From contig SWDM01000016.1 of the NCBI GenBank assembly GCA_005116835.1, forward strand, positions 655,105-719,104: DNA of 64,000 nucleotides, given 5' to 3'. Position numbers and translations under genes: made by a program. The first letter of the stretch is position 1. Each line of letters begins with the position of its first letter. The notes under the pieces were generated by a model, which saw nothing but the letters and a program-made list of their open reading frames with translations, did not search any database and had not been told where the DNA came from. The stretch comes from Nitrospira sp. GTDB lineage: Bacteria > Nitrospirota > Nitrospiria > Nitrospirales > Nitrospiraceae. Positions 1 to 64,000 of the stretch are shown piece after piece.

Positions 1-406
1 GTCCAACACTTCCACCGTGAGGGTATGAATCAGGGGATTGCCCCCCACGCGCTTGAAGTGGGCGAAGTAATAATGCTTGGTCGCCACTCCCCTTTGGTAG
101 CCAACAAAGGACAGATACCGCTAAACAACGAATAGAAGTACCTGAAGCCGTCCTGCGGTGGTCGAGGGAGACAGGAGTTCGCCGTGGAGAATGTTTTGAT
201 TGAGCCGCACAACCATGTGCGGCTTCAGCATTACGTGAATCGAAGACCCTTCTTAAAAGCTGACAGCCGAAAACATCCAGGGGGAACTGACCCTCCCCAC
301 TGGGCGGAGATGGCGTGAGATTTTGAACCATGGGCAGAATATGAGGAAAGCAAGTGTGTGCGGAATCGGAGGGAAGACACGCCGAGTTCCACAGACTGCC
401 AGGACG
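1..406. other. Gene-free left end with one hairpin
   Basis: No convincing gene is seen here. An 8-bp perfect inverted repeat, AGCCGCAC (203-210) and GTGCGGCT (217-224), with a 6-nt loop could form a stable hairpin, but no T-run follows, so it is not a clear terminator. A possible 60-codon frame on the - strand (30-212) has no ribosome binding site or recognisable domain. The stretch may be the remnant of a mobile element, given the tRNA fragment about 0.8 kb further on; that is inference. Confidence 0.3.
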
Positions 407-610
407 TCAGATGTCGTCAGGTCGACGGCTCTGAGAAGCTGCTAATCTCTCTCGTTTACGATTCTCTAAACTCAGGCGTTCTATTCGTTCGAGATCCTCC
501 ATTCTAGCTATTCGCTGAAAATACGCATTCAACATCAATAGCCCGACGACAACGACCCCCCCTATAACGACCCACGCCATATCTCCCAATACCCAATTAC
601 TAGTCTCCAT
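407..610 (-). CDS. Small single-pass membrane protein, unknown function
   Basis: A 67-residue frame starting at 610. An AAGGAG Shine-Dalgarno sequence lies about 8 bases before the ATG. The protein has one predicted membrane helix at residues 9-29 (WVLGDMAWVVIGGVVVVGLL region), followed by a charged Arg/Glu-rich cytoplasmic tail (residues 32-67) that is likely helical. This layout is typical of small membrane proteins, but I recognise no family. It stands alone, with no partner in either direction. The good ribosome binding site and membrane helix argue that it is real. Confidence 0.5.
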   Translation of the reverse strand: METSNWVLGDMAWVVIGGVVVVGLLMLNAYFQRIARMEDLERIERLSLENRKRERLAASQSRRPDDI

Positions 611-1183
611 CAGAGCAGCTCCTTATTGAGTGATATTTTCGACAGACTACCTTCCAGACAACACGTCAAACGGCATAAACGTAAACTCATACGCCATGGC
701 TTTCAAGCACGAAGTCAGCAAAGGCCGCCCTCTTTTCTCCATGCCACAGCGCCGTAGATGAATGGTTAGGCGTGGGGGGCCCCAAACAGGCCCACCGCCT
801 GCCGAACAAGCCACCCCCTTCTTCATGCCCCGCCTGCCGACGAAGGCCGGGGGGTGTTCGGTCTCGCCTCGCTCCACTGTCAAGTAACTGCGCAGTCCCA
901 TTGTTTCCTGCTGTATCGCGCTGTATCGTGAAATCAGTAAACACAAGGAGTTATTCAACAGTACGGCACAGGGTGGTACAGCAAACTATGCCCTGCGCTC
1001 CCTTCAGGGGCTAGCGCCCGCAAGGGTGCGCGGGTTCAAATCCCCCCTTCGGCACCACTTCCTCCCATTTCAGATTTCTAGCGATAAACAACTGCTCGGC
1101 CAGGATGGTGTTCATCACTATTCTCGGCCTACGCCCTTTCCTGGAGAAACGGCACGTATCATGCGCATTCGCGAGTTTATTTA
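611..1183. other. Gene-free stretch holding a tRNA fragment
   Basis: Very GC-rich between about 730 and 880, with overlapping frames on both strands that lack ribosome binding sites and any family resemblance. The only recognisable item is the tRNA-Leu 3' fragment at 995-1057. Confidence 0.4.
995..1057 (+). pseudogene. 3' fragment of a tRNA-Leu(CAG)-like gene
   Basis: The segment reads like the 3' two thirds of a bacterial tRNA-Leu. It has an anticodon loop with CAG (TTCAGGG), a long variable arm (GCGCCCGCAAGGGTGC), a T loop with TTCAAAT, the acceptor 3' strand CTTCGGC, discriminator A, and encoded CCA ending at 1057. The expected 5' part (GCCGAAG plus D arm) is absent upstream. The anticodon stem is mismatched and the T stem has one C-C mismatch, so it should not fold into a functional tRNA. 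Such 3' fragments are often the scars left when an element integrates into a tRNA gene. Confidence 0.55.
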
Positions 1184-2107
1184 TTAATATGAGCGAGCGG
1201 CGAGCATGCGGGGTGACAGTAGCATCGTTAGGCGGCTGTGGAGTGCAGTGAGATCATCAAGCAATTCGATCTTGGTCTCACGAAGGCGATCTCCAATAGC
1301 ACGAGCGCCCTGGCCACCGACAGCCACGGACCAGCGGGTGCCAAGCTGTTCAAGCTCTTTGAGTTGTTGGAGCGCCGCGGCCTCGGGCCTAACCTCAGTG
1401 AGAGAGAGTAGTACGAGATCGGGCTTGATCGTCTCGCAGAAGATCACAAGGTCTGAATTGGGAAGGTTCGGCCCGAGGTAATACACGTGGCAGCCTCTGG
1501 TCGCTGCGATGTAGGCCACGGCTTGGGCGCCGATCTCATGGGTTTCGCCTTCCGGACAGGCGATCAGAATCCGTGGACCGAACTCATTCACCGGAAGCTG
1601 ATTCATGACCGAGAATAATTTCTGTTGGATGATCTTCGTCACATAATGTTCGACGGCGATATTCAATCGACCCTCGTGCCATAGCTCGCCGATTCGCCGT
1701 TGCAGTGGAAGCAGAATCCGCTGGATGGCTTCATCGAACGGAATGACGGCCACTGCGCCGTTCAGTCTGCGCTCGAATCCTGCCTTATCGAGCGGATCAA
1801 GCGATCCCATTAAATCATCTAACAGACGCTCATGAGGTTTCTGCTCCTCTGTAGAAACGGGAGTTGCGACACGCATCCGAGCGACAAGCTGATCGTGTCC
1901 CTCCGATGCAAGGGCGCCGATCGTGGCCCCCTGTTCCATCTGAGACTTCACAAAGCGGAGGAGCGCCACTTCTTCGTCGCTATATTCGCGATACCGATTG
2001 GAGCTCCTGGAAGGTTTGACAAGCCCATAGCGTCTCTCCCAGACACGAATGACATCCTTCGAGAGACCGGTAAGTTTTGCAACTCTATGAATTCTATGAG
2101 TATTCAT
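1184..2107 (-). CDS. MerR-family regulator with B12-binding domain (CarH/LitR type)
   Basis: The 307-residue protein has an N-terminal MerR helix-turn-helix (residues about 4-72, with the typical VWERRYGLVKP stretch). A four-helix cap with the motif W143-x9-E153-H154 follows, then a Rossmann-like cobalamin-binding domain with E188-x-H190-x-x-G193. The Wx9EH and ExHxxG motifs are those used by CarH photoreceptors to hold adenosylcobalamin over DNA in the dark. The protein is therefore a candidate light- or B12-responsive repressor. It is divergent from two small genes, and the 100-base space between them is full of TGT/ACA repeats spaced about 11 bp, as CarH operators are. Family assignment is firm; light sensing is inference, since related proteins can use B12 differently. 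Confidence 0.85.
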   Translation of the reverse strand: MNTHRIHRVAKLTGLSKDVIRVWERRYGLVKPSRSSNRYREYSDEEVALLRFVKSQMEQGATIGALASEGHDQLVARMRVATPVSTEEQKPHERLLDDLMGSLDPLDKAGFERRLNGAVAVIPFDEAIQRILLPLQRRIGELWHEGRLNIAVEHYVTKIIQQKLFSVMNQLPVNEFGPRILIACPEGETHEIGAQAVAYIAATRGCHVYYLGPNLPNSDLVIFCETIKPDLVLLSLTEVRPEAAALQQLKELEQLGTRWSVAVGGQGARAIGDRLRETKIELLDDLTALHSRLTMLLSPRMLAARSY

Positions 2108-2226
2108 GTTTGTGACTTCATTGTATTGTAATGTTCAATGTTTGTCAAATATTTATCGACGTAACACTTGACACATTGGACATAATGGTTTATACATTAG
2201 ACATACATGGAGCAAACATTGAACAC
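2108..2226. promoter_or_regulatory. Divergent operator region with repeats, candidate CarH-like binding sites
   Basis: A perfect 13-bp inverted repeat, TGTTCAATGTTTG at 2132-2144 and its complement at 2213-2225, brackets the + strand promoter. TGT occurs at 2111, 2122, 2132 and 2143 on the regulator side, and ACA at 2194, 2205 and 2216 on the other side, so both arms show spacing of 10-11 bp. Related ACATTGGACAT-like units start at 2173, 2194 and 2216. The helical phasing suits a tetrameric MerR-CarH repressor that also controls itself. Confidence 0.5.
2168..2196 (+). promoter_or_regulatory. Sigma-70-type promoter for the 2246/2581 gene pair
   Basis: A perfect -35 box TTGACA (2168-2173) and a -10 box TATACA (2191-2196) are separated by 17 bp. 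It lies inside the repeat-rich region between the regulator and the small gene, so the regulator could block it directly. Confidence 0.55.
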
Positions 2227-2245
2227 GCAATTCATGGAGGTGATC

Positions 2246-2563
2246 ATGGCAAGAGCATTCACGGAGGAACCGAGCGCTGCGCAGATGGGGAATCCTGCAG
2301 TCACGCAGCTTTCCAATTCACAATCAGTTGATCGAAAAGTGCTTCTGCTGCTTAAGCGGAAAGGGGCACAAACAATAGAAGGTCTCACCATGCTGACGGG
2401 CATTGGATGGGGCCAAGTCTACTTGTCAGTGGACCGTATGAGCCGGACGGGAACAGTCTCGTTGAGAGTTGCTTACCCCTCAGAGTATCTCGTGTCGGTC
2501 GTCATGGCGGGCGGGTCCACGAAGGTTATTAACCTCCCCATATTGCAAACAGTGAAAACCTAA
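2246..2563 (+). CDS. Small protein of unknown function, possible winged-helix fold
   Basis: The 105-residue protein starts at 2246, where GGAGGTGATC precedes the ATG; an upstream in-frame ATG at 2207 has no such signal and overlaps the operator repeats. Residues about 30-85 (KVLLLLKRKGAQTIEGLTML followed by a beta-rich stretch) resemble a small winged helix, but I cannot name the family. Its first seven residues, MARAFTE, and the DNA coding for them are repeated at the start of the next gene (2581). The two are separated by only 17 bases and surely share one transcript from the promoter at 2168. A role under the divergent B12-type regulator is inferred from position only. Confidence 0.6.
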   Translation: MARAFTEEPSAAQMGNPAVTQLSNSQSVDRKVLLLLKRKGAQTIEGLTMLTGIGWGQVYLSVDRMSRTGTVSLRVAYPSEYLVSVVMAGGSTKVINLPILQTVKT

Positions 2564-2580
2564 AACCTAGTGAGGCAATC

Positions 2581-2877
2581 ATGGCAAGAGCATTCACGGA
2601 AAATAAGAGAGCTGAGCAGATCGGGAGTCACGCAGCCTCTTCTGCAATGACGCATGAATTGACGTGTGCCAGATGCGGTGGACTCATGGTGGCCGACTTC
2701 CATATGGATTTACTGTTCTGTATCGGCGAGACGGAATTTGCCGCGAAACGCTGTGTGCAATGTGGCGAGATTGTGGATCCTGTGATCCTGCACAACCGAG
2801 AAACCAGGCAAGAACCGATGACAGCTCACCATGCAGGGAGGATGACGCTAACTAACTGCGTAACGAAAGGTCGATAG
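2581..2877 (+). CDS. Small zinc-ribbon protein
   Basis: A 98-residue protein with two CxxC pairs, C29-C32 (CARCGG) and C58-C61 (CVQCGE), about 25 residues apart. This spacing suits a single zinc ribbon. The segments RCGGLMV and CGE.VDPVIL.NR recur in the protein encoded at 8198-8509, so the two are paralogues lying on either side of amoC. The N-terminus MARAFTE matches that of the preceding gene, suggesting a shared leader produced by local duplication or fusion. Metal binding is likely; the role is unknown. It could be a small regulator or an adaptor protein. Confidence 0.6.
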   Translation: MARAFTENKRAEQIGSHAASSAMTHELTCARCGGLMVADFHMDLLFCIGETEFAAKRCVQCGEIVDPVILHNRETRQEPMTAHHAGRMTLTNCVTKGR

Positions 2878-2932
2878 AGGTCTGTTCCATTAACCAGGGT
2901 TTTCCTGATGTTCCAAACCTAGGGGGTGTCCA

Positions 2933-3877
2933 ATGTGGAGTCAAACAGTGCTTCAGGTCGGATTGGGGGTGGCATTGATGGCAGGAGCCGTCTCCATCGC
3001 AACAGCGGCGGACATGGTGCTGATCCCAAAGGGGGAGTTCACCATGGGGAGCAACGAACATTCAGATGAAGCTAAGCACCAGGTTGTGCTCGATGCCTAT
3101 CTGATCGATACGTTTGAAGCGTCGAACGCACGGTACAAAGAGTTTATGAAGGCCACCAGTCACCCGGCACCGGCCTATTGGGACGACCCTCGACTCAACA
3201 AAGCCACTCTGCCAGTGGTCGGCGTGAGCTGGACTGACGCAAGCGCATTCTGCCAATGGGATGGCAAGCGGCTTCCGACGGAAGCGGAATGGGAACGAGC
3301 GGCCAAGGGTCCGCAAGGCGACAACCATTATCCCTGGGGCCATACACTCGACCCGAAGAAAGCCAACTATGGTCAGAACGTTGGCCGTACGACCCCCGTC
3401 GATTCCTATCCCGAAGGCGTGAATGGCTACGGACTCTATAACATGGCAGGGAATGTCTTCGAATGGGTCGAAGATTGGTATGACCTGAAATATTATAAGA
3501 CGAGCCCTGCCTTGAATCCGCCTGGCGCCGAGAAGGGTTACAATTTTGCCAATCAAGGCCCGGTGAAGGTGCTGCGGGGCGGATCCTGGCTGGCACCGGA
3601 AACCTCGCTCCATACGAGTCATCGGTTCTGGAATCAGCCGGACAATAACTCTTATGGGGTCGGCCTCGGATTCCGTTGCGCGAAGTCGGTGCAGCAGGTG
3701 TCAGAAGAAGCCATGCAAGCAGGCCGCGATGCATTCATTCAGGCTTTAGTCGCGATGGGTGCTGAAAAGAATGCCGATGCGATGGCCTCCATCGAGAAGG
3801 CGTTGGCGGCGGAGCCTGGCAACAAGGAATACTTGGCGACCCGCGATCTGATCAAGAAGAGCATGAAGAAGAACTAG
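2933..3877 (+). CDS. Secreted SUMF1-fold (FGE-sulfatase-like) protein
   Basis: The 314-residue protein has an N-terminal signal peptide (residues 1-25, ending ATAA). A SUMF1/FGE-type domain follows at about 26-250, with the hallmarks MVLIPKGEFTMGS, KRLPTEAEWERAAKG, YPWG, GNVFEWVEDWYD, LRGGSW and GFRCAK. The last 60 residues are helical and Ala/Glu/Lys rich, a little like a TPR. In true formylglycine-generating enzymes two cysteines follow the GGS(Y/W) motif; here that stretch is RGGSWLAPETSLHTSHRF with none, so sulfatase activation is unlikely. It is the first of three such secreted proteins in 11 kb around amoC. The GTG-free start at 2933 is supported by AGGGGG just upstream. Confidence 0.8.
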   Translation: MWSQTVLQVGLGVALMAGAVSIATAADMVLIPKGEFTMGSNEHSDEAKHQVVLDAYLIDTFEASNARYKEFMKATSHPAPAYWDDPRLNKATLPVVGVSWTDASAFCQWDGKRLPTEAEWERAAKGPQGDNHYPWGHTLDPKKANYGQNVGRTTPVDSYPEGVNGYGLYNMAGNVFEWVEDWYDLKYYKTSPALNPPGAEKGYNFANQGPVKVLRGGSWLAPETSLHTSHRFWNQPDNNSYGVGLGFRCAKSVQQVSEEAMQAGRDAFIQALVAMGAEKNADAMASIEKALAAEPGNKEYLATRDLIKKSMKKN

Positions 3878-3947
3878 TTAAAGGACTGTCAGGGGGAGCG
3901 GGATCGCGCCCCCCTCCGAGGGCCCAAGTTGTGGCGGGAGGTTTGAC

Positions 3948-5603
3948 GTGAATGAGTCTGAAACCATGGTGGCGGGTAAATCGACAGCGAACCCGGCGGC
4001 AATTCCGGAGAAGTCCCTCATTCTTCTCACCGGTGCCAGCGGGTACGTCGGCGGGCGCCTCCTGCGTTCGTTGGAGGATCAGGGGTATCGCGTGCGCTGC
4101 CTCGCCAGGCGTCCAGAAATTCTCAAGCCGAAGGTCGGTCCACCGACGGAAGTGGTTGCGGGTGACGTTCTTGATCGGGCGAGTCTCGGCTCCGCGTTGC
4201 GCGGAGTCGACGTGGCCTACTACCTGGTTCACTCCATGAGTTCGACTGGCTCGTTTGCAGAGACAGACCGGCAGGCGGCGCGGAACTTTAGCGAGGCGGC
4301 AAAGGCAGCGGGTGTCAAGGGCCTCATCTATCTGGGAGGCTTGGGGAGCGACGAAGAGGAGCTCTCGGCACATCTGCGCAGTCGGCACGAGGTCGGAGAT
4401 ATCTTGCGCCAGTCGGGCCTGCCCCTGTGTGAGTATCGCGCGGCGGCCGTGATGGGGTCCGGCAGCGCCTCGTTTGAGCTGATTCGCGCATTGGTGGAGC
4501 GCCTGCCTGTCATGCTCACACCGAGATGGTGTAAGGGGAAAACGCAGCCTATCGCGATCGACGACTTGCTGGACTACTTGGTGGAAGCGCTTCGGATTCC
4601 CACTTCAAAATACCGTATGTACGAGCTCGGCGGTGCTGACCAAGTATCCTACGCAGACATGATGCGTGCATATGGGCGACAACGTGGGCTAAAGCCTCTG
4701 ATCATCCCCGTGCCGGTCCTCACCCCCTGGTTGTCTGCTCTGTGGCTGGGATTGATCACGCCGTTATATGCCCGCATCGGGCGAGCGATTATTGAGAGCA
4801 TCGTCCATGTCACGGTGGTGCGGGACAATGCCGCGCTCACAACCTTCTCGGTACGTCCGATGGGAATCGATGAGGCTATTCGCCGAGCCCTAGCCCATGA
4901 AGAGACGCATTTCGCGGCAACGCGCTGGTCCGATGCGCTCTCCTCATCGGGCAAGTTGCCGTCGTGGGGAGGAGTCCAGTTCGGCACACGCCTGGTCGAT
5001 TCGCGAACGTTGAACGTCGACGCGTCGCCTGACGTCGTCTTCAAATACATTGAGAGAATCGGTGGAGACAATGGTTGGTACGCATGGAACTGGCTGTGGC
5101 GGGTGCGCGGTTTCATCGACCTGCTCGAAGGGGGCGTGGGTTTGAGACGTGGGCGGCCTTCGGCCACGACCCTTCACGTCGGTGATACGGTCGACTCATT
5201 TCGCGTTGAGTCGATTGAGCCAAACCGCCGCCTGCGGCTTAAATCCGAGATGCATTTGTACGGGCGGGCATGGCTGGAGTTCGAGGTGACGGGCACAGGT
5301 TCTTCAACAACGATCCGGCAGACCGCGATCTTTGATCCGGTGGGACTGATCGGGCAGGTGTATTGGTATTCCCTCTACCTGCCGCACCAGTTGGTGTTTA
5401 GTGGGATGTTGAGGGGAATCGCACGGGCCGCGTTGCATGAAATGAGAGACATCGATAGGAGTACGATGCCTCACGACCTGCATCCTGCGATTCGAACAAA
5501 TTATCGGCTTCCTGAGAGTAGGTCAACATGGGCCATTGATCCCAAGAATATCGAACGGTTGAAACCCCACTCTCTCATTGCAGAGTCAAAAAAACGGCCG
5601 TGA
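3948..5603 (+). CDS. NAD(P)-binding SDR-type protein with C-terminal DUF2867 domain
   Basis: The 551-residue protein begins with an atypical short-chain-dehydrogenase/NmrA-like Rossmann domain (about 20-300). It has the nucleotide-binding motif LLTGASGYVGGRLL near residue 25 and YYLVHSM in the position where the family has its active-site strand. The C-terminal third (about 345-500) is a START-like DUF2867 domain. This two-part layout is common in environmental bacteria and is usually annotated as an NADH-binding protein of unknown substrate. Translation probably starts at GTG 3948, preceded by GGGAGG; ATG 3966 is an alternative. The gene is followed after 52 bases by a small secreted protein. 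Confidence 0.75.
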   Translation: MNESETMVAGKSTANPAAIPEKSLILLTGASGYVGGRLLRSLEDQGYRVRCLARRPEILKPKVGPPTEVVAGDVLDRASLGSALRGVDVAYYLVHSMSSTGSFAETDRQAARNFSEAAKAAGVKGLIYLGGLGSDEEELSAHLRSRHEVGDILRQSGLPLCEYRAAAVMGSGSASFELIRALVERLPVMLTPRWCKGKTQPIAIDDLLDYLVEALRIPTSKYRMYELGGADQVSYADMMRAYGRQRGLKPLIIPVPVLTPWLSALWLGLITPLYARIGRAIIESIVHVTVVRDNAALTTFSVRPMGIDEAIRRALAHEETHFAATRWSDALSSSGKLPSWGGVQFGTRLVDSRTLNVDASPDVVFKYIERIGGDNGWYAWNWLWRVRGFIDLLEGGVGLRRGRPSATTLHVGDTVDSFRVESIEPNRRLRLKSEMHLYGRAWLEFEVTGTGSSTTIRQTAIFDPVGLIGQVYWYSLYLPHQLVFSGMLRGIARAALHEMRDIDRSTMPHDLHPAIRTNYRLPESRSTWAIDPKNIERLKPHSLIAESKKRP

Positions 5604-5655
5604 GGGAATGTTGAAACGGTTTTTGTAATGGTTTGATCGTGACGGAGGCGCACCT

Positions 5656-6024
5656 ATGATACCCAACAAGATTCTTTTTCCAGGGATTGTCCTCATCGCG
5701 CTACTCGCAGCCTCACCCCTCCAGGCTGATCCCTTAGATGCGGCCCGGCATCCGCAGCCAGACAAAGCCCAGACGGTACATGAGGCCGAGCATGATGTGG
5801 ACCAGGCGTGGGAGGTCTATCATCGCGCGGCGTTAGGCGGAACGGTCGCTTCCCCTGCCCTGCAGGCAGAAATCGAAGAGCACCTGCATGAAGCCAGGAC
5901 TCTCATCACCCAGGCGCAGGAGGCAGCCGAGCGGGGAGACGAGCGTCAGGTGCAGCGTCTCGTAAGCCAAGTGAAAATCCATACCACCAAGGCCATCGAG
6001 GGAAGCAAGGAGCAGAAGAAATGA
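5656..6024 (+). CDS. Small secreted helical protein
   Basis: A 122-residue protein with a clear signal peptide (residues 1-24, ending LQA). The mature part is almost entirely predicted helix, rich in Glu, Gln, Ala and Arg (two long helices around residues 40-60 and 70-118). That suggests a periplasmic helical hairpin. I do not recognise the family. Its stop codon overlaps the start of the next gene (ATGA), a sign of translational coupling with the SUMF1-fold protein there, so the two may act together. Confidence 0.6.
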   Translation: MIPNKILFPGIVLIALLAASPLQADPLDAARHPQPDKAQTVHEAEHDVDQAWEVYHRAALGGTVASPALQAEIEEHLHEARTLITQAQEAAERGDERQVQRLVSQVKIHTTKAIEGSKEQKK

Positions 6025-6866
6025 CACAAGGCCTGAGGAGAAGAAGGACTCGCTGGAGCACTATTGTTGCGATGATGGCTATAGCCTGTGCCGTCGCCAT
6101 CGCGCCTGTTGTCGCCGCGCCGCCGGTTCCCAAAGAAATTGACCCGGTTCCCATGGTGACGATTCCGGCCGGAGAATTCTTGATGGGAAATCCGCAAGGA
6201 AAAGGCCGGGCAGATGAGTGGCCGCTGCGATCTGTGTACCTCGACGAGTTTGCGATCGATCAAGTTGAAGTCACGAATGCACGGTATCTGGCATTCGTTG
6301 CGACCACGGGCCATCGAAGCCCTCCGAATCCCTATGGCACCGACCCACTTTCGTCCGTCAAGGGAATCGAACAGCTTCCGGTCGTGCAGACGACCTGGTA
6401 CGACGCCAAGGCCTATTGCGGTTGGGCCAAGAAGCGACTCCCGACGGAAGCGGAATGGGAGAAGGCCGCTCGTGGTACAGACGGTCGTCTCTTTCCCTGG
6501 GGCAATGAGCCAGCAACATCGAAGCGGGCGAACTTTGACCGTGAGTGGGTGGAGGAACAGACATTGCTTCCGGTCGGGTCCTTGCCCGCCGGCGACTCAC
6601 CCTACGGAGTGAAGGACCTGTCAGGTAATGCTCGAGAGTGGGTGCAGGATTGGTATGACGCTGAGTATTACCAGCATGGACCGGATCGGAATCCGCAGGG
6701 CCCTGAGAAAAAAGGCGTGGTCCGATCGATTCGCGGTGGGTCTTGGCATAGCCCAACCTCGGATATTACGACGACCGCGCGCGGGCGCGGCGGATTTGCG
6801 CTGCAGACCCATGGGACAGGCTTTCGCTGTGTACGGGGTCTCGAAGGCCAGATCCAGCAGAAGTAG
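6021..6866 (+). CDS. Secreted SUMF1-fold (FGE-sulfatase-like) protein
   Basis: The 281-residue protein has a signal peptide (about 1-38, with a RRRRTR basic start and an AVAIAPVVAA core). A complete SUMF1 domain follows, marked by VTIPAGEFLMGN, KKRLPTEAEWEKAARGTDG, FPWGNEP, GNAREWVQDWYD, IRGGSW and GFRC. As in the other two copies in this window, the cysteine pair of real formylglycine-generating enzymes is missing after RGGSW (the sequence goes on HSPTSDITTTARG). The fold is thus probably used for binding rather than catalysis. It is coupled to the preceding small helical protein by a 4-base overlap. It ends about 270 bases before amoC, with a strong hairpin between. Confidence 0.8.
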   Translation: MTQGLRRRRTRWSTIVAMMAIACAVAIAPVVAAPPVPKEIDPVPMVTIPAGEFLMGNPQGKGRADEWPLRSVYLDEFAIDQVEVTNARYLAFVATTGHRSPPNPYGTDPLSSVKGIEQLPVVQTTWYDAKAYCGWAKKRLPTEAEWEKAARGTDGRLFPWGNEPATSKRANFDREWVEEQTLLPVGSLPAGDSPYGVKDLSGNAREWVQDWYDAEYYQHGPDRNPQGPEKKGVVRSIRGGSWHSPTSDITTTARGRGGFALQTHGTGFRCVRGLEGQIQQK

Positions 6867-6977
6867 ACGAAGTGGTAGTACGATGAAACCAGATGACTAC
6901 AGCAGAGATACGGAGGCTGGCTTCTTTTCCGCATTGAGGTGGACGCCGCGAATCCTCGCTGCGTCTCCCGCTGAGGT

Positions 6978-7014
6978 AGACAGGCCCCTCTCTACACCCC
7001 GGAGGGGCCTGTCT
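6978..7014 (+). terminator. Strong hairpin between the SUMF1 gene and amoC
   Basis: A perfect 13-bp stem, AGACAGGCCCCTC (6978-6990) and GAGGGGCCTGTCT (7002-7014), with an 11-nt loop. No T-run follows, so it may be a terminator, a transcript-protecting stem or an attenuator for amoC rather than a classic intrinsic terminator. Confidence 0.55.
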
Positions 7015-7134
7015 GCTCGGTGAGCCAGGAAAACGGAAGTCAGGATTGAAGGGACTGGACTGTCGGCAGTACTGGGGTGAGGGGTGGGCCTCAATAGGCA
7101 GTGGTTCTCAATTCCGTAACAAGGAGGTCAGTGT

Positions 7135-7935
7135 ATGGCTAACACAACCACATTTGGAGAGAGCGACAGTGGCTATGACATGTCCCTCTGGTACGATTCC
7201 AGACCCCTCAAGATCGGCTGGTTTGCAATGTTGGCGGCGGTCGGGTCCGAGGTCGTGTTTCAGCGTGTGTTCGGGTATTCCCACGGCTTGGACTCCATGA
7301 CCCCGGAGTTCGAGAATGTCTGGATGGGCCTGTGGCGGTTTAACGTGATCTCCAACATCATCTTCTCGGCGGCGACGCTGGGCTGGATCTGGAACTCACG
7401 CGATCGCAACGTGGCCAACGTGGATCCCAAGACCGAACTCAAGCGGTACTTCTATTGGATGATGTGGCTCGCCATTTACGTGTTCGGCGTCTATTGGGCC
7501 GGCTCGTATACCCTGGAGCAGGATGCCTCATGGCATCAGGTGATCATCCGCGACACCAGCTTCACCGCCAGCCATATCATTGCCTTCTACTTCACGTTCC
7601 CGTTGTACATCACCTGCGGCGTGGCGAGCTATCTGTATGCCATGACCCGGTTGCCGCAGTTCAGCAAGGCCGTGTCGTTCCCGTTGGTGGGGGCGATCGT
7701 GGGGCCGATGATGATTCTCCCGAACGTGGGCCTCAACGAGTGGGGCCATGCGTTCTGGTTCGTCGATGAACTGTTTGCGGCGCCGTTGCACTGGGGCTTT
7801 GTGACCCTGGGCTGGTGCGGGTTGTTCGGCGGCACGGGCGGCGTGGCAGCACAGATTGTGGCGCGCATGTCCAACCTGTGCGACGTGGTCTGGAACAACG
7901 AGAGCAAGGATTGCTTGCACGTGATTCCGTACTAA
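7135..7935 (+). CDS. amoC: Ammonia monooxygenase subunit C (solitary copy)
   Basis: The 266-residue integral membrane protein has the length and pattern of AmoC, the subunit of copper membrane monooxygenase that carries the metal site near the membrane. D130, H134 and H147 (D-x3-H-x12-H, in QDASWH...TASH) match the CuC ligands of PmoC. N201, H205 and H219 (NEWGH...LH) match the CuD ligands, so both metal sites look intact. Six or so membrane helices are predicted. An AAGGAGG sequence 8 bases upstream fixes the start. No amoA or amoB is near: it is a stand-alone copy, as found in addition to the amoCAB operon in comammox Nitrospira and beta-proteobacterial ammonia oxidisers. A 13-bp stem lies upstream and a GC-rich terminator hairpin directly downstream, so it is likely transcribed alone. 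The related PmoC of methanotrophs is unlikely given the other genes. Confidence 0.95.
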
Positions 7936-7957
7936 GTCACGCTGTTAGTTTCGATGA

Positions 7958-7996
7958 GCCGGCCCTGTACTCCGGATCCCGAAGGGCAGGGCCGGC
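7958..7996 (+). terminator. Hairpin just after amoC
   Basis: A 10-bp GC-only-rich stem, GCCGGCCCTG (7958-7967) and CAGGGCCGGC (7987-7996), with a 19-nt loop, 22 bases after the amoC stop. No T-run follows; it could terminate or stabilise the amoC transcript. Confidence 0.6.
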
Positions 7997-8029
7997 CAAA
8001 CGATCAGTGAGAGTAAGAGGGAGAACAGT

Positions 8030-8155
8030 ATGGACCTGATCATCTTGGTAATAATGGCACTCGTGACGCTACTCTGGTGGGCAAGCGCCGCGCGATGGAG
8101 AACGGCTGTGGCGGTACGACGGCAGACCGGAGTAGGTAGGTCTCGAGTCAAGTGA
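8030..8155 (+). CDS. Very small membrane protein downstream of amoC
   Basis: A 41-codon frame (126 bases with stop). The predicted peptide begins MDLIILVIMALVTLLWW, a single hydrophobic helix (about residues 2-20), followed by an Arg-rich tail ending GRSRVK, a layout that would leave the tail in the cytoplasm. AGAGGGAG lies 6 bases before the ATG. It lies 95 bases after amoC and just past the hairpin. Small membrane proteins often assist membrane complexes, so a link to AmoC is possible, but only position supports it. I recognise no family. Confidence 0.45.
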   Translation: MDLIILVIMALVTLLWWASAARWRTAVAVRRQTGVGRSRVK

Positions 8156-8197
8156 GGAGCAGGCGGTTGAGCATTGTGATCGCCATCGAGGGTTCCA

Positions 8198-8509
8198 GTG
8201 GAATCGAATGGGAAACCAGACAATCCTCTACCCTCCGCTTCGCAAGCCGTCGAAGGCCTCTGTCCGCGTTGCGGAGGGTTGATGGTCATGGAGTATTACC
8301 TGGACCTGGAGGACGATACGGGTCAAATCGGTATCACGGGCTTGCGTTGCACGAGTTGTGGCGAGGTCATCGACCCGGTCATTCTTCAGAACAGATTGAA
8401 CCCAACGCCGGATCTCTCACACGGCGTGAAGAAAAGAAAATATGCCCAACGGGTCGATCACGGTGAGGCGGATGGCACACATCGGAACGACCAGGGGCAT
8501 GACAGGTAA
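8198..8509 (+). CDS. Small zinc-ribbon protein, paralogue of the 2581 gene
   Basis: A 103-residue protein with C22-x2-C25 (CPRCGG) and C51-x2-C54 (CTSCGE), the pairs again about 25 residues apart. The blocks RCGGLMV and CGE.IDPVILQNR are shared with the protein at 2581-2877. The C-terminus is charged and probably disordered. The start is a GTG at 8198 preceded by GAGGG; no ATG is suitably placed. The two paralogues sit on either side of amoC, which suggests a common function in this region. It binds zinc, most likely; the role is unknown. Confidence 0.55.
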   Translation: MESNGKPDNPLPSASQAVEGLCPRCGGLMVMEYYLDLEDDTGQIGITGLRCTSCGEVIDPVILQNRLNPTPDLSHGVKKRKYAQRVDHGEADGTHRNDQGHDR

Positions 8510-8565
8510 CCGGCGGCTAACCAATTGTTAGGCCGGCGCGGAAGGCCGGCTAAAGAGATGAGACC

Positions 8566-9480
8566 ATGCAGATCGTGGTAACCGGCGGAACAGGATTCAT
8601 CGGTTGGCCCTTATGTGTTTCCCTCTGTCAGGAGGGGCATCGGGTTACGCTCCTTACGAGAAAGATTGAGGCGGAACGGTCCTGTAACTCAACCGTCACG
8701 GCCATCGAGTGGAATGGACGAACGGCGGGAGATTGGGAGCATTGTCTCGACGATGCCGATGCCGTGATCAATTTGGCTGGCGCTCCGATTGCCGATGGGC
8801 GCTGGACCGATGCCCGCAAGCAGCTCCTCACCGAAAGCCGGACCCTTTCCACTCGTCTGCTCGTAGCAGCCCTGTCTCGCCGATCTGTGAAACCGCCAAC
8901 GCTGATTAGTGCCTCCGGTATCGGCTACTACGGGGCTAGCGACGATCGTATGCTGGATGAGGGAGCCCGGCGTGGCCAAGGCTTTCTGCCCGATCTCTGT
9001 CTTGCGTGGGAGGCCGAGGCGCTGAGGGCTGCGGAGTTTGGTGTGCGAGTCGTCATGCTGCGGACTGGAATGGTGCTCGAACGAGACGGTGGCGCCTTAC
9101 CGAAGATGCTGTTGCCGTTTAGGCTGTTCGCTGGCGGGCCGATCATGCCGGGAACCCAGTGGGTGTCATGGATCCATCGGCTCGATCACATCGGATTGAT
9201 CAAATGGGCGCTTACGACGCCGAGCGTATCTGGTCCTGTCAATGCAGTGGCTCCCGAGGCTGTAACAATGACTATGTTCTGCGACTCGATCGGACAAGCG
9301 CTCCACCGGCCCTCCTGGCTTCCCATGCCGGGCTTCGCTTTGCACGTGGCATTGGGTGAACTGGGGACGCTCATGACCACGGGCCAACGGGTCATTCCGG
9401 CGAAGGCGCTCTCCGGGGGATACGTCTTTCACTATCCGACGCTGGAACCGGCCTTGCGGGCGATTATGACGAAGCGATAA
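8566..9480 (+). CDS. TIGR01777-family epimerase (YfcH/SulA-like)
   Basis: A 304-residue extended SDR protein starting with the NAD(P)-binding motif VVTGGTGFIGWPL. It shows the family signatures NLAGAPIADGRW, SASGIGYYG, RTGMVLERDGGALPKMLLPF and the C-terminal DUF1731-like stretch ending in PALRAI. It matches the proteins known as YfcH or, in older annotation, cell division inhibitor SulA-like. The substrate is unknown for the whole family, and it is not related to the SOS protein SulA. It is on the same strand as its neighbours but separated by 56 and 65 bases. Confidence 0.85.
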   Translation: MQIVVTGGTGFIGWPLCVSLCQEGHRVTLLTRKIEAERSCNSTVTAIEWNGRTAGDWEHCLDDADAVINLAGAPIADGRWTDARKQLLTESRTLSTRLLVAALSRRSVKPPTLISASGIGYYGASDDRMLDEGARRGQGFLPDLCLAWEAEALRAAEFGVRVVMLRTGMVLERDGGALPKMLLPFRLFAGGPIMPGTQWVSWIHRLDHIGLIKWALTTPSVSGPVNAVAPEAVTMTMFCDSIGQALHRPSWLPMPGFALHVALGELGTLMTTGQRVIPAKALSGGYVFHYPTLEPALRAIMTKR

Positions 9481-9545
9481 GGGAGGGCCTGGACTCTCTG
9501 GTACTCGGACTGGCGCATCAATCGTAGTTCCAAGGAGGTATTCTC

Positions 9546-10034
9546 ATGAAGACCAAGAAGATCAGCGTCATGACCATCGTATTATTGAGTCTGTTGACTA
9601 TCGGGCTGTGTCAGATCTCAGGGATGACGAGTGAAGTCAGAGCTGCTGAAGAACAGGACAAGCCAGACAGTCGGACCCAGCGATCGCATGGAGACGATGC
9701 CCCTCTGTCGAAGGGTGTCATTGGCGTGTCGTTACATGTTGGGGCGGAACGCATCGGGGATCCGGCTTCGCTGTATGTGGCCCATGTGCATCCAGAGGGG
9801 CCTGCACAGCACGCAGGTCTGAAACACGGAGATGAGATAGTCACGGTGAACGGTGCGGCAGTCGTTGGGAAGACCTATGAGCAGGTGATCCAGATGGTGC
9901 GGGGAGAAGCGGGCACCGCGGTGAAACTGGGCGTGAAGGGCGATGGGGCTGTACGCGACATTGCAATCATGCGTATCACCATCGAAAAACTCTATAGGGG
10001 CGAGATGGGGTCACATGGTGAGCCGGCGCGATAG
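9546..10034 (+). CDS. Secreted PDZ-domain protein
   Basis: The 162-residue protein has a signal peptide (about 1-33, ending EVRA). A short acidic linker and one PDZ domain follow (about 55-148), with the binding-loop signatures IGVSL, VHPEGPAQHAGLKHGDEIVTVNG and VIQMVRGEAGT. There is no protease or methyltransferase domain, so it is a free periplasmic PDZ protein. It probably binds C-terminal tails of other exported proteins. An AAGGAGG signal lies 6 bases before the ATG. Partners are unknown; the neighbouring exported proteins are candidates by position only. Confidence 0.75.
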   Translation: MKTKKISVMTIVLLSLLTIGLCQISGMTSEVRAAEEQDKPDSRTQRSHGDDAPLSKGVIGVSLHVGAERIGDPASLYVAHVHPEGPAQHAGLKHGDEIVTVNGAAVVGKTYEQVIQMVRGEAGTAVKLGVKGDGAVRDIAIMRITIEKLYRGEMGSHGEPAR

Positions 10035-10146
10035 GTGTGCACCATGATCAACGTCATGCGTTCACGTTGAGCCTCCTTCCACCAGATCAAAGTGCGTTTG
10101 GCGATAGACCGCAACCTTACAAGGTCTCACACAGGAGGGTTCAGCC

Positions 10147-10728
10147 ATGATTAGGCAAGTCACACGAGCAGGCTCAATGGCACTCATTCTATTACTAGCA
10201 CTCTACCACCCCGACGGAGTCGCGGCACATGGGACAGCGAGCGGGGAAGACGACCCTTGCTTGCGCCAAGTCGGTGAGCGCTTGGTGCATTTCAGCGCCT
10301 ATCAACCGCAATACCAGTTGAGAGATCAATACTGCACGGATATTCCCCAGGAAGGCGAGACCTTCCTGGTTGTAGACCTCGTGGACCCGGCGCTGCGCAA
10401 CGAACCGGTCTGGATGCGGATCGTGAAGGGTACCAATGAAGCAGAGGGTGAACTTGTGGCAGATATTCATCCGAGTACCCACCCGGACGGCGTGCTCAGG
10501 GGCGAAGTCCGGCTGGACGAAGGCCTGTATACGGTCATCCTTGCGACAGAGAAACAGAATCTGATGAAACGCCCGCAGTATCTCTTGCGGGTACACATGA
10601 CCGACTATCAGAAGCTAATGCGCACCGTGGCAATACCACTGCTCGGCGTGCTGCTCGTGGCCTGGCTCGGGTACAAGCTCATACGATCGAAGTGGCTAAG
10701 GAATTGGCGCACGGGAAGTACACAGTGA
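10147..10728 (+). CDS. Periplasmic protein with C-terminal membrane anchor, unknown function
   Basis: A 193-residue protein. The signal peptide ends VAA before H28-G29, so the mature protein would begin with histidine. The periplasmic part (28-155) carries two cysteines, C38 (DPCLRQ) and C63 (QYCTD), which may form a disulfide, and a beta-rich region with FLVVDLVD and a repeated RGEV/RVHM pattern. One membrane helix (159-180) and a basic cytoplasmic tail close the protein. The layout (signal, periplasmic domain, C-terminal helix) is like that of AmoD/PmoD-type accessory proteins, but I see no sequence proof. AGGAGG precedes the start. Confidence 0.6.
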   Translation: MIRQVTRAGSMALILLLALYHPDGVAAHGTASGEDDPCLRQVGERLVHFSAYQPQYQLRDQYCTDIPQEGETFLVVDLVDPALRNEPVWMRIVKGTNEAEGELVADIHPSTHPDGVLRGEVRLDEGLYTVILATEKQNLMKRPQYLLRVHMTDYQKLMRTVAIPLLGVLLVAWLGYKLIRSKWLRNWRTGSTQ

Positions 10729-10765
10729 AACTCTATGTACTCTCGATGGATGGTCATGTGATTTA

Positions 10766-10892
10766 GCAGGCTGTTGACAATGTCCGCCAGCGGCGTTCTC
10801 GCGGCGCTCAGAGGCTCAACGTACGGCGGAGAGTACGCTTCGCCCTCTTCGCTTGCTGTGGCCTTGCCGGACGGCCTTTCTGAACAGCCTGC
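10766..10892. repeat. Palindromic dispersed repeat (MITE-like), copy 1
   Basis: A 127-bp element with imperfect terminal inverted repeats: both ends read GCAGGCTGTT inward and then diverge, continuing to GTCCG. Inside is a paired stretch with TCAACGTACGGCGGAGAGTACG. A related core lies at about 62905-62970 in the opposite orientation (shared pattern CGTA..TACGTTGAG and CGAGAACG.CGC), so this is a repeat family. No coding capacity. Such elements are common in Nitrospira genomes, from general knowledge. Confidence 0.65.
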
Positions 10893-11109
10893 GACCTATC
10901 GTGAGATCATCCTTGACCTGCTCCGTGTTGAGTGCCGAAGCATTTAGGTGAGTTTGTCAACAGACTGTTAGTCGTCTTTTGACTTTGCGATAAATGAGCA
11001 AACTGCGAGAGAATGGATCGAGGCTATTGCGGCGTTTATCTTTGCTCATGGTTGATTACCGGCAAGCCTGCGAGAAATATTTAGCTCTCGGCAAAATACA
11101 GGAGACGAG

Positions 11110-12063
11110 ATGACGACCGCGCCGCTCCGTCTTGGCATCAGCCGTTGTCTCCTCGGAGACGAAGTCCGGTTCGATGGAGGACATAAGAAGGACAGTTTTC
11201 TGACCGATGTGTTTGGTCGCTATGTGGACTGGGTTCCTGTCTGTCCGGAGGTTGAGGCAGGACTGGGCACTCCTCGTGAGGCGATGCGACTGGTCGGCGA
11301 TCCTCAGAATCCCCGACTCCTAACGATCAAGAGTGGGACTGATCACACACGCGCCCTGCAAACGTTGACCACGAATCGTATCGCACAACTTATGAAGCTG
11401 GATTTATCCGGGTACGTCTTTAAGAAGGGCTCGCCGAGCTGCGGTATCGAGCGAGTTCGTCTTTACAATGAGCAGGGGATACCCAACCGGAACGGAGTCG
11501 GACTATTTGCGCGGGCTTTTATCGAGGAGTTTCCGTTGATTCCGGTCGAAGAAGAAGGACGGCTCTGCGAGCCTACACTCAGGGAGAATTTTATCGAACG
11601 GGTCTTCTGTTACCGCCGCTGGCAGGATCTCGCGCAGAGTGGCATCTCGAGGCGGGCCCTGGTGCAGTTCCACACGATCCACAAATATTTGCTGTTGGCC
11701 CATAGCCCACAGCAATACGAGGTGCTCGGGCGGCTGGTCGGTCAGGCGGAGCGGCACCGTCCCAAGGAATTCGCTCACCGGTATGGGGAACTGTTCATGA
11801 AGGCATTGGCCGTGAAAGCGACGGTGCGTAAACATGTGAACGTACTCCAGCACATTCTGGGGTATTTCAAGGAGCGGCTCGGCGCTCACGAGAAAGCCGA
11901 GCTGTTGGGCGTGATCAATGATTATCATCATGGACTCACACCCTTGGTTGTCCCTCTGACGCTGATCAAACACTACGTCAAGATCTTCGATGTCGGCTAC
12001 ATTCGTGATCAGGTCTATCTCAATCCGCATCCGAAGGAACTCATGTTGCGCAATCATGTGTAA
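11110..12063 (+). CDS. DUF523/DUF1722 two-domain protein
   Basis: The 317-residue protein starts with a DUF523 domain (about 5-160), with the conserved ISRCLLG, CPEVEAGLGTPREAMRL and KKGSPSCGIERV; these cysteines (C13, C45, C111 region) could bind metal or a cluster. A DUF1722 domain follows (about 190-310), with VQFHTIHKYLLLAHSPQQY. This is the two-domain arrangement seen in YbgA-like proteins. In some bacteria it sits next to photolyase genes, but no photolyase is seen here. Next on the same strand, 30 bases on, is a CbiX-like chelatase, so they may be co-transcribed. Function unknown. Confidence 0.8.
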   Translation: MTTAPLRLGISRCLLGDEVRFDGGHKKDSFLTDVFGRYVDWVPVCPEVEAGLGTPREAMRLVGDPQNPRLLTIKSGTDHTRALQTLTTNRIAQLMKLDLSGYVFKKGSPSCGIERVRLYNEQGIPNRNGVGLFARAFIEEFPLIPVEEEGRLCEPTLRENFIERVFCYRRWQDLAQSGISRRALVQFHTIHKYLLLAHSPQQYEVLGRLVGQAERHRPKEFAHRYGELFMKALAVKATVRKHVNVLQHILGYFKERLGAHEKAELLGVINDYHHGLTPLVVPLTLIKHYVKIFDVGYIRDQVYLNPHPKELMLRNHV

Positions 12064-12093
12064 CACTTCATGTCTGATGAAAGGAGTGCGCTA

Positions 12094-12603
12094 ATGGCGA
12101 CTGTTGTACGGGGAGTGATTCTTGTGGGCCACGGAGGCATTCCCAAGGGATGTCCGTCTGAACTTGTCACGAAACTGAAACGGTTGGAAGGGCAGCGGCG
12201 AGCGGCAGGTACGTCGATGTCTGCAGAGGAACATGAATTGGACACCAAAATTCGCCAGTGGCCGAGGACGCCGGAGACGGACCCCTATCAATCGGGACTG
12301 GAAGCGGTGGCGGCTCAATTGCGGGCGAATTTGGGGGATGTGCTCTTTGCCGTGGCCTACAACGAGTTCTGCACCCCGACCTTGGAAGAGTCGGTCGAGG
12401 AGTTGATCAAGAAAGGCGCGACTCACATTACCGTGACCACGACGATGTTCACACCGGGCGGGTCTCACTCGGAGGTCGAAATTCCGGAAATCCTCGATCA
12501 TCTGAGGCCGCAGTATCCCGAGGTCGAACTTCGTTACGCCTGGCCGTTCGACCTGAAGCTAGTCGCAAACACGTTGACGGAGCAGGTGAAACGATTTTCT
12601 TGA
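12094..12603 (+). CDS. CbiX/SirB-like chelatase-family protein
   Basis: A 169-residue protein of the CbiX class, single-domain chelatases that insert cobalt, iron or nickel into sirohydrochlorin-type tetrapyrroles. Seen motifs are ILVGHGGIPKG at the N-terminus (the HG histidine), VAYNEFCTPTLEESVEEL, and TTTMFTPGGSHSEVEIPEIL with a second histidine. Length suits a full single domain, although it contains an inserted helical stretch (residues about 25-50). I chose ATG 12094 because AAAGGAG lies 7 bases before it; an in-frame ATG at 12070 has no such signal. Which metal or macrocycle it uses cannot be told from sequence. Confidence 0.7.
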   Translation: MATVVRGVILVGHGGIPKGCPSELVTKLKRLEGQRRAAGTSMSAEEHELDTKIRQWPRTPETDPYQSGLEAVAAQLRANLGDVLFAVAYNEFCTPTLEESVEELIKKGATHITVTTTMFTPGGSHSEVEIPEILDHLRPQYPEVELRYAWPFDLKLVANTLTEQVKRFS

Positions 12604-12681
12604 ACAGGATCGTGGTGAAGCAGCGACAACAAGCAAGCCTTCAATGGGTTGACTGGTGGCTAAACGGCAAGGAGGAGAGGC

Positions 12682-13884
12682 ATGGGGGTGAGGCAGAGGG
12701 GCCAGGTGCGGTTGTATGTTCTCGGTTTGCTGATGGCCATAACGTTCGTCGCGTGGGTCGCAGGTCCGGCGCAGGCGCAGCAGCAGATCACCGGTAAAGA
12801 TGGCGCAACGATGCTGTTCGTGCCGGCGGGTGAATTTCCCATGGGGAGCAACGATGGTAGTGACGATGAAAAGCCCGTCCATCAGGTCTCGCTCGATGCC
12901 TATTACCTCGACAAGTATGAAGTGACGGTCGGGCAGTATGCCAAGTTTCTGGAAGCCACGGGCTTTAACGGGCCGCCGATGTGGGCGACTATGGACCAGC
13001 CGTCCCATCAGAAGCGCCCGGTCGTGAATGTCGATTGGTCGGATGCGAGTAACTATTGCGAGTGGGCCGGCAAGCGGCTGCCGACGGAGGCGGAATGGGA
13101 GAAAGCGGCGAGGGGGACGGATGGGCGTATCTATCCCTGGGGCAATGAACCTCCCAATACGCTCCGGGCGAACTATGGGCAGGAGAAGTGGAGCAACCAT
13201 ACCGCGCTGGTGCCGGTGGGGCAATTGAAAGACGGCAAGAGCCCCTATGGTATCTATGATCTGGCGGGGAATGTCTGGGAATGGGTAAGCGACTGGTATG
13301 ACCCGGACTATTACGCGACCAGCTCGCAGCAGAACCCGAAGGGGCCGGAAAATGGTAAATATAAAGTGTTGCGGGGCGGCTCGTGGGACCTCGCTCCGGA
13401 GCACCTGCGATCCACGCACCGGGATTTCAATATACCGTTGGCCCCAACCTATGAGTCACCGGCGTATCGCAACTTCAACAGCGGGTTCCGCTGTGCGAAG
13501 AATCCCGTGCTGGCTGACCCCGGGGGACTCATGACATTGAGTCCGGTTCCGGCCGATTATGCCGACAAACATATGCCGGCTGGCTGGTGGACAGATACTA
13601 ATATCATCGAGGAGGGAAGGCAGATTTATTCCCAGGAGGGCTGCCGCAGTTGCCATAAGGACGGCAAACCGGTAAAAAGTGGGGGAGGGCTTCGTGACCA
13701 GAAAAACGTCCGCCGTTTCTCGGACAGCTACTGGTTCTGGCGAGTGGCGGAAGGGGTTCCAAAGACAAGCATGAAGGCCTGGAAGTCGTACCTCTCAGAA
13801 GAGCAGATCTGGCAGGTGATCGCGTTTGTGCATCAGTTCTCGCATGGGGGTAAACCTTCCGAACACAGGGATTACAAGCCCTGA
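12682..13884 (+). CDS. Secreted SUMF1-fold protein fused to a cytochrome c domain
   Basis: A 400-residue exported protein: signal peptide (1-32, ending AQA), SUMF1/FGE-type domain (about 40-275, with FVPAGEFPMGSNDGSDDEKP, KRLPTEAEWEKAARGTDG, GNVWEWVSDWYD, LRGGSW, GFRCAK), and a C-terminal class I cytochrome c (about 300-390). Heme attachment is C321-R-S-C324-H325, and M364 in TSMKAW is the likely sixth ligand. The final helix EEQIWQVIAFVHQF is typical. The cysteines of formylglycine-generating enzymes are absent after RGGSW. The domain order suggests that a sulfatase-modifying-like fold docks a partner or binds a metal or ligand while the heme handles electrons. AAGGAGG lies just before the ATG. 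A fusion of this kind is unusual. Confidence 0.85.
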   Translation: MGVRQRGQVRLYVLGLLMAITFVAWVAGPAQAQQQITGKDGATMLFVPAGEFPMGSNDGSDDEKPVHQVSLDAYYLDKYEVTVGQYAKFLEATGFNGPPMWATMDQPSHQKRPVVNVDWSDASNYCEWAGKRLPTEAEWEKAARGTDGRIYPWGNEPPNTLRANYGQEKWSNHTALVPVGQLKDGKSPYGIYDLAGNVWEWVSDWYDPDYYATSSQQNPKGPENGKYKVLRGGSWDLAPEHLRSTHRDFNIPLAPTYESPAYRNFNSGFRCAKNPVLADPGGLMTLSPVPADYADKHMPAGWWTDTNIIEEGRQIYSQEGCRSCHKDGKPVKSGGGLRDQKNVRRFSDSYWFWRVAEGVPKTSMKAWKSYLSEEQIWQVIAFVHQFSHGGKPSEHRDYKP

Positions 13885-14011
13885 GGTCGTCCATTCAATC
13901 AGGATTGCATGATGGATTTGCGCGGCTACGGAGTGGAATTAATTTATGGCAGGATTTTATTTAGGCCATCACCGAGTGTAGAATGGGCGACCGAGTAACC
14001 GAGCTATTAGG

Positions 14012-14593
14012 ATGTTGTCTCTCAAAATTGAGTTAGCGAAAGCCTTTCATGAAACCCAATCCTTCAAGTGGGACCCTGCTACAGGGTTCACGCTCGCGTC
14101 CGGAATAAAGAGCCCTTTCTACGTCGATTGCCGGTCCTTGATGGCCCATCCAGGATCTCGCCGTCTTGTCGCCGGCTTGGCGTACGAATCGTTGCGGTCG
14201 ATGGACCTCGACTGTCTTGGCGGACTGGAAATTGGAGCGATCTCCATTGCTACCAGCATCTCGGACTTCGCGTTCGTAGCCCAGCCGCCACGAACCTGGA
14301 GGACCTTCGTGGTAAGGAAGCAGGTGAAAGATCATGGGCTTGGAAAGCTGATCGAAGGATCGTTTCAGCCGGGGGATCGAGCCGTGATCGTGGACGATGT
14401 GCTCACAAGCGGGGGTTCCCTTCTCAAGGCTGTCGCTGCTGCCAGGGGGGCGGGCTTGGCCGTAACCCATGCCTTAGTGATTGTTGACCGGAAGGAGCAG
14501 GATGGGCGGAAAAAGGTTGAATCTGAGGGCCTCACGCTCATCAGCCTGCTGACCATCGACGACTTGACCGGTGCGCAGCCAACTCACCCATAG
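14012..14593 (+). CDS. pyrE: Orotate phosphoribosyltransferase
   Basis: The 193-residue protein makes orotidine 5'-phosphate from orotate and PRPP in pyrimidine synthesis. The PRPP-binding motif AVIVDDVLTSGGSLLKAV is intact, and upstream are the conserved LASGIKSPFYVDCR segment and the KQVKDHG loop that closes over the substrate. Length is normal for the short bacterial type. It is separated from neighbours on both sides, so it is probably transcribed on its own. The start at 14012 is chosen for length; the ribosome binding site is weak. Confidence 0.85.
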   Translation: MLSLKIELAKAFHETQSFKWDPATGFTLASGIKSPFYVDCRSLMAHPGSRRLVAGLAYESLRSMDLDCLGGLEIGAISIATSISDFAFVAQPPRTWRTFVVRKQVKDHGLGKLIEGSFQPGDRAVIVDDVLTSGGSLLKAVAAARGAGLAVTHALVIVDRKEQDGRKKVESEGLTLISLLTIDDLTGAQPTHP

Positions 14594-14611
14594 GTTTCAA
14601 CAGCGATTGCC

Positions 14612-14920
14612 TCACTTACAGCGAAACTCAATGCCCCATCGGCGCTCCTCTACCATTTCCTCTGTGCCTGGTACTGGACTGACGATGCGGGTTCGTCCAT
14701 TTGTTTCTCCTTCGCGCACGATGCTATAGGGTCCGCCGCATTTCTCCTTGATCAGAACGAGAGCGTCTGTGCGAAACGACGACAACATCGGCCCCTGCCC
14801 ATCCTTGAAAGCATAGACGACAACCCCTCCGTCTTCCTGTTCTTGAAGCAGTTTTGCCCCCTCGCCACAACCGGCCAGAGTGAGGGCGAAGAGGACGGCG
14901 AGACTTGACCAAATCTTCAT
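14612..14920 (-). CDS. Small outer- or inner-membrane lipoprotein
   Basis: A 102-residue protein with an N-terminal lipobox LTLAGC (lipidated cysteine at about 18) after a hydrophobic signal, so it is a lipoprotein. The mature part has a second and third cysteine (KCGGPY, FRCK) that may form a disulfide, and short beta segments. I see no known family. The next residues after the lipid cysteine are Gly-Glu, so export to the outer membrane is possible. It lies tail-to-tail with pyrE. Confidence 0.6.
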   Translation of the reverse strand: MKIWSSLAVLFALTLAGCGEGAKLLQEQEDGGVVVYAFKDGQGPMLSSFRTDALVLIKEKCGGPYSIVREGETNGRTRIVSPVPGTEEMVEERRWGIEFRCK

Positions 14921-14995
14921 GCGGTCCCTATCATACCTGTGGGTGTAATCCTGTTCGAACGAATCACCGAACTCTGTGTTGGAAGGAGGTCAACC

Positions 14996-15421
14996 ATGAT
15001 GAAGCAGATTGTTGTCTCCGTGCTCGGATTATTTCTTCTGTTGACGATCTCGATCGGTGCGGTCTCAGCCCATCATTCCTATTTGCTCTCTGTCCAGCAG
15101 TTACGTGCCGGATTGACCAAGGCGCCTTCAATGACAGAGAAGGGTTTCATCTTAATCGATGTCCGATCCGCTCAAGAGCATGCAGGAGGATTTATTCCAG
15201 GAACCGATCTTAACATCGATTTCAGGGAAATTCAGGCTCGCCATCGAGACATCGGAGCCCAGCCGGAAGACCATCTGGTTGTCTATTGCCAATCCGGCCG
15301 TCGCAGTAACATCGCAGCGGAAACGCTCGCGGATTTGGGTTATCGCCATGTCTATAACGTCACCGGTAGCATGGATGCCTGGCTTGCAGCCGGTTTTCCG
15401 ATTGAGCGCGGAACCCGATAG
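14996..15421 (+). CDS. Periplasmic rhodanese-domain protein
   Basis: A 141-residue exported rhodanese. The signal peptide (1-24) ends VSA and the mature protein begins HHSY. The rhodanese domain follows with LIDVRSAQEHAGGFIPG and the active-site loop VYCQSGRRS, where the cysteine would carry the persulfide. Rhodaneses of this single-domain exported type transfer sulfane sulfur or act in sulfur trafficking. I chose ATG 14996 (GGAAGGAGGT lies 6 bases upstream); a second ATG follows at 14999. An upstream extension to 14939 is not supported. Confidence 0.75.
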   Translation: MMKQIVVSVLGLFLLLTISIGAVSAHHSYLLSVQQLRAGLTKAPSMTEKGFILIDVRSAQEHAGGFIPGTDLNIDFREIQARHRDIGAQPEDHLVVYCQSGRRSNIAAETLADLGYRHVYNVTGSMDAWLAAGFPIERGTR

Positions 15422-15441
15422 TTCCCCCTTATTTCATGGGC

Positions 15442-16380
15442 TCATTTCCCTACCGACTTGGCACCGGCCTGTTTCGACCGAGGGCTGATTCCTATTACAG
15501 CCGGTAGGCCAATATGGCTTGTGATGCCGCCTTCTAAGAGGGGTATCCAGGGGTGCGAACCTCCCATCTCAGCCGTGGCTTGTCGGAGCGAGGGACTCAC
15601 GGCGACGTCGGAGGAAGAGCCTCCATCCATAGCCATGACCTGGCGCAGGGAGGGATAGGCATCCCGCAGACATTCCCCGAGGGTGTGAAGCGACACCACC
15701 TCCGTGGTCTTCAGGATGAGGAGATGGCCGTCTCCCTGTTCTGCGACAAGGGTCTGATGTGCCCGTTTCCCGGTTTGGCGGACGCGGATCTTTCCGGTTC
15801 GGTCCAGGAGCATGAGCGATTGCGCCACTTCTCGATAGGGAATGTGCTGCTCGTCGAAGGTGTCGAAGTTCAGGTCCAAGACCCGCGCGCGGCGCGAACG
15901 ATCCTCTGCCGGTTCTGCGACAAACAGCCCCAGCCAAGTGCTGTGCCGCTTGCTCCCCAGTGAGCGGCCGTTTCCATAGAGCAGCCCGAGATACGCATAA
16001 TTCTCACGAAAGAGCCCGGCATTGAAGACCAGGTCGTGGCCGGTTCGTTCTTGCCATTGGCGAATATCGAGCGGATCCGAGAGCCCCTCCTGCTGGTAGT
16101 AGTGTACGGTAAAGCGATAGCGGTTGGGGTCGATCTCAATGGCGATCAACGGTGCGACGTCAGGACATTGTGTCGGAGGATTCCAGGTGGAGATGGATAA
16201 CCCGTCTCCGAGTCTGTCTCCCGTGAGGGTCTGGGCCGTTGCCGGTTCGCTGAAGATAACGAAGATGACGCCCAGCAGAAACCAGGCGACAGGGAGAGAC
16301 CGGTGGAGGCTGTTGTTCCGTACCATGGTGTTCCAGAATCGAGTATAGAGAGGGCCGATACGTAGCGTCAAATCACTCAA
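15442..16380 (-). CDS. Phosphodiester glycosidase (NAGPA)-domain protein
   Basis: A 312-residue protein with an N-terminal membrane or signal segment (about 30-50, ending ATA). A NAGPA-type phosphodiester glycosidase domain (about 65-300) follows, with the hallmark VMAMDGGSSSDVAV, and DLVFNAGLF earlier. In animals this family uncovers mannose 6-phosphate; bacterial members are exported and probably act on cell-envelope phosphodiester sugars. The start is at 16380, but a later Met (about residue 19) is possible. It is separated from the signalling cluster below by 36 bases on the same strand. Confidence 0.7.
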   Translation of the reverse strand: MSDLTLRIGPLYTRFWNTMVRNNSLHRSLPVAWFLLGVIFVIFSEPATAQTLTGDRLGDGLSISTWNPPTQCPDVAPLIAIEIDPNRYRFTVHYYQQEGLSDPLDIRQWQERTGHDLVFNAGLFRENYAYLGLLYGNGRSLGSKRHSTWLGLFVAEPAEDRSRRARVLDLNFDTFDEQHIPYREVAQSLMLLDRTGKIRVRQTGKRAHQTLVAEQGDGHLLILKTTEVVSLHTLGECLRDAYPSLRQVMAMDGGSSSDVAVSPSLRQATAEMGGSHPWIPLLEGGITSHIGLPAVIGISPRSKQAGAKSVGK

Positions 16381-16416
16381 GGAATGGGCAGCGGCTATGG
16401 CGCGAGTCTCGCATAA

Positions 16417-18030
16417 TCAGTATTGCGTTGTTGAAGGAAGGGCGCCGGTTTTGTCCGATGGCAATTTGGTGTCGAGCAGCTTCCGGACTGCGTGGGCGAG
16501 CACCTCCGGAGTGAAGGGTTTTTGCAAGAAACTGGTGGTACCTTCTTCTTGACCGGCCATGATGCCAACGTCATCCATGTACCCCGACATGAACAGGGTT
16601 CGTAATTCCGGGTTGATGACGGAGAGATGTTGTGCCAGTTCCCGTCCTCCCATGCCCGGCATCACGACGTCGGTCAGAAGGAGCTGACAGGACCCTGCCT
16701 GTTGCGTTGCCAGCAAGCAGGCTTCGATCCCGTTCTTCGCTTCTACAACCTGGTAGCCCAGTTTCCGAAGCTCGTCTCGCACCAGCGTCCGCACGCTCGG
16801 CTCGTCTTCCACCAAGAGAATCGTTTCCGAGCCTCGTTGAGGTTTCCTAGATGGCTGAACCGGCTCCTCGGTGAGGATGCCGGACTCGACTCTTGGGAAA
16901 TATAGGTCGAAGCGTGTGCCGTGGCCCACGCGGCTGGTGACGTCGATAGCCCCTCCGCATTGGGTGACAATTCCATACACGGTGGAGAGGCCTAACCCTG
17001 TGCCCTTCCCCTCCCCCTTCGTGGTGAAGAATGGTTCAAAGATATGGGATTGTGTTTTGAGGTCCATGCCGCAACCGGTATCGCTGACAGCCATCCGAAC
17101 ATAGGGGCCTGGCGGTAACGGGGTGAGGTGGTAGACCGGACTGCGTGTCAGTTCGACTTGGGTCGTTTCGATCGTGAGCGTTCCGCCCTTTGGCATGGCG
17201 TCTCGCGCGTTGACGATGAGATTGACCAATACCTGTTCAAGCTGAGTTTGGTCGGCTCGCAGCCGGCCGTTCTTGGGATCGAGTTTACTGACGAACTGGA
17301 TGTCTTCACCGATGAGGCGGCGTAGCATGTTTTCTAAATTCGTGACAGCATCATTGATCGAAAGAATTTTCGGGTCAGCCGGTTGCTTACTGCTGAAGGT
17401 GAGCAGTTGTCGGATCAACGACGCGGCCTTTCCGCCGGCCTTCAGCGTTTCTTCGATCTTTCCGCGAAGGGGATGTTCCGGGCCGAGTTCGATCAAGAGA
17501 ATCTGGCTGTAGCCCATGATAATGGTGAGAAGATTATTGAAGTCGTGCGCGATCCCTCCGGCCAACCGGCCGACCGCTTCCATCTTTTGCGATTGCCGAA
17601 ATTGCTTCTCGCTCTGGCGTAGGGCCTCTTCTGCCCGTTTCCGCTCGGCTCGGTCTTCGAATTCTCGTAATGCGCGTTGGACTGAGGGCACCAGTCGCCC
17701 GAGCCGTTGCTTGAGCACATAATCGGTTGCTCCTTGGTGCATGGCATCGATGGCCAACTCCTCTCCGATAGTGCCAGAAACGAAGAGAAAGGGTACGTCG
17801 GGACAGTGCTGACGCGCGAGGAAGAGCGCTGTCATGCCGTCGAAGCCAGGAATTGAATAGTCCGCCAGGATGAGTTCTAGCTGTCCTTCTTTAAGGGCGG
17901 CTACAAATGCCTGGCGTGTGTCGACGAGTTGCGACTGACAGGGAATATTGCCGTCCATCAAGGTGGTCGTGATGAGCTCTGCGTCGAGTGGATTGTCCTC
18001 AAGGAGGAGTAGGCGGAGAGGGGGTTTCAC
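16417..18030 (-). CDS. Hybrid REC-histidine kinase-REC protein
   Basis: The 537-residue cytoplasmic protein has an N-terminal receiver domain (about 5-122, phospho-acceptor Asp in LILADYSIPGFDG). A linker helix and HisKA (about 140-200) follow, with the H in GIAHDFNNLL. Then come HATPase_c (about 250-370, NARDAMPKGG, DTGCGMD, GEGKGTGLGLS) and a C-terminal receiver (about 405-525, TDVVMPGMGG). There is no membrane segment. It is transcribed in the same direction as the response regulator and kinase upstream, with 18 bases between this gene and the response regulator. It is likely an intermediate in a phosphorelay. Confidence 0.85.
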   Translation of the reverse strand: MKPPLRLLLLEDNPLDAELITTTLMDGNIPCQSQLVDTRQAFVAALKEGQLELILADYSIPGFDGMTALFLARQHCPDVPFLFVSGTIGEELAIDAMHQGATDYVLKQRLGRLVPSVQRALREFEDRAERKRAEEALRQSEKQFRQSQKMEAVGRLAGGIAHDFNNLLTIIMGYSQILLIELGPEHPLRGKIEETLKAGGKAASLIRQLLTFSSKQPADPKILSINDAVTNLENMLRRLIGEDIQFVSKLDPKNGRLRADQTQLEQVLVNLIVNARDAMPKGGTLTIETTQVELTRSPVYHLTPLPPGPYVRMAVSDTGCGMDLKTQSHIFEPFFTTKGEGKGTGLGLSTVYGIVTQCGGAIDVTSRVGHGTRFDLYFPRVESGILTEEPVQPSRKPQRGSETILLVEDEPSVRTLVRDELRKLGYQVVEAKNGIEACLLATQQAGSCQLLLTDVVMPGMGGRELAQHLSVINPELRTLFMSGYMDDVGIMAGQEEGTTSFLQKPFTPEVLAHAVRKLLDTKLPSDKTGALPSTTQY

Positions 18031-18048
18031 AGATCCTTTGTAGGGTGG

Positions 18049-18504
18049 CTACTTGATTGACTCAGAGCCTTCGGGCGGTGGTTCATTGATGACTCCCCAA
18101 AAAACACCAAGTTCTTTGACGGCCGTGATGAACTGATGAAACTCAACCGGTTTCACCACATAGGCGTTGGCGCCCAACGCATAGCTTTGAGCTAAATCGC
18201 TTTCTTCGCGCGAGGATGTGAGCATGACGACGGGAATCGGTTTGAGGTTCACGTCATTCTTAATCGTTCTCAAGACCTCGAGCCCGTCGACTTTCGGCAT
18301 CTTGAGATCTAAGAATACGACGGCCGGATTGTTCGGCAGCCTGGCAGCAAAGATTCCTCGACAGTAGAGGTAGTCGAGCGCTTCGGCTCCGTCCCGGCAG
18401 ACGACTACTTTATCTGCGATGTGCTGTTCTTCCATCGCGGCCAGCGCAAGTTCCGCGTCACGCGGGTTATCTTCAGCCAGCAGGATGGGTTTGACAGTGG
18501 TCAT
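18049..18504 (-). CDS. Stand-alone response regulator (Rcp1-like)
   Basis: A 151-residue single-receiver protein with the acidic pair AEDNP, the phosphoacceptor Asp in VFLDLKMPKVDG, the switch Thr in VVMLTSSRE and the Lys of YVVKPVEF. There is no output domain. Such Rcp1-like regulators usually belong to phytochrome- or CHASE-type kinases. The next gene upstream is a CHASE3 kinase whose stop overlaps this gene's start by 4 bases, which marks this as its direct partner. Its sequence resembles that of CheY-like regulators that only relay the phosphate. Confidence 0.85.
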   Translation of the reverse strand: MTTVKPILLAEDNPRDAELALAAMEEQHIADKVVVCRDGAEALDYLYCRGIFAARLPNNPAVVFLDLKMPKVDGLEVLRTIKNDVNLKPIPVVMLTSSREESDLAQSYALGANAYVVKPVEFHQFITAVKELGVFWGVINEPPPEGSESIK

Positions 18505-19985
18505 CTCACCGACCTCTCGAGCGGAAGAGAAAAGTAGAAGGTGGCCCCTTGGTTCAGCGCCCCTTCGGCCCAGGTCCGTCCACCGTGTCGATGGATGATT
18601 CGGCGAACATTAGCAAGCCCGATGCCGGTGCCCTCAAATTCGTCGTTTCGATGAAGGCGCTGAAAGACGCCAAATAACTTATGCGCATATTGCATGTCGA
18701 ATCCCACCCCATTGTCACGCACGAACACCTCGGTTTCACTGGAACTCTTCGTGACGGCGCCGATCTCGATCTTGGCCTCCGTCCGCGTGGTTGTGAATTT
18801 CAGGGCATTGGAGATCAGGTTCATGAACACTTGGCGTAACATAGCCGGATCTCCTGACACGTTCGGTAGTGGGTGTATTGTCCAGGAGATCGTCCGCCCT
18901 TGCAAGTCAAGTCGTAAATCGTGAAGGGCGGTCTTGACGAGCTGATCCAGGTTGACCGTCGTGCGGAGCATGTCTTGGCGGCCCATACGGGAAAAGACGA
19001 GCAGATCGTCGATCAATTGCCCCATTTGCTTCGCAGAACCTGAAATCGTCTGTAGGTAGCGACGGGCTTTGTCGTTCAGCGTGTCGCCGGCTGCCTTGGA
19101 CAAGAGGGCCGCATATCCGTCGATATGACGGAGAGGAGCCCGCAGGTCATGCGACACGGAATAGCTGAACGATTCTAGTTCTTTGTTGGCAGCCAGGAGC
19201 AGCTCACCCCGGCTCTGTAGTTCGGCAGCCACACGCCGTCGCTCGGCGACATCGTGATGGATCAGAAAATAGACCGACGCCAAGAGGACCAACTGTAAGA
19301 ACGCGCCGAGTCCGAGTAGGGAAATGGTATTTTTCGTGCTTCCGGCTGATTCTTCCACACGGGCATGCAGTACTCGTTGCTCTGCGGTGTCGAGCTCGGT
19401 CACCAGGCGATGGATTTCCTCTATCTCAGTCTTTGCCGCTCCGGAGAGCGCGAGGTGCCTGACACCTTCATATCCACGCTTCTCGCGTTGGACGATGGCT
19501 CCCGCCTCTGCCTTCAACTGCCGGGAGATAAGCCGTTCGAGCGCCTCCACACGGTCGCGTTGCTCCGCTCCCTCGCTCGTCAGGCCTCTGAGATACCGAA
19601 GGTATTCAGGCATTTGTTCCACGGTAGACCGATAGGACTTGAGGTACGACTCATCGCCGGTGACGAGATAGCGCCGATGGCCGCTTTCAGCCGCAGCAAG
19701 GGCTTCTTCGACTGAGCTGAGCAGTTGGACCAATTCGTGGCTCTTAGAGTCGAGCCGACTATTCTCTATCAAGACGGAGGTATTGCGGTAGGAGATGGCG
19801 CTGATCACCACAATGCCGGCAAAGACGAGCCCAAATCCAGCAAGGACTCGTTGTTCGATCGACCAATAGGCGAACAGTTCTTTGAGTCGATTGGCCTTAG
19901 GGGGCGATACAGGGCTGCTGTCGGAAGCCGGTTCCGGCTGAACAGGGACGGATGTGTCGGGATGTTCCTGAGCGAGGGATTCCAT
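18501..19985 (-). CDS. Membrane histidine kinase with CHASE3 sensor domain
   Basis: The 494-residue protein has two membrane helices (about 45-66 and 222-243) flanking a CHASE3 sensor (about 68-215, with a helical pattern and YLVTGDESYLKSY). A HisKA domain (H about 280, in SVSHDLRAPLRHIDGY) and HATPase_c (NALKF, DNGVGFD, EGTGIGL) follow. CHASE3 senses unknown extracytoplasmic signals. The response regulator and the REC-HK-REC protein lie immediately downstream, and the kinase/regulator overlap (ATGA) indicates translational coupling, so the three form one signalling unit. It lies just after the end of the nuo operon on the same strand, but a 120-base gap suggests a separate promoter. Confidence 0.85.
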   Translation of the reverse strand: MESLAQEHPDTSVPVQPEPASDSSPVSPPKANRLKELFAYWSIEQRVLAGFGLVFAGIVVISAISYRNTSVLIENSRLDSKSHELVQLLSSVEEALAAAESGHRRYLVTGDESYLKSYRSTVEQMPEYLRYLRGLTSEGAEQRDRVEALERLISRQLKAEAGAIVQREKRGYEGVRHLALSGAAKTEIEEIHRLVTELDTAEQRVLHARVEESAGSTKNTISLLGLGAFLQLVLLASVYFLIHHDVAERRRVAAELQSRGELLLAANKELESFSYSVSHDLRAPLRHIDGYAALLSKAAGDTLNDKARRYLQTISGSAKQMGQLIDDLLVFSRMGRQDMLRTTVNLDQLVKTALHDLRLDLQGRTISWTIHPLPNVSGDPAMLRQVFMNLISNALKFTTTRTEAKIEIGAVTKSSSETEVFVRDNGVGFDMQYAHKLFGVFQRLHRNDEFEGTGIGLANVRRIIHRHGGRTWAEGALNQGATFYFSLPLERSVR

Positions 19986-20106
19986 GGTTCAAGCATGCGC
20001 GGGCGTGGTGAGATCAATCACTGTCGTAGAAACTCTACCCTCCTCCTGAAAGCCCTGCAAGAAATATTTCAGTAGAATGCGTGCCTGGGACAACGAACTT
20101 GATCGA

Positions 20107-21609
20107 CTAGCCGCCGAAGGGAGTGATGACAGGGGGGACAGGAAGGGATGCGGTTGGATCGGCTAGGGTTGAGAACGACAAGACGGCCGAAACAACCCAG
20201 TCGGTGACCGGTTGCGGATAGATACCGATTGCGAGAGTACCGGCGAGGCAGATGTAGACCACCGCTTTGATCGGGCCAGAAACCTTGAGGGGGGCTCGGT
20301 CGTGGGGTTCGTTGACGTACATTTTCTTCACGACAACGAGATAGTAGTACATAGAAATGACAATGTTGATGAGCCCGACTGTGATGAGTACGTAGAGCCC
20401 TTCATTTATGGCAGCGACAAAGATATACAGTTTGCCGATGAATCCGGCCAACGGAGGTACTCCGGCCAACGACAAGAGAAAAATCAGCATTGAAAAAGCA
20501 AGAAAAGGCGACCGCCGGCCCAGACCGCTGTAGTCGTCGATTTCCTCGCTGCCGATAGCTTCGCTGACGGCGATGACAATGGCGAAGGCGCCGAGATTGG
20601 CAAACAGATAGGTCAGGAGGTAGAACAGCATCGCATCGCTGCCCATCTTTGTACCGGTCGCGAGACCGATGAGGACGTTGCCGATCTGGGCGATACCGGA
20701 ATAGGCCAAGAGCCGTTTCATGTTCTTTTGGGCAATGGCCACGATATTGCCGTAGGTCATGGATAGGATGGATACGGCCACGAGCAGCACCGTCCAGATC
20801 GGCTTAAAGGTCACCAGAGCGACAAGGAACATTCTCAGGAGGATGGCAAAAGCCGCCCCCTTGGGTGCAATCGAAAGGAATGCGGTTACCGGCGTCGGCG
20901 ATCCATGATAGGTGTCAGGAATCCATGAGTGAAAGGGCACGGCGCCGATTTTGAATCCTAGTGCGGCGAAGACCAGTAGGAAACCAATGGCCAGCCCTGG
21001 CGTGGCTTGCGCCGTCGTCATATCGGAAAGCACCAGTTTGCCAGTTTCTCCGTAGATCAAACTGATGCCATAGGCGAGGAGGGCTGCGGCGAAGATGCCC
21101 AAGATGAAAAATTTCACACCCGCTTCGTTCGAAGCCATGTCCTCACGGAGATAGGCGACGAGGATGTAGAAGCCGATGGTGGAAAATTCCAGAGTGACGA
21201 AAATCGACAGGAGGTCGTTCGCGGAAGCCATAAACATCATGCCGAGGGCCGACATCACCACCAAGAAATAGTATTCTCCGCGGAAGAATTTGAATCGATG
21301 AATGTAGTCGATGGAGGCCAAAATGACGAGGATCGTCGATCCGACAATGAACATTTTGAAGAAGAGGGCCATCCGATCGAGGGCAAACATGTTCGAGAAG
21401 AGGGTTCCCGTGATACCGGCAAAGTCGAACCAAGCCAGGCAGCCGAGGGTGGCGACGAGTCCGGCGATACTGAAGTAAGCCAATTGTTCGTTGGGTAGTC
21501 GAGGGAATGAGAAGTCAACGATCAGAATAAGGCAGAGCCAGGACGTGAGCAGGATCTCCGGTAACAGCAGTAGGAGATCGGACGGAGTCATTGTGAACGT
21601 GAAGGTCAT
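20107..21609 (-). CDS. nuoN: NADH-quinone oxidoreductase subunit N
   Basis: The 500-residue membrane subunit is one of the antiporter-like proteins of complex I, with about 14 helices. The TM5-type Glu lies in FVTLEFSTIGFYILVAY and the TM7-type Lys in GFKIGAVPFHSWIPD, both on the conserved proton path; APKGAAFAILL carries a further Lys. Its ATG overlaps the stop of the second nuoM by 4 bases (ATGA). It is the last gene of the operon. Confidence 0.92.
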   Translation of the reverse strand: MTFTFTMTPSDLLLLLPEILLTSWLCLILIVDFSFPRLPNEQLAYFSIAGLVATLGCLAWFDFAGITGTLFSNMFALDRMALFFKMFIVGSTILVILASIDYIHRFKFFRGEYYFLVVMSALGMMFMASANDLLSIFVTLEFSTIGFYILVAYLREDMASNEAGVKFFILGIFAAALLAYGISLIYGETGKLVLSDMTTAQATPGLAIGFLLVFAALGFKIGAVPFHSWIPDTYHGSPTPVTAFLSIAPKGAAFAILLRMFLVALVTFKPIWTVLLVAVSILSMTYGNIVAIAQKNMKRLLAYSGIAQIGNVLIGLATGTKMGSDAMLFYLLTYLFANLGAFAIVIAVSEAIGSEEIDDYSGLGRRSPFLAFSMLIFLLSLAGVPPLAGFIGKLYIFVAAINEGLYVLITVGLINIVISMYYYLVVVKKMYVNEPHDRAPLKVSGPIKAVVYICLAGTLAIGIYPQPVTDWVVSAVLSFSTLADPTASLPVPPVITPFGG

Positions 21610-23315
21610 TCTTTGCCTCGTGAAGCGTGAAGCGTATCGCGTGAAGCGTTATCGGAAGCGTCCTGCGGTCGGTTCGGCACACCGCCGGTTTGCGCTTCAC
21701 GCTTCACGCTTAACGTTTCACGATCTTGGGAGGCCACGGGCACTACGCGGGTGATCTTTGCGATCAAGGGATCGACGCCAGACCGAACCACATTATAGAG
21801 ATGCATGGGGAAGAAAAAAAATCCGATACTGACGGCGATCATGATCAAGAGCGGAAGACGATCGGCTGCGGAGACGGCGTCGTGCGCGTGACTGTACTTC
21901 TGATCCATGGGTCCGTAGAAGAGCCCGCGCATCATCTTGAACAAATAGGCCAGGGTCAACACAATGCCGACGACCGCTACGATGACCTGGAGCGGATATT
22001 TATTCCAACTGCCGACGATGATCATCACTTCGGCGATAAAATTCACCGTGCCGGGCACACCGATCGAGGCCATACAGGCAATCACAAAGCAGCCTGAGAT
22101 AAACGGCATGCGATTCGAGAGCCCACCGAGCGAGGGGATATCGCGGGTGTGTGTCTGATCGTACACCCATCCGGCCATGGCGAAGAGCATCCCCGTGGCC
22201 ATGGCATGGGCGAACATATACATCACCGCGCCGGTCAAGCTGATGTAGTCCAAGGCGGCCATCCCCAAGAACACATAGCCCATGTGACTGGAACTGGAAT
22301 ATCCGATGACGTACTTCGTGTCTTTGGCGTAAAACGCCACAAGCCCGCCATAGACGATACTGAACATGCAGAGCACTGCCGCGATGGGCATGAGCTCTCT
22401 GGTGGTTTCAGGCAGAATCTCAAAAGCCACCCGGATGATGGAAAAATGGCCGAGCTTCATCAAGACGCCTGCGTGCAGCATGCTGGTGGCAGCCGGCGCG
22501 GCTGCATGGCCGACAGGGGACCAGGAGTGCAACGGCCACAAAGGCGCAATCGAAGCAAAGCCAAAAAAGATCAGAACCCAAATGATCTTGTCGAGCGTCG
22601 TGCCCAGAACCGGGATGTTCATCAATTTGGCCTGTTCACGCAGAACGAGAATGTCGAAGGTATTGAGCCCCGCATACTTGTAGATCAGCAAAATGCCCAT
22701 CAATGCCGCGACCGCAAAGGCGGAAAGAAAGAGCACCAACTTCATCGCAGCATACTCTTTGCTGTTGGACCCGAAGTTGAGGATGAACCCGACCGAATCC
22801 CGCAGTTTGAGTCCTTCAGGATCCGTCATCTCGTTGTACTTCTTCGTGTGGCTCCCCCACATGCCCAACAAGAGATACATGGGGATCACGGACATTTCAT
22901 AGAAGAAGAAGAGAAAAAACAGATCCAGCGACATGAAGACGCCGATTGTGGCGGCGGCGAGGATAAGCAGCCAGATATAGAACTCTTTCGTTCGGTCTTT
23001 AATATGCCAGGACACGAAAATTCCCGCGAACAACAAGATACCCGATGCCAGAACCAGCGGGGTGCCGATTCCATCCACACCGAGATGGAGCGAGATGCCT
23101 AATTGGCGGGACCATTCGAATCGCTCAACGAATTGGAATCCCCCCTTCACATGATCGTAGGCGAAGAATAGATAGAGCGAGGCAAGTAGGGACACAAAGG
23201 CCGATCCCGCTGCAATGCCCCGAACCAGCATCGTTTGCCGATTGGAGACGAAGATCAGCGCGATGGCTCCCACGAAGGGGGCAAACAGGATATAGAGCAG
23301 CGCGTGGTCACCCAT
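21606..23315 (-). CDS. nuoM: Second NuoM-type antiporter subunit with a repeat-derived tail
   Basis: The 569-residue protein is the extra NuoM of a 2M-type complex I. The TM5-type Glu E140 is kept (FFYEMSVIPMYL). At the TM7 position, where NuoM has GFA(F/V)KxP, it reads GFASIAP, so the lysine (I256 here) is lost, and WLPDA becomes WSPVG. K287 (VLMKLG) remains. The last ~43 residues (after KITRVVPVAS) are not NuoM-like: the DNA is a GTGAAGCG-type inverted repeat, so the tail is repeat-encoded. It is longer than the 519-residue first copy. Inserted residues around 155-190 are also unlike NuoM. Proton pumping by this unit, if it happens, would use a changed path. Confidence 0.9.
   Translation of the reverse strand: MGDHALLYILFAPFVGAIALIFVSNRQTMLVRGIAAGSAFVSLLASLYLFFAYDHVKGGFQFVERFEWSRQLGISLHLGVDGIGTPLVLASGILLFAGIFVSWHIKDRTKEFYIWLLILAAATIGVFMSLDLFFLFFFYEMSVIPMYLLLGMWGSHTKKYNEMTDPEGLKLRDSVGFILNFGSNSKEYAAMKLVLFLSAFAVAALMGILLIYKYAGLNTFDILVLREQAKLMNIPVLGTTLDKIIWVLIFFGFASIAPLWPLHSWSPVGHAAAPAATSMLHAGVLMKLGHFSIIRVAFEILPETTRELMPIAAVLCMFSIVYGGLVAFYAKDTKYVIGYSSSSHMGYVFLGMAALDYISLTGAVMYMFAHAMATGMLFAMAGWVYDQTHTRDIPSLGGLSNRMPFISGCFVIACMASIGVPGTVNFIAEVMIIVGSWNKYPLQVIVAVVGIVLTLAYLFKMMRGLFYGPMDQKYSHAHDAVSAADRLPLLIMIAVSIGFFFFPMHLYNVVRSGVDPLIAKITRVVPVASQDRETLSVKREAQTGGVPNRPQDASDNASRDTLHASRGKE
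21617..21722. repeat. GTGAAGCG-type inverted repeat inside the end of nuoM2
   Basis: On the + strand a GTGAAGCG array (21617-21655: GTGAAGCGTGAAGCG, a spacer, then GCGTGAAGCG) is followed by a complementary array (21692-21722: GCGCTTCACGCTTCACGC). The arms would form a hairpin in the RNA. Similar arrays lie between nuoK and nuoJ. The reading frame of the second nuoM runs through it to the stop. Confidence 0.7.
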
Positions 23316-23320
23316 AGGAA

Positions 23321-24880
23321 TCAGTCCACCCTTACCGGCTGTTTGGGTTCAATTGATGCAACGGTCCCCCGCTCCAGTCGATCCACCAATGCCTGCACCG
23401 ACCCGTTCATCATTCTCAAGAAGGGAGAGGGATAGAGCCCGATCCAGAGGATCATGACCGATAGGGCCGCCGCAATGAGCACTTCTCGGGGATGCAGGTC
23501 GCTGATGGAGTCCTTGACGGCTTTGCCGAGCGGCCCCAACATCGACCGTTCGTAATACCAGAGAAAATAGGCTGCGCTGAAGATAACGCCGGTGACGGCG
23601 ATCCCCCCGTACAGCCAATTGGCCTTGAAGGTTCCCATGAGAATGAGGAACTCACCGACGAAACCGTTGGTGCCAGGCAAGCCGATCGATGCCAGCCCAA
23701 TGAACAAGAAGAAGCTTGCAAGTACAGGGGTCTGCTTGGCCATACCGCCGAAGGAGCCTAATTGGGTGCTTTGTTGTCGGGAGTAGAGAAACCCCGCAAC
23801 AAAGAACAAACCGGCCGTACTGAATCCCAAATTGATCATGGTGAGGAGACTGCCTTGGAGTCCTTGAAAGTTCAGGGCAAACAGACCGATCACGACAAAC
23901 CCGAGGTGGCTGATGCTGCTGAACGCCAGGAGTCGGCGAAAGTCTTGTTGGATCAGGGCCATGATAGCCCCATAGAGAATCGCCGCCAATCCCAGAACCA
24001 TGAGGACTGTGACGACCGTCTGACTTTTTGAGGCATCCGGGAGCAATGGAATACTAAAACGAATGAAGCCGAACGTCCCGAGTTTCAGTCCTGCCAGTAC
24101 GACTGCCATGCCGATCGGTCCTTCGAGGAGGGCGTCCGGGAGCCAGGTGTGGAAAGGGAAGACCGGGGCCTTGAATGCAAAACCGAGGAACAACAGCCAG
24201 AAAATGAGGATTTGCTGGCTGAGCGGGATCGGGACGGACAGCAAGTCCAATAAGTCGAAGGAGTAAGTCGGCTCCATATGGCGCAGCGTCGCCCACTGGT
24301 GATAATTGATGTCCAGCAGGGCGATGCCCACCAACATGAATACGCTGCCTAGCAAGGTATAGAGCACGAACTTCAACGCAGCGTAATGCCGCTGCGCTCC
24401 TCCGCCCCAGAGCTTGATCAGGAAGTAGCTGGGAATCAGCATGAGCTCCCAAAAGACAAAGAAGAGAATCAAGTCGAGGGAGAGGAAGACTCCCATCGTG
24501 GTCGTTTCGAGGGCAAGAAGCGCCATCATGTAGAGTTTCACTTGATGACGAACGGTGTCCCAGGAATAGATGATGACCAGGACCGAAAGGAAGGCTGTGA
24601 GCCCCACAAAGAGGACACTGATTCCGTCAACCGCGAGGTGATAGCTGACTCCCAGGGCAGGAATCCACGGCACATGTTCGGAAAACTGCATGGCGGCCGA
24701 TTCAGGGATGAATCGTAACAGCACGAATACGGAAAGGGCCAACTCCAAGAGGGCAATGGTCAAGGCAGAGGTACGGACCATGTCCTCATCGTCGAAGAGC
24801 CATAGGACAACACCCCCAATGACAGGGAGAAACAGAATACAGGAAAGAATGGGAAATGTGGACGCCAGTTCTTCTAACAT
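23321..24880 (-). CDS. nuoM: NADH-quinone oxidoreductase subunit M
   Basis: A 519-residue antiporter-like subunit with the key residues of a working proton channel: E145 in FVFWELMLIPSYFLI and K237 in GFAFKAPVFPFHTWLPDA. ALLEGPIGMAVVLAGLKLGTFGF follows with a further lysine. Length and helix pattern are normal for NuoM. It stands between nuoL and the second nuoM with gaps of 9 and 5 bases, so all are in one transcript. The contrast with the second copy, in which K237 is replaced, is of interest. Confidence 0.93.
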   Translation of the reverse strand: MLEELASTFPILSCILFLPVIGGVVLWLFDDEDMVRTSALTIALLELALSVFVLLRFIPESAAMQFSEHVPWIPALGVSYHLAVDGISVLFVGLTAFLSVLVIIYSWDTVRHQVKLYMMALLALETTTMGVFLSLDLILFFVFWELMLIPSYFLIKLWGGGAQRHYAALKFVLYTLLGSVFMLVGIALLDINYHQWATLRHMEPTYSFDLLDLLSVPIPLSQQILIFWLLFLGFAFKAPVFPFHTWLPDALLEGPIGMAVVLAGLKLGTFGFIRFSIPLLPDASKSQTVVTVLMVLGLAAILYGAIMALIQQDFRRLLAFSSISHLGFVVIGLFALNFQGLQGSLLTMINLGFSTAGLFFVAGFLYSRQQSTQLGSFGGMAKQTPVLASFFLFIGLASIGLPGTNGFVGEFLILMGTFKANWLYGGIAVTGVIFSAAYFLWYYERSMLGPLGKAVKDSISDLHPREVLIAAALSVMILWIGLYPSPFLRMMNGSVQALVDRLERGTVASIEPKQPVRVD

Positions 24881-24889
24881 CAGTGTATT

Positions 24890-26854
24890 TTATAGCTGCA
24901 TGATAAGCTGAACGATCATCGCCAGTAGAAACAGCCCTGCCACAATAATGGCGGCGTAATGGTGCACCATCCCGCTCTGCAGTTGCCGCCACTGGCGGGC
25001 CGCAAGGTGGTTGCCGTAGCCGATTACGTTAAGGCCACCGTAGATCACGTACTTCTCTGCCCATGTCGATCCGGCTGCGGCCCAATCTGCCAGGTGCGAA
25101 ACGCCGCGAACCAGCCCATCGATGACGGTGCGGTCGAACCAATCGAGCAGCAGTCCCAGCTTTTTTATCGGCTCCACCCACAGCAGGTCGTATAGCTCAT
25201 CGACATAGTACTTGTTGAGCAAGGTCGTGTAGGCAGCCTTGAATTGTTCGGCCAGGCGATCGGGCGCCGAGAGGTTCACACTATAAAAATAGTGCGCGAG
25301 GCCCCAGCCCAGCAACGCAATCCCGGTGGCAACCATCATGAGCATCAACACAAGCCCAGTGCTTTGATCATGTTCTCCGCCAGTCCCTGCGACTGGTGCG
25401 AGGAATTGATGGAGCCAGCCCTGTTCAGGGGGAAACCCCAAAAATCCGCCGAGAATGGACAGTACACCTAACGCCATGAGAGGCCCGACCATCACCATCG
25501 GGGACTCATGGACATGCTGCTCCGTATGATGGTCCATGCGGGAGGTACCATAAAAGGTTAGATAGACTAGGCGGAACATATAGAATGAGGTCAAGAGTGC
25601 GCCAAGGGCGGCCATGCCGTACAGCAAGTAGTGGTGATGCGTAAAGGCATGAGCTAGGATTTCATCTTTGCTCCAGAAGCCTGCCAACGGTGGAATGCCG
25701 GCAATGGCGACCGTGCCGACGAGGAACAGCCGATAGGTCCATGGGATTTTGGATTTGAGTCCGCCCATCTTCTGAATGTCTTGCTCGCCTGAAAGCGCAT
25801 GGATGACCGATCCCGCTGCGAGGAATAAAAGGGCTTTGAAGAAGGCATGGGTCATGAGATGGAATACAGCGGCTGTGTAGGCTCCGATTCCGCACCCGAG
25901 GAACATGTACCCGAGCTGGCTCACCGTCGAATAGGCTAAAACACGTTTGATATCTGTTTGCACGAGACCGATGGTGGCGGCAAACAAGGCTGTGACTCCG
26001 CCGATGACGGCGACGATCGTCATGGCCATCGGGGACGAATCGAAAATGACGTGGTTTCGCACGATCATGTAGACCCCGGCGGTCACCATCGTTGCCGCAT
26101 GGATGAGGGCGCTGACGGGCGTCGGTCCTTCCATTGCGTCCGGGAGCCAGGTATACAGCGGGAGTTGGGCCGACTTGCCGACAGCGCCGATGAGCAGGCA
26201 GATCGCAATGGCCGTAGCCATTTCCGGTGCAAGCTGACCGATCTGGGCGAAGACCTTGGTATAGTCGAGTGTCTTGAAATTGATGAAGACGAGGAAGATG
26301 GCCAGAAGAAAACCTGCATCGCCGATGCGGTTGACCACAAAGGCTTTCGACGCAGCCTTGGCGGCAGAGACCTTGTTGTAGTAGTAGCCGATCAACAGAT
26401 ACGAACAGAGTCCCACCCCTTCCCAACCGATGAAGAGCACGACATAATTGTTCCCCATCACGAGGAGCAACATGGAGACCATGAAGAGGTTCATGTAAGT
26501 GAAGAAGCGCGTGAATCCCTCTTCTCCATGCATATAGCCTACGGAGTAGATGTGAATCAGGAGCCCCACTCCGGTAATGACCAGCAGCATGATGCAGGTT
26601 AGAGGATCGACTAGGTAGCCCAGGTTGACGGTGAGGTCGCCGCCGAAAATCCATTGATAGGCGACAACTTCATGGGTTGTACCGGTCCGCAAGATATCGA
26701 CAAAGACGCCGACCGTGCAGAGAAACGATAACCCCACAGATCCCCAGGCAAGCCGGTGCGCAAGGTCGTGGGAATACCGCTTGCCCACGAGTCCGTTTAA
26801 GATCACAGCCAGGAGGGGGAAGACAGGAATGAGTTGTATGAGTAGATCGGTCAC
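24890..26854 (-). CDS. nuoL: NADH-quinone oxidoreductase subunit L
   Basis: A 654-residue subunit, the distal antiporter-like part of complex I. The conserved Glu lies in VLFIGWEGVGLCSYLLIG and the Lys in GAVGKSAQLPLYTWLPDAMEG. A long C-terminal part (after about 500) includes the amphipathic arm that runs along the membrane domain. The start ATG lies 1 base past the nuoK stop region and is separated from it by a single base, so the genes are translationally coupled. Confidence 0.93.
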   Translation of the reverse strand: MTDLLIQLIPVFPLLAVILNGLVGKRYSHDLAHRLAWGSVGLSFLCTVGVFVDILRTGTTHEVVAYQWIFGGDLTVNLGYLVDPLTCIMLLVITGVGLLIHIYSVGYMHGEEGFTRFFTYMNLFMVSMLLLVMGNNYVVLFIGWEGVGLCSYLLIGYYYNKVSAAKAASKAFVVNRIGDAGFLLAIFLVFINFKTLDYTKVFAQIGQLAPEMATAIAICLLIGAVGKSAQLPLYTWLPDAMEGPTPVSALIHAATMVTAGVYMIVRNHVIFDSSPMAMTIVAVIGGVTALFAATIGLVQTDIKRVLAYSTVSQLGYMFLGCGIGAYTAAVFHLMTHAFFKALLFLAAGSVIHALSGEQDIQKMGGLKSKIPWTYRLFLVGTVAIAGIPPLAGFWSKDEILAHAFTHHHYLLYGMAALGALLTSFYMFRLVYLTFYGTSRMDHHTEQHVHESPMVMVGPLMALGVLSILGGFLGFPPEQGWLHQFLAPVAGTGGEHDQSTGLVLMLMMVATGIALLGWGLAHYFYSVNLSAPDRLAEQFKAAYTTLLNKYYVDELYDLLWVEPIKKLGLLLDWFDRTVIDGLVRGVSHLADWAAAGSTWAEKYVIYGGLNVIGYGNHLAARQWRQLQSGMVHHYAAIIVAGLFLLAMIVQLIMQL

Positions 26855-26855
26855 A

Positions 26856-27158
26856 TTACCACTTTAGAAGATTCATCTCATCCACATTGGTGGAGATTTT
26901 TCCACGGAACACGACGATGATGATGGCCAGTCCCACAGCCGCTTCCCCGGCCGCGATAGCGATGATGAAGAGAGCGACCATTTGGCCTGCCATGGATTCC
27001 AGGTAATGGGAAAAGGCGACGAGGTTGATATTCGCCGCGTTCAACATGATCTCGACCGACATCAACACAATGATGAAGTTCCGCCTGATCACCACTCCGA
27101 GCAGTCCGGTGATAAAGAGTATGGCGCTGACGGCTACATATGCGCTTAATGGAACCAT
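26856..27158 (-). CDS. nuoK: NADH-quinone oxidoreductase subunit K
   Basis: A 100-residue subunit with three membrane helices, and the two membrane-embedded Glu residues on the proton path (in MSVEIMLNAANINLVAF and IAIAAGEAAVGLAI). It is full length for NuoK. The gap to nuoJ upstream is 87 bases and contains a GTGAAGCG repeat array, which is unusual inside this otherwise tightly packed operon. Confidence 0.93.
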   Translation of the reverse strand: MVPLSAYVAVSAILFITGLLGVVIRRNFIIVLMSVEIMLNAANINLVAFSHYLESMAGQMVALFIIAIAAGEAAVGLAIIIVVFRGKISTNVDEMNLLKW

Positions 27159-27165
27159 AGTTATC

Positions 27166-27197
27166 CGTGAAGCGTGAAACGTGAAGCGTGAAACGCA
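27166..27197 (+). repeat. GTGAAGCG/GTGAAACG tandem array between nuoK and nuoJ
   Basis: Four units, alternately GTGAAGC and GTGAAAC, run from 27166 to 27197, with a looser complementary stretch (CCTCACGCC, TTTACGTCTTGCG) to the right, so the array can fold back. It is the same repeat type as that inside the end of the second nuoM. Confidence 0.6.
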
Positions 27198-27245
27198 CGC
27201 ACTCTTGTATTCTCTCTTGTCGCTCGTCCCCTCACGCCTAATCCT

Positions 27246-27770
27246 TTACGTCTTGCGTTCTGGGCTGGCCGGCCTCGGGGTCTTTGCCAGGACGATCGCT
27301 CCAATGACCGCGCCCAATAGGAACACGCCGACGATTTCGAATTGCAACAGATACTCGCTGAACATCTTGATGCCGACCGCGTGGGTATCGCCATTTTTCA
27401 GTATCGCCTCGCTCGTCGCATCACCCTTTTCACCGCCGTAGGGTGAGCGAATCAGGAGGGCCAGCACGTACAATGATCCGATCGCTGCAGGGACCAAAAA
27501 ATACAGATATGAGGAGTGGAAATACCGGTCGTCGGTCTTCAAGTTCATGAGCATCAGCACGAAGAGGTACAACACGAGGATCGCGCCGGCGTACACGATG
27601 ACTTGCACGGCCCAGAGGAATTCGGCGTTGAGGAGGATGAAGAGTCCGGAGACATGGAGCAACAGGGCTAGGAGCGCCAGACCGCAATGCACCGGGTGCT
27701 TGAGCGAGACGGTCATGACGCCCGCAGCAATACTGGCCAGTGCGAAATAGGCAAAAAAGACTAAAACCAT
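27246..27770 (-). CDS. nuoJ: NADH-quinone oxidoreductase subunit J
   Basis: A 174-residue membrane subunit with five predicted helices; TM3 contains the typical QVIVYAGAILVLYLFVLML stretch with the pi-bulge Tyr-Ala-Gly. The C-terminal residues (PRPASPERKT) are basic and disordered. It is a little longer than the usual core. Eight bases separate it from nuoI. It lies at the end of the K/J region that couples the quinone site to the antiporters. Confidence 0.92.
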   Translation of the reverse strand: MVLVFFAYFALASIAAGVMTVSLKHPVHCGLALLALLLHVSGLFILLNAEFLWAVQVIVYAGAILVLYLFVLMLMNLKTDDRYFHSSYLYFLVPAAIGSLYVLALLIRSPYGGEKGDATSEAILKNGDTHAVGIKMFSEYLLQFEIVGVFLLGAVIGAIVLAKTPRPASPERKT

Positions 27771-27778
27771 TGAATAAC

Positions 27779-28366
27779 TTAGCCCAGATGCTTGGGTGGT
27801 GGTTGGGTCGGCTTTAGTACCGATTGCGGGAAGTAATACCGATATTCCCGGCTTTCCTCAACATTCTTTTCCTGATTGTGCGCGTACAGGTATTTTTTCG
27901 CATCATCGAGATGGCGCTCGCCGATGTCGTAGAGCCGTTTCTTGTCGAACAGCAAGGTGCGTTTATCGTGGGTCGAGAACTCGTAAACCTTCGTCATGGC
28001 CAGTGCGTTGACGGGGCAAGCTTCGACACAGTAGCCGCAAAAGACGCATTTGGTGATGTCGATGTAAAATTCGCTCGCGAACCGCTGCAGCGGCCGCTCC
28101 GGGTCTTCCGAGCTGATGACCTTGATACAGCGGGATGGGCAGGCGGCTTCGCAGAGGTCGCAGCCGACACAACGTTCCTGATGGTCGTCGTAGCGCAAGA
28201 GCGCAAGCGCCCCCCGGTGGGTATCGGGTAGCGTTCGTTGCTCCCGTGGGTACTGGAATGTCATGGGCTTGTGGAACATGTGTTTGAACGTCACCTTCAT
28301 GGCGTCCCAAATCTCATAGAACAGGGCGGCTTGGAGAATTTGTTTTGTCAGGCCAGCGACTCTCAT
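27779..28366 (-). CDS. nuoI: NADH-quinone oxidoreductase subunit I
   Basis: The 195-residue subunit carries two [4Fe-4S] clusters (N6a, N6b) that pass electrons towards the quinone site. Both cysteine motifs are complete: CVGCDLCEAACPSRC (about residues 71-85) and CVFCGYCVEACP (about 112-123). The N-terminal amphipathic part (MRVAGLTKQILQAALFYEIW) is typical. NuoH, which normally precedes nuoI and binds this subunit to the membrane, is not found between nuoG and nuoI. Confidence 0.93.
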   Translation of the reverse strand: MRVAGLTKQILQAALFYEIWDAMKVTFKHMFHKPMTFQYPREQRTLPDTHRGALALLRYDDHQERCVGCDLCEAACPSRCIKVISSEDPERPLQRFASEFYIDITKCVFCGYCVEACPVNALAMTKVYEFSTHDKRTLLFDKKRLYDIGERHLDDAKKYLYAHNQEKNVEESREYRYYFPQSVLKPTQPPPKHLG

Positions 28367-28385
28367 GTACGTTTCCTGTTTCCTC

Positions 28386-31082
28386 TTAGGCCTTTTCGAT
28401 CGTCACGCGGGTTTGCTTGAACGTGGGAACTCCCGTCGTCGGATCGACCTGTACGGACATCAAGTCCTTCACCGGCGGCTCATTGAAATGTTCCGGGAAG
28501 AAGCAGGTCTGCGGGGCTATGGATTGATCGGGCTGCACCGCTAATTGCATGGAGCCGCGATCCGACGTCAGTCGCACCGTCGTCCCCTCCTTCAAGGCAA
28601 GCTGTTCCATATCTTGGGGATTCATCCTGAGCCGCCCCGTATTGGGGGCGATGGTAATGAGCCCAGAGGCCTTGGTCGACATCTTACCGGAGTGATAGAG
28701 GACTTGTCCCATCAGCAATGCGAAGGGCCGTTCGTTCCTGAAGTCGGATGGAGCGGTGGCACGATAGCGCTCCACGACATCCCTGGTGTAGCCGTTTGAG
28801 AGATAGTGATCTATCGCAGGCGCCACCTTGCGTGGCTGTCCGAGGTTGTAGTAGCCGGGCAGCAGCTTCATAATCTCCGACTGAATATCATTCGAGGATT
28901 CATAGCCCCATTGGCAGTCCAGACCGTTGGCGAGGGCTGTCATGATGTGCCAATCCGGCAGGCTTTCCCCGATGGGGTCAATGGCTTCGCGGACACGAAG
29001 GACTCGGCCCTCCAGATTGGTGAAGGTGCCGTCCTTTTCCGCAGAGGTACAAGCCGGCAGCACCGCATGCGCCATGAGCGCAGTCTCGGTCATGAACGGA
29101 TCCTGGACGACGAGTAGCTCGAGCCGATCCAGCGCGGCGCGGACCTCCATCGAAGCCGGTAATGTGGCGAGCGGGTTTTCTCCGACGACATAGAGGGCGC
29201 GGATCTGGCCGCTTCTGCAGCGTTTGAGAATCTCGACAAGATCCGCTCCTGAATTGGCTGCCGGGAGCGTGACGTCCCAGGCCTTAGCAAAACGGTCGCG
29301 AGCGGTTTGATCGCTGAACAAGGCTTGACCAGGGAGGAATTCAGGCGCGGCGCCCATGTCCACCGCCCCCTGCTCGTTCGGTTCTTCTGTTACGGTACTC
29401 ACGCCGCAGCCTGGTTGGCCTAGCTTGCCGGTGATCCAGGCGAGATCGATCAGCTTTAAGACATTCCGGTATCCATCGGGTCGACGGACAATGCCTTCGG
29501 CGCAGAGGATGATGGATCGTGGCGATTCGGCAAAGATTCTCGCAGTGTCTTTCAACGATTCGACCGACATGCCGGTCTGTGTTGCTACCTGCTCCAGCGA
29601 GACGTGAGCTACGCCAGCCTTCAAGGCTTCGAACGCCTGGGGGTGCTTCATGACGCTCTTCTCGTCGATCAAATCAAGCTCCAGGGTAGCCTTCACGAGT
29701 CCGTCGATCACGAGGCCTTCCGTCCCTGCCGCGATCAGGAACGGATGGGATGCGAGTTTGGCCATGTTTGTGACGGCTGAATCGATGACCACCACTTGTG
29801 CGCTGTAGACGCGAATGGCTTCTTTGATGCGCACGGCCGTGAGCGGGTTGGTTTCTGTGATGTTGGAACCGATCAGGATTATGGCTTTGGCTTTTGTCAG
29901 GTCTTCCCAATCGTTCAGGCTCCGGCCGATCCCTAAAGCATGCCGGGAGGCATGGACGAAGTTCAGGTGGCCGTAGCGAGCGCTGCTGTCGAACTGGTTG
30001 GTCCGGAACCCGGTGCGCATAAGTTTCTGGAAAAGATACAGTTCTTCGTTGGTGCAACGGGCGGTGATCAGGCCGGCAATCGCATCCGGTCCGTGCTTAC
30101 GCCGTATTTCAGAGAATCGATCGACCACCTGGTGCATGGTTTCAAGCCAGGGGGTTTCGACGAGCTGATTGCCTTGGCGAAGGAGAGGCTGCTTCAATCG
30201 CGCGTCGCTATCGATGTACTCGAATCCAAACCGTCCCCGCACACAGAGTCCACCGTGTCCCTTAGCGGTTTCGGCCCGGTCCCCCCATTTGTTTTTCCAG
30301 GACAGTGGCGAGGTCACCCGGACAACTTCCGCGTCCTTGGTCTCCAGGTACATCTGGCAGCCATCCCCGCAGTAATTGCAGGTCGTCGTGGTTTTCTTCA
30401 TCTGCCACGGCTTGTACAAATATTTAGAGAATTTGTTCGTGATCGCGCCGACCGGGCAGACGGCCAGGCAGTCCCCGCAGAACTCGCAGGACAGTGCGAG
30501 GTCTCCCTTCGGCACAACCTGATTGAATCCGCCCTTTTTCATGAACTGGAGGGCGTCGATCATCAACACGTCCTTACAGACGTTGATGCATTCCGCGCAG
30601 GCAATGCATCGATTCATATTAAAATCGAGGACCGGGCTGCGCGTGTCCTCTGGAATGAGCTTTTGTTTCGCATTGGCCAGATTCGTGACCCCATGCTGGA
30701 ACGCCATGTCTTGTAGCTCGCAATGGCCGTCTGCATCGCAGACGGGACAATCAAGCGGATGGACCGAGAGATGCTTTTCCACTGCCTTTTTTCGGGCCTG
30801 GAAGAGATCGTCCCCGTCGGTCTTGATGATCATGCCCGCAGCCGCTTTGGCGGTACAGGAACGGACTGGCGCTTTCTTGCCCTCCTGCATGACCAAACAC
30901 ATGCCGCAGGAGCCGAAGGGGTCGAAGGTATAGTGGTAGCACATGGCCGGGATGATCTTGCCCGTGCTAGAGATCACGTCGTAGAGCGAGACCCCGCTCT
31001 TCGCCGTCACGGACTTGCCATCGATCGACAATTCGATCGTGGCTGCTTCCACATCAGGATTGGTTGCCGGCTTTAGTCCCAT
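28386..31082 (-). CDS. nuoG: NADH-quinone oxidoreductase subunit G (molybdopterin-enzyme-like)
   Basis: The 898-residue subunit has an N-terminal [2Fe-2S] domain (C48, C59, C62, C76), the NuoG-type cysteine set C112/C115/C121 with a histidine nearby, and two [4Fe-4S] motifs (C159-x2-C-x2-C-x3-C, C199-x2-C-x2-C-x3-C). A further cluster motif (C235-x2-C-x3-C) opens a molybdopterin-oxidoreductase-like domain to the end. The second 4Fe-4S pair and the overall layout are closer to formate-dehydrogenase-like NuoG than to short NuoG. NuoE and NuoF, which hold FMN and bind NADH, are absent, so this subunit may accept electrons from another donor. No molybdopterin role can be shown here. Confidence 0.9.
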   Translation of the reverse strand: MGLKPATNPDVEAATIELSIDGKSVTAKSGVSLYDVISSTGKIIPAMCYHYTFDPFGSCGMCLVMQEGKKAPVRSCTAKAAAGMIIKTDGDDLFQARKKAVEKHLSVHPLDCPVCDADGHCELQDMAFQHGVTNLANAKQKLIPEDTRSPVLDFNMNRCIACAECINVCKDVLMIDALQFMKKGGFNQVVPKGDLALSCEFCGDCLAVCPVGAITNKFSKYLYKPWQMKKTTTTCNYCGDGCQMYLETKDAEVVRVTSPLSWKNKWGDRAETAKGHGGLCVRGRFGFEYIDSDARLKQPLLRQGNQLVETPWLETMHQVVDRFSEIRRKHGPDAIAGLITARCTNEELYLFQKLMRTGFRTNQFDSSARYGHLNFVHASRHALGIGRSLNDWEDLTKAKAIILIGSNITETNPLTAVRIKEAIRVYSAQVVVIDSAVTNMAKLASHPFLIAAGTEGLVIDGLVKATLELDLIDEKSVMKHPQAFEALKAGVAHVSLEQVATQTGMSVESLKDTARIFAESPRSIILCAEGIVRRPDGYRNVLKLIDLAWITGKLGQPGCGVSTVTEEPNEQGAVDMGAAPEFLPGQALFSDQTARDRFAKAWDVTLPAANSGADLVEILKRCRSGQIRALYVVGENPLATLPASMEVRAALDRLELLVVQDPFMTETALMAHAVLPACTSAEKDGTFTNLEGRVLRVREAIDPIGESLPDWHIMTALANGLDCQWGYESSNDIQSEIMKLLPGYYNLGQPRKVAPAIDHYLSNGYTRDVVERYRATAPSDFRNERPFALLMGQVLYHSGKMSTKASGLITIAPNTGRLRMNPQDMEQLALKEGTTVRLTSDRGSMQLAVQPDQSIAPQTCFFPEHFNEPPVKDLMSVQVDPTTGVPTFKQTRVTIEKA

Positions 31083-31090
31083 AGTTTTTC

Positions 31091-31124
31091 CTCAGTGCTG
31101 AGTCCTGAGTGCTGAGTTCTCAGG
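31091..31124. repeat. CTCAGTGCTGAGT repeat between nuoD and nuoG
   Basis: A run of CTGAGT-type units (CTCAGTGCTGAGT, CCTGAGTGCTGAG, TTCTCAGG) fills 31091-31124. The units are partly palindromic (CTCAGCACTGAG type), so a small hairpin is possible. The 94-base gap that holds it is one of the two largest in the operon; no ribosome binding site or promoter is obvious apart from that. Confidence 0.5.
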
Positions 31125-31176
31125 GGACGCTCTACATAGTTACGTTTAGCACTCATCGCCCAACACCCCGCACTTC

Positions 31177-32421
31177 TCATCGGTCGCACTCGCCCATCAC
31201 AATGTCGTAGGTTCCGAAGATCGTGACCGCATCGGATATCATGTAGCCTCTGGACATATGGTCGAATGCGCCCATGTGAATAAACGAGGGGGCGCGAATT
31301 TTCAAGCGGTAGGGTTTCCCGCCGCCAGTACTGACAATGTAGAATCCCAACTCCCCTTTGTGAGCTTCGGTCCCGCAATAGATTTCTCCCCGGGGCGCAT
31401 CGAATCCCTGCGAAAAAAGCTTGAACTGCTGGATCATGGATTCCAGATTTGTAAAGACACGTTGCTTGGGCGGCAGTGTGACGCTTGGTACATCAGCCAT
31501 GATAGGGCCGTCCTGCATCTGCTCCAGGCATTGACGGATAATTTTCACGCTCTCATAGAGTTCCTGGACGCGGATCCAGTATCGATCGTAGGTATCGCCG
31601 TTTTTGCCGAGCGGTACGCTGAATTCGCATTTCGGATAGGCTGAATAGGGTTCAGCTTTACGGAGATCGTAGTCGACGCCCGAGCCACGGAGCGTTGGCC
31701 CGCTGAGACCAAAACTCACGGCATCTTCCGCAGAGATGATGGCCACCCCCTTGGTTCGCCCGATCCAAATCCGGTTTGTTTCCAGGAAGACGACATACTC
31801 GTCGATTTTTGGAGGAAAGTAGTCCAGAAACTGGTTCAGTTTATCGAGCAACGACGCCGTAAAGTCCCGCTCGACGCCGCCAATGCGATACCAACTGGTG
31901 GTGAGGCGAGCGCCGCAGAGCTCATCGAACCAATCCATCAGAATTTCCCGATCGCGGAAACAATAGAAAAAAACGGTCATGGCTCCGATGTCGAGAGCCT
32001 GGGTGCCGAGCCAAAACTGATGGCCAATGATCCGTTGGACTTCCGCCACAATCGTGCGCAGATATTCGGCGCGATCCGGCACGGTGATGTTCATAAGCTT
32101 TTCGACTGCGCGGCAGTATGCAAAGTTGTTGTACATCGCGCAGACATAGTCGAGCCGGTCGGTATGGGGAATAAATTGATGATAGGTGCCGTCTTCCGCG
32201 AGCTTTTCCACACCGCGATGAAGGAATCCCAGCACGGGAGTAGATTTGACGAGGCGTTCACCTTCCAGTTCAAGGATTACCTTCAGCACCCCATGGGTCG
32301 CGGGATGCTGGGGGCCCATATTGAGCAGTAGCTCCTCTGTGCGCAGGGTCGGAAGGGTTTCGCTTCCCGGATGGGCCGGATCGAGCTTGTAGACCGTAGT
32401 TCGTTGATCTTCGAAGGCCAT
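31177..32421 (-). CDS. nuoD: NADH-quinone oxidoreductase subunit D
   Basis: The 414-residue subunit, related to the [NiFe]-hydrogenase large subunit, forms the quinone site. It shows LNMGPQHPATHGVLK (the His of the quinone pocket region), GVEKL near the N-terminus and a C-terminal EFSVPLGKNGDTYDRY region, and ends MGECDR, the expected C-terminus for NuoD. Full length. It is followed by a 94-base gap before nuoG, which in most operons is taken up by nuoE and nuoF. Confidence 0.94.
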   Translation of the reverse strand: MAFEDQRTTVYKLDPAHPGSETLPTLRTEELLLNMGPQHPATHGVLKVILELEGERLVKSTPVLGFLHRGVEKLAEDGTYHQFIPHTDRLDYVCAMYNNFAYCRAVEKLMNITVPDRAEYLRTIVAEVQRIIGHQFWLGTQALDIGAMTVFFYCFRDREILMDWFDELCGARLTTSWYRIGGVERDFTASLLDKLNQFLDYFPPKIDEYVVFLETNRIWIGRTKGVAIISAEDAVSFGLSGPTLRGSGVDYDLRKAEPYSAYPKCEFSVPLGKNGDTYDRYWIRVQELYESVKIIRQCLEQMQDGPIMADVPSVTLPPKQRVFTNLESMIQQFKLFSQGFDAPRGEIYCGTEAHKGELGFYIVSTGGGKPYRLKIRAPSFIHMGAFDHMSRGYMISDAVTIFGTYDIVMGECDR

Positions 32422-32429
32422 CGTTTTTC

Positions 32430-32933
32430 CTACCGGGGCGTTTCGTCCAGGAACTCGAATGTGTCGCGCCAGCCCTTGCCGCGGAGCGGAAAATCCTTTC
32501 GCAAGGGATAGCCTTCGGTGTAATCGTCCGGCAGCAGGATACGGCGAAGGTCCGGATGGTTCCGGAATCGGATTCCCATCATGTCATAGACCTCACGCTC
32601 CATGAAATCCGCGCCTTTCCAGAGATCGGTCAGAGAATCCACAATACAATCAGATTCTGGAACCCTGGCCTTGAGCCGAATGCGGTGTCGTTTCCGGATC
32701 GAGTACAACTCGTAGACAACCTCAAATCGTTCTTCGTCGTCGGGCCAATCGACCGAACTCACATGCACGATGTAGTCAAAGTCCATGGCCCGGTCGTTAT
32801 GGAGGAATTGGGCAATCTCATGGAGCCGGTCCCGCGTTACGGTTACAGTTAGCTCACCCCGCCACTCGGCAGTTGTAACGATGCCGGTGGAAAACGCTTC
32901 TTGGAGTCGGCTGGCCAATTCCTGTAATGACAT
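32430..32933 (-). CDS. nuoC: NADH-quinone oxidoreductase subunit C
   Basis: A 167-residue subunit of the 30 kDa family in the peripheral arm. The signature ERFEVVYELYSIRKRHRIRL and the C-terminal WKGADFMEREVYDMMGIRF and RRILLPDDYTEGYPLRKDFP stretches are complete. nuoC and nuoD are separate, not fused. It is followed 8 bases on by nuoD. Confidence 0.93.
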   Translation of the reverse strand: MSLQELASRLQEAFSTGIVTTAEWRGELTVTVTRDRLHEIAQFLHNDRAMDFDYIVHVSSVDWPDDEERFEVVYELYSIRKRHRIRLKARVPESDCIVDSLTDLWKGADFMEREVYDMMGIRFRNHPDLRRILLPDDYTEGYPLRKDFPLRGKGWRDTFEFLDETPR

Positions 32934-32943
32934 CGCTCGGAAC

Positions 32944-33471
32944 CTATATCTTAACGCTGGGCTTGACCTGGTCCGGTTGTTTCATAAACACGCGCTTCAG
33001 CATGATTCGCTCTTGAAGCTTGAGAATGCCGTCAAAGAGCGCCTCCGGTGTTGGAGGGCATCCCGGTACATAGATATCGACCGGCACAAAACGATCTACC
33101 CCCTGGACGACGCTATAACTATCGTAGATATTTCCCGACGTGGCGCAAGATCCCATGGCAATGACATATTTGGGTTCAGGCATCTGGTCGTATAGTTTTC
33201 GTATGACGGGAGCCATTCGCCGGCAGACGGTACCGGCCACGATCATCAGGTCGGACTGGCGCGGTGAAGCCCGGAAGACACCGGCTCCATATCGATCCAT
33301 ATCGTATCGTGATGATACGGCGGCGATCATTTCGATCGCACAGCAGGCTAAGCCGAATGTCATGGGCCACAGTGACCCCTTGCGAGCCCAGTTAACAGCT
33401 TTTTCAACTGTTGTGGTGACAATGTCAGGCGTGCCATCCTTGTCCTGACGACCAATTTGGATCAGTCCCAT
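32944..33471 (-). CDS. nuoB: NADH-quinone oxidoreductase subunit B
   Basis: A 175-residue subunit holding cluster N2, the last cluster before quinone. The four ligands lie in [10 protein letters not shown] (tandem Cys pair), [17 protein letters not shown] and [11 protein letters not shown]. The start at 33471 ([10 protein letters not shown]) is preceded by AAGGGAG 7 bases away; it overlaps the nuoA stop region by 10 bases. An in-frame ATG 21 bases further up (33492) has no such signal. Confidence 0.93.
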
Positions 33472-33845
33472 TCCAGGGCTCCCTTGCGCCAAGCATAAAT
33501 ATAGGCCACCAAAAACAATCCGATGAAGACCAGCATTTCAATCAACCCAATTAACTCGATTTTTGTGAAGACTACGGCCCAGGGATACAGAAAGATGACC
33601 TCGATATCAAAAATCACGAAGAGCATCGCAAAGATGTAATATCGAACGGGAAAGGGCATCCGGGCATCCGAGAATGGCTCTGATCCGCACTCGTAAGCTG
33701 AAAGCTTCTCCGGTTCAGGGTATTTCGGTTGAACCAGAGCACTGATGCCCAGCGTCCATATCCCGAACAGCAGGGAAAGGACGATAAACACCATAATCGG
33801 GAAATATCTGGTCAGATACTCAAGGAGGAGCTCAGGCCCGCTCAT
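33462..33845 (-). CDS. nuoA: NADH-quinone oxidoreductase subunit A
   Basis: A 127-residue membrane subunit with three helices and the conserved loop [20 protein letters not shown] that faces the quinone site. It is the first gene of the operon. Its promoter should lie in the 620-base space upstream (33846-34466), but I cannot point to -35/-10 boxes with confidence. Confidence 0.93.
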
Positions 33846-34466
33846 AGGGCTAACCTTTCAACAGCTTGAGATGCTCGGATGGTAGGGAGTTTAGACTTTG
33901 GATTGCAGGGATAGCAAGCGTCCAAAAGACCTGTCGGGTCGACCCGAAAGTCCTAGGTCCTGGTCTTTGGGAGATATCGTCTCCGCAGATGGGTCTAATT
34001 CAGGGAGGAGGCGCTCATGCAACGGGGGATCGCCGGTGTGGTTGTATTGCCGACGGAACACTCTTGCAAGGGTGTTCTAGCCTATTGGAAGGACTTATTG
34101 ACGAGGGGTTTTTGTCTTGTTGGGTGAAGCAGGCGACATGCGACTTGATGGCATGCGCAGGTGGGCGGGTGACGCTTGGTCCATGTGATCCCATTCAGGC
34201 TCCAGCGCGGAGAAAGCTCTGGCTTTGTTCCGTCGATGAATCTGGGTCTCGATGCGAGAGGGATTTAGTCGCTGGGCGTCACGGGCTGGAGATTGGTCAG
34301 CCACCATGATGTTGGTTTCCCCATCTGTAATATGTCACTTCAGTGGGCACCTTAGCATCGGTTCAATTAATGGGTCAAGGGGACAAGGCCTCAATATTCT
34401 TGACAATGCAAGACTATTTGCTATGGTTGCTGACAGCAATACTTGCCTATATGAAGGACAATCACC
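33846..34466. other. Intergenic stretch between the divergent nuo operon and the OmpA-domain gene
   Basis: 620 bases without a supported gene. It should hold the promoters of both neighbours. Short frames are present (for example a 36-codon frame starting at 34017) but none has a good ribosome binding site and family resemblance together. A long + frame (33866-34309) is Cys-rich with no recognisable pattern and is not accepted as a gene. Confidence 0.4.
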
Positions 34467-36002
34467 ATGGCTAACGATTCAAAGAAATGCGTCATCTCTC
34501 TTGTGGCCTGTATGCTGGCCGTACCAATCTTTTCTCTGGCCTGGGCGGTCGACGACCTTAGTTCGATCCGATTCGGAGAACCAGCCCTGGCCTATTCGTC
34601 CGGCTCTATCCAGCGATCGACCCCACAGGATGGGTTCGTGAATGTGATTACCGGTGACAATCAAACCACGGGAAATCATATGTTATTGGGGGGGAGTAGG
34701 GATGTCCTATACCTGCGACTGAAGAACCCCGGCGATGTCGCGCTAGGCGATCTTTTCACGATCTACAGACGGCAGCACAAGGTATTCCATCCCATTACTG
34801 GGGAATACCTGGGTCATTTGGTCAATCGGTTGGCTGTGGTTCAGGTGACCCAAGTTGATAAGACCCTGACCACTGTTGAGGTCATACAGTCCTACTCAGC
34901 CATAAAGCCAGGCGATCCAGCAATGAAATTCATGCCTCCGGTTGACGAGGGAGCAACGGTTGATCAGCCTTCTGCTAACGAGGTCGAGGGACGGGTCGTG
35001 GAGTTCCAATCTAACCTGGGCATAATGAATCTTGTGGCGCAACGGAACATCATTTATCTGGACCGAGGACGGGAAGATGGGGTTCAGTCCGGAGATCGAA
35101 TGGAACTGATTCGATCCGGAGGGAGCCTTCCTCAAAGGGTTGTGGGTGAATTGAAAGTTCTGTCAATGGAAGATCGCACCGCTACGGCGCTGATCACAAA
35201 GTCAGTCTCCCGGATTCTCAAGGGAGACCGTTTCAGGGTGAAGGCTCATACTCCCGATGCCATGCCGATCTCTCAATCAGTACCGCAGCCCTTGGACGTC
35301 CCCTCCGCTGTGGCTTCTTCTCCCAGCAAACTCAAGTTCCAGCAAAATGTTGCTGGTGAAACCCGAGTCAGCCTCAATGACTTGATGAAACAGCTTCGGT
35401 TTGAGTCGGGCGAAGCGACAATCAAGTCCGAGGCCTATCAAGTGCTCGATGAGCTGATTGTATATCTTAAGACGTCTGCAGGCGATAAATTGATTCGAGT
35501 CGAGGGTCATGCGGATAATATGGAGATCGGCCCTTCGCTTCAATCGACCTATCAGACGAACTGGGATTTGTCGAAAGCTAGGGCCAGGATCGTCCTCCGC
35601 TACTTGCTCGAAAAGGGTGGGATCGATTCGGCGAAACTGTCATCGGTAGGTTATGGTGATACAAAACCGTTAGTCGGCAATGCAACCGAAGAGGGCAGAC
35701 AGAGAAACCGTCGTGTCGACATCGTGCTCTATTCGCCTGAGTCGGTAGATGGTGGGTCTGTGCCTGCGGCAAAGCAACCGAGGGCAGATGGTACTGGATA
35801 TAATTTGTCTCGCCTCAGTTCAACGGATAGCGGGGCTTCAGTCTCCGGAGCTGATCGGATTATCCCAGTAACGCAAACCAGTTCGTCCAAAGCCGAGTTC
35901 ACACCTATTCCCGACAACTCTGCTTCGGTAGTGGTTCCAACATCGGGCGGCCAGGGTCAAGTCGATCAGACTTCCAGGGCTCCAGGCACCCCTGAAAAGT
36001 AG
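34467..36002 (+). CDS. Exported protein with OmpA-type peptidoglycan-binding domain
   Basis: A 511-residue protein: signal peptide (1-27, ending AWA), a N-terminal part (about 40-280) that appears to be beta-rich, with a repeated DxGVxxGDxxxI(Y/L) pattern (LGDLFTIYRR, VQSGDRMELIR, LKGDRFRV) suggestive of small SH3-like or LysM-related barrels. An OmpA-C domain follows (about 300-430) with RVEGHADNMEIG, LSKARARIVLRYLLEKG and EEGRQRNRRVDI, which binds peptidoglycan. The C-terminal 80 residues are Ser/Gly/Pro rich and disordered. It probably tethers the outer membrane or an outer layer to the cell wall. GAAGGA lies just upstream of the start. Confidence 0.8.
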   Translation: MANDSKKCVISLVACMLAVPIFSLAWAVDDLSSIRFGEPALAYSSGSIQRSTPQDGFVNVITGDNQTTGNHMLLGGSRDVLYLRLKNPGDVALGDLFTIYRRQHKVFHPITGEYLGHLVNRLAVVQVTQVDKTLTTVEVIQSYSAIKPGDPAMKFMPPVDEGATVDQPSANEVEGRVVEFQSNLGIMNLVAQRNIIYLDRGREDGVQSGDRMELIRSGGSLPQRVVGELKVLSMEDRTATALITKSVSRILKGDRFRVKAHTPDAMPISQSVPQPLDVPSAVASSPSKLKFQQNVAGETRVSLNDLMKQLRFESGEATIKSEAYQVLDELIVYLKTSAGDKLIRVEGHADNMEIGPSLQSTYQTNWDLSKARARIVLRYLLEKGGIDSAKLSSVGYGDTKPLVGNATEEGRQRNRRVDIVLYSPESVDGGSVPAAKQPRADGTGYNLSRLSSTDSGASVSGADRIIPVTQTSSSKAEFTPIPDNSASVVVPTSGGQGQVDQTSRAPGTPEK

Positions 36003-36120
36003 ATACCTCGCGGATCGTGGGGAGGGTTGACGACGCAACGTCAATTCTCCCCGATTCACCCTCGAGCTTGCCTATCGCTCCCTCGTTGTTCCTCCTTTTC
36101 CCGTGCTGTTACAATGCCGC

Positions 36121-38445
36121 ATGGATTCGACCCAGGCAGTCCCTCCACGTACAACCCCAGAAGTCCTATTTGCAGACGTCATAGTCCCGCGACATTTGGC
36201 AGGCCCGTTTACCTACACCGTGCCCCTGTCGCTCCAACCCACATTGCGGATTGGACATCGAGTACTCGTACCCTTTGGACGGTCGATTCTCCAGGGAGCC
36301 GTGATCGCCATTTTCCATACGCTCCCCCAAGGTCTTGATCGAGCGCGACTGAAGGAGATTCGCTCGTTACTCCCGGAAGGGCCCGCAACAGATGTGTCTT
36401 CGAAGCTGTTTCAGCTCTCACGGCAGGTGGCCGAACAGTATGTTGCTCCATGGGGGCAATGTCTCAGGTTGGTATTGCCTCCGCTGCCGAAGCCGCAAGC
36501 TGAGGTCAGCCGCTACGAACTGACAGAGCAAGGGCGGGCCGCTCTTGAAGCTCAAGAACCTTGCTCGAAGAAGATGCTGGCAGTGCTCAGACGTCTCGAT
36601 AAGAAACCCTCAGGGCGTGGCCGTTCATTTCGCAGTTCCAGTTTGGGCGATCTGTTGCATGATCTCAAAGTGCGTGGGTGGGTAGCAGAGGTTCTGAATA
36701 TTCCTCCTACCTCATCGGAACTGCTCACTCTTCCAGCCAGCCAGCCAACCTTAGCCAATTTTGGCATCACCGAGCCGACTATTCTTGATTCCGCAATGTC
36801 TTGGGCGGAGCCACTGCTCAAGGCGTTGAGAGGCCAAGGTTCCAGTCGGGTCTTGGTACAGGCTTCTTGGAATGATCGTTTGAAGCTCTTGCAGCAGACG
36901 GTTCGTTTGGTGCTCGATCGTGGGCAGAGGGTTCTTATCATCGCGGGCGAAACAGAACGAGCCCAATGGGTTGCGGACTCGATCCGCAATGACGAGACCG
37001 GCATCTCTCCGGTCTGTTTCCATAGCGGCCTTTCAGACCAAGTGAAGGCTGATGTGTGGGATCAAATTCATCGGCAGTCCGTTCGTGTGGTTGTGGGAAC
37101 CAGGTCCGCCGTCTTTCTCCCATTAACAAATATCGGAGCGATCTGGATTGAGGGAGAAGACGATACTGCGCTCAAAGAACCACAAGAGCCACGCTATCAT
37201 GCGCGGGATGTGGCCTGGTTGAGGGCGCAAGATGAGCAGGCGGTGTTGGTTCTGAGTTCGTTCCATCCGTCCCTGGAAACCAGAACATTGATGGAACAGC
37301 AAGGGGTTGTCGTGCGCAAGCTCCCACCGTCTGATGCACGAGCGAATGTACAGGTCGTTGAATTGCGTGATCATGGTTACGGCACGGTGCTGAGCCAGCC
37401 ACTCATTCGGGCCATCGGTCAAGCCATCGATCGCCGAGCCGGCGTCCTGTTGTTTCTCAATCGGAAAGGCTATGCCGGCGCCCTCGTCTGCCGTGACTGC
37501 GGCGAGGTTCCTCGCTGTTCTGCCTGTCGCGTGGCGCTGATGTATACCCGACAAGCGGGTTGTCTACTTTGCTCCTATTGCGGGGACGTAACACCCATTC
37601 CCGAGACCTGCGTCTCCTGTTCTTGCCCCCACATGCAATTTATCGGGGAGGGCACAGAGCGAGTAGAAGAGGATGCGAAGCGATTGTTTCCCCATGCATC
37701 GGTAATTCGGCTCGATGGAGATACCATGCGGCGACCAACGCAGGCGAAATCCCTCTGGCGGAGAGTCGAGCAAGGGGAATGGGATATTGTCGTCGGAACG
37801 CAAATGCTGCTGCGGCACGTACCTCTTCCGACGATTGGCCTCGTTGGGATCGTGCAGGCAGATGCGGGTCTCAGCGTGCCGGATTTCCGATCCGCTGAAC
37901 GCACCTACCACACGCTTCTTGATGCAGTCAGTCTTGCGGATCCAGCAGGGGCCGGCGGTCAGGTTTTCGTACAGACCCGCCTGTCGACTCACCATGCGAT
38001 TCGGGCGGTGGAGCAGAACGATGAAGCCATCTTCTTGTCGGAAGAGCTGTCCCATCGGAATGCATTAGGCTATCCGCCAGCAATTTACTTGATTGCCCTT
38101 CTCGTATCGGGAACTGACGAAAAGCTGGTTTACGATGCCGCAAAGTCTTGGGTGGCTCGGCTCACCGACTGCCACCTGCCCTCTGTGGCCGGACAGAGGG
38201 TTGCGGTGAAGATTTCTTCGGTGGCTCAATCGATAGATCAGCCTGACCGTCTGCTCGTTCTGGGGCCGGTCCCTTCTCCGATACCGAGACTCAGGGGGCG
38301 GTATCGGTGGCAAATTCTTGTGAAATCGCGCGATCGGGGGGCAGGCCTCGAATCGGTTCGGTTGACAGTCAGGGAGATGGAACGGGCCTATCAGCGTCGA
38401 TCCATCAAGTTCGAAGTCGATGTCGATCCGATCGAGATGTGGTAG
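36121..38445 (+). CDS. priA: PriA-like primosomal protein with degraded helicase motifs
   Basis: The 774-residue protein keeps the PriA framework: N-terminal 3'-DNA-binding domain, winged helix, helicase-like lobes and a zinc-binding region with eight cysteines (CRDC, CSAC, CLLCSYC, CVSC around residues 460-500). All ATPase motifs look lost. The Walker A GSGKT of PriA is replaced by GQGSSRVLVQASW, the DEEH box reads EGEDD (followed by the normal RYHARD), GSATP reads SSFHP, and the motif VI QVAGRAGRAG reads DAVSLADPAGAG, which removes the arginine finger. TQMLAKG is also changed to TQMLLRH. The frame is intact and long, so this is not simple decay; a protein-loading or DNA-binding role without unwinding is likely. 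ATG 36121 is chosen; GTG 36103 is possible. Confidence 0.9.
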   Translation: MDSTQAVPPRTTPEVLFADVIVPRHLAGPFTYTVPLSLQPTLRIGHRVLVPFGRSILQGAVIAIFHTLPQGLDRARLKEIRSLLPEGPATDVSSKLFQLSRQVAEQYVAPWGQCLRLVLPPLPKPQAEVSRYELTEQGRAALEAQEPCSKKMLAVLRRLDKKPSGRGRSFRSSSLGDLLHDLKVRGWVAEVLNIPPTSSELLTLPASQPTLANFGITEPTILDSAMSWAEPLLKALRGQGSSRVLVQASWNDRLKLLQQTVRLVLDRGQRVLIIAGETERAQWVADSIRNDETGISPVCFHSGLSDQVKADVWDQIHRQSVRVVVGTRSAVFLPLTNIGAIWIEGEDDTALKEPQEPRYHARDVAWLRAQDEQAVLVLSSFHPSLETRTLMEQQGVVVRKLPPSDARANVQVVELRDHGYGTVLSQPLIRAIGQAIDRRAGVLLFLNRKGYAGALVCRDCGEVPRCSACRVALMYTRQAGCLLCSYCGDVTPIPETCVSCSCPHMQFIGEGTERVEEDAKRLFPHASVIRLDGDTMRRPTQAKSLWRRVEQGEWDIVVGTQMLLRHVPLPTIGLVGIVQADAGLSVPDFRSAERTYHTLLDAVSLADPAGAGGQVFVQTRLSTHHAIRAVEQNDEAIFLSEELSHRNALGYPPAIYLIALLVSGTDEKLVYDAAKSWVARLTDCHLPSVAGQRVAVKISSVAQSIDQPDRLLVLGPVPSPIPRLRGRYRWQILVKSRDRGAGLESVRLTVREMERAYQRRSIKFEVDVDPIEMW

Positions 38446-38475
38446 AGGGTGTTTCTTTTTGTGGGGGTGTCCAGT

Positions 38476-38892
38476 TCACGAACCTGATGGACGGCTTTCG
38501 GTTGTGTCGGTCGATGAGCTGGTGCTGGGCCGACCGGCTCGCTTGAAGAACCCATAAGAAAAGGTTATCCAAAAGACTGCCGAGAAGAGTCCCATCAGTA
38601 CGGCTGAGAGGATTGTCCCCATTTGTTCATCGGTTGGTTCTGCCGTAGCCGAACGGAATTGAATCATCGTGATGATAGGCCAAGCAAGACTTTCCAGGCC
38701 AAGCAACAGGGTAGCCCAGGCCCAGACTAGTCCGATCGTGCGCCCTTGCCAGATTAAAAACCCTGCGACGCCTCCGGCGACCAGTGCGACTTCCCATAAT
38801 GTGAACGAGTCCCAAGCCAGCCAGGCGCCTGCTGCCACGACGAGGCTTCCAAACAGTGCATTGAGTTGGGGGCTCCACCAGGCGGTGACCAT
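38476..38892 (-). CDS. Four-helix membrane protein, unknown function
   Basis: A 138-residue protein with four predicted membrane helices (about 8-28, 33-51, 54-75 and 96-118) and a hydrophilic Ser/Thr-rich tail. It has no signature that I recognise. It lies tail-to-tail with priA, 30 bases apart, and its upstream space (38893-39141) holds nothing visible. Small multi-pass proteins of this type are frequent in this genus; function cannot be given. Confidence 0.55.
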   Translation of the reverse strand: MVTAWWSPQLNALFGSLVVAAGAWLAWDSFTLWEVALVAGGVAGFLIWQGRTIGLVWAWATLLLGLESLAWPIITMIQFRSATAEPTDEQMGTILSAVLMGLFSAVFWITFSYGFFKRAGRPSTSSSTDTTESRPSGS

Positions 38893-39141
38893 ATTGGGAG
38901 GCGCTTTCCGTTAACGATTTAGGGCTAGTGTGGGTTCCGACGCCATGGTTGTCAATGGAGGCGTCGCCGGCGAACTGGGAACGACGCGACGGTAGACCTT
39001 CATGCAGAGAATCGACGGTGAAAATTCGTATTCGACTCTAGCTCACGTTGAGGTAACGTCAGAGATTCTACTGCCCGGGAATATTCTCGTCACTCTCCAC
39101 ACGCACGCTTTCGATGCACGCGTTGATGATTCAGCACAAAG

Positions 39142-39918
39142 TCATGTTGTTCCAGGTCCTTCTACTTGTGCCGCACCAGGGCTGCCGCCTCGCCCGATAG
39201 CTTGAAAGAGCTGCGCCCGTTCTTCTCCAGAAAGCGGTTTCCAGGCGCCGGATACCAATCCTTCAAGTGTCACATGCATGATACGGACACGATGCAACGT
39301 GAGCACCCGATACCCAAGGACTTGGCACATACGCCTGATCTGTCGATTGCGTCCCTCGGTGAGGACGATACGGAATCGGGTTGGGCTGAGCCGTTCAATC
39401 CGGCAGGGCTTGGTTGGGCGGTCGAGAATATCAACCCCTTGAGCCATACGGTCGATAAAGGTTTGATCGAACGGACGATCGATAGACACCTCGTATTCCC
39501 GTTCATGTCCGTGCTCAGTACGCAGAATCTCGTTCACGATGTCCCCGTCGTTTGTGAGCAGAATAAGGCCGGATGAGTCCTTGTCGAGACGGCCAATTGG
39601 GAAGATTCGTTCCGGGTGGCCGATCTCCGCAATGATATTGCGTGGTACATGCGACTCGCTGGTCGTCGTTACACCCACCGGTTTGTAATACTTGAGATAG
39701 ACCGAGGCCGTTCCCCAGGGAATCACCTGTCCGTCTCGCGCAACTACGTCATCATGGCCGACCTGATCTCCCAAGCAGGCCGTTCGCTGATTGATGGTCA
39801 CTCGACCGGATTCGATCAGGCGATCGGCCTCTCGCCGAGAACAGATGCCGTGGTATGTGAAAAATTTATTGATGCGAAGCTTGTCGGTCACAGGGTAGCT
39901 AGCTGTTTCAGTGGACAC
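39142..39918 (-). CDS. rluF: 23S rRNA pseudouridine synthase (RluF-type)
   Basis: The 258-residue enzyme of the RsuA/RluB/E/F family converts a uridine of 23S rRNA to pseudouridine. It has an S4 RNA-binding domain (RINKFFTYHGICSRREADRLIESG) and the catalytic motif GRLDKDSSGLILLTNDGD with the nucleophilic Asp. Downstream, GRNRQIRRMCQVLGYRVLTL and RIMHVTLEGL point to RluF. The start overlaps the end of the agmatinase gene upstream by 11 bases, a sign of co-transcription. It is the last gene of the - strand cluster. Confidence 0.85.
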   Translation of the reverse strand: MSTETASYPVTDKLRINKFFTYHGICSRREADRLIESGRVTINQRTACLGDQVGHDDVVARDGQVIPWGTASVYLKYYKPVGVTTTSESHVPRNIIAEIGHPERIFPIGRLDKDSSGLILLTNDGDIVNEILRTEHGHEREYEVSIDRPFDQTFIDRMAQGVDILDRPTKPCRIERLSPTRFRIVLTEGRNRQIRRMCQVLGYRVLTLHRVRIMHVTLEGLVSGAWKPLSGEERAQLFQAIGRGGSPGAAQVEGPGTT

Positions 39919-40840
39919 GGCGGCCCGCTTTGATCCGTCCCAGTATGCGATAGATCAATCGGGCGATACAAAATTGAGGGGCGACAAACCCTTCGATTGG
40001 TGCGATCTCACTGATGTCCATTCCAAGGATGCCAGGTCCGTTAGCCAGGGCTGTGATGAGATTCAGCGTATCATACCACCCAAGCCCGCCTGGTTCAGGA
40101 GTGCCGAGCGCAGGGACCAGCGAAGCATCAAGCCCGTCGCAATCGAAAGTCAGGTATACAGGCCCGCGACAGGCCTTCACGACATCGGGAACCCATTGTG
40201 AAGCCTTGCCGTCGTAGGGGCCTGACGGATCCAAAAGCTCCGCGGCAAAGAACGTGGCAATGCGGTCGGTGCTCTTTATACGGTCGATTTCCTCTGGGGA
40301 AATGGATCGAATGCCGACTTGGACTAATGGCAACCCGTCATCGACCACACGGGCCATTACGCTGGCATGGCTATAGGGATTCCCTTGATAGGCCTGCCGC
40401 AAATCGCCATGGGCATCGATCTGCACCACGCATAGATCAGGATAGTGCCTGGCATGGGCTCGAATGGCCCCAAGTGCGCCGGTATGTTCCCCGGTCAAGG
40501 TGACGGCGAACCGCCCGGTTCCGACGTGGGGAGCGACAAATGCGTCAATCGCATCCACTGCTTGCTTGTCGACTTTGCCGCCAAGGTCGAGTGGGCGGAT
40601 AGTGGCCACTCCACCCCACTCTCGGTAGGGCTCATTCCGGAGCATCTCATCGTATAACTCGACCTGTTGCGATGCTTCGATGATTGCCGACGGGCCGCGA
40701 TCGGATCCCAGCACATAGCTGGAGGTATGTTCATAGGGTGCGGGTAAGACATAGACGCCCGCCTGATCGGGATGGCACCAAGGCTCATCGAGACCGAGGA
40801 AGTTCTGTTCGATGCCCTCCCAACCGGTGGGAAGTGTCAT
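39908..40840 (-). CDS. speB: Agmatinase-type ureohydrolase
   Basis: The 310-residue enzyme of the arginase/agmatinase family would cleave agmatine to putrescine and urea. Metal ligands are H119 (in LTGEHTGALG), D142, H144, D146 (QIDAHGDLR) and D233, D235 (TFDCDGLDAS), all present; SHASVMARV carries the substrate-loop histidine. This GEH version of the first motif is typical of agmatinases close to archaeal ones. The gene lies next to an arginine decarboxylase (40865-41431), which would supply agmatine, so the pathway arginine-agmatine-putrescine is complete. The released urea could be reused as an ammonia source. Confidence 0.88.
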   Translation of the reverse strand: MTLPTGWEGIEQNFLGLDEPWCHPDQAGVYVLPAPYEHTSSYVLGSDRGPSAIIEASQQVELYDEMLRNEPYREWGGVATIRPLDLGGKVDKQAVDAIDAFVAPHVGTGRFAVTLTGEHTGALGAIRAHARHYPDLCVVQIDAHGDLRQAYQGNPYSHASVMARVVDDGLPLVQVGIRSISPEEIDRIKSTDRIATFFAAELLDPSGPYDGKASQWVPDVVKACRGPVYLTFDCDGLDASLVPALGTPEPGGLGWYDTLNLITALANGPGILGMDISEIAPIEGFVAPQFCIARLIYRILGRIKAGRRVH

Positions 40841-40864
40841 GGGGGTATACTCACGCAGCAGAAG

Positions 40865-41431
40865 TTACCGGCGCCGCTTCGGGATATTCTCTTCTGGGAT
40901 GAACACGGCCAATGCAATCACCGTCGTCCAGCGATTGGGCTTGCCAATGGCGGATTGCGTGATGTTTTGGGTCCGCACGATTTTACCGGCCATCTTGAAG
41001 ACTTGCTCCCGCTCTTTCCATGCGATGTCCGGGTCGAACTCGACACCGAGCGTCGTGGCCAACATTTGCGCCGCCAAGTCTTCCGTATACTCACCCGTTT
41101 CCTCATCAGTTTCGCCATGGGCATGGTGTTCGGACAGATACCCATAGGTTCGACGATCCGTAGGGACTGCCACCCCAATCGATGCGGAGATCAGGCGGTT
41201 CCGCTCATTTGTTTCCGATCGCGCCATGACACAAAACGTGATTTCACCGGGATGCAACAACTTCTCTCCGCGAGTGCGTGGAACGATTTTGCAATTCGGA
41301 GGAAGAATCGACGACACAGTGACGAGGTTGCAATAGGCGACGCCGGCACTGCGCAAGGCTTGCTCGAAGGAGGCCAATTTTTCTTTGTGGACTCCGACGC
41401 CTCGCGTCAGAAACATCTGCGTAGGTACCAT
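40865..41431 (-). CDS. pdaD: Pyruvoyl-dependent arginine decarboxylase
   Basis: A 188-residue PdaD-type enzyme that makes agmatine from arginine. It is made as a proenzyme and cleaves itself between S40 and S41 ([10 protein letters not shown]) to create the pyruvoyl group; downstream [10 protein letters not shown] and the C-terminal [14 protein letters not shown] are typical. I chose 41431 because AAGGAG lies 8 bases before it, and because an upstream extension would not match the family's length. The gene lies 25 bases before the agmatinase gene on the same strand, so the two are probably one transcript. Confidence 0.88.
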
Positions 41432-41733
41432 CGTGTATTCTCCTTGGTTCGTTCGACAAATTCGGGTGACGGGTCCAGCGCCAGCGGGAAGCGCACGCCC
41501 AAAGTAAACCTCATAGAGGCATAGGGTCGCTGTTGTACCAAGATTGGCGCTGCTTCGCAATATGCCGCGTCGTTTTTCTCCAGGCGGAGGCGGAAAAACT
41601 CAGCCAGGTTTCTGGAAGGTTACGCTCAGGTTAAGACCGAGATCGAAAGAGCCGGCTCTTCGCTGAGCCCTGACCTCGATCGCAGCCCACATTATGCCTG
41701 CGGTTTCTTGCCAAACGGCCTTTGAGCATTCTG
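41432..41733. other. Spacer between pdaD and the aldehyde dehydrogenase
   Basis: About 300 bases with no gene. A perfect 14-bp palindrome AAGAGCCGGCTCTT lies at 41647-41660; it may be part of a stem-loop but there is no T-run. Confidence 0.35.
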
Positions 41734-43173
41734 CTAGGCTCCGGTAGGCGGTTTGAGGTTCAACACCAGCATGCGGGGTTCGGTCATCTCCTCGATTGCC
41801 GCCCGTACCCCTTCACGTCCGATCCCTGAGTCTTTCACGCCGCCGTACGGCATGTGGTCGGCGCGAAATGTCGGAATTTCGTTTGCCAACACGGCCCCGA
41901 CTTCAAGATGTCGGAAGGCATGAAAAATTTTGTTCACATCCTGAGTGAACAGGCCGGCATGGAGTCCGAAGTCGGACTGGTTGAGCGCTGTAATCACTTC
42001 ACCGAAATGGCGGTAGGGGGTTACGGTTACGATCGGACCAAACACCTCCTGACAAGAGACTTTCATCGTCGGCGTGACATGTGAGAGCACCGTAGCCTCC
42101 ATCACCGAACCCATGCGCTTACCGCCCAGAAGCACGCGTGCCCCTTGCGATACGGCTTCCCCAATCCACGACTCGATGCGAGCGGTAGCAGCCGGATCGA
42201 TCAGCGGTCCGACCACGGTTGAATCGTCGCTTGGGTCGCCGGCTTTCAGCCGCGCAACTTGTAGCAAGAGTTTCGTGGTGAAGAGGTCTGCAATGGAATG
42301 GTGGACAAAGATTCGTTGAACGGAGATACAGGTCTGACCGGCGTATCCGAACCCGCCGACTGCGCAGCGCTGTGCGGCAAACTCAATGTCGGCATCGGAC
42401 TCCACGATTACGCCCGCGTTCCCACCGAGCTCCAAAACCACTTTCTTCTTCCCGCACTTGGCTTTTAACATCCAGCCTATAGCGGCGCTGCCGGTAAAAC
42501 TTAGCAGTTTGAATCGAGGATCGACGACAAGTTGCTCTGCCAGGGCGTTGTCGCAGGGTATGATGTTGACTGCGCCGGGAGGGAGGCCGGCTTCCTGCAC
42601 GACTTCGCCAAGGAGCAATGCGGTGAGGGGGGTCTGCGGTGCCGGCTTGATGAGAATGGAATTGCCGGCGGCGAGAGCCGGGGCAACCTTGTGGGCTACA
42701 AGGTTCAGGGGGAAATTAAACGGGGTGATTCCGAGCACCGGACCGATCGGAGCTCGACGGAGGATGCCGAGATGGGAATCGGTCCCCGGCGTCCAGTCGA
42801 GGGGGATCACTTCGCCGGGAATGCGTTTCGCCTCTTCTGCGGCAATGGTGAATGTCTGTACGGCCCGATTGACTTCCCGCTTCGCGTCGGTGATCGGCTT
42901 GCCGGATTCAGCCATCATCAGGCGGGCGAATTCCTCACGCCGGTCGTAGATCCCGCCAGCGATCTTTTGTAAGGCGTGATAGCGGGCGTGGGATGGCAAA
43001 GCCTTCATCGCAACAGCGGCATCGACGGTCGATTGAATAGCAGCCTCGGCATCGGTGGGCCCTGCGTTCGATACTTCGGCGATGAGTTTCCCCGTATATG
43101 GATTATTCACAGGGACAAGGGTTTCCCCGTGCCGCCACTGACCTCCAATCAAGAATGGACGTGGTTCCTGCAC
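41734..43173 (-). CDS. NAD(P)-dependent aldehyde dehydrogenase
   Basis: A 479-residue aldehyde dehydrogenase of the superfamily of class 3 and succinate-semialdehyde/glyceraldehyde-type enzymes. It has the NAD-binding Rossmann fold (KPAPQTPLTALLLG), the catalytic glutamate in VVLELGGNAG (about residue 247) and the catalytic cysteine in GYAGQTCISVQR (about residue 281). The C-terminal GGVKDSGIGREG is also conserved. The substrate is not certain; the sequence is close to lactaldehyde- or non-phosphorylating glyceraldehyde-3-phosphate-type enzymes. Its position in the polyamine cluster leaves open a role in aminoaldehyde oxidation. Confidence 0.8.
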   Translation of the reverse strand: MQEPRPFLIGGQWRHGETLVPVNNPYTGKLIAEVSNAGPTDAEAAIQSTVDAAVAMKALPSHARYHALQKIAGGIYDRREEFARLMMAESGKPITDAKREVNRAVQTFTIAAEEAKRIPGEVIPLDWTPGTDSHLGILRRAPIGPVLGITPFNFPLNLVAHKVAPALAAGNSILIKPAPQTPLTALLLGEVVQEAGLPPGAVNIIPCDNALAEQLVVDPRFKLLSFTGSAAIGWMLKAKCGKKKVVLELGGNAGVIVESDADIEFAAQRCAVGGFGYAGQTCISVQRIFVHHSIADLFTTKLLLQVARLKAGDPSDDSTVVGPLIDPAATARIESWIGEAVSQGARVLLGGKRMGSVMEATVLSHVTPTMKVSCQEVFGPIVTVTPYRHFGEVITALNQSDFGLHAGLFTQDVNKIFHAFRHLEVGAVLANEIPTFRADHMPYGGVKDSGIGREGVRAAIEEMTEPRMLVLNLKPPTGA

Positions 43174-43200
43174 AAGAGTTGCTCCGCTGGTAGTGAAGAC

Positions 43201-43470
43201 TTAGTCGGCGGACTTTACTGAGGCTTCAGGAGCTGATTCAAGATCGGCAGCCTGCTTGGCAATACCGGCTTTGGCAACCAAATCCTCTGTGCCCCAATCG
43301 CGAATTGCTTCAAGCGTAAAGGCTTCGTAGGTTGAGACGCCGTGGCATGTCGGACAATCCGGCATCGGTACCTTGCGGTAAAACACTTCCGACAAGCACG
43401 ACATGCACATCCAATAGGGCGGCTCGCCCTCGCGTCGAGGAACAGACCAAAATGATTGTGTTGCAGACAT
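43201..43470 (-). CDS. Small zinc-ribbon protein
   Basis: An 89-residue protein with CMSC and CPTC pairs (in YWMCMSCLSEVFYRK and MPDCPTCHG), spaced as in zinc ribbons. The C-terminal part (about 50-89) is helical, with a poorly ordered Ala/Glu end. The Trp-rich N-terminus (FWSVPRREGEPPYW) is distinctive. I cannot assign a family with a function. It is followed on the same strand by the aldehyde dehydrogenase after 27 bases. Confidence 0.6.
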   Translation of the reverse strand: MSATQSFWSVPRREGEPPYWMCMSCLSEVFYRKVPMPDCPTCHGVSTYEAFTLEAIRDWGTEDLVAKAGIAKQAADLESAPEASVKSAD

Positions 43471-43541
43471 AGATAATCCTTAGTGAGTGATGAGTTTACT
43501 GTCTTGTGTTGCTGCCGCGAGCCGTAAGGCTCTATGCCTGT

Positions 43542-44186
43542 TTACTGGGGGCGTGGAGCCGTGGCCAACATGCGATCGATCTCCTCAGCAAATTCGTTGA
43601 ACTGGACTGCGCCAGGGATTGCGACTGCCGGCTCTTTATCAGTGGACCCACCAGCCGTCCGTATCAGGATAAAGCCAGGGGTGCCATGAAATCCCCATCC
43701 GTTCGCCTCTTGGCGATCCTGGAAAATGGATTCAAGGTACTGCCGCTCGTCGAAACACTTGGCAAAGGCCGTCTGATCTAAGCCAATTGCCTTTGCGTAA
43801 CCTTTGAATGCCCCAGAATCTAAGCGGCTTCGTTCACCGAAGAGCCGATCATGCATCGGCCAATATCGACCCTGGGCCCCAGCGCAGCGCGCTGCAACCG
43901 CAGCTTCAACCCCGACTCCCCGGTCAGCTCGAGGGTAATCCCTATAGATAAACCGTACCTTGCCGGTGTCGATGTATTTGGCTTGTAAGCGAGGCCAGGT
44001 CTCTTGAAAGAACTTCACGCAATATCCACATGTGAAGTCCGAATACTCGATCAAGGTGATCGGGGCGTCCGCGCTCCCCCTGATTCGTCCGTCCTCTGGA
44101 ACCGGTCCAGCATCGGCCTGAGTCAGCGGTATGACAAGCAGCCATAACACCGCCGCAATTGTGCGCAAGTGGCCAGAGTTCATCAT
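43542..44186 (-). CDS. Exported DsbA-like thioredoxin-fold protein
   Basis: A 214-residue protein with an N-terminal signal (1-27, ending ADA) and a thioredoxin fold with the active-site C-G-Y-C motif in FTCGYCVKF (about 51-54). The DsbA-like helical insertion (AKCFDERQYLESIF) and the cis-proline motif GTPGFIL follow. It is probably a periplasmic disulfide oxidoreductase or isomerase, of the type that works on c-type cytochromes and other exported proteins. ATG 44186 and ATG 44183 are adjacent; the first overlaps the stop of the deoxyhypusine synthase-family gene (ATGATGA), so the two are translationally coupled. A longer frame upstream only reflects the antisense of that gene. Confidence 0.75.
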   Translation of the reverse strand: MMNSGHLRTIAAVLWLLVIPLTQADAGPVPEDGRIRGSADAPITLIEYSDFTCGYCVKFFQETWPRLQAKYIDTGKVRFIYRDYPRADRGVGVEAAVAARCAGAQGRYWPMHDRLFGERSRLDSGAFKGYAKAIGLDQTAFAKCFDERQYLESIFQDRQEANGWGFHGTPGFILIRTAGGSTDKEPAVAIPGAVQFNEFAEEIDRMLATAPRPQ

Positions 44187-45289
44187 CTGTGGAGCGCGCG
44201 CTTTGCCTTGAGGCGTTCCAGTAATCCAACCATGAGAAGGGGCCAGACGACCGTGGCATCGCTCATGACCTCGGCAAAGCGCCCGCCTGCTTCCGGTGGA
44301 ACGAACTTCCCCCAGGAAAGCCCTTCCTGGTAGGTACAGCCGCTCAACCCGCCCAAATGGTCTGGTTCCGGACAGATGCGCACCCCGTACTGGAATCGAG
44401 GCGGTTCCACATTGAGCCCCAGCCGCGTATTGCTGATCTCGATGTAGGGGCCGACCTGTTGCGACCAATTACGAGGGACTCCTCCGCCGATCGTAAAGAT
44501 TCCACGCCGTTTGGCTGAAATAACGTGGCTCGCGTAGCTGTTGAGATCGAGATAGGGGTTGAACGAAGGATAGGAATGATGAGTTGCGCGCAGCACGTCG
44601 AGATCGCTGCCTCCCTGTGCCTGCGCACGGGCCTGATCGAGATCTCGACTCATGGCCCAGGTCCCAAGATCCAGTCCCACTTCGGAATCGGTAAAGGCGG
44701 GGATAAAGACGGGGACCTGCTTCAAATAGGCGCTTTTAAGAATGCCCGTTCCGTCATATTCCTCCGTGAGCGTCCTGCCCAGTTCACGGGTGAGGATTTC
44801 AGAGGAAAGAACCTGGTCCCGATCCATCCGCTTCATCGTTCGGGCAACGACCTGCTCCACATAATTGAGGTTGGACTCCATCTCCAGCGTATCGTAGACC
44901 CGATTATAGCCCTTCGCGAACAACTCTTGATCGGACATCGACGAGTGGTGCCGATAGTGTGTTTTACCGACTGACTCACTCAGCCCATGGGCGATCAATG
45001 CTCCGGTGGAAACGACACACTGCACCATCCCATGATCAATCATCGCGCTGATGATCTTGCCCATCTTGGCTATGGTCATCGCCCCCGACAATGTCAGCAC
45101 GACGAAACAGTCAGGGTCTTCGATCATCGTCCACAGCACTTCGTATGCCTCACCCACTCTGCGGCCTCCAAAGGCTGTCTTGCGCATAGCAGTCAACAGT
45201 CCGTCGAAGGATCCGATCTGTTCCGGGTCGAGAGGCTCGAGTGCCTCGAGTCCGTCTTGAGCCCCATCGTGAAATTCACGCACACTCAT
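44183..45289 (-). CDS. Deoxyhypusine synthase-family enzyme
   Basis: The 368-residue protein matches deoxyhypusine synthase in fold and length: SGAMTIAKMG, HGMVQCVVSTGALIAHGLSES, and the NAD pocket FTIGGGVPRNW. The catalytic lysine is in LSWGKF (K328, counted from the chosen start), with SDATVVWPLLMVGLL after it. In eukaryotes and archaea the family attaches aminobutyl from spermidine to eIF5A; bacterial members often make homospermidine or act on other amines. With arginine decarboxylase and agmatinase close by, a polyamine product such as homospermidine is a plausible role. The start at 45289 gives the normal length; 45304 is the alternative. Neither has a strong ribosome binding site. Confidence 0.8.
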   Translation of the reverse strand: MSVREFHDGAQDGLEALEPLDPEQIGSFDGLLTAMRKTAFGGRRVGEAYEVLWTMIEDPDCFVVLTLSGAMTIAKMGKIISAMIDHGMVQCVVSTGALIAHGLSESVGKTHYRHHSSMSDQELFAKGYNRVYDTLEMESNLNYVEQVVARTMKRMDRDQVLSSEILTRELGRTLTEEYDGTGILKSAYLKQVPVFIPAFTDSEVGLDLGTWAMSRDLDQARAQAQGGSDLDVLRATHHSYPSFNPYLDLNSYASHVISAKRRGIFTIGGGVPRNWSQQVGPYIEISNTRLGLNVEPPRFQYGVRICPEPDHLGGLSGCTYQEGLSWGKFVPPEAGGRFAEVMSDATVVWPLLMVGLLERLKAKRALHR

Positions 45290-45646
45290 GGAAATTCTAC
45301 CCATCGTAAAAGTGAACGGAGAAACAACGCATTCTTTATACACAACGGAGGATGGAGGCGTCAACGAAGTTGCAGCCCAGGGAAGCTCTTCGCCGCGTCC
45401 AGGTTCATGCGGACACATGGCCACAGTTCGTCCGTCACGGCAATCGTGGCGGACGTAGTCGGCTGAGCGGTCTGCATCCCTGAATGTGGCTGCAATGAAG
45501 ATCTTACGAAAGGAGTTAACCTTGCACCAGGCTCGATTCGATAGCTCAGGGCCGCGTAAGCGGAATAAGGAGGAATATACTACCTAAGGTCATATTGATG
45601 CTCGATTGCTCTGATCATGTGCGCGCGTTTGTCCGAGCGTTGGTGT
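45290..45646. other. Spacer with a possible 21-residue leader ORF
   Basis: This stretch holds no recognisable gene. One very short frame, TTG at 45522 to the stop at 45587, is preceded by AAAGGAG 8 bases upstream and encodes a basic 21-residue peptide containing PRKRNKEEY. A second AAGGAGG (45567-45573) has no start codon at a good distance. It may be noise. Confidence 0.25.
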
Positions 45647-45724
45647 TGGTGGTCCCAACGGGATTTGAACCCGTGTTTAAGCCTTGAGAGGGCTCCGTCC
45701 TAGGCCAGGCTAGACGATGGGACC
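45647..45724 (-). tRNA. tRNA-Glu(CTC)
   Basis: The - strand reads GGTCCCATCG ... CGTTGGGACCACCA. The acceptor stem is GGTCCCA/TGGGACC, the discriminator is A and CCA is encoded. The anticodon loop CTCTCAA gives CTC for glutamate, and the T loop TTCAAAT is normal. It is about 0.9 kb from the glutaminyl-tRNA synthetase gene. Confidence 0.93.
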
Positions 45725-45951
45725 AGATCATCAATAACTAGGGATAGACCTGGCACAGTAGCACAGGGACTTTTCACTTTTCAATTCTTAACGAATCGGG
45801 GTTGCGATGAAATCTCCACGCTGATCTTCAATCACCACTTGACAGAGACAGTCGTATAGCCTACCTTCCGACAAGCACGGCGGCGGGCCTCTGGGAGAGG
45901 GGATTCTTCGGCGGTGGCCTCCGTTTCCCGTCGGTAAACTCATGGTGGAAC

Positions 45952-46488
45952 ATGAACAACTCGCTCCAAGTTAAGACTATCGGCATTACAGACTCTCCGG
46001 AACTGGTCGACATCGAAAAGCCCGAACAGGGCCTTGAGCTCCACGTCGGCTCGAATGTGTTCCGAAACACGAACGGTGTCGTCAAACTTCAAGGCAAGGA
46101 GCAGTTGGTGGTGGAGACGCAACCCCAGCCGTTGGTGTTGCTTCTGACGATGGACCTGTACGATGGGCAAGGAACCCGCGTCGGCCACATCCGACGGAAT
46201 GCGCTGTCCGCACATAGCGCCGTCCGATTTTCCGTCGATGTGAGGGCCAATAGCGAGGCGACTCAGGACGACACCCCTTCGGTCACCATCGCTGACCGGA
46301 CAACGGGACATACGGTGTTCGAAGCTTGTTTGATGCAGAAAAGGAAAATTCGCATAACCGTCGCGAATTTCTACACCCATAAGGGCGAATTAGTCACTGT
46401 CAGCCCGCATTACTGCCGCATCGGCACCAGCTTTACCCTGTTCGGTGATGTTGCGGAAAGTCGAGGCAACGCAGCGACAATCGGATAG
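45952..46488 (+). CDS. Conserved hypothetical protein
   Basis: A 178-residue soluble protein with no signal peptide. It is mostly beta-rich (about 10-100: VKTIGITDSPELVDIEKPEQGLEL, then VVKLQGKEQLVVETQPQPLVL). The part around LYDGQGTRVGHIRRNA and IADRTTGHTVFEA looks like a repeated two-motif unit, perhaps of a small beta-sandwich. I cannot name the family. It is next to the tRNA-Glu and upstream of glnS by 120 bases, on the same strand. Confidence 0.55.
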   Translation: MNNSLQVKTIGITDSPELVDIEKPEQGLELHVGSNVFRNTNGVVKLQGKEQLVVETQPQPLVLLLTMDLYDGQGTRVGHIRRNALSAHSAVRFSVDVRANSEATQDDTPSVTIADRTTGHTVFEACLMQKRKIRITVANFYTHKGELVTVSPHYCRIGTSFTLFGDVAESRGNAATIG

Positions 46489-46608
46489 TCCGTTCCCGTA
46501 AACCTCGGTTGCGACTCCCCTCTGATCTCAAACCTCTTGGTACCCGGCCTGCTCCGATCTTCTGCTTTTCCGGATAAGCTCTTCTCCGGTACGCCACTCA
46601 TGTGATAT

Positions 46609-48369
46609 GTGATAGAAGAGCGAGTGACGGCTAGGCTTTCACATGTCTCGCCCAGAGAGGAATCATTACCCGTCGTGTCTGAACCGAGTGGCGCGTCAAA
46701 CTTTATTCACGATCTCGTGGTCGCCGATCATGCAGCCGGCAAGCATGACGGTCGGGTGGTCACGCGTTTCCCGCCTGAACCGAACGGCTATCTCCATATC
46801 GGGCACGCAAAATCTATCTGTTTGAATTTCGGCTTGGCACATGACATCTCTGGTGGCATCTGCCACCTGCGATTCGACGATACCAATCCGACCACCGAAG
46901 ATCCTGAATATGTCAATGCAATCCAGGCTGACCTCAAGTGGCTGGGGTTTGACTGGCAGGAGAAGATGTTTTTTGCCTCGGATTATTTCGAGCAATTGTA
47001 CAGTTTTGCCGTCAAGCTGATTCATAAGGGGAAAGCCTATGTCGACAATCTAACGCCCGAGGAAATGCGTGTCTATCGCGGCACACTGAGTCAGCCGGGA
47101 AAGAATAGCCCTTCTCGCGATCATTCCATCGAGGACAATCTCGGCCTCTTTCAACGTATGCGAGCCGGAGAATTCCCCGATGGATCCTATGTCCTTCGAG
47201 CCAAGATCGACATGGCATCGCCCAATATTAATCTTCGCGACCCGGTCCTCTATCGCATCAGGCACGCGAGGCACTATCGAACAGGGAACAGCTGGTGTTT
47301 GTATCCTGCCTACGATTATGCGCATCCCCTTTCGGATGCCCTTGAGGGAGTCACTCATTCAATCTGCACCTTGGAATTCGAAGATCATCGGCCTCTCTAC
47401 GATTGGGTCGTCGAGCAGGCTGAAGCGCCGCACCGACCGCAGCAGATCGAATTTGCTCGTTTAAACCTGACCTATACCGTCATGAGCAAACGGAAGCTGC
47501 TCGAGTTGGTTGAAAAGAAATTGGTGAGCGGGTGGGATGACCCACGTCTGCCGACGATCAAAGGCCTGCGACGACGCGGGTATACCCCCGAGGCGATTCG
47601 GGCCTTCTGCGACCATATCGGCATAGGCAAGCGTGAGGCCATCGTCGAGATGCAGCTGCTCGAACATTTTGTTCGCGAAGATCTGAACAAGCGATCGCCG
47701 CGAGTGATGGCCGTATTGCGCCCGCTCAAAGTCATTCTCGACAACTATCCAGAGGATCAGGCCGAAGAATTGGAAGCCGTCAACAATCCGGAAGATTCGT
47801 CTGCCGGGACGAGGAACGTGCCCTTTTCACGCGTTCTCTATATTGAACAAGACGATTTCCGCGAAGATCCGCCTAAACAGTTTTTCCGCCTCGCCCCGGG
47901 GCGCGAAGTGCGGCTCCGGTATGCCTATATCATCAAATGTGTCGGAGTGACTAAGGATCCAATAACCGGAGAGGTCACTGAGCTCCATTGTATTTACGAC
48001 TCCACAACCAAAAGTGGCGCCTCGCAGGAGCAACGCAAGGTTAAGGCCACTATCCACTGGGTGTCTTTGGCCCATGCTGTGAATGCCGAAGTCCGTCTCT
48101 ACCATCCCTTGCTGATAGCGGATCTGGCAAAGGTACCGTCAGAACACGATTGGACAACCTACCTCAATCCCAACTCGCTGGAGCGAGTCACGGGTTGCAA
48201 GGTTGAGCCCAGTTTGCGACAGGCAGTGGAGGGCACTCGATACCAATTCGAGCGTCTGGGATATTTCTGTACCGACCCAGATTCAGCTTCCGGCACGCTG
48301 ACATTCAATCGTACCGTGTCACTCAAAGATGCTTGGGCCAAGATCGACCCCCCCCGGCCAGTCAAATAA
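46609..48369 (+). CDS. glnS: Glutaminyl-tRNA synthetase
   Basis: The 586-residue class Ic synthetase charges tRNA-Gln directly with glutamine. HIGH-type motif: [10 protein letters not shown] (near residue 60); KMSKS-type motif: [11 protein letters not shown] (near 290). The long C-terminal beta-barrel domain that reads the anticodon is present (about 350-560). The start is a GTG at 46609 in the available frame; upstream sequence gives no good ribosome binding site and a later start is possible. Its presence with gltX shows that direct glutamine charging is used rather than only the amidotransferase route. Confidence 0.92.
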
Positions 48370-48513
48370 TACATCGGTCGTTTGCCCTCCCGTTCGCAAG
48401 AACGCTCCAAAACCTCCCCCTCACTTTCCGATCGGTTGCGTCATTCTGTACAGATTCGGAATCCCTGCTAGGCTTACATAGTGGCAACAACTAGTGACAG
48501 GAGATGTTCTACC

Positions 48514-49188
48514 GTGACAACCATCATCAAGATGACGTTCAAGCCGTTCGCACAGCTATTGTTCGTCTCCTTAATGGTGGCGGGACTGGCCATTGCGTCT
48601 CCTTCGTCGGCCGCTCTCACGGCCAATAAGACTGAATCGAGCCCGACCGACGCAGTGAAGGGTGCGATTACCGACCTCATGCAAGTTCTCGAAGACGAAA
48701 CGTTGAAGCAACCGGGCCAGGCCGCGAAGCGTCGGCATAAAATTGAAGCAGTCATCAAAGATCGCATGGACTATGAGGAGATGGCGAGACGGGCATTGGG
48801 TGCTCCCTTCTCCAGGCTTTCCCCTCGGGATCAGCACGAATTCGTGGATCTTTTTGTACAGCTGCTTCGTGACGCGTTTGCGGGTCGCATCGCCGAGCAA
48901 TCCGATGAACAGGTGATATTCCTGGGGGAATTCCGGGATGATGCCTTTGCAGAAGTCAAAGCGCGGATGCAGGGGAGAAAAATCGACACGCCGGTCGATT
49001 TTCGCCTCATTCGCCATACGCACGAATGGCGGGTCTACGATGTGCTCATCGACGGCGCCAGCATCGTGAGCAATTATCACGCACAATTCACCAGTATCAT
49101 TCGTGACGTCTCGTATGTTGGGCTAGTCAAGAAGATGAAACAGAAAGCGATCGCCGTTAAGTTCTTCGAAAATTCTCCATTACCGTAA
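48514..49188 (+). CDS. mlaC: MlaC-type phospholipid-binding periplasmic protein
   Basis: A 224-residue exported protein of the Tol/MlaC family (signal ending SSAA, about residue 36), part of the transport of phospholipids between membranes. Features are IKDRMDYEEMARRALGAPFSRLSPRD and the terminal VDFRLIRHTHEWRVYDVLIDGASIVSNYHAQF. The start was set at GTG 48514, preceded by CAGGAG; an in-frame upstream GTG at 48481 has no such signal. mlaD, mlaE and mlaF are not next to it here, so it is an isolated copy; the rest may be elsewhere. Confidence 0.8.
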   Translation: MTTIIKMTFKPFAQLLFVSLMVAGLAIASPSSAALTANKTESSPTDAVKGAITDLMQVLEDETLKQPGQAAKRRHKIEAVIKDRMDYEEMARRALGAPFSRLSPRDQHEFVDLFVQLLRDAFAGRIAEQSDEQVIFLGEFRDDAFAEVKARMQGRKIDTPVDFRLIRHTHEWRVYDVLIDGASIVSNYHAQFTSIIRDVSYVGLVKKMKQKAIAVKFFENSPLP

Positions 49189-49296
49189 CCCTCCCCCAGG
49201 TCCAACAGTGAGACGGTTTCATATTTCATTTTGCCGTTGCGCAGGATTTGCTAGACTACGGCATAACGAGAAACTCCAAGGCGGAAGGAGGATCGT

Positions 49297-49629
49297 ATGA
49301 TTGAGTGTCGAGAATATACGCGAACCCCAGTTGACATGCTGGTCTCCTTCTCCGACACCAATACAACAGACATGCGCGAAGGTACGATGTTCGATCTGTC
49401 GGCCAGAGGATGCGCTGTTACCAGCATGTCATCGGTTCAGCCAGGTTCAGCGGTGAGGATCCTCATCAAGGCGACCGGGCTTGGTTCTCCCATTACGATT
49501 GAGGCCGCCGCAGTTCGTTGGAGTGGGGGCGGTGAGTTCGGAGTCGAATTCCTGGGCCTTTCCGAGATCGACCAGCGCCGTTTGGACCGATTACTGCAGA
49601 CCACCACGGATTCGACCCAGTCGAATTAA
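49297..49629 (+). CDS. PilZ-domain protein
   Basis: A 110-residue single PilZ domain. The cyclic-di-GMP-binding motifs are both present: R5-E-Y-T-R9 (RxxxR) and FDLSARGC (D/NxSxxG). There is no other domain, so it is a free adaptor that would change partner activity when cyclic-di-GMP is bound. Partners cannot be told from here. GGAAGGAGG lies just upstream. Confidence 0.8.
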   Translation: MIECREYTRTPVDMLVSFSDTNTTDMREGTMFDLSARGCAVTSMSSVQPGSAVRILIKATGLGSPITIEAAAVRWSGGGEFGVEFLGLSEIDQRRLDRLLQTTTDSTQSN

Positions 49630-49669
49630 CCCTTGTCATTTTTTTGAGTTGGCATAGTAAAATGCCCGC

Positions 49670-49879
49670 ATGACCTGCCCCCTCTGTCGGCAGCCCAGTA
49701 TTTGGGAAGGTAATCCCTGGCGCCCCTTTTGCTCCGAACGGTGTCAAATGACCGACCTCGGTGCCTGGGCGATGGAATGGTATCGGATACCGGGCCCCAC
49801 TCTTACATTGGACATTTCTCCTTCTGACTCGTCGGAAAGCGATGACGACGAGGCGACACAGCAAACGGATAAGCTCTAA
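49670..49879 (+). CDS. yacG: YacG-type zinc-binding gyrase inhibitor
   Basis: A 69-residue protein of the YacG (DUF329) family. The four cysteines are in CPLC (about residues 3-6) and FCSERCQMTDL (about 21-25), the family signature, and LGAWAMEWYRIP is the usual end of the core; the tail is acidic. E. coli YacG binds zinc and inhibits DNA gyrase. Its start (49670) lies 40 bases after the PilZ gene. Confidence 0.85.
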   Translation: MTCPLCRQPSIWEGNPWRPFCSERCQMTDLGAWAMEWYRIPGPTLTLDISPSDSSESDDDEATQQTDKL

Positions 49880-50080
49880 TAATCCAGGGCAGACACCTCG
49901 CTTTTCCCAAGGACCTAACCAGCATTCCTATCGAACGATTCCACTCGCAGCATGCAATAATGACTGCGCAAGAGGCCGATTGATCCCAGCCTGACTTTAC
50001 GTTTCGGAGTTGGCAAGCCCACGGGCATCTTGATATGGTCATGGTTCGATAGGCCATCTCACACACAAGGAGACCGAACC

Positions 50081-51124
50081 ATGTTGGCGACCCGAGGCTA
50101 TGCCGCGATGACTGCTAAGGCTGCCCTGCAACCCTTCTCGTTCGAGCGCCGCAAGGTCGGTCCTCAGGATGTGCTCATTACCATCACCCACTGCGGAATT
50201 TGCCACTCAGATATTCATCAAGCCCGTGATGAATGGGGCGGATCGATTTTCCCCATGGTACCGGGACATGAAATCGTCGGCACTGTGGCGCAAGTTGGGT
50301 CTGGGGTGAAACACTTCAAGACGAACGACCGCGTTGGCGTCGGCTGTTTTGTAGACTCCTGCCGATCTTGCCCAGCCTGCCGGGAAGGATCGGAGCAGTA
50401 TTGCGAAGCCGGTATGCTGCTTACCTATAGCGGTCGGGGAAAAGATGGTCAGCCTACACAGGGCGGCTATTCCGCTCAGATTGTGGTGGACGAGAATTAC
50501 GTGCTGCGGATTCCCTCAGCCCTATCGTCTGCAGGAGCAGCCCCACTCTTATGCGCAGGCATCACGACCTACTCCCCGCTTCGTCATTGGGGTGTTGGGA
50601 AATATCACAAGCTGGCAGTGGTAGGCTTGGGCGGGCTTGGCCATATAGCCGTCAAGATTGCCAGGGCGATGGGTACGGAGGTCACGGTCCTCAGTACATC
50701 AGAGCTGAAGCGAGATGATGCGAAACGCTTAGGTGCCGGCGATTTTGCTCTCACATCGCTGCCAGAGACGTTTACCAGACTGCAGCGGCGCTTTGATTTT
50801 ATCCTCGATACCGTATCTGCCCCCCACAACTATAACGATTATGTGAATCTGCTCAAAACCGACGGGACCATGATTCTGGTTGGTGTGCCGGACAAGCCGA
50901 CGCTACTGGAACCGTTCCCGCTCATTCTACATCGCCGCCGTATCGCCGGGTCGGTGATCGGGGGCATTCGTGAAACCCAAGCGATGCTCGATTTCTGCGC
51001 CACACACAGCATCGAATCCGATATTGAAGTGATTCCGATCCAACAAGTGAACGAAGCCTATGAGCGAGTACTCAAGGGCGATGTGCGGTTTCGGTTTGTC
51101 ATCGATCTGGGATCACTGAAGTAA
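50081..51124 (+). CDS. Zinc-dependent alcohol dehydrogenase (YahK/cinnamyl type)
   Basis: The 347-residue medium-chain dehydrogenase has a catalytic zinc site (C in HCGICHSDIH and GHE in VPGHEIVG) and four structural zinc cysteines in DSCRSCPACREGSEQYC. The NADP-binding motif is GLGGLGHIAVKIARAMG. It is close to YahK and cinnamyl-type alcohol dehydrogenases of broad aldehyde range. I placed the start at 50081, where AAGGAG is 8 bases upstream. A longer frame (50030) has no signal. The native substrate is unknown. Confidence 0.85.
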   Translation: MLATRGYAAMTAKAALQPFSFERRKVGPQDVLITITHCGICHSDIHQARDEWGGSIFPMVPGHEIVGTVAQVGSGVKHFKTNDRVGVGCFVDSCRSCPACREGSEQYCEAGMLLTYSGRGKDGQPTQGGYSAQIVVDENYVLRIPSALSSAGAAPLLCAGITTYSPLRHWGVGKYHKLAVVGLGGLGHIAVKIARAMGTEVTVLSTSELKRDDAKRLGAGDFALTSLPETFTRLQRRFDFILDTVSAPHNYNDYVNLLKTDGTMILVGVPDKPTLLEPFPLILHRRRIAGSVIGGIRETQAMLDFCATHSIESDIEVIPIQQVNEAYERVLKGDVRFRFVIDLGSLK

Positions 51125-51147
51125 CAATCGCGGGTGTCGGAGGAAAG

Positions 51148-51221
51148 TGGCTGGGGGACTAGGAATCGAACCTAGGTAGCCGGCTCCAAAGGCCGGCGTC
51201 CTACCGCTAGACGATCCCCCA
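51148..51221 (-). tRNA. tRNA-Gln(TTG)
   Basis: The - strand reads TGGGGGATCG ... GTCCCCCAGCCA. Acceptor stem TGGGGGA/TCCCCCA, discriminator G and encoded CCA. The anticodon loop CTTTGGA gives TTG for glutamine. It lies 49 bases from the second tRNA-Gln on the same strand. Confidence 0.93.
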
Positions 51222-51270
51222 GCGCGGTACGAAAGCGAATGGTAGATCTACAGACAGGATGGAAATTATT

Positions 51271-51344
51271 TGGCTGGGGGACTAGGAATCGAACCTAGGT
51301 AGTCAGATCCAGAGACTGACGTCCTACCGCTAGACGATCCCCCA
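51271..51344 (-). tRNA. tRNA-Gln(CTG)
   Basis: The same body as the tRNA-Gln(TTG) next to it, with an identical acceptor stem, D arm, T arm and encoded CCA. The anticodon loop CTCTGGA gives CTG. The two probably arose by tandem duplication and then diverged in the anticodon arm. Confidence 0.93.
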
Positions 51345-51412
51345 ACCGACCCCCACAGTAATATAGAGGTCTCGGATTCGTCAAGATCGGTGCGGTTGGA
51401 GGATAAGCTGTT

Positions 51413-52828
51413 TCACGCACGGCAGGCCCGTTCGATCCCCTGGCCCAGCCTGAATAGAGTCCGATCCCGTCCCAGGGCCTCCATCACTTCGAACAGACCA
51501 GGGCTGGCCGTGCGACCGGTGAGGGCCACGCGAACCGGCTGCGCCAGCTGGCCCATTTTCATTCCCTCTTCTTTAACCAGCTGCTTGAAGGCCTCTTCCC
51601 ACTGTTCTTTCGAAAAGGCAGGAAAGGCCTCGAAGCAAGCGAGTAATTTACCGAGGGTCGGCGCAATGGCCGGAGTCAAAAACTTCTTCGCTGCTTCTTC
51701 GTCGAACGTCACAACCTGTCCCAAATACGGCCGCACCCAATCGACCATCTCCATGAGTGTTTTCGCCCGTTCCTTCACGAGGACGACGAGTTGCGCGAGC
51801 TGACCGGTCGAGATAGCCCGGGTTTCTTCTGTGCACCCTGCCGCCTCCAACAGAGGCCGCAGCGCCTGAGCAATCTGTGCTGGCGGACTGACCTTGATAT
51901 ATTCCGCGTTGATCCATAGGAGCTTCTCGGGATTGAACACAGCCGGGGACGTTTGAACGTTCTTCCATGAAAACTTTTCGATCAGTTCCTGTCGGGTGAA
52001 AAGCTCCTGGTCTCCATGTGACCAGCCCAGCCGAACGAGATAGTTCACCATCGCCTCCGGCAGGTACCCCATCTCTTTATAGGCCATGATGGAGGTGGCT
52101 CCATGCCGCTTTGAAAGGCGTGTCTTGTCCGAGCCCAGAATCATGGGCAAATGTCCGAACTGAGGGACTGAGAATCCAAGCGCTTGGAAGATCGGAATCT
52201 GCCGTGGTGTGTTGGTCAGATGATCGTCTCCCCGCACCACATGGGTAATGTTCATCAGCGCATCGTCAATAACCACTGAAAAGTTGTATGTCGGGTAGCC
52301 GTTCGACCGGAGAATGATCAGATCGTCCTGCACGGTATTGTCGAACACGATTCTGCCTTTGATGAGGTCGTCGACTACCGTTTCTCCCTCTTGCGGAGCC
52401 TTGAAGCGCAGTGCCGCATCGCCGGTAGGATTTGTGATGCCGCGATCCCGGCAACGTCCATCATATTTCGGGGACAGTCCCTTGGCCTCGGCTTCCTTGC
52501 GCCGCGCGTCGAGCTCTTCGGCTTTGCATGCGCACCAATAGGCTTGCCCCTTCGCGAGAAGCTGCATGGCATGGCTTCGATAGAGGTCCATGCGCTCGGT
52601 CTGGCGGAAAGGGCCCTCGTCCCAATCGAGCCCGACCCACTTCATTCCCTCTATGATGGCTTGGATGGATTCTTCGGTAGAACGGCTCTGGTCCGTGTCT
52701 TCTATACGGAGGACAAACACTCCATTCTGTTGGCGGGCAAAGAGCCAGTTGAAGAGCGCTGTGCGGACACCGCCGATGTGGAGCAGCCCGGTTGGACTAG
52801 GGGCGAATCTGACCCTAACTTGACTCAT
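51413..52828 (-). CDS. gltX: Glutamyl-tRNA synthetase
   Basis: A 471-residue class Ib synthetase. HIGH-type motif LLHIGGVRTA (near residue 16) and KMSKS-type motif KTRLSKRHGA (near 245); a zinc cluster region has CACKAEE and DGRCRDRG. The C-terminal anticodon-binding domain is complete. The gene runs towards the tRNA-Gln genes from upstream (the same strand), 68 bases apart, so tRNA and synthetase may share a transcript. As glnS is also present, this enzyme is expected to be specific for tRNA-Glu. Confidence 0.92.
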   Translation of the reverse strand: MSQVRVRFAPSPTGLLHIGGVRTALFNWLFARQQNGVFVLRIEDTDQSRSTEESIQAIIEGMKWVGLDWDEGPFRQTERMDLYRSHAMQLLAKGQAYWCACKAEELDARRKEAEAKGLSPKYDGRCRDRGITNPTGDAALRFKAPQEGETVVDDLIKGRIVFDNTVQDDLIILRSNGYPTYNFSVVIDDALMNITHVVRGDDHLTNTPRQIPIFQALGFSVPQFGHLPMILGSDKTRLSKRHGATSIMAYKEMGYLPEAMVNYLVRLGWSHGDQELFTRQELIEKFSWKNVQTSPAVFNPEKLLWINAEYIKVSPPAQIAQALRPLLEAAGCTEETRAISTGQLAQLVVLVKERAKTLMEMVDWVRPYLGQVVTFDEEAAKKFLTPAIAPTLGKLLACFEAFPAFSKEQWEEAFKQLVKEEGMKMGQLAQPVRVALTGRTASPGLFEVMEALGRDRTLFRLGQGIERACRA

Positions 52829-52960
52829 ACGCGAGACCTTGTGTCATGGGATAAATGGCCGGTATCTATAGCATGGGCTGAAAAGTATTGTACAGATTCG
52901 CTTGTTATGCGCCTTTTATCTGGACCGACCATCTGGTAAGAGAATGAGTAGGAGTTCGTT

Positions 52961-53665
52961 ATGGCAGAAACCACCCAACCGGCTACGGTCCTCTCAATCA
53001 CGGATGTTACTCCCCAAGTTCGCCAACTGATTGTGCTACCAAAGCATCAGCGGATCCTATTTCAACCAGGTCAATGGGTTTCATTGGAACTTCCTGTCGG
53101 TCCCAGGCCCCCACTCAACCGGGCCTATTCCTTCGCGACACCAGGCACTGCCTCAGGTGAGCTCACTCTAGTATTCGATCGAGTAGTGGGAGGCATGGGA
53201 TCCAGCTACCTCTATCAGCTCAGACCAGGTGACGAGATTCAATTGTCCGGACCCTATGGAAGCTTTACGATTCCACAACAGCTCGATGGGGAACTATTGT
53301 GTATCGCCCGTTTTACCGGCTTGGTGCCGATCCGCTGCATGTTGAAAGCATTGTATGCGCAGAGACAGACTGGTTCTGTGCTACTGATTGCAGTGGCCCC
53401 TGCGGAAGATGAGCTTCTTTTTCATCACGAATTGCTGACGCTGGCAGTCACTCGTCCGGGGTTTCGCTACTTGCCATTGGTGGCGGCCGGCGGTGAGCAG
53501 CAAGCAGTCGATCTCACGCTTTCGATACTCGAACCATTGGTCAAGAGTACGCCGAAAGCAATCCCGATGCTCTGTGGAACAAAAGGGTTCGTACGGCCGT
53601 TACGAGCGTACTTTGTCCAGGTAGGTTATGACCGAAAGGAGGTGAAGACCGAGACCTATGACTAA
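52961..53665 (+). CDS. FAD-binding ferredoxin-reductase-like oxidoreductase
   Basis: A 234-residue protein of the ferredoxin-NADP reductase superfamily. The FAD motif R-x-Y-S is in NRAYSFATPG, and GPYGSF lies in the FAD/NAD linker; the C-terminal half (about 110-234) is the nicotinamide-binding domain, with LCGTKGFVRPLRAYFVQVGYDRKEV at the end. There is no iron-sulfur domain in the protein. Its neighbour on the other strand is a 2Fe-2S ferredoxin of the ISC type (stop-to-stop, 95 bases apart), so it is a candidate ferredoxin reductase for iron-sulfur assembly. An AGGAG motif lies upstream. Confidence 0.8.
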   Translation: MAETTQPATVLSITDVTPQVRQLIVLPKHQRILFQPGQWVSLELPVGPRPPLNRAYSFATPGTASGELTLVFDRVVGGMGSSYLYQLRPGDEIQLSGPYGSFTIPQQLDGELLCIARFTGLVPIRCMLKALYAQRQTGSVLLIAVAPAEDELLFHHELLTLAVTRPGFRYLPLVAAGGEQQAVDLTLSILEPLVKSTPKAIPMLCGTKGFVRPLRAYFVQVGYDRKEVKTETYD

Positions 53666-53760
53666 AGAAATTCGGTGGTCAATGGCCGCTGGAAAGAAAT
53701 CGATCCGGTCCGTTCTGGCTCACGATTGACGAATGACGCTTGACCGGAGACCTATTTTCC

Positions 53761-54177
53761 TCAGTGGCCTTCCTTGACGAGATTTTTGTTGATCGCTGGG
53801 ATCTCTACCACAATATTCTTTGTCCCGTTCGGCACACATTGGCAAGCCAGACGCGACTGCAACGTGGTGATCGGCGCTTCCTCCAGCTGATCATATTCAT
53901 CGTCCGTACCTTCGTTGCAGCTCTCCAGACCCTGTTTCACGATGACATGGCAGGTTGAACAGGCGCAGACACCTCCGCAAACGTGCTCCAGGGCTACCCC
54001 ATTGCCCATCGCGACATCCAGGAGACTCCCTGGGAGCCCAGTCGGACCGTAGGGAATCTTGGTTGGGTCGACTTCAACCTTTGTCACCATGCCACCAGGG
54101 GCTATAAAGGTTACGGTATAAGCGACCTGAGGAAGCTCATAATCCGTTTTTTCAATATAGGGATTAGTTCCACCCAT
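53761..54177 (-). CDS. fdx: ISC-type [2Fe-2S] ferredoxin
   Basis: The 138-residue ferredoxin has the adrenodoxin/ISC-type ligand pattern CGGVCACSTCHV with the fourth cysteine in SRLACQC. It supplies electrons to IscS/IscU during cluster assembly. The N-terminal ~40 residues are an extension with no clear role. The gene is on the opposite strand of iscR with 135 bases between the starts, so the two share a divergent control region rather than the usual co-operon with iscRSUA-hscBA. AAAGGA lies before the ATG. Confidence 0.88.
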   Translation of the reverse strand: MGGTNPYIEKTDYELPQVAYTVTFIAPGGMVTKVEVDPTKIPYGPTGLPGSLLDVAMGNGVALEHVCGGVCACSTCHVIVKQGLESCNEGTDDEYDQLEEAPITTLQSRLACQCVPNGTKNIVVEIPAINKNLVKEGH

Positions 54178-54268
54178 CGATCTGTTCCTTTCACTCCCTG
54201 CTACGGCTTTATTTCTTGCTGTTGACAGCTTTGAAACTTGCGTGTTACCCTTAGTCCGACCTTATTGA

Positions 54269-54291
54269 TCGGAGATCATTATAGTCTCCGA
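54269..54291. promoter_or_regulatory. Inverted repeat in the fdx-iscR divergent control region
   Basis: A 7-bp inverted repeat, TCGGAGA (54269-54275) and TCTCCGA (54285-54291), with a 9-base spacer, lies 22 bases before the iscR start. It overlaps an AT-rich stretch (CATTATAG) that would suit a -10 box. The position fits an operator used by IscR for feedback on both directions. It does not resemble the E. coli type 1 site closely. Confidence 0.45.
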
Positions 54292-54312
54292 CCCAAGTGA
54301 TCGGCAATAGCA

Positions 54313-54786
54313 ATGTTAAAGATTTCAAAAAAAGCAGATTATGCCCTCATGGCCCTACAGCACATCGCTGCAGTCCAATTTGGCGAGTTGACACCCGGGC
54401 GCGTAGTGAATACCAAGGAGATCGCGGAGGAATATAATATCCCCCTCGAGCTGCTGGCCAAGGTGCTCCAGACCCTTGCCAAGAACTCATTGATTGAGAG
54501 TCACAACGGTCCCAAGGGCGGATATGTCCTGGCCCGCCGCGCGCACCAAATTACGATCGCGCAGATCCTCGAAAGCATCGAGGGCCCCCTAGGTATTACC
54601 GATTGCTCCCACGAGAAGGACGGAGAGTTCTGCATGCAGCGGGAAAATTGCCATATCCGCACACCGCTCTTGAAAGTTCAGGACAGCATCGCCCAATTAC
54701 TCAATAACATGACCCTGCAAGACATGATGGGTGGCACACCCCTCATTACGATTCAGTCCCCTGCGGCACAAGGAGTTGAACGATGA
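54313..54786 (+). CDS. iscR: IscR, Rrf2-family iron-sulfur regulator
   Basis: A 157-residue Rrf2-type regulator with a winged HTH at the N-terminus ([15 protein letters not shown]). The three cysteines for a [2Fe-2S] cluster are in [17 protein letters not shown]. It controls the ISC operon in response to the state of cluster supply. Its stop overlaps the start of iscS by 4 bases, confirming co-translation. The control region upstream contains an inverted repeat. Confidence 0.9.
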
Positions 54787-56000
54787 AACTGCCGATTTTC
54801 TTGGACAACCATTCCACGACACCGATGGATCCACGCGTATTGGAGACCATGCTTCCCTACTTCGTCGAGAAATTTGGAAACGCGGCCAGCCGTAACCATG
54901 CTTTTGGTTGGGCAGCGGAAGAAGCTGTAGAACAGGCCAGAAAGCAGATCGCAAAACTGATCAAAGCCGATCCGAAAGAGATTGTCTTCACAAGCGGCGC
55001 CACTGAATCGGACAATCTTGCGATCAAGGGTGTGCTGGAAATGTACAAGGAGAAGGGCGATCACATTATTACGTCGTCCACTGAACACCGCGCCGTGCTC
55101 GATACCGTCAAATCGTTAGAGGGGAAAGGCAAAGCGGCAGTCACCTATCTCTCTGTCGATAAATTCGGGATGGTGAATCCCGAGGATGTGCGGAAAGCCA
55201 TTACAGAGAAGACGATCCTTATCTCTGTCATGCTGGCGAACAATGAAATCGGCACGATCAACCCCGTCAAAGAGATCGGAAAAATCGCCAAGGAGAAGGG
55301 TATCCTCTTCCATTGTGATGCGACGCAAGGTGTTGGGAAAATTCCTGTCGATGTCCAAGAGATGGGCATCGACCTGATGTCGTTCTCGGCTCATAAGATC
55401 TATGGCCCCAAGGGGGTTGGCGCGCTCTACGTGAGAAAGAAGAATCCGAGGGTTCGTATCGCGTCGCAAATGGATGGTGGCGGACATGAGCGCGGTATGC
55501 GCTCCGGCACGCTTCCGGTGCCCTTGATCGTGGGATTCGGCAAGGCCTGCGAACTCTGCGAGCAGGAGATGGCCAAAGACACTACGCGGTTGATTGCGAT
55601 GCGCGATCGGCTGGAGGCCAGTATCATGAAGGCTCTGGAAGAAAGCTATCTGAACGGCCATCCGACCAATCGTCTCCCCGGCAACCTCAATATCTCCTTT
55701 GCTTATGTGGAAGGCGAGTCGTTGCTGATGGGTATGAAGGATATCGCTCTCTCATCCGGTTCGGCCTGTACCTCCGCCACATTGGAGCCCTCGTATGTCC
55801 TCCGTGCATTGGGGGTCGGGACGGAATTGGCGCACTCCTCGATCCGATTCGGTCTGGGCCGTTTCAACACAGACGATGAGATTGATTACACCATCAAGAA
55901 GGTCATTGAGATCGTTACAAAATTACGCGAGATGTCCCCGTTGTACGAGATGGCAAAAGAAGGCGTCGATTTGAAATCAGTTCAATGGGCTGCCCACTAA
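54783..56000 (+). CDS. iscS: IscS cysteine desulfurase
   Basis: The 405-residue PLP enzyme takes sulfur from cysteine and passes it on as persulfide. The PLP lysine is in [12 protein letters not shown], and the active-site Cys loop is in [14 protein letters not shown], with the long loop of the IscS/NFS1 group rather than the SufS group. The N-terminal [13 protein letters not shown] is a typical start. It is joined to iscR (4-base overlap) and followed 34 bases later by iscU, within an ordered operon. Confidence 0.93.
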
Positions 56001-56034
56001 CGGCAATTGTAAATTATAAATTTCGGAGGTGACC

Positions 56035-56433
56035 ATGGCCTACAGTGATAAAGTCGTCGATCATTTCAATAACCCCCGCAACATGGGGAGCTTCAAGAAG
56101 GACGAGGAAGGTGTCGGCACCGGCATGGTCGGGGCTCCGGAGTGCGGCGACGTGATGAAGCTCCAGATCAAGGTACAAAACGACATGATCGTGGACGCAA
56201 AGTTTAAAACCTTCGGTTGCGGGTCTGCAATCGCCAGCTCGAGCCTCGCCACCGAATGGCTGAAGGGCAAGACAATCGAAGAGGCTCAAAAGATCAAGAA
56301 CACCGATATCGTGCAGGAACTCAATCTGCCGCCCGTGAAGATCCATTGCTCCGTGCTCGCCGAAGATGCAATCAAGGCTGCTCTTGCGGACTACCAGAAG
56401 AAAGCCGATGGAGCACTGGTCGACGCGAAGTAA
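56035..56433 (+). CDS. iscU: IscU iron-sulfur scaffold protein
   Basis: A 132-residue scaffold on which clusters are built. Cysteines are in APECGDVMK, KTFGCGSAIASSSLA and KIHCSVLAED, and the conserved Asp is in the first of these. The LPPVK motif, which the chaperone HscA binds, is present (LNLPPVKIHC). I placed the start at 56035 because GGAGGTGACC precedes it; the frame could begin 6 bases earlier at a GTG. Confidence 0.95.
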   Translation: MAYSDKVVDHFNNPRNMGSFKKDEEGVGTGMVGAPECGDVMKLQIKVQNDMIVDAKFKTFGCGSAIASSSLATEWLKGKTIEEAQKIKNTDIVQELNLPPVKIHCSVLAEDAIKAALADYQKKADGALVDAK

Positions 56434-56453
56434 CGTCACAAAGGGAGTGCGCG

Positions 56454-56810
56454 ATGGACACGACAAACGCAGAAGTTCAAGCTCCAGTGATTACGCTCAG
56501 CGAGGCGGCGCTGAAAGAAGTGAAGCGCCTCATCAACGTGCAGGGCCTCACAGAAGGGGGGCTCCGCCTCGGCGTGAAGGGTGGCGGCTGCTCAGGCCTC
56601 AGTTACACGATTAACTTCGATGAAAAGATCGGTCAGCACGACCAGATTCATGACTTCGATGGGGTGAAAGTCATTGTCGATGCCAAGAGCGCCATTTATC
56701 TGCAAGGCACGCAGTTGGACTTCCAGAAAGACCTGATGGGTGGAAACTTCAAATTCGTCAATCCGAATGCCGACAAGACCTGCGGCTGCGGGGAGTCGTT
56801 CTCGGCCTAA
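56454..56810 (+). CDS. iscA: A-type iron-sulfur carrier protein
   Basis: A 118-residue A-type carrier. The three cysteines are in GGGCSGLSY and the CGCG motif of TCGCGESFSA. It passes clusters to target proteins. I chose 56454, preceded by AAGGGAG; the frame is open to 56217 but that overlaps iscU. Which of IscA, ErpA or SufA it corresponds to cannot be settled by sequence; its place after iscU points to IscA. Confidence 0.9.
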   Translation: MDTTNAEVQAPVITLSEAALKEVKRLINVQGLTEGGLRLGVKGGGCSGLSYTINFDEKIGQHDQIHDFDGVKVIVDAKSAIYLQGTQLDFQKDLMGGNFKFVNPNADKTCGCGESFSA

Positions 56811-56881
56811 ATAAGTGTCAGTAACGCACAGGATCCCACGGGCATGGCAGGCCGCCATGCCCGTGCTGTCAGAGGAGTCCC

Positions 56882-57601
56882 ATGGATCACCAACACAACC
56901 ACAGCACCGGCAGTCCACGTGAGCTACCGATGGCTCGCAGCATGTGCTGGCACTGTCAGTCTGAGGTATCCGGCGAATATTTCTGTGAGCGATGCGTCAA
57001 GGTCCAGCCGGTGTCGAAAGAGCTCGATTATTTCACCTGCATGGGCTTCCCCCGTCGCCTCACGATCGATCCGCGTCAACTGGAAACTAAGTTCTACGAA
57101 CTGAGCCGCGCGTTCCACCCGGATTTTTTTCAGAACAAGAGCGCGGAAGAACAGAGCATCAGCCTCGGCAATTCAGCAATGTTGAATACCGCCTACCGCA
57201 CGCTTCGCGATCCCATTCAACGGGCCGAGTATCTGCTCGATCTGGAAGCCGGCGCCGTGAAAAACATTCGGACTTCACCCCCGGCTGACCTGTTCGAAGA
57301 AATCCTCGAACTTCAAGACACGCTGGACGAGTACCGCGCTGCCGATCGTGCCTCAGACGCTTCCGCTACACTCTGTTCCAAGCTTCAGACGGAACGCACG
57401 ATGCTCGAACGACGCCAGCAGGACATGGAAACCGCATTACAACAGCTCTTCGCACAATGGGACGCTCTTCAAGACCGCGGTGAAGCGACGGACCAAGCCC
57501 GCGCCGAACGAGATCGGATTCTCAAGCACATGCGGGACATTTTGTCGAACCGTACCTACGTGAAGAACATCGTCAACGACCTCGTCGCCACCATCTCCTA
57601 A
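56882..57601 (+). CDS. hscB: HscB co-chaperone with N-terminal zinc motif
   Basis: The 239-residue J-domain protein directs HscA to IscU. The HPD motif is in RAFHPDFF. An N-terminal zinc finger with CWHC and CERC (about residues 22-25 and 35-38) precedes the J domain, as in eukaryotic HSC20 and some bacterial forms. The C-terminal three-helix bundle that binds IscU is present (about 135-235). A GAGGAG signal lies before the ATG. It is separated from iscA by 71 bases. Confidence 0.9.
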   Translation: MDHQHNHSTGSPRELPMARSMCWHCQSEVSGEYFCERCVKVQPVSKELDYFTCMGFPRRLTIDPRQLETKFYELSRAFHPDFFQNKSAEEQSISLGNSAMLNTAYRTLRDPIQRAEYLLDLEAGAVKNIRTSPPADLFEEILELQDTLDEYRAADRASDASATLCSKLQTERTMLERRQQDMETALQQLFAQWDALQDRGEATDQARAERDRILKHMRDILSNRTYVKNIVNDLVATIS

Positions 57602-57606
57602 ACACT

Positions 57607-59427
57607 ATGGCCCGTATCGTCGGAATCGATCTCGGCACGACCAATTCATTGGTTGCCTATATGGACAAGGGAACCCCGCGCGTGATCGCGGGGCGGAACG
57701 AGCGCAATATGGTGCCCTCCGTCGTGGCCATGACCGATAACGGCCTCATCGTCGGCGATCCAGCCAAAGAGCATCTGACCCGCAATCCAGCCCGCACGGT
57801 CTATTCTGTGAAGCGATTTATGGGAAAGAGTCTGGAGGACGTACAGGGCGAATTGACCTATTTCCCCTATACATTAACGGAACAGGGCGGGGTGATCCGA
57901 TTCAAACTGGGCGAGAAAACCTATTCGCCACCGCAGATTTCAGCCATGATTCTCAAAGAGCTGAAACTCAGGGCTGAAACGCACTTAGGTGAGAGTATCA
58001 CCAAGGCCGTCATTACCGTCCCGGCTTATTTCAACGACAGCCAACGACAAGCCACGAAAGACGCCGGCATGATCGCCGGTCTTGAGGTGCTGCGGATCAT
58101 CAATGAACCGACGGCTGCCTCGCTCGCCTATGGGCTTCAAGAAAAGACTCAAGGCACAATCGCCGTCTACGATCTTGGAGGCGGTACCTTCGACATTTCG
58201 ATTCTGAAGCTTAAAGACGGAATTTTCGAAGTTTTGGCCACCAATGGCGACACCCATTTGGGCGGCGATGACATTGACCGGCTGATTGCTGATCTGCTCA
58301 TAGAAGAAGTTCGCGAACGATATGGGCTCGATCTCCACGCCTATCCCGACCATATGCAGGCTGTCCGCTTGGAAGCCGAACGTGCAAAGGTTCAACTTTC
58401 CGATGTGCTGAAAACGACGGCAACTCTCGACCTGCCGGATGGTAAAGGTAAATTTAGCAGAGAGCTGACGAGAGATCAGATCGAATCCCTGACGATGGGC
58501 CTGATCGAACGCACGTTGGCTCCCTGTCGCAAAGCGCTCAAGGATGCTGAGCTCACTCCCGAGCACATCGATGAAGTGGTGCTTGTCGGCGGGTCCACAC
58601 GCATGCCGCTTGTTCGGCAACGTGTTCGGGAGCTGTTCGGGAAGACCCCGCACTGCGAACTGAATCCAGACGAAGTGGTGGCCCTCGGCGCGGCCGTGCA
58701 GGCCGATATTCTGAGCGGCGGCACCACCGACATGCTGCTGCTGGATGTCACCCCGTTATCGCTCGGCATCGAAACGATGGGTGGTGTGATGAGCAGCGTG
58801 ATCCGGCGCAATACGACCATCCCAGCCGGCGCAAAAGAGATGTTCACAACTTACGTGGACGGCCAGACCGGTGTGGACATTCACATTCTTCAAGGCGAGC
58901 GCGAGCTAGCGAAAGACAACCGAAGTCTGGCGCGATTCAGACTCAAGGTGCCGCCCTTGCCCGCCGGTGTGCCGCGGATCGAAGTCACGTTCTTGATCGA
59001 CGCAAACGGCATTCTCAACGTACTGGCGAAGGACATGCGGACAGGACAAAGCCAGTCTATCGAGGTCAAGCCGTCCTATGGTTTGTCAGACAGTGAAGTA
59101 GAGCAAATGATCGAAGATTCATTCAAGTTTGCCGCAGACGATGTCTCCGCCCGCAAATTGATCGAAGCGCGCCTGGATGCCGGTGCATTGATTACGACGA
59201 CAGAGAAATCCCTTCTTGAGGGAGGCCATCTCATCGCACCAGAAGACATCGCCGTTACTCGGACAGCGCTGTCAGCCTTGTCCGTAGCCAAGGACGGCAC
59301 AGATCCGCGCACTATCCGTGCGCGCATCGCAGACCTCGAACAGGCCACAAAGTCGCTGACCGTCGCGCTCTTGAACGATTCGCTTACGAAGGGGCTACAG
59401 GGGAAAAAGGTCTCTGAGGTCACATAG
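57607..59427 (+). CDS. hscA: HscA iron-sulfur chaperone
   Basis: The 606-residue Hsp70 homologue releases clusters from IscU. It has the N-terminal GIDLGTTNSLVA, the linker region and the substrate-binding domain typical of Hsp70, ending GKKVSEVT without a DnaK-type acidic tail. The LPPVK motif of IscU is its binding site. It begins 5 bases after the hscB stop, so coupling is expected. Confidence 0.93.
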   Translation: MARIVGIDLGTTNSLVAYMDKGTPRVIAGRNERNMVPSVVAMTDNGLIVGDPAKEHLTRNPARTVYSVKRFMGKSLEDVQGELTYFPYTLTEQGGVIRFKLGEKTYSPPQISAMILKELKLRAETHLGESITKAVITVPAYFNDSQRQATKDAGMIAGLEVLRIINEPTAASLAYGLQEKTQGTIAVYDLGGGTFDISILKLKDGIFEVLATNGDTHLGGDDIDRLIADLLIEEVRERYGLDLHAYPDHMQAVRLEAERAKVQLSDVLKTTATLDLPDGKGKFSRELTRDQIESLTMGLIERTLAPCRKALKDAELTPEHIDEVVLVGGSTRMPLVRQRVRELFGKTPHCELNPDEVVALGAAVQADILSGGTTDMLLLDVTPLSLGIETMGGVMSSVIRRNTTIPAGAKEMFTTYVDGQTGVDIHILQGERELAKDNRSLARFRLKVPPLPAGVPRIEVTFLIDANGILNVLAKDMRTGQSQSIEVKPSYGLSDSEVEQMIEDSFKFAADDVSARKLIEARLDAGALITTTEKSLLEGGHLIAPEDIAVTRTALSALSVAKDGTDPRTIRARIADLEQATKSLTVALLNDSLTKGLQGKKVSEVT

Positions 59428-59482
59428 CGACGATTCCGTACCGATGTTATGGTCGACTTACGACGGAACATGAGGAGTGGAT

Positions 59483-59695
59483 ATGGATCTGAAATGGCAG
59501 GATACTGAAGATATTGCGATCCGTTTAGTCGAAGAACATCCGGAGACAGATCCACTCACCGTCCGATTCACCGACATGCATGCCTGGATCGTCTCACTTC
59601 CTGACTTCAAAGACGATCCGAAAAAATCAAATGAGAAGATTCTCGAGGCGATCCAGATGGCCTGGCACGAAGAATATCAAGACTCAAAGTCCTAA
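59483..59695 (+). CDS. iscX: IscX
   Basis: A 70-residue acidic protein of the IscX family, which binds iron and IscS and tunes assembly. The motif WQDTEDIAIRLVEEHPETDPLTVRFTD is shortened here to its key residues: Trp-x-Asp near the start and the D/E-rich patch that follows; DMHAWI is also conserved. I set the start at 59483, with AGGAG 5 bases before it. It closes the operon; 59696-59960 holds no gene. Confidence 0.9.
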   Translation: MDLKWQDTEDIAIRLVEEHPETDPLTVRFTDMHAWIVSLPDFKDDPKKSNEKILEAIQMAWHEEYQDSKS

Positions 59696-59960
59696 CCCGC
59701 TGGATTTTCCCTTCCTCCAAGTATTACTCAGACATCGGAAGACAGTCTTGCCCTGATTGAATGACCACCGACCGCCAGTAGTTTTCCACGCCCACCGCCG
59801 TAACCCATTGTAATGAAATTGTAATTAAGTGTGACTCGACATGATGGGCGAGGACGGCTCTTTCACAAAGGATCCAGTCCCCCTTCCTTTGGGGCATTGT
59901 GGAAAAGAGAGAAGTCGGGATAAATAAGGCTAACTTCTCAACTGAACTGGAGCCTTTCCG

Positions 59961-60185
59961 ATGTCCAATGTCTTGAATTTAAGCGCGCATACGAGCGACG
60001 AAGAATTGCAGCACCTCACGAACCTCCTGCTCTATCATTTCGTTGAGCAATCAGGTGGGCAAATTCAATTCAGGCTGGAAGATGCCCAGCGTGTCCGACA
60101 GAGCCTTGCCACCAAGATGGTGCAAATGCATGTGGGAGATGAGGTGCGATTACGCATCATCGATCGCTTGCCGGAGCTACAGTAG
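59961..60185 (+). CDS. Small conserved hypothetical protein
   Basis: A 74-residue soluble protein, mostly helical, with a short beta stretch (IQFRLEDAQRV and DEVRLRIIDRL). I recognise no domain. It starts with MSNVLNLSAHT and has no membrane segment or cysteines. GGAG lies before the start. It stands alone between the ISC operon and the arfB gene. Confidence 0.5.
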   Translation: MSNVLNLSAHTSDEELQHLTNLLLYHFVEQSGGQIQFRLEDAQRVRQSLATKMVQMHVGDEVRLRIIDRLPELQ

Positions 60186-60518
60186 AGTTCAGTTTTCCTA
60201 TTCAAGCATTGCCTCTCACCCTTCCCAACACTCGAAATTCTTCTTGCCTCTGGCCGTAGACTATCTGCCGATAACAACAGGGCTGGATACATACTGGTCA
60301 TTGCAGTAGACTCCCGATCCAGTGGAGGAAGCGATGGAATCAGCGAGAAATTTCATGATTTCAAACTAGGGTTGAGTGCTGGCGTCAACATGGATAGGAC
60401 ACTCACGTTGTGCAACTGACACGATTTTACGGTTTTACCCTGGTGTTGGCTTGGATCGACTGTCTGCGAACCAAACGATAATGTGGTCCTGGGCAAAGGG
60501 ATCGAATAGATAACCTCA
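60186..60518. other. Gene-free stretch before arfB
   Basis: No gene, tRNA or clear repeat is visible. Short frames on both strands have no ribosome binding site or family resemblance. Confidence 0.4.
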
Positions 60519-60929
60519 ATGCTCCACATCTCCTCCCACGTCACCATTCCCGATTCTGAAATCGATATCCATGCGATGCGGTCGCAGGGCGCCGGCGGGC
60601 AGAACGTGAACAAGGTCTCGTCCGCCATTCATTTGCAGTTCGATATTGTTGCCTCGTCGTTGCCGCCGTTTTACAAGGAAGAGCTGTTGAAATTGAAGGA
60701 CCATCGCATCTCTGAAGGGGGTGTGATCACTATCAAGGCCCAGCAGTATCGAAGTCAGGAGCAGAATCGAGAGGATGCGCTCACTCGGCTGACCGAGCTC
60801 ATTCAGAGCGTGGCGATCCCTCGCAAGAAGCGCAGGGCCACGAAACCGACGAAGGGGTCGAAGGAGCGGAGGCTGGAGGGCAAGACCAAACGCGGGAAAC
60901 TAAAATCCCTTCGGCGCACAATCGAGTGA
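60519..60929 (+). CDS. arfB: Ribosome-rescue hydrolase ArfB (YaeJ)
   Basis: A 136-residue peptidyl-tRNA hydrolase with the GGQ motif in SQGAGGQNVNKVSS. The C-terminal basic tail (RKKRRATKPTKGSKERR, then KRGKLKSL) is the one that inserts into the empty mRNA channel of stalled ribosomes. These two features define ArfB and separate it from RF1/RF2. There is no sign of a termination codon domain. It is a single-gene unit. Confidence 0.9.
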   Translation: MLHISSHVTIPDSEIDIHAMRSQGAGGQNVNKVSSAIHLQFDIVASSLPPFYKEELLKLKDHRISEGGVITIKAQQYRSQEQNREDALTRLTELIQSVAIPRKKRRATKPTKGSKERRLEGKTKRGKLKSLRRTIE

Positions 60930-61020
60930 TGCTAGGCGCCAAGGGTGATTCTAAGAATAGATCCGCACGCCTGCTTTCACAAGCCTAAGACCTACTGCCC
61001 CTGCCAGAAGCAGACCGGGC

Positions 61021-61746
61021 CTATCGCGCTTTGGCCTCGCGTTTCACCGGGCTTTCAGCTGGCTGTGGGCCGGCGATAAAGGGATAGACGACGCCTGCGA
61101 TTGCTGCGCCCAGGATGGGCGCCACCCAGAAGAGCCAGAGTTGTTGCAGGGCCCAGCCGTCGGCAAAGACGGCAGTGGCTGCGCTACGAGCAGGGTTGAG
61201 GGAGAGATTAGTCACGGGGATCCCAGCCCAATTGATGAGGGCCACGGCAAGACCGATGGCCAGAGGCGCGAAGCCCTTCGGTGCCCGGCTGTCCGTAGAT
61301 CCTAGAATGATGATGAGGAAAAAAAAGGCAAAAACTGTTTCCATGCAGAAGCCGGCTAAGAGCGAATAGCCTCCAGGAGAATGTTCGCCGTAGCCGTTGG
61401 AGGCGAAACCACCGGGGACGAAGCCGGCCTTCCCACTAGCGATGAGATAGAGAGCTCCGGCGCCGAGGATACCGCCGATCACTTGGGCGGCAATGTAGCC
61501 GGGTACCTCGTGCGCAGGGAATCGTTTGCTGACCATGAGGCCCACGGTGACAGCAGGGTTGATATGGCAGCCCGAGATATGGCCAATGGCGTACACTATC
61601 GTGACCACGGCCACCCCGAAGGCGAAGGCGATCCCAATGACTCCGATGCCGAGTCCGGGAACACCGGCGCTCAGGAGCGCGCTTCCGCAACCGGCGAACA
61701 CCAACCAGAACGTGCCGAGCGCTTCGGCGGCGAGTCGTTGTCCCAT
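61021..61746 (-). CDS. aqpZ: Aquaporin (AqpZ-type water channel)
   Basis: A 241-residue MIP-family channel with six membrane helices and both NPA boxes: SGCHINPAVTVG and NLSLNPARSAAT. Residues around the selectivity filter (F near HLY-type positions and R after the second NPA) match water-selective AqpZ rather than glycerol channels. The C-terminus is basic. GGAGGA lies just before the ATG. The gene is divergent from ppk2 with 180 bases between. Confidence 0.9.
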   Translation of the reverse strand: MGQRLAAEALGTFWLVFAGCGSALLSAGVPGLGIGVIGIAFAFGVAVVTIVYAIGHISGCHINPAVTVGLMVSKRFPAHEVPGYIAAQVIGGILGAGALYLIASGKAGFVPGGFASNGYGEHSPGGYSLLAGFCMETVFAFFFLIIILGSTDSRAPKGFAPLAIGLAVALINWAGIPVTNLSLNPARSAATAVFADGWALQQLWLFWVAPILGAAIAGVVYPFIAGPQPAESPVKREAKAR

Positions 61747-61926
61747 CGTATCCTCCGAAAATTATCTGCCTACCCCGTACTATGCCCTCGCGATACATAA
61801 AAGTGCAAGTTGCTTTTGGACGAGAGCTGCAACCACTAAACGGAGTTATTCGAGGCTGCCAAGTTGGATCAAACGGAGTAGAATGTCGCCTCGAATAGAA
61901 GCCTGAGATGGAGGAGAGGATCAAGG

Positions 61927-62745
61927 ATGAAAGAGTATCACGTGAAACCAGGCAGGCAACTCAACTTGGATAAATATGATCCTGACGGTACCAATGACTA
62001 CAAAAAGACCGACCAAGGCAAAGAGAAGGCTAAGGCGATCACGGCAGAATTGACCAGCCGGCTTGGCGAACTCCAAGAGCGGCTCTATGCCGACGGAACT
62101 CGATCGCTGCTCATCGTGTTGCAGGGGATGGATACTAGCGGTAAGGACGGGACGATTAAGAGCGTGATGTCCGGTGTGAATCCGCAGGGCTGTAAGGTTG
62201 TGTCATTCAAAGCGCCGTCGTCGGAGGAGCTGAGCCACGATTTTTTGTGGCGCGTGCATCAAAAGGCGCCGGCGAAGGGCCAGATCGGAATCTTCAACCG
62301 ATCGCATTATGAGGATGTGCTTATTACCCGCGTCCACGGGTGGGTATCGGACAAGATTGTGCGTCAACGGTTCGATCAGATCAAAGAGTTCGAGGAGTTG
62401 CTCTATGAGAACGGGACTACTGTGCTCAAGTTTTTTCTGCACATTTCAAAGGATGAACAGAAAGAGCGGCTGGAGGAACGGATTCGCGATCCGGAGAAGC
62501 GATGGAAGTTCAACGAAGGAGATCTTGAGGAACGGAAACTGTGGAAGAATTACATGAAGGCGTTCGAGGACGTTATGGCGGCCACGAGTACGGACCACGC
62601 GCCCTGGTATATCGTGCCGGCTAATCGGAAATGGTATCGCAATCTCGTGGTCGCCGATCGTATCGTTGATGTCTTGGAAGCCATGAAAATAAAGACACCG
62701 CCTGCCACCGCAGGGATCAATTTCGATACGTTAAAAATTGTGTAA
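61927..62745 (+). CDS. ppk2: Polyphosphate kinase 2
   Basis: A 272-residue PPK2-family enzyme that moves phosphate between polyphosphate and nucleotides. It has the Walker A motif GMDTSGKDGTIKS, the lid region (RRVHQKAPAKGQIGIFNRSHYEDVL) and the Walker B-like segment VLKFFLHIS. Its single-domain length and sequence fit the class I/III PPK2 enzymes; which nucleotide it prefers is not settled by sequence. GGAGGAGAGG lies before the ATG. Confidence 0.9.
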   Translation: MKEYHVKPGRQLNLDKYDPDGTNDYKKTDQGKEKAKAITAELTSRLGELQERLYADGTRSLLIVLQGMDTSGKDGTIKSVMSGVNPQGCKVVSFKAPSSEELSHDFLWRVHQKAPAKGQIGIFNRSHYEDVLITRVHGWVSDKIVRQRFDQIKEFEELLYENGTTVLKFFLHISKDEQKERLEERIRDPEKRWKFNEGDLEERKLWKNYMKAFEDVMAATSTDHAPWYIVPANRKWYRNLVVADRIVDVLEAMKIKTPPATAGINFDTLKIV

Positions 62746-62837
62746 CGAGTCGGTCGCCGCATAAAAGGAAGCTTCCCTCTAATCCCCCCTAATCCCTCGC
62801 CGCAAGCCTCAACATCTGCGCCTGCAGCAGAAGAGGA

Positions 62838-63017
62838 GCCTGTCCGACAGTGCCTTCGAGACGAGGGCGAAGGAGGTGCGGCCAGTTGCGAGGCCACAAG
62901 CCTGGGAAAACAGGAGGCGTATTCGCTGGAATACGTTGAGGATTGTTTCGGGGCCGAGAACGACGCAGATGGCCGTAGATCATTCGCCGTAGTAGAACGG
63001 CCAATGTTGGACAGACC
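62838..63017. repeat. Palindromic dispersed repeat, copy 2
   Basis: About 180 bp with imperfect terminal inverted repeats: CTGTCCGACAGTGCC at the left, and at the right CTGTCCAACATTGGCC when read inward. The core (about 62903-62975) contains CGTATTCGCTGGAATACGTTGAGG and CGAGAACGACGC in shorter blocks, which parallels the reversed core of the repeat at 10766-10892. No coding capacity. Confidence 0.5.
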
Positions 63018-63081
63018 CCTGAGAAAGGCGGTTTCTTGACACCTTGGGCAGGGCTATATTAGCATGCGCATCCAGATCGAT

Positions 63082-63156
63082 AGGCGCGTAGCTCAGGGGG
63101 AGAGCGCTACCTTGACACGGTAGAGGTCGACGGTTCAAGACCGTCCGCGCCTACCA
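63082..63156 (+). tRNA. tRNA-Val(GAC)
   Basis: Reads AGGCGCGTAGCTCAGGGGGA ... CCGTCCGCGCCTACCA. Acceptor stem AGGCGCG/CGCGCCT, discriminator A, encoded CCA. The anticodon loop TTGACAC gives GAC for valine; the T loop TTCAAGA is normal. It lies 80 bases before thrS. Confidence 0.93.
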
Positions 63157-63236
63157 CCTAGCTGAGGGTATCCATTCGCCTCTGGCAGGCGGAGCGGTAT
63201 TGTTGTTTCCAGTGCTTAGTTGATTGAGTGCATGTC

Positions 63237-64000
63237 ATGAAAGTTACGCTCAAAAATGGCATCAGTCAGGATATGTCCGCCGGTCAGACTGTGGGGTCTG
63301 CCCTGGCGGCTCTCGGCGTGAAACTTGGCTCGAATATCCTGGCGGCGAAGGTGAACGGTCAGGCCGTGGATCTCTCAAGCGCCTTGACCGAAGATGCCGA
63401 GGTAAGCCCCCTGCTATTCGATAGTCCTGAGGGCCGTGAGGTCTATCGCCATAGCAGTACCCATATTATGGCGCAGGCTGTCAAAGAGGTTTTTCCTACC
63501 GCCCAGTTGACGATCGGTCCGGCCCTTGAGGATGGGTTCTTCTATGACTTTGCTTTTGAGCGGCCGTTTACTCCGGAAGATCTCGAGAAAATCGAAGCGA
63601 AAGCGAAGGACATCATCAAGCGCGCTCACCCTGTAAAGCGTGCAGAATTGTCGAAGCACGATGCGGTGAAATTTTTCGAAGCTCGCGGCGAAGCCTATAA
63701 GGTTGAGCTGATTCAAGGGTTGGCTGACGGGCAGACTATTTCAGTGTATAGCCAGGGAGAGTTCACCGACCTCTGTCGCGGTCCGCATCTGCCGACGACC
63801 GGCCATGTCGGAGCCTTCAAGCTCTTGAACACGGCCGGAGCCTACTGGCGCGGCGACGAACGCAATCCCATGCTGCAGCGGATCTATGGGACATCGTTCC
63901 CGACCCAAGCGGAGCTTGACGCGCATCTGGCTCGCTTAGAAGAGATTAAGCGGCGCGACCACCGAAAGGTCGGTAAGGAGCTGGACTTGATCTCGACCCA
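63237..64000 (+). CDS. thrS: Threonyl-tRNA synthetase, N-terminal part (continues past the window)
   Basis: The first 254 codons of ThrS. The N-terminal TGS domain (1-60, MKVTLKNGISQDMSAG) is followed by the second additional (editing) domain, whose zinc ligands and water-binding histidines are in HSSTHIMAQAV and CRGPHLP (Cys and His). The class II catalytic core is outside the window. I chose ATG 63237, 80 bases after the tRNA-Val. Full-length ThrS is about 640 residues, so roughly 40% is seen. Confidence 0.92.
   Translation, partial: MKVTLKNGISQDMSAGQTVGSALAALGVKLGSNILAAKVNGQAVDLSSALTEDAEVSPLLFDSPEGREVYRHSSTHIMAQAVKEVFPTAQLTIGPALEDGFFYDFAFERPFTPEDLEKIEAKAKDIIKRAHPVKRAELSKHDAVKFFEARGEAYKVELIQGLADGQTISVYSQGEFTDLCRGPHLPTTGHVGAFKLLNTAGAYWRGDERNPMLQRIYGTSFPTQAELDAHLARLEEIKRRDHRKVGKELDLIST

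Follow-up and report, generated by a model that had tools for sequence, protein, structure and literature searches.

A full-length PriA without helicase motifs in Nitrospirales, an order whose SSB has no C-terminal tip

What is a full-length PriA kept for when every one of its helicase motifs has been replaced? The question is raised by a gene at 36121..38445 on the forward strand of a 64,000-nucleotide stretch of Nitrospira sp. DNA (hereafter the window). The reading frame runs from an ATG at 36121 to its stop codon with no internal stops and encodes 774 amino acids. The protein scores 377 bits against the PriA family model TIGR00595 (curated cut-off 230) and is fitted best by the general PriA models (451 bits, versus 184 for the actinobacterial PRK14873); its closest sequence match in the PDB is E. 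coli PriA (8fak, E 4e-69). The AlphaFold model (pLDDT 84.8, pTM 0.82) has a predicted PriA fold, and the nine top matches of a PDB fold search with this model are all PriA (6dgd, E 1e-51). A GTG at 36103 is a possible alternative start. A TACAAT element lies 5 bases upstream of the ATG (36100-36121), which would allow a leaderless transcript starting at 36121 rather than at the GTG.

The main domains outside the motor are retained. These are the 3'-DNA-binding domain (3'BD; aa 16-120, 36166..36480; Pfam PF17764, 73.9 bits versus a cut-off of 22.7), the C-terminal domain PriA_C (aa 640-770, 38038..38430; PF18074, 59.5 bits versus 26.9) and the cysteine-rich region (CRR; aa 457-500, 37489..37620), in which all eight zinc cysteines (C457, 460, 466, 469, 484, 487, 497 and 500) are present; they are invariant in 94/94 aligned Nitrospirota PriAs and in E. 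coli. The preliminary description of the locus, as a full-length PriA with an intact frame and with its zinc cysteines and fold elements in place, thus agrees with the family, Pfam, PDB sequence and fold matches. No second priA was found by family and profile search in the source genome (3.94 Mb, 99.3% complete). The gene order nuoB-nuoA-ompA-priA-small membrane gene is conserved over the family. The last of these (38476-38892, reverse strand) is convergent with priA, has no Pfam match and adjoins priA in almost every genome of the order. Further along, at 39908-41560 on the reverse strand, an arginase-family gene and a pyruvoyl-dependent arginine decarboxylase stand beside an aldehyde dehydrogenase, likely a polyamine/agmatine cluster.

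All five motifs of PriA as an active SF2 helicase (I, II, III, V and VI) are replaced. The former motif I (Walker A) is QASWNDRLK (aa 247-255, 36859..36885), where GVTGSGKTE is aligned with ASW-NDRLK: the P-loop glycines are gone, one residue is deleted, and the position of the Walker lysine (E. coli Lys230) is an arginine. Motif II (DEEH) has become EGED (aa 344-347, 37150..37161) and motif III (GSATP) SSFHP (aa 379-383, 37255..37269). At motif V (GTQMLAKGHHFP) the window protein has GTQMLLRHVP (aa 559-568, 37795..37824), in which GTQ is kept and the core TQMLAKG has changed to TQMLLRH. Motif VI (QVAGRAGR) is now DAVSLADPAGAG (aa 601-612, 37921..37956), the core being DAVSLADP, with Leu and Pro in place of both arginines. 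The earlier reading that all helicase motifs are replaced therefore stands for each of the five, with a correction for Walker A: the segment it quoted, GQGSSRVLVQA, immediately precedes the true site. The protein has the features of a Deinococcus-type pseudohelicase, with catalytic residues lost in an otherwise full-length PriA, and on its sequence it should not carry the name helicase.

To place this loss, PriA sequences from 94 Nitrospirota genomes and E. coli were aligned. The window's order is represented by 30 genomes (the source genome and 29 others) of families f1, f2 and f3. All five motifs are replaced in 30/30 of them and in five named Nitrospirales MAGs, so the alignment, which the preliminary description had proposed as a check, shows the loss to be common to all sampled members. 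Two sequences of f8, a sister family in the same class, are also motor-dead: motifs II, III, V and VI are replaced, and Walker A is replaced at unchanged length, the one-residue deletion being confined to the order. In these 32 sequences together (clade A) both motif VI arginines are gone, the Walker lysine has become arginine in 27, and one motif II glutamate is conserved in 31; the former motif positions differ freely among genera.

PriA is intact in families f4-f7, f9 and f10 of the same class. A second motor-dead group of 25 Nitrospirota sequences (families f15, f21, f23, f25-f31, f33, f35 and f38) carries replacements different from those of clade A. In a maximum-likelihood tree built without the motif columns the two dead groups are separate, requiring two state changes; a single clade comprising both survives an AU test on 39 rows (p = 0.19). 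At least two independent losses in Nitrospirota are favoured, if not proven, because of this tree and because taxonomy places intact families inside the same class. Beyond the phylum, 80 PriAs were retrieved by patterns outside the helicase motifs: GKT, DEE and QxxGR are present in 75/75 from other phyla and absent only in the 5 from Nitrospirales. No report of PriA motor loss in Nitrospirota was found in the open-access literature. The PriA pseudohelicase is a known kind of protein; the Nitrospirota case is new and more eroded, with the motifs all erased.

What such a protein may do is suggested by two precedents. The ATPase-dead E. coli mutant K230A still loads DnaB (PMC10175261), and Deinococcus radiodurans PriA, which in biochemical assays neither hydrolyses ATP nor unwinds DNA, binds ssDNA, forks and DnaB (PMC4504706). 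We consider it quite probable that the window gene encodes a PriA pseudohelicase that serves as an ATP-independent scaffold for fork recognition and loading and is not recruited via the SSB tip. The parts that would read the fork are the 3'BD, the winged helix, the two RecA-like lobes as a frame, the zinc region and the C-terminal domain, whose E. coli counterparts recognise the fork and the 3' end of the nascent leading strand. PriA would hold an abandoned fork ready, and DnaB would most likely be loaded by a DciA-type loader; DciA is encoded in the source genome and in 283/296 Nitrospirota genomes. A contact site for DnaB or DciA is not recognisable in the PriA sequence. The lagging strand would not be unwound by PriA, and the best substrates would be forks and D-loops that already expose lagging-strand ssDNA.

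It had been suggested that replication restart in this organism may use another helicase. This is possible yet unsupported, and it is not required, as K230A loads DnaB. In a related form of this idea, a separate helicase (UvrD/PcrA-type, RecG or other) unwinds the lagging strand while working with the motor-dead PriA, the motor having passed to a different protein. Such enzymes are at hand, the source genome encoding three UvrD-family helicases and RecG, and an alternative restart route of E. coli can rely on Rep to unwind the nascent lagging strand. A separate helicase was also left open by the authors of the Deinococcus study (PMC4504706). However, UvrD-family helicases and RecG are near-universal, none of them is known to track the motor loss, nothing links them to restart, and where a fork has a gap in the lagging strand, loading does not call for unwinding. 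We regard a partner helicase as unlikely, although it is the alternative that we take most seriously.

The pattern of selection bears on whether the protein has a function at all. Within the genus the mean dN/dS of priA is about 0.17. The 3'BD has the lowest regional value (0.115), followed by HD2+CRR (0.12) and HD1 (0.16); the former helicase lobes are thus among the constrained parts. Residues G326/R328, N447-R448-G450 and F589-x3-E593 are invariant in the 32 dead and 17 intact PriAs, and the GTRSA, NRKG, GTE, DFRxAE and Q618 positions are conserved across the order despite the loss of the catalytic motifs. A pseudogene or a sequencing error is excluded by the intact frame, the order-wide occurrence and the dN/dS. 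The preliminary proposal that the protein has been retained for an ATP-independent role gains support from the purifying selection, the order-wide conservation, the conserved locus and the single priA; non-synonymous change is low, and there is no second intact copy.

The same observations weigh on the possibility that priA is a relic, either diverted to a task other than replication restart or in the course of being lost. The loss of both the motor and the SSB pocket (see below) would fit such a relic, as would the case of G105, a member of the same family (genus g2, 2.0 Mb, about 99% complete, 80 contigs) in which family and profile searches found no PriA. A relic is nevertheless improbable, given the strong purifying selection, which includes the 3'BD and CRR, the conservation over the order of the eight cysteines and the domain architecture, and the conserved locus. 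In G105 the gene may have been truly lost from a reduced genome, or it may fall in an assembly gap; judging from this genome, PriA may be dispensable in some family members. PriA is also absent from G257, G173 and G239.

If PriA acts as a scaffold, the route by which it reaches the fork becomes important. The SSB-tip pocket of Klebsiella pneumoniae PriA consists of five residues, including Trp82, Tyr86 and Lys370 (PMC5531588). These three (E. coli W83, Y87 and K371) correspond in the window protein to Q102 and Q106 (36424..36438) and G395 (37303..37305); the remaining two, Arg697 and Gln701 in K. pneumoniae numbering, vary even among intact relatives. The W and Y columns are conserved in intact PriA and variable in the order. 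The W-Y-K set is lost throughout the order, whose PriAs do not have the pocket expected of a protein recruited by the SSB tip. In the second motor-dead clade the pocket is kept (24 or 25 of 25 at each of the three positions), an argument for selection on PriA recruitment even where there is no motor. Taken alone, pocket loss is not decisive and is common elsewhere: the set is missing in many Firmicutes and Myxococcota PriAs whose SSB has a tip, Staphylococcus aureus being a Firmicutes example (PMC5531588). The rare half is the loss of the tip. RecG is uninformative as a second tip-pocket test, as even tip-bearing Nitrospirota do not conserve the pocket arginines of E. coli, and RecO gives no clear pocket contrast. 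In most members of the order RecG has an insertion of up to about 40 aa and of varying length near E. coli residue 602, which is absent in other Nitrospirota (RecG loci L236 and L240-L252, compared with others in L224-L242). In the single-contig genome G251, recG (C1:1762921-1764940) is apparently broken by a stop or frameshift.

The housekeeping SSB of the source genome (L124, around C22:34764-35072; among SSB loci L113-L192) has an OB-fold domain (PF00436, 128 bits versus a cut-off of 26) and ends in HDDAGFEPDEHV (-FEPDEHV), as opposed to -DDDIPF in E. coli. The acidic Pro-Phe tip is absent in 30/30 genomes of the order and in the five named MAGs; other ends within the order are YEMGEDG, YEDEQF, YEEDIPQ, YESEYYS and YYPDPMP. 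In contrast, SSB ends in -DVPF, -EVPF, -DIPF, -LEPF or similar in the intact relatives, in f8 and in the second dead clade. Tip loss was seen in 0/43 other Nitrospirota and in 0/18 genomes of other phyla with readable tails, all of which end in -PF. Both proteins were available from 73 genomes, of which 43 have pocket and tip, 30 have neither and none has just one; the 30 are the whole sampled order, so the count is phylogenetically one event and shows consistency rather than 73 independent trials. The open-access literature yielded no report of a tip-less SSB across a bacterial order. The tail that has taken its place has, in 29/30 SSBs of the order, a run of acidic residues and then an aromatic-acidic pair ([YF][ED]). 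A pair of this type stands right before the tip in only 1/43 tip-bearing SSBs. The sequences suggest that the new tail is a selected docking peptide, or else a remnant linker.

The tip would not be truly missing if a divergent second SSB with a canonical tip served as the hub. There is a precedent in Anabaena, where All4779, a divergent SSB with a canonical tip, takes the hub role (PMC3976300), and divergent OB folds can escape PF00436. However, the tip-less gene occupies the housekeeping position, immediately upstream of rpsR, in 8/8 loci examined, and in five loci no frame just past the ssb stop restores a tip. There is one PF00436 match per sampled genome of the order, except in the source genome, G139, G151 and G241, and the extra copies read in the source genome and G139 are tip-less too. 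A scan of the ORFs of at least 60 aa in the same-genus G159, covering about 82% of the genome (1.50 of 1.79 Mb, small overlaps included), found no acidic PF tip; three ORFs end in AF, none of them matching an SSB profile. A hidden tip-bearing SSB is accordingly very doubtful. In the source genome, the second and further SSB-type genes lie on one contig (C17; L128, L132 and L133), possibly as part of a mobile element; the closest of these copies ends in EDEHASV. As to the motor, it is scarcely credible that a rebuilt site supports some remaining or atypical ATPase activity: the arginine at the Walker lysine and the conserved motif II glutamate of clade A could be read in its favour, but the P-loop glycines and one residue are missing, Leu and Pro stand in place of the two motif VI arginines, the positions of the former motifs differ freely from genus to genus, and a K-to-R change alone abolishes the ATPase of E. 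coli PriA (PMC4504706).

For the scaffold, an order of events can be proposed. The motor would have been lost before the common ancestor of Nitrospirales and f8; the SSB docking tip and the PriA pocket would have been lost subsequently, at the root of the order. Motor loss is placed first because f8 is motor-dead yet keeps both pocket and tip. With tip and pocket gone, PriA recruitment would have to use DNA structure or another contact. A broader picture, which we put forward tentatively and rate at somewhat below an even chance, is that Nitrospirales have rewired the SSB hub: the tip would have given way to the conserved acidic-aromatic tail, and partners including PriA, here with neither motor nor tip recruitment, would have given up or rebuilt their pockets.

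With this order, nature offers a test of two textbook views: PriA as a helicase, and the C-terminal tip of SSB as a docking hub that bacteria cannot do without. The retention of a motor-dead PriA for the age of the order argues that the selected function is fork recognition and loading, not unwinding. In a tip-less order, the dispensability or replaceability of the SSB tip network becomes directly testable, and antibacterial ideas that assume a universal SSB-tip interaction call for caution.

The window PriA resembles that of D. radiodurans and other Deinococcus-Thermus (Lopper 2015, PMC4504706), which is likewise full length with catalytic residues lost; for the window protein the loss of ATPase activity is predicted from sequence. 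Both are presumed to be readers of DNA structure that contact DnaB. Deinococcus PriA keeps the frame of the P-loop, with K changed to R, whereas in the window protein all five motifs are gone and the P-loop carries a deletion; unlike the Deinococcus case, the window's order is also without the SSB-tip pocket and the SSB tip. Actinobacterial PriA (PRK14873) is divergent as well, having been described as 'smaller and very divergent' (PMC1193525). It reportedly has no helicase motifs (UniProt/HAMAP); the window protein is far nearer the general PriA models (451 versus 184 bits), and the two motor losses are presumed to be independent. The E. coli K230A and K230R proteins are ATPase-free and still assemble primosomes, as proposed for the window PriA, but they are laboratory point mutants aided by PriB, DnaT and DnaC, with pocket and tip kept. 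Finally, E. coli ssb without the last Phe or the last 8 residues is lethal (PMC10164576), whereas in Nitrospirales a tip-less SSB, with a different, conserved acidic-aromatic tail, is the natural state.
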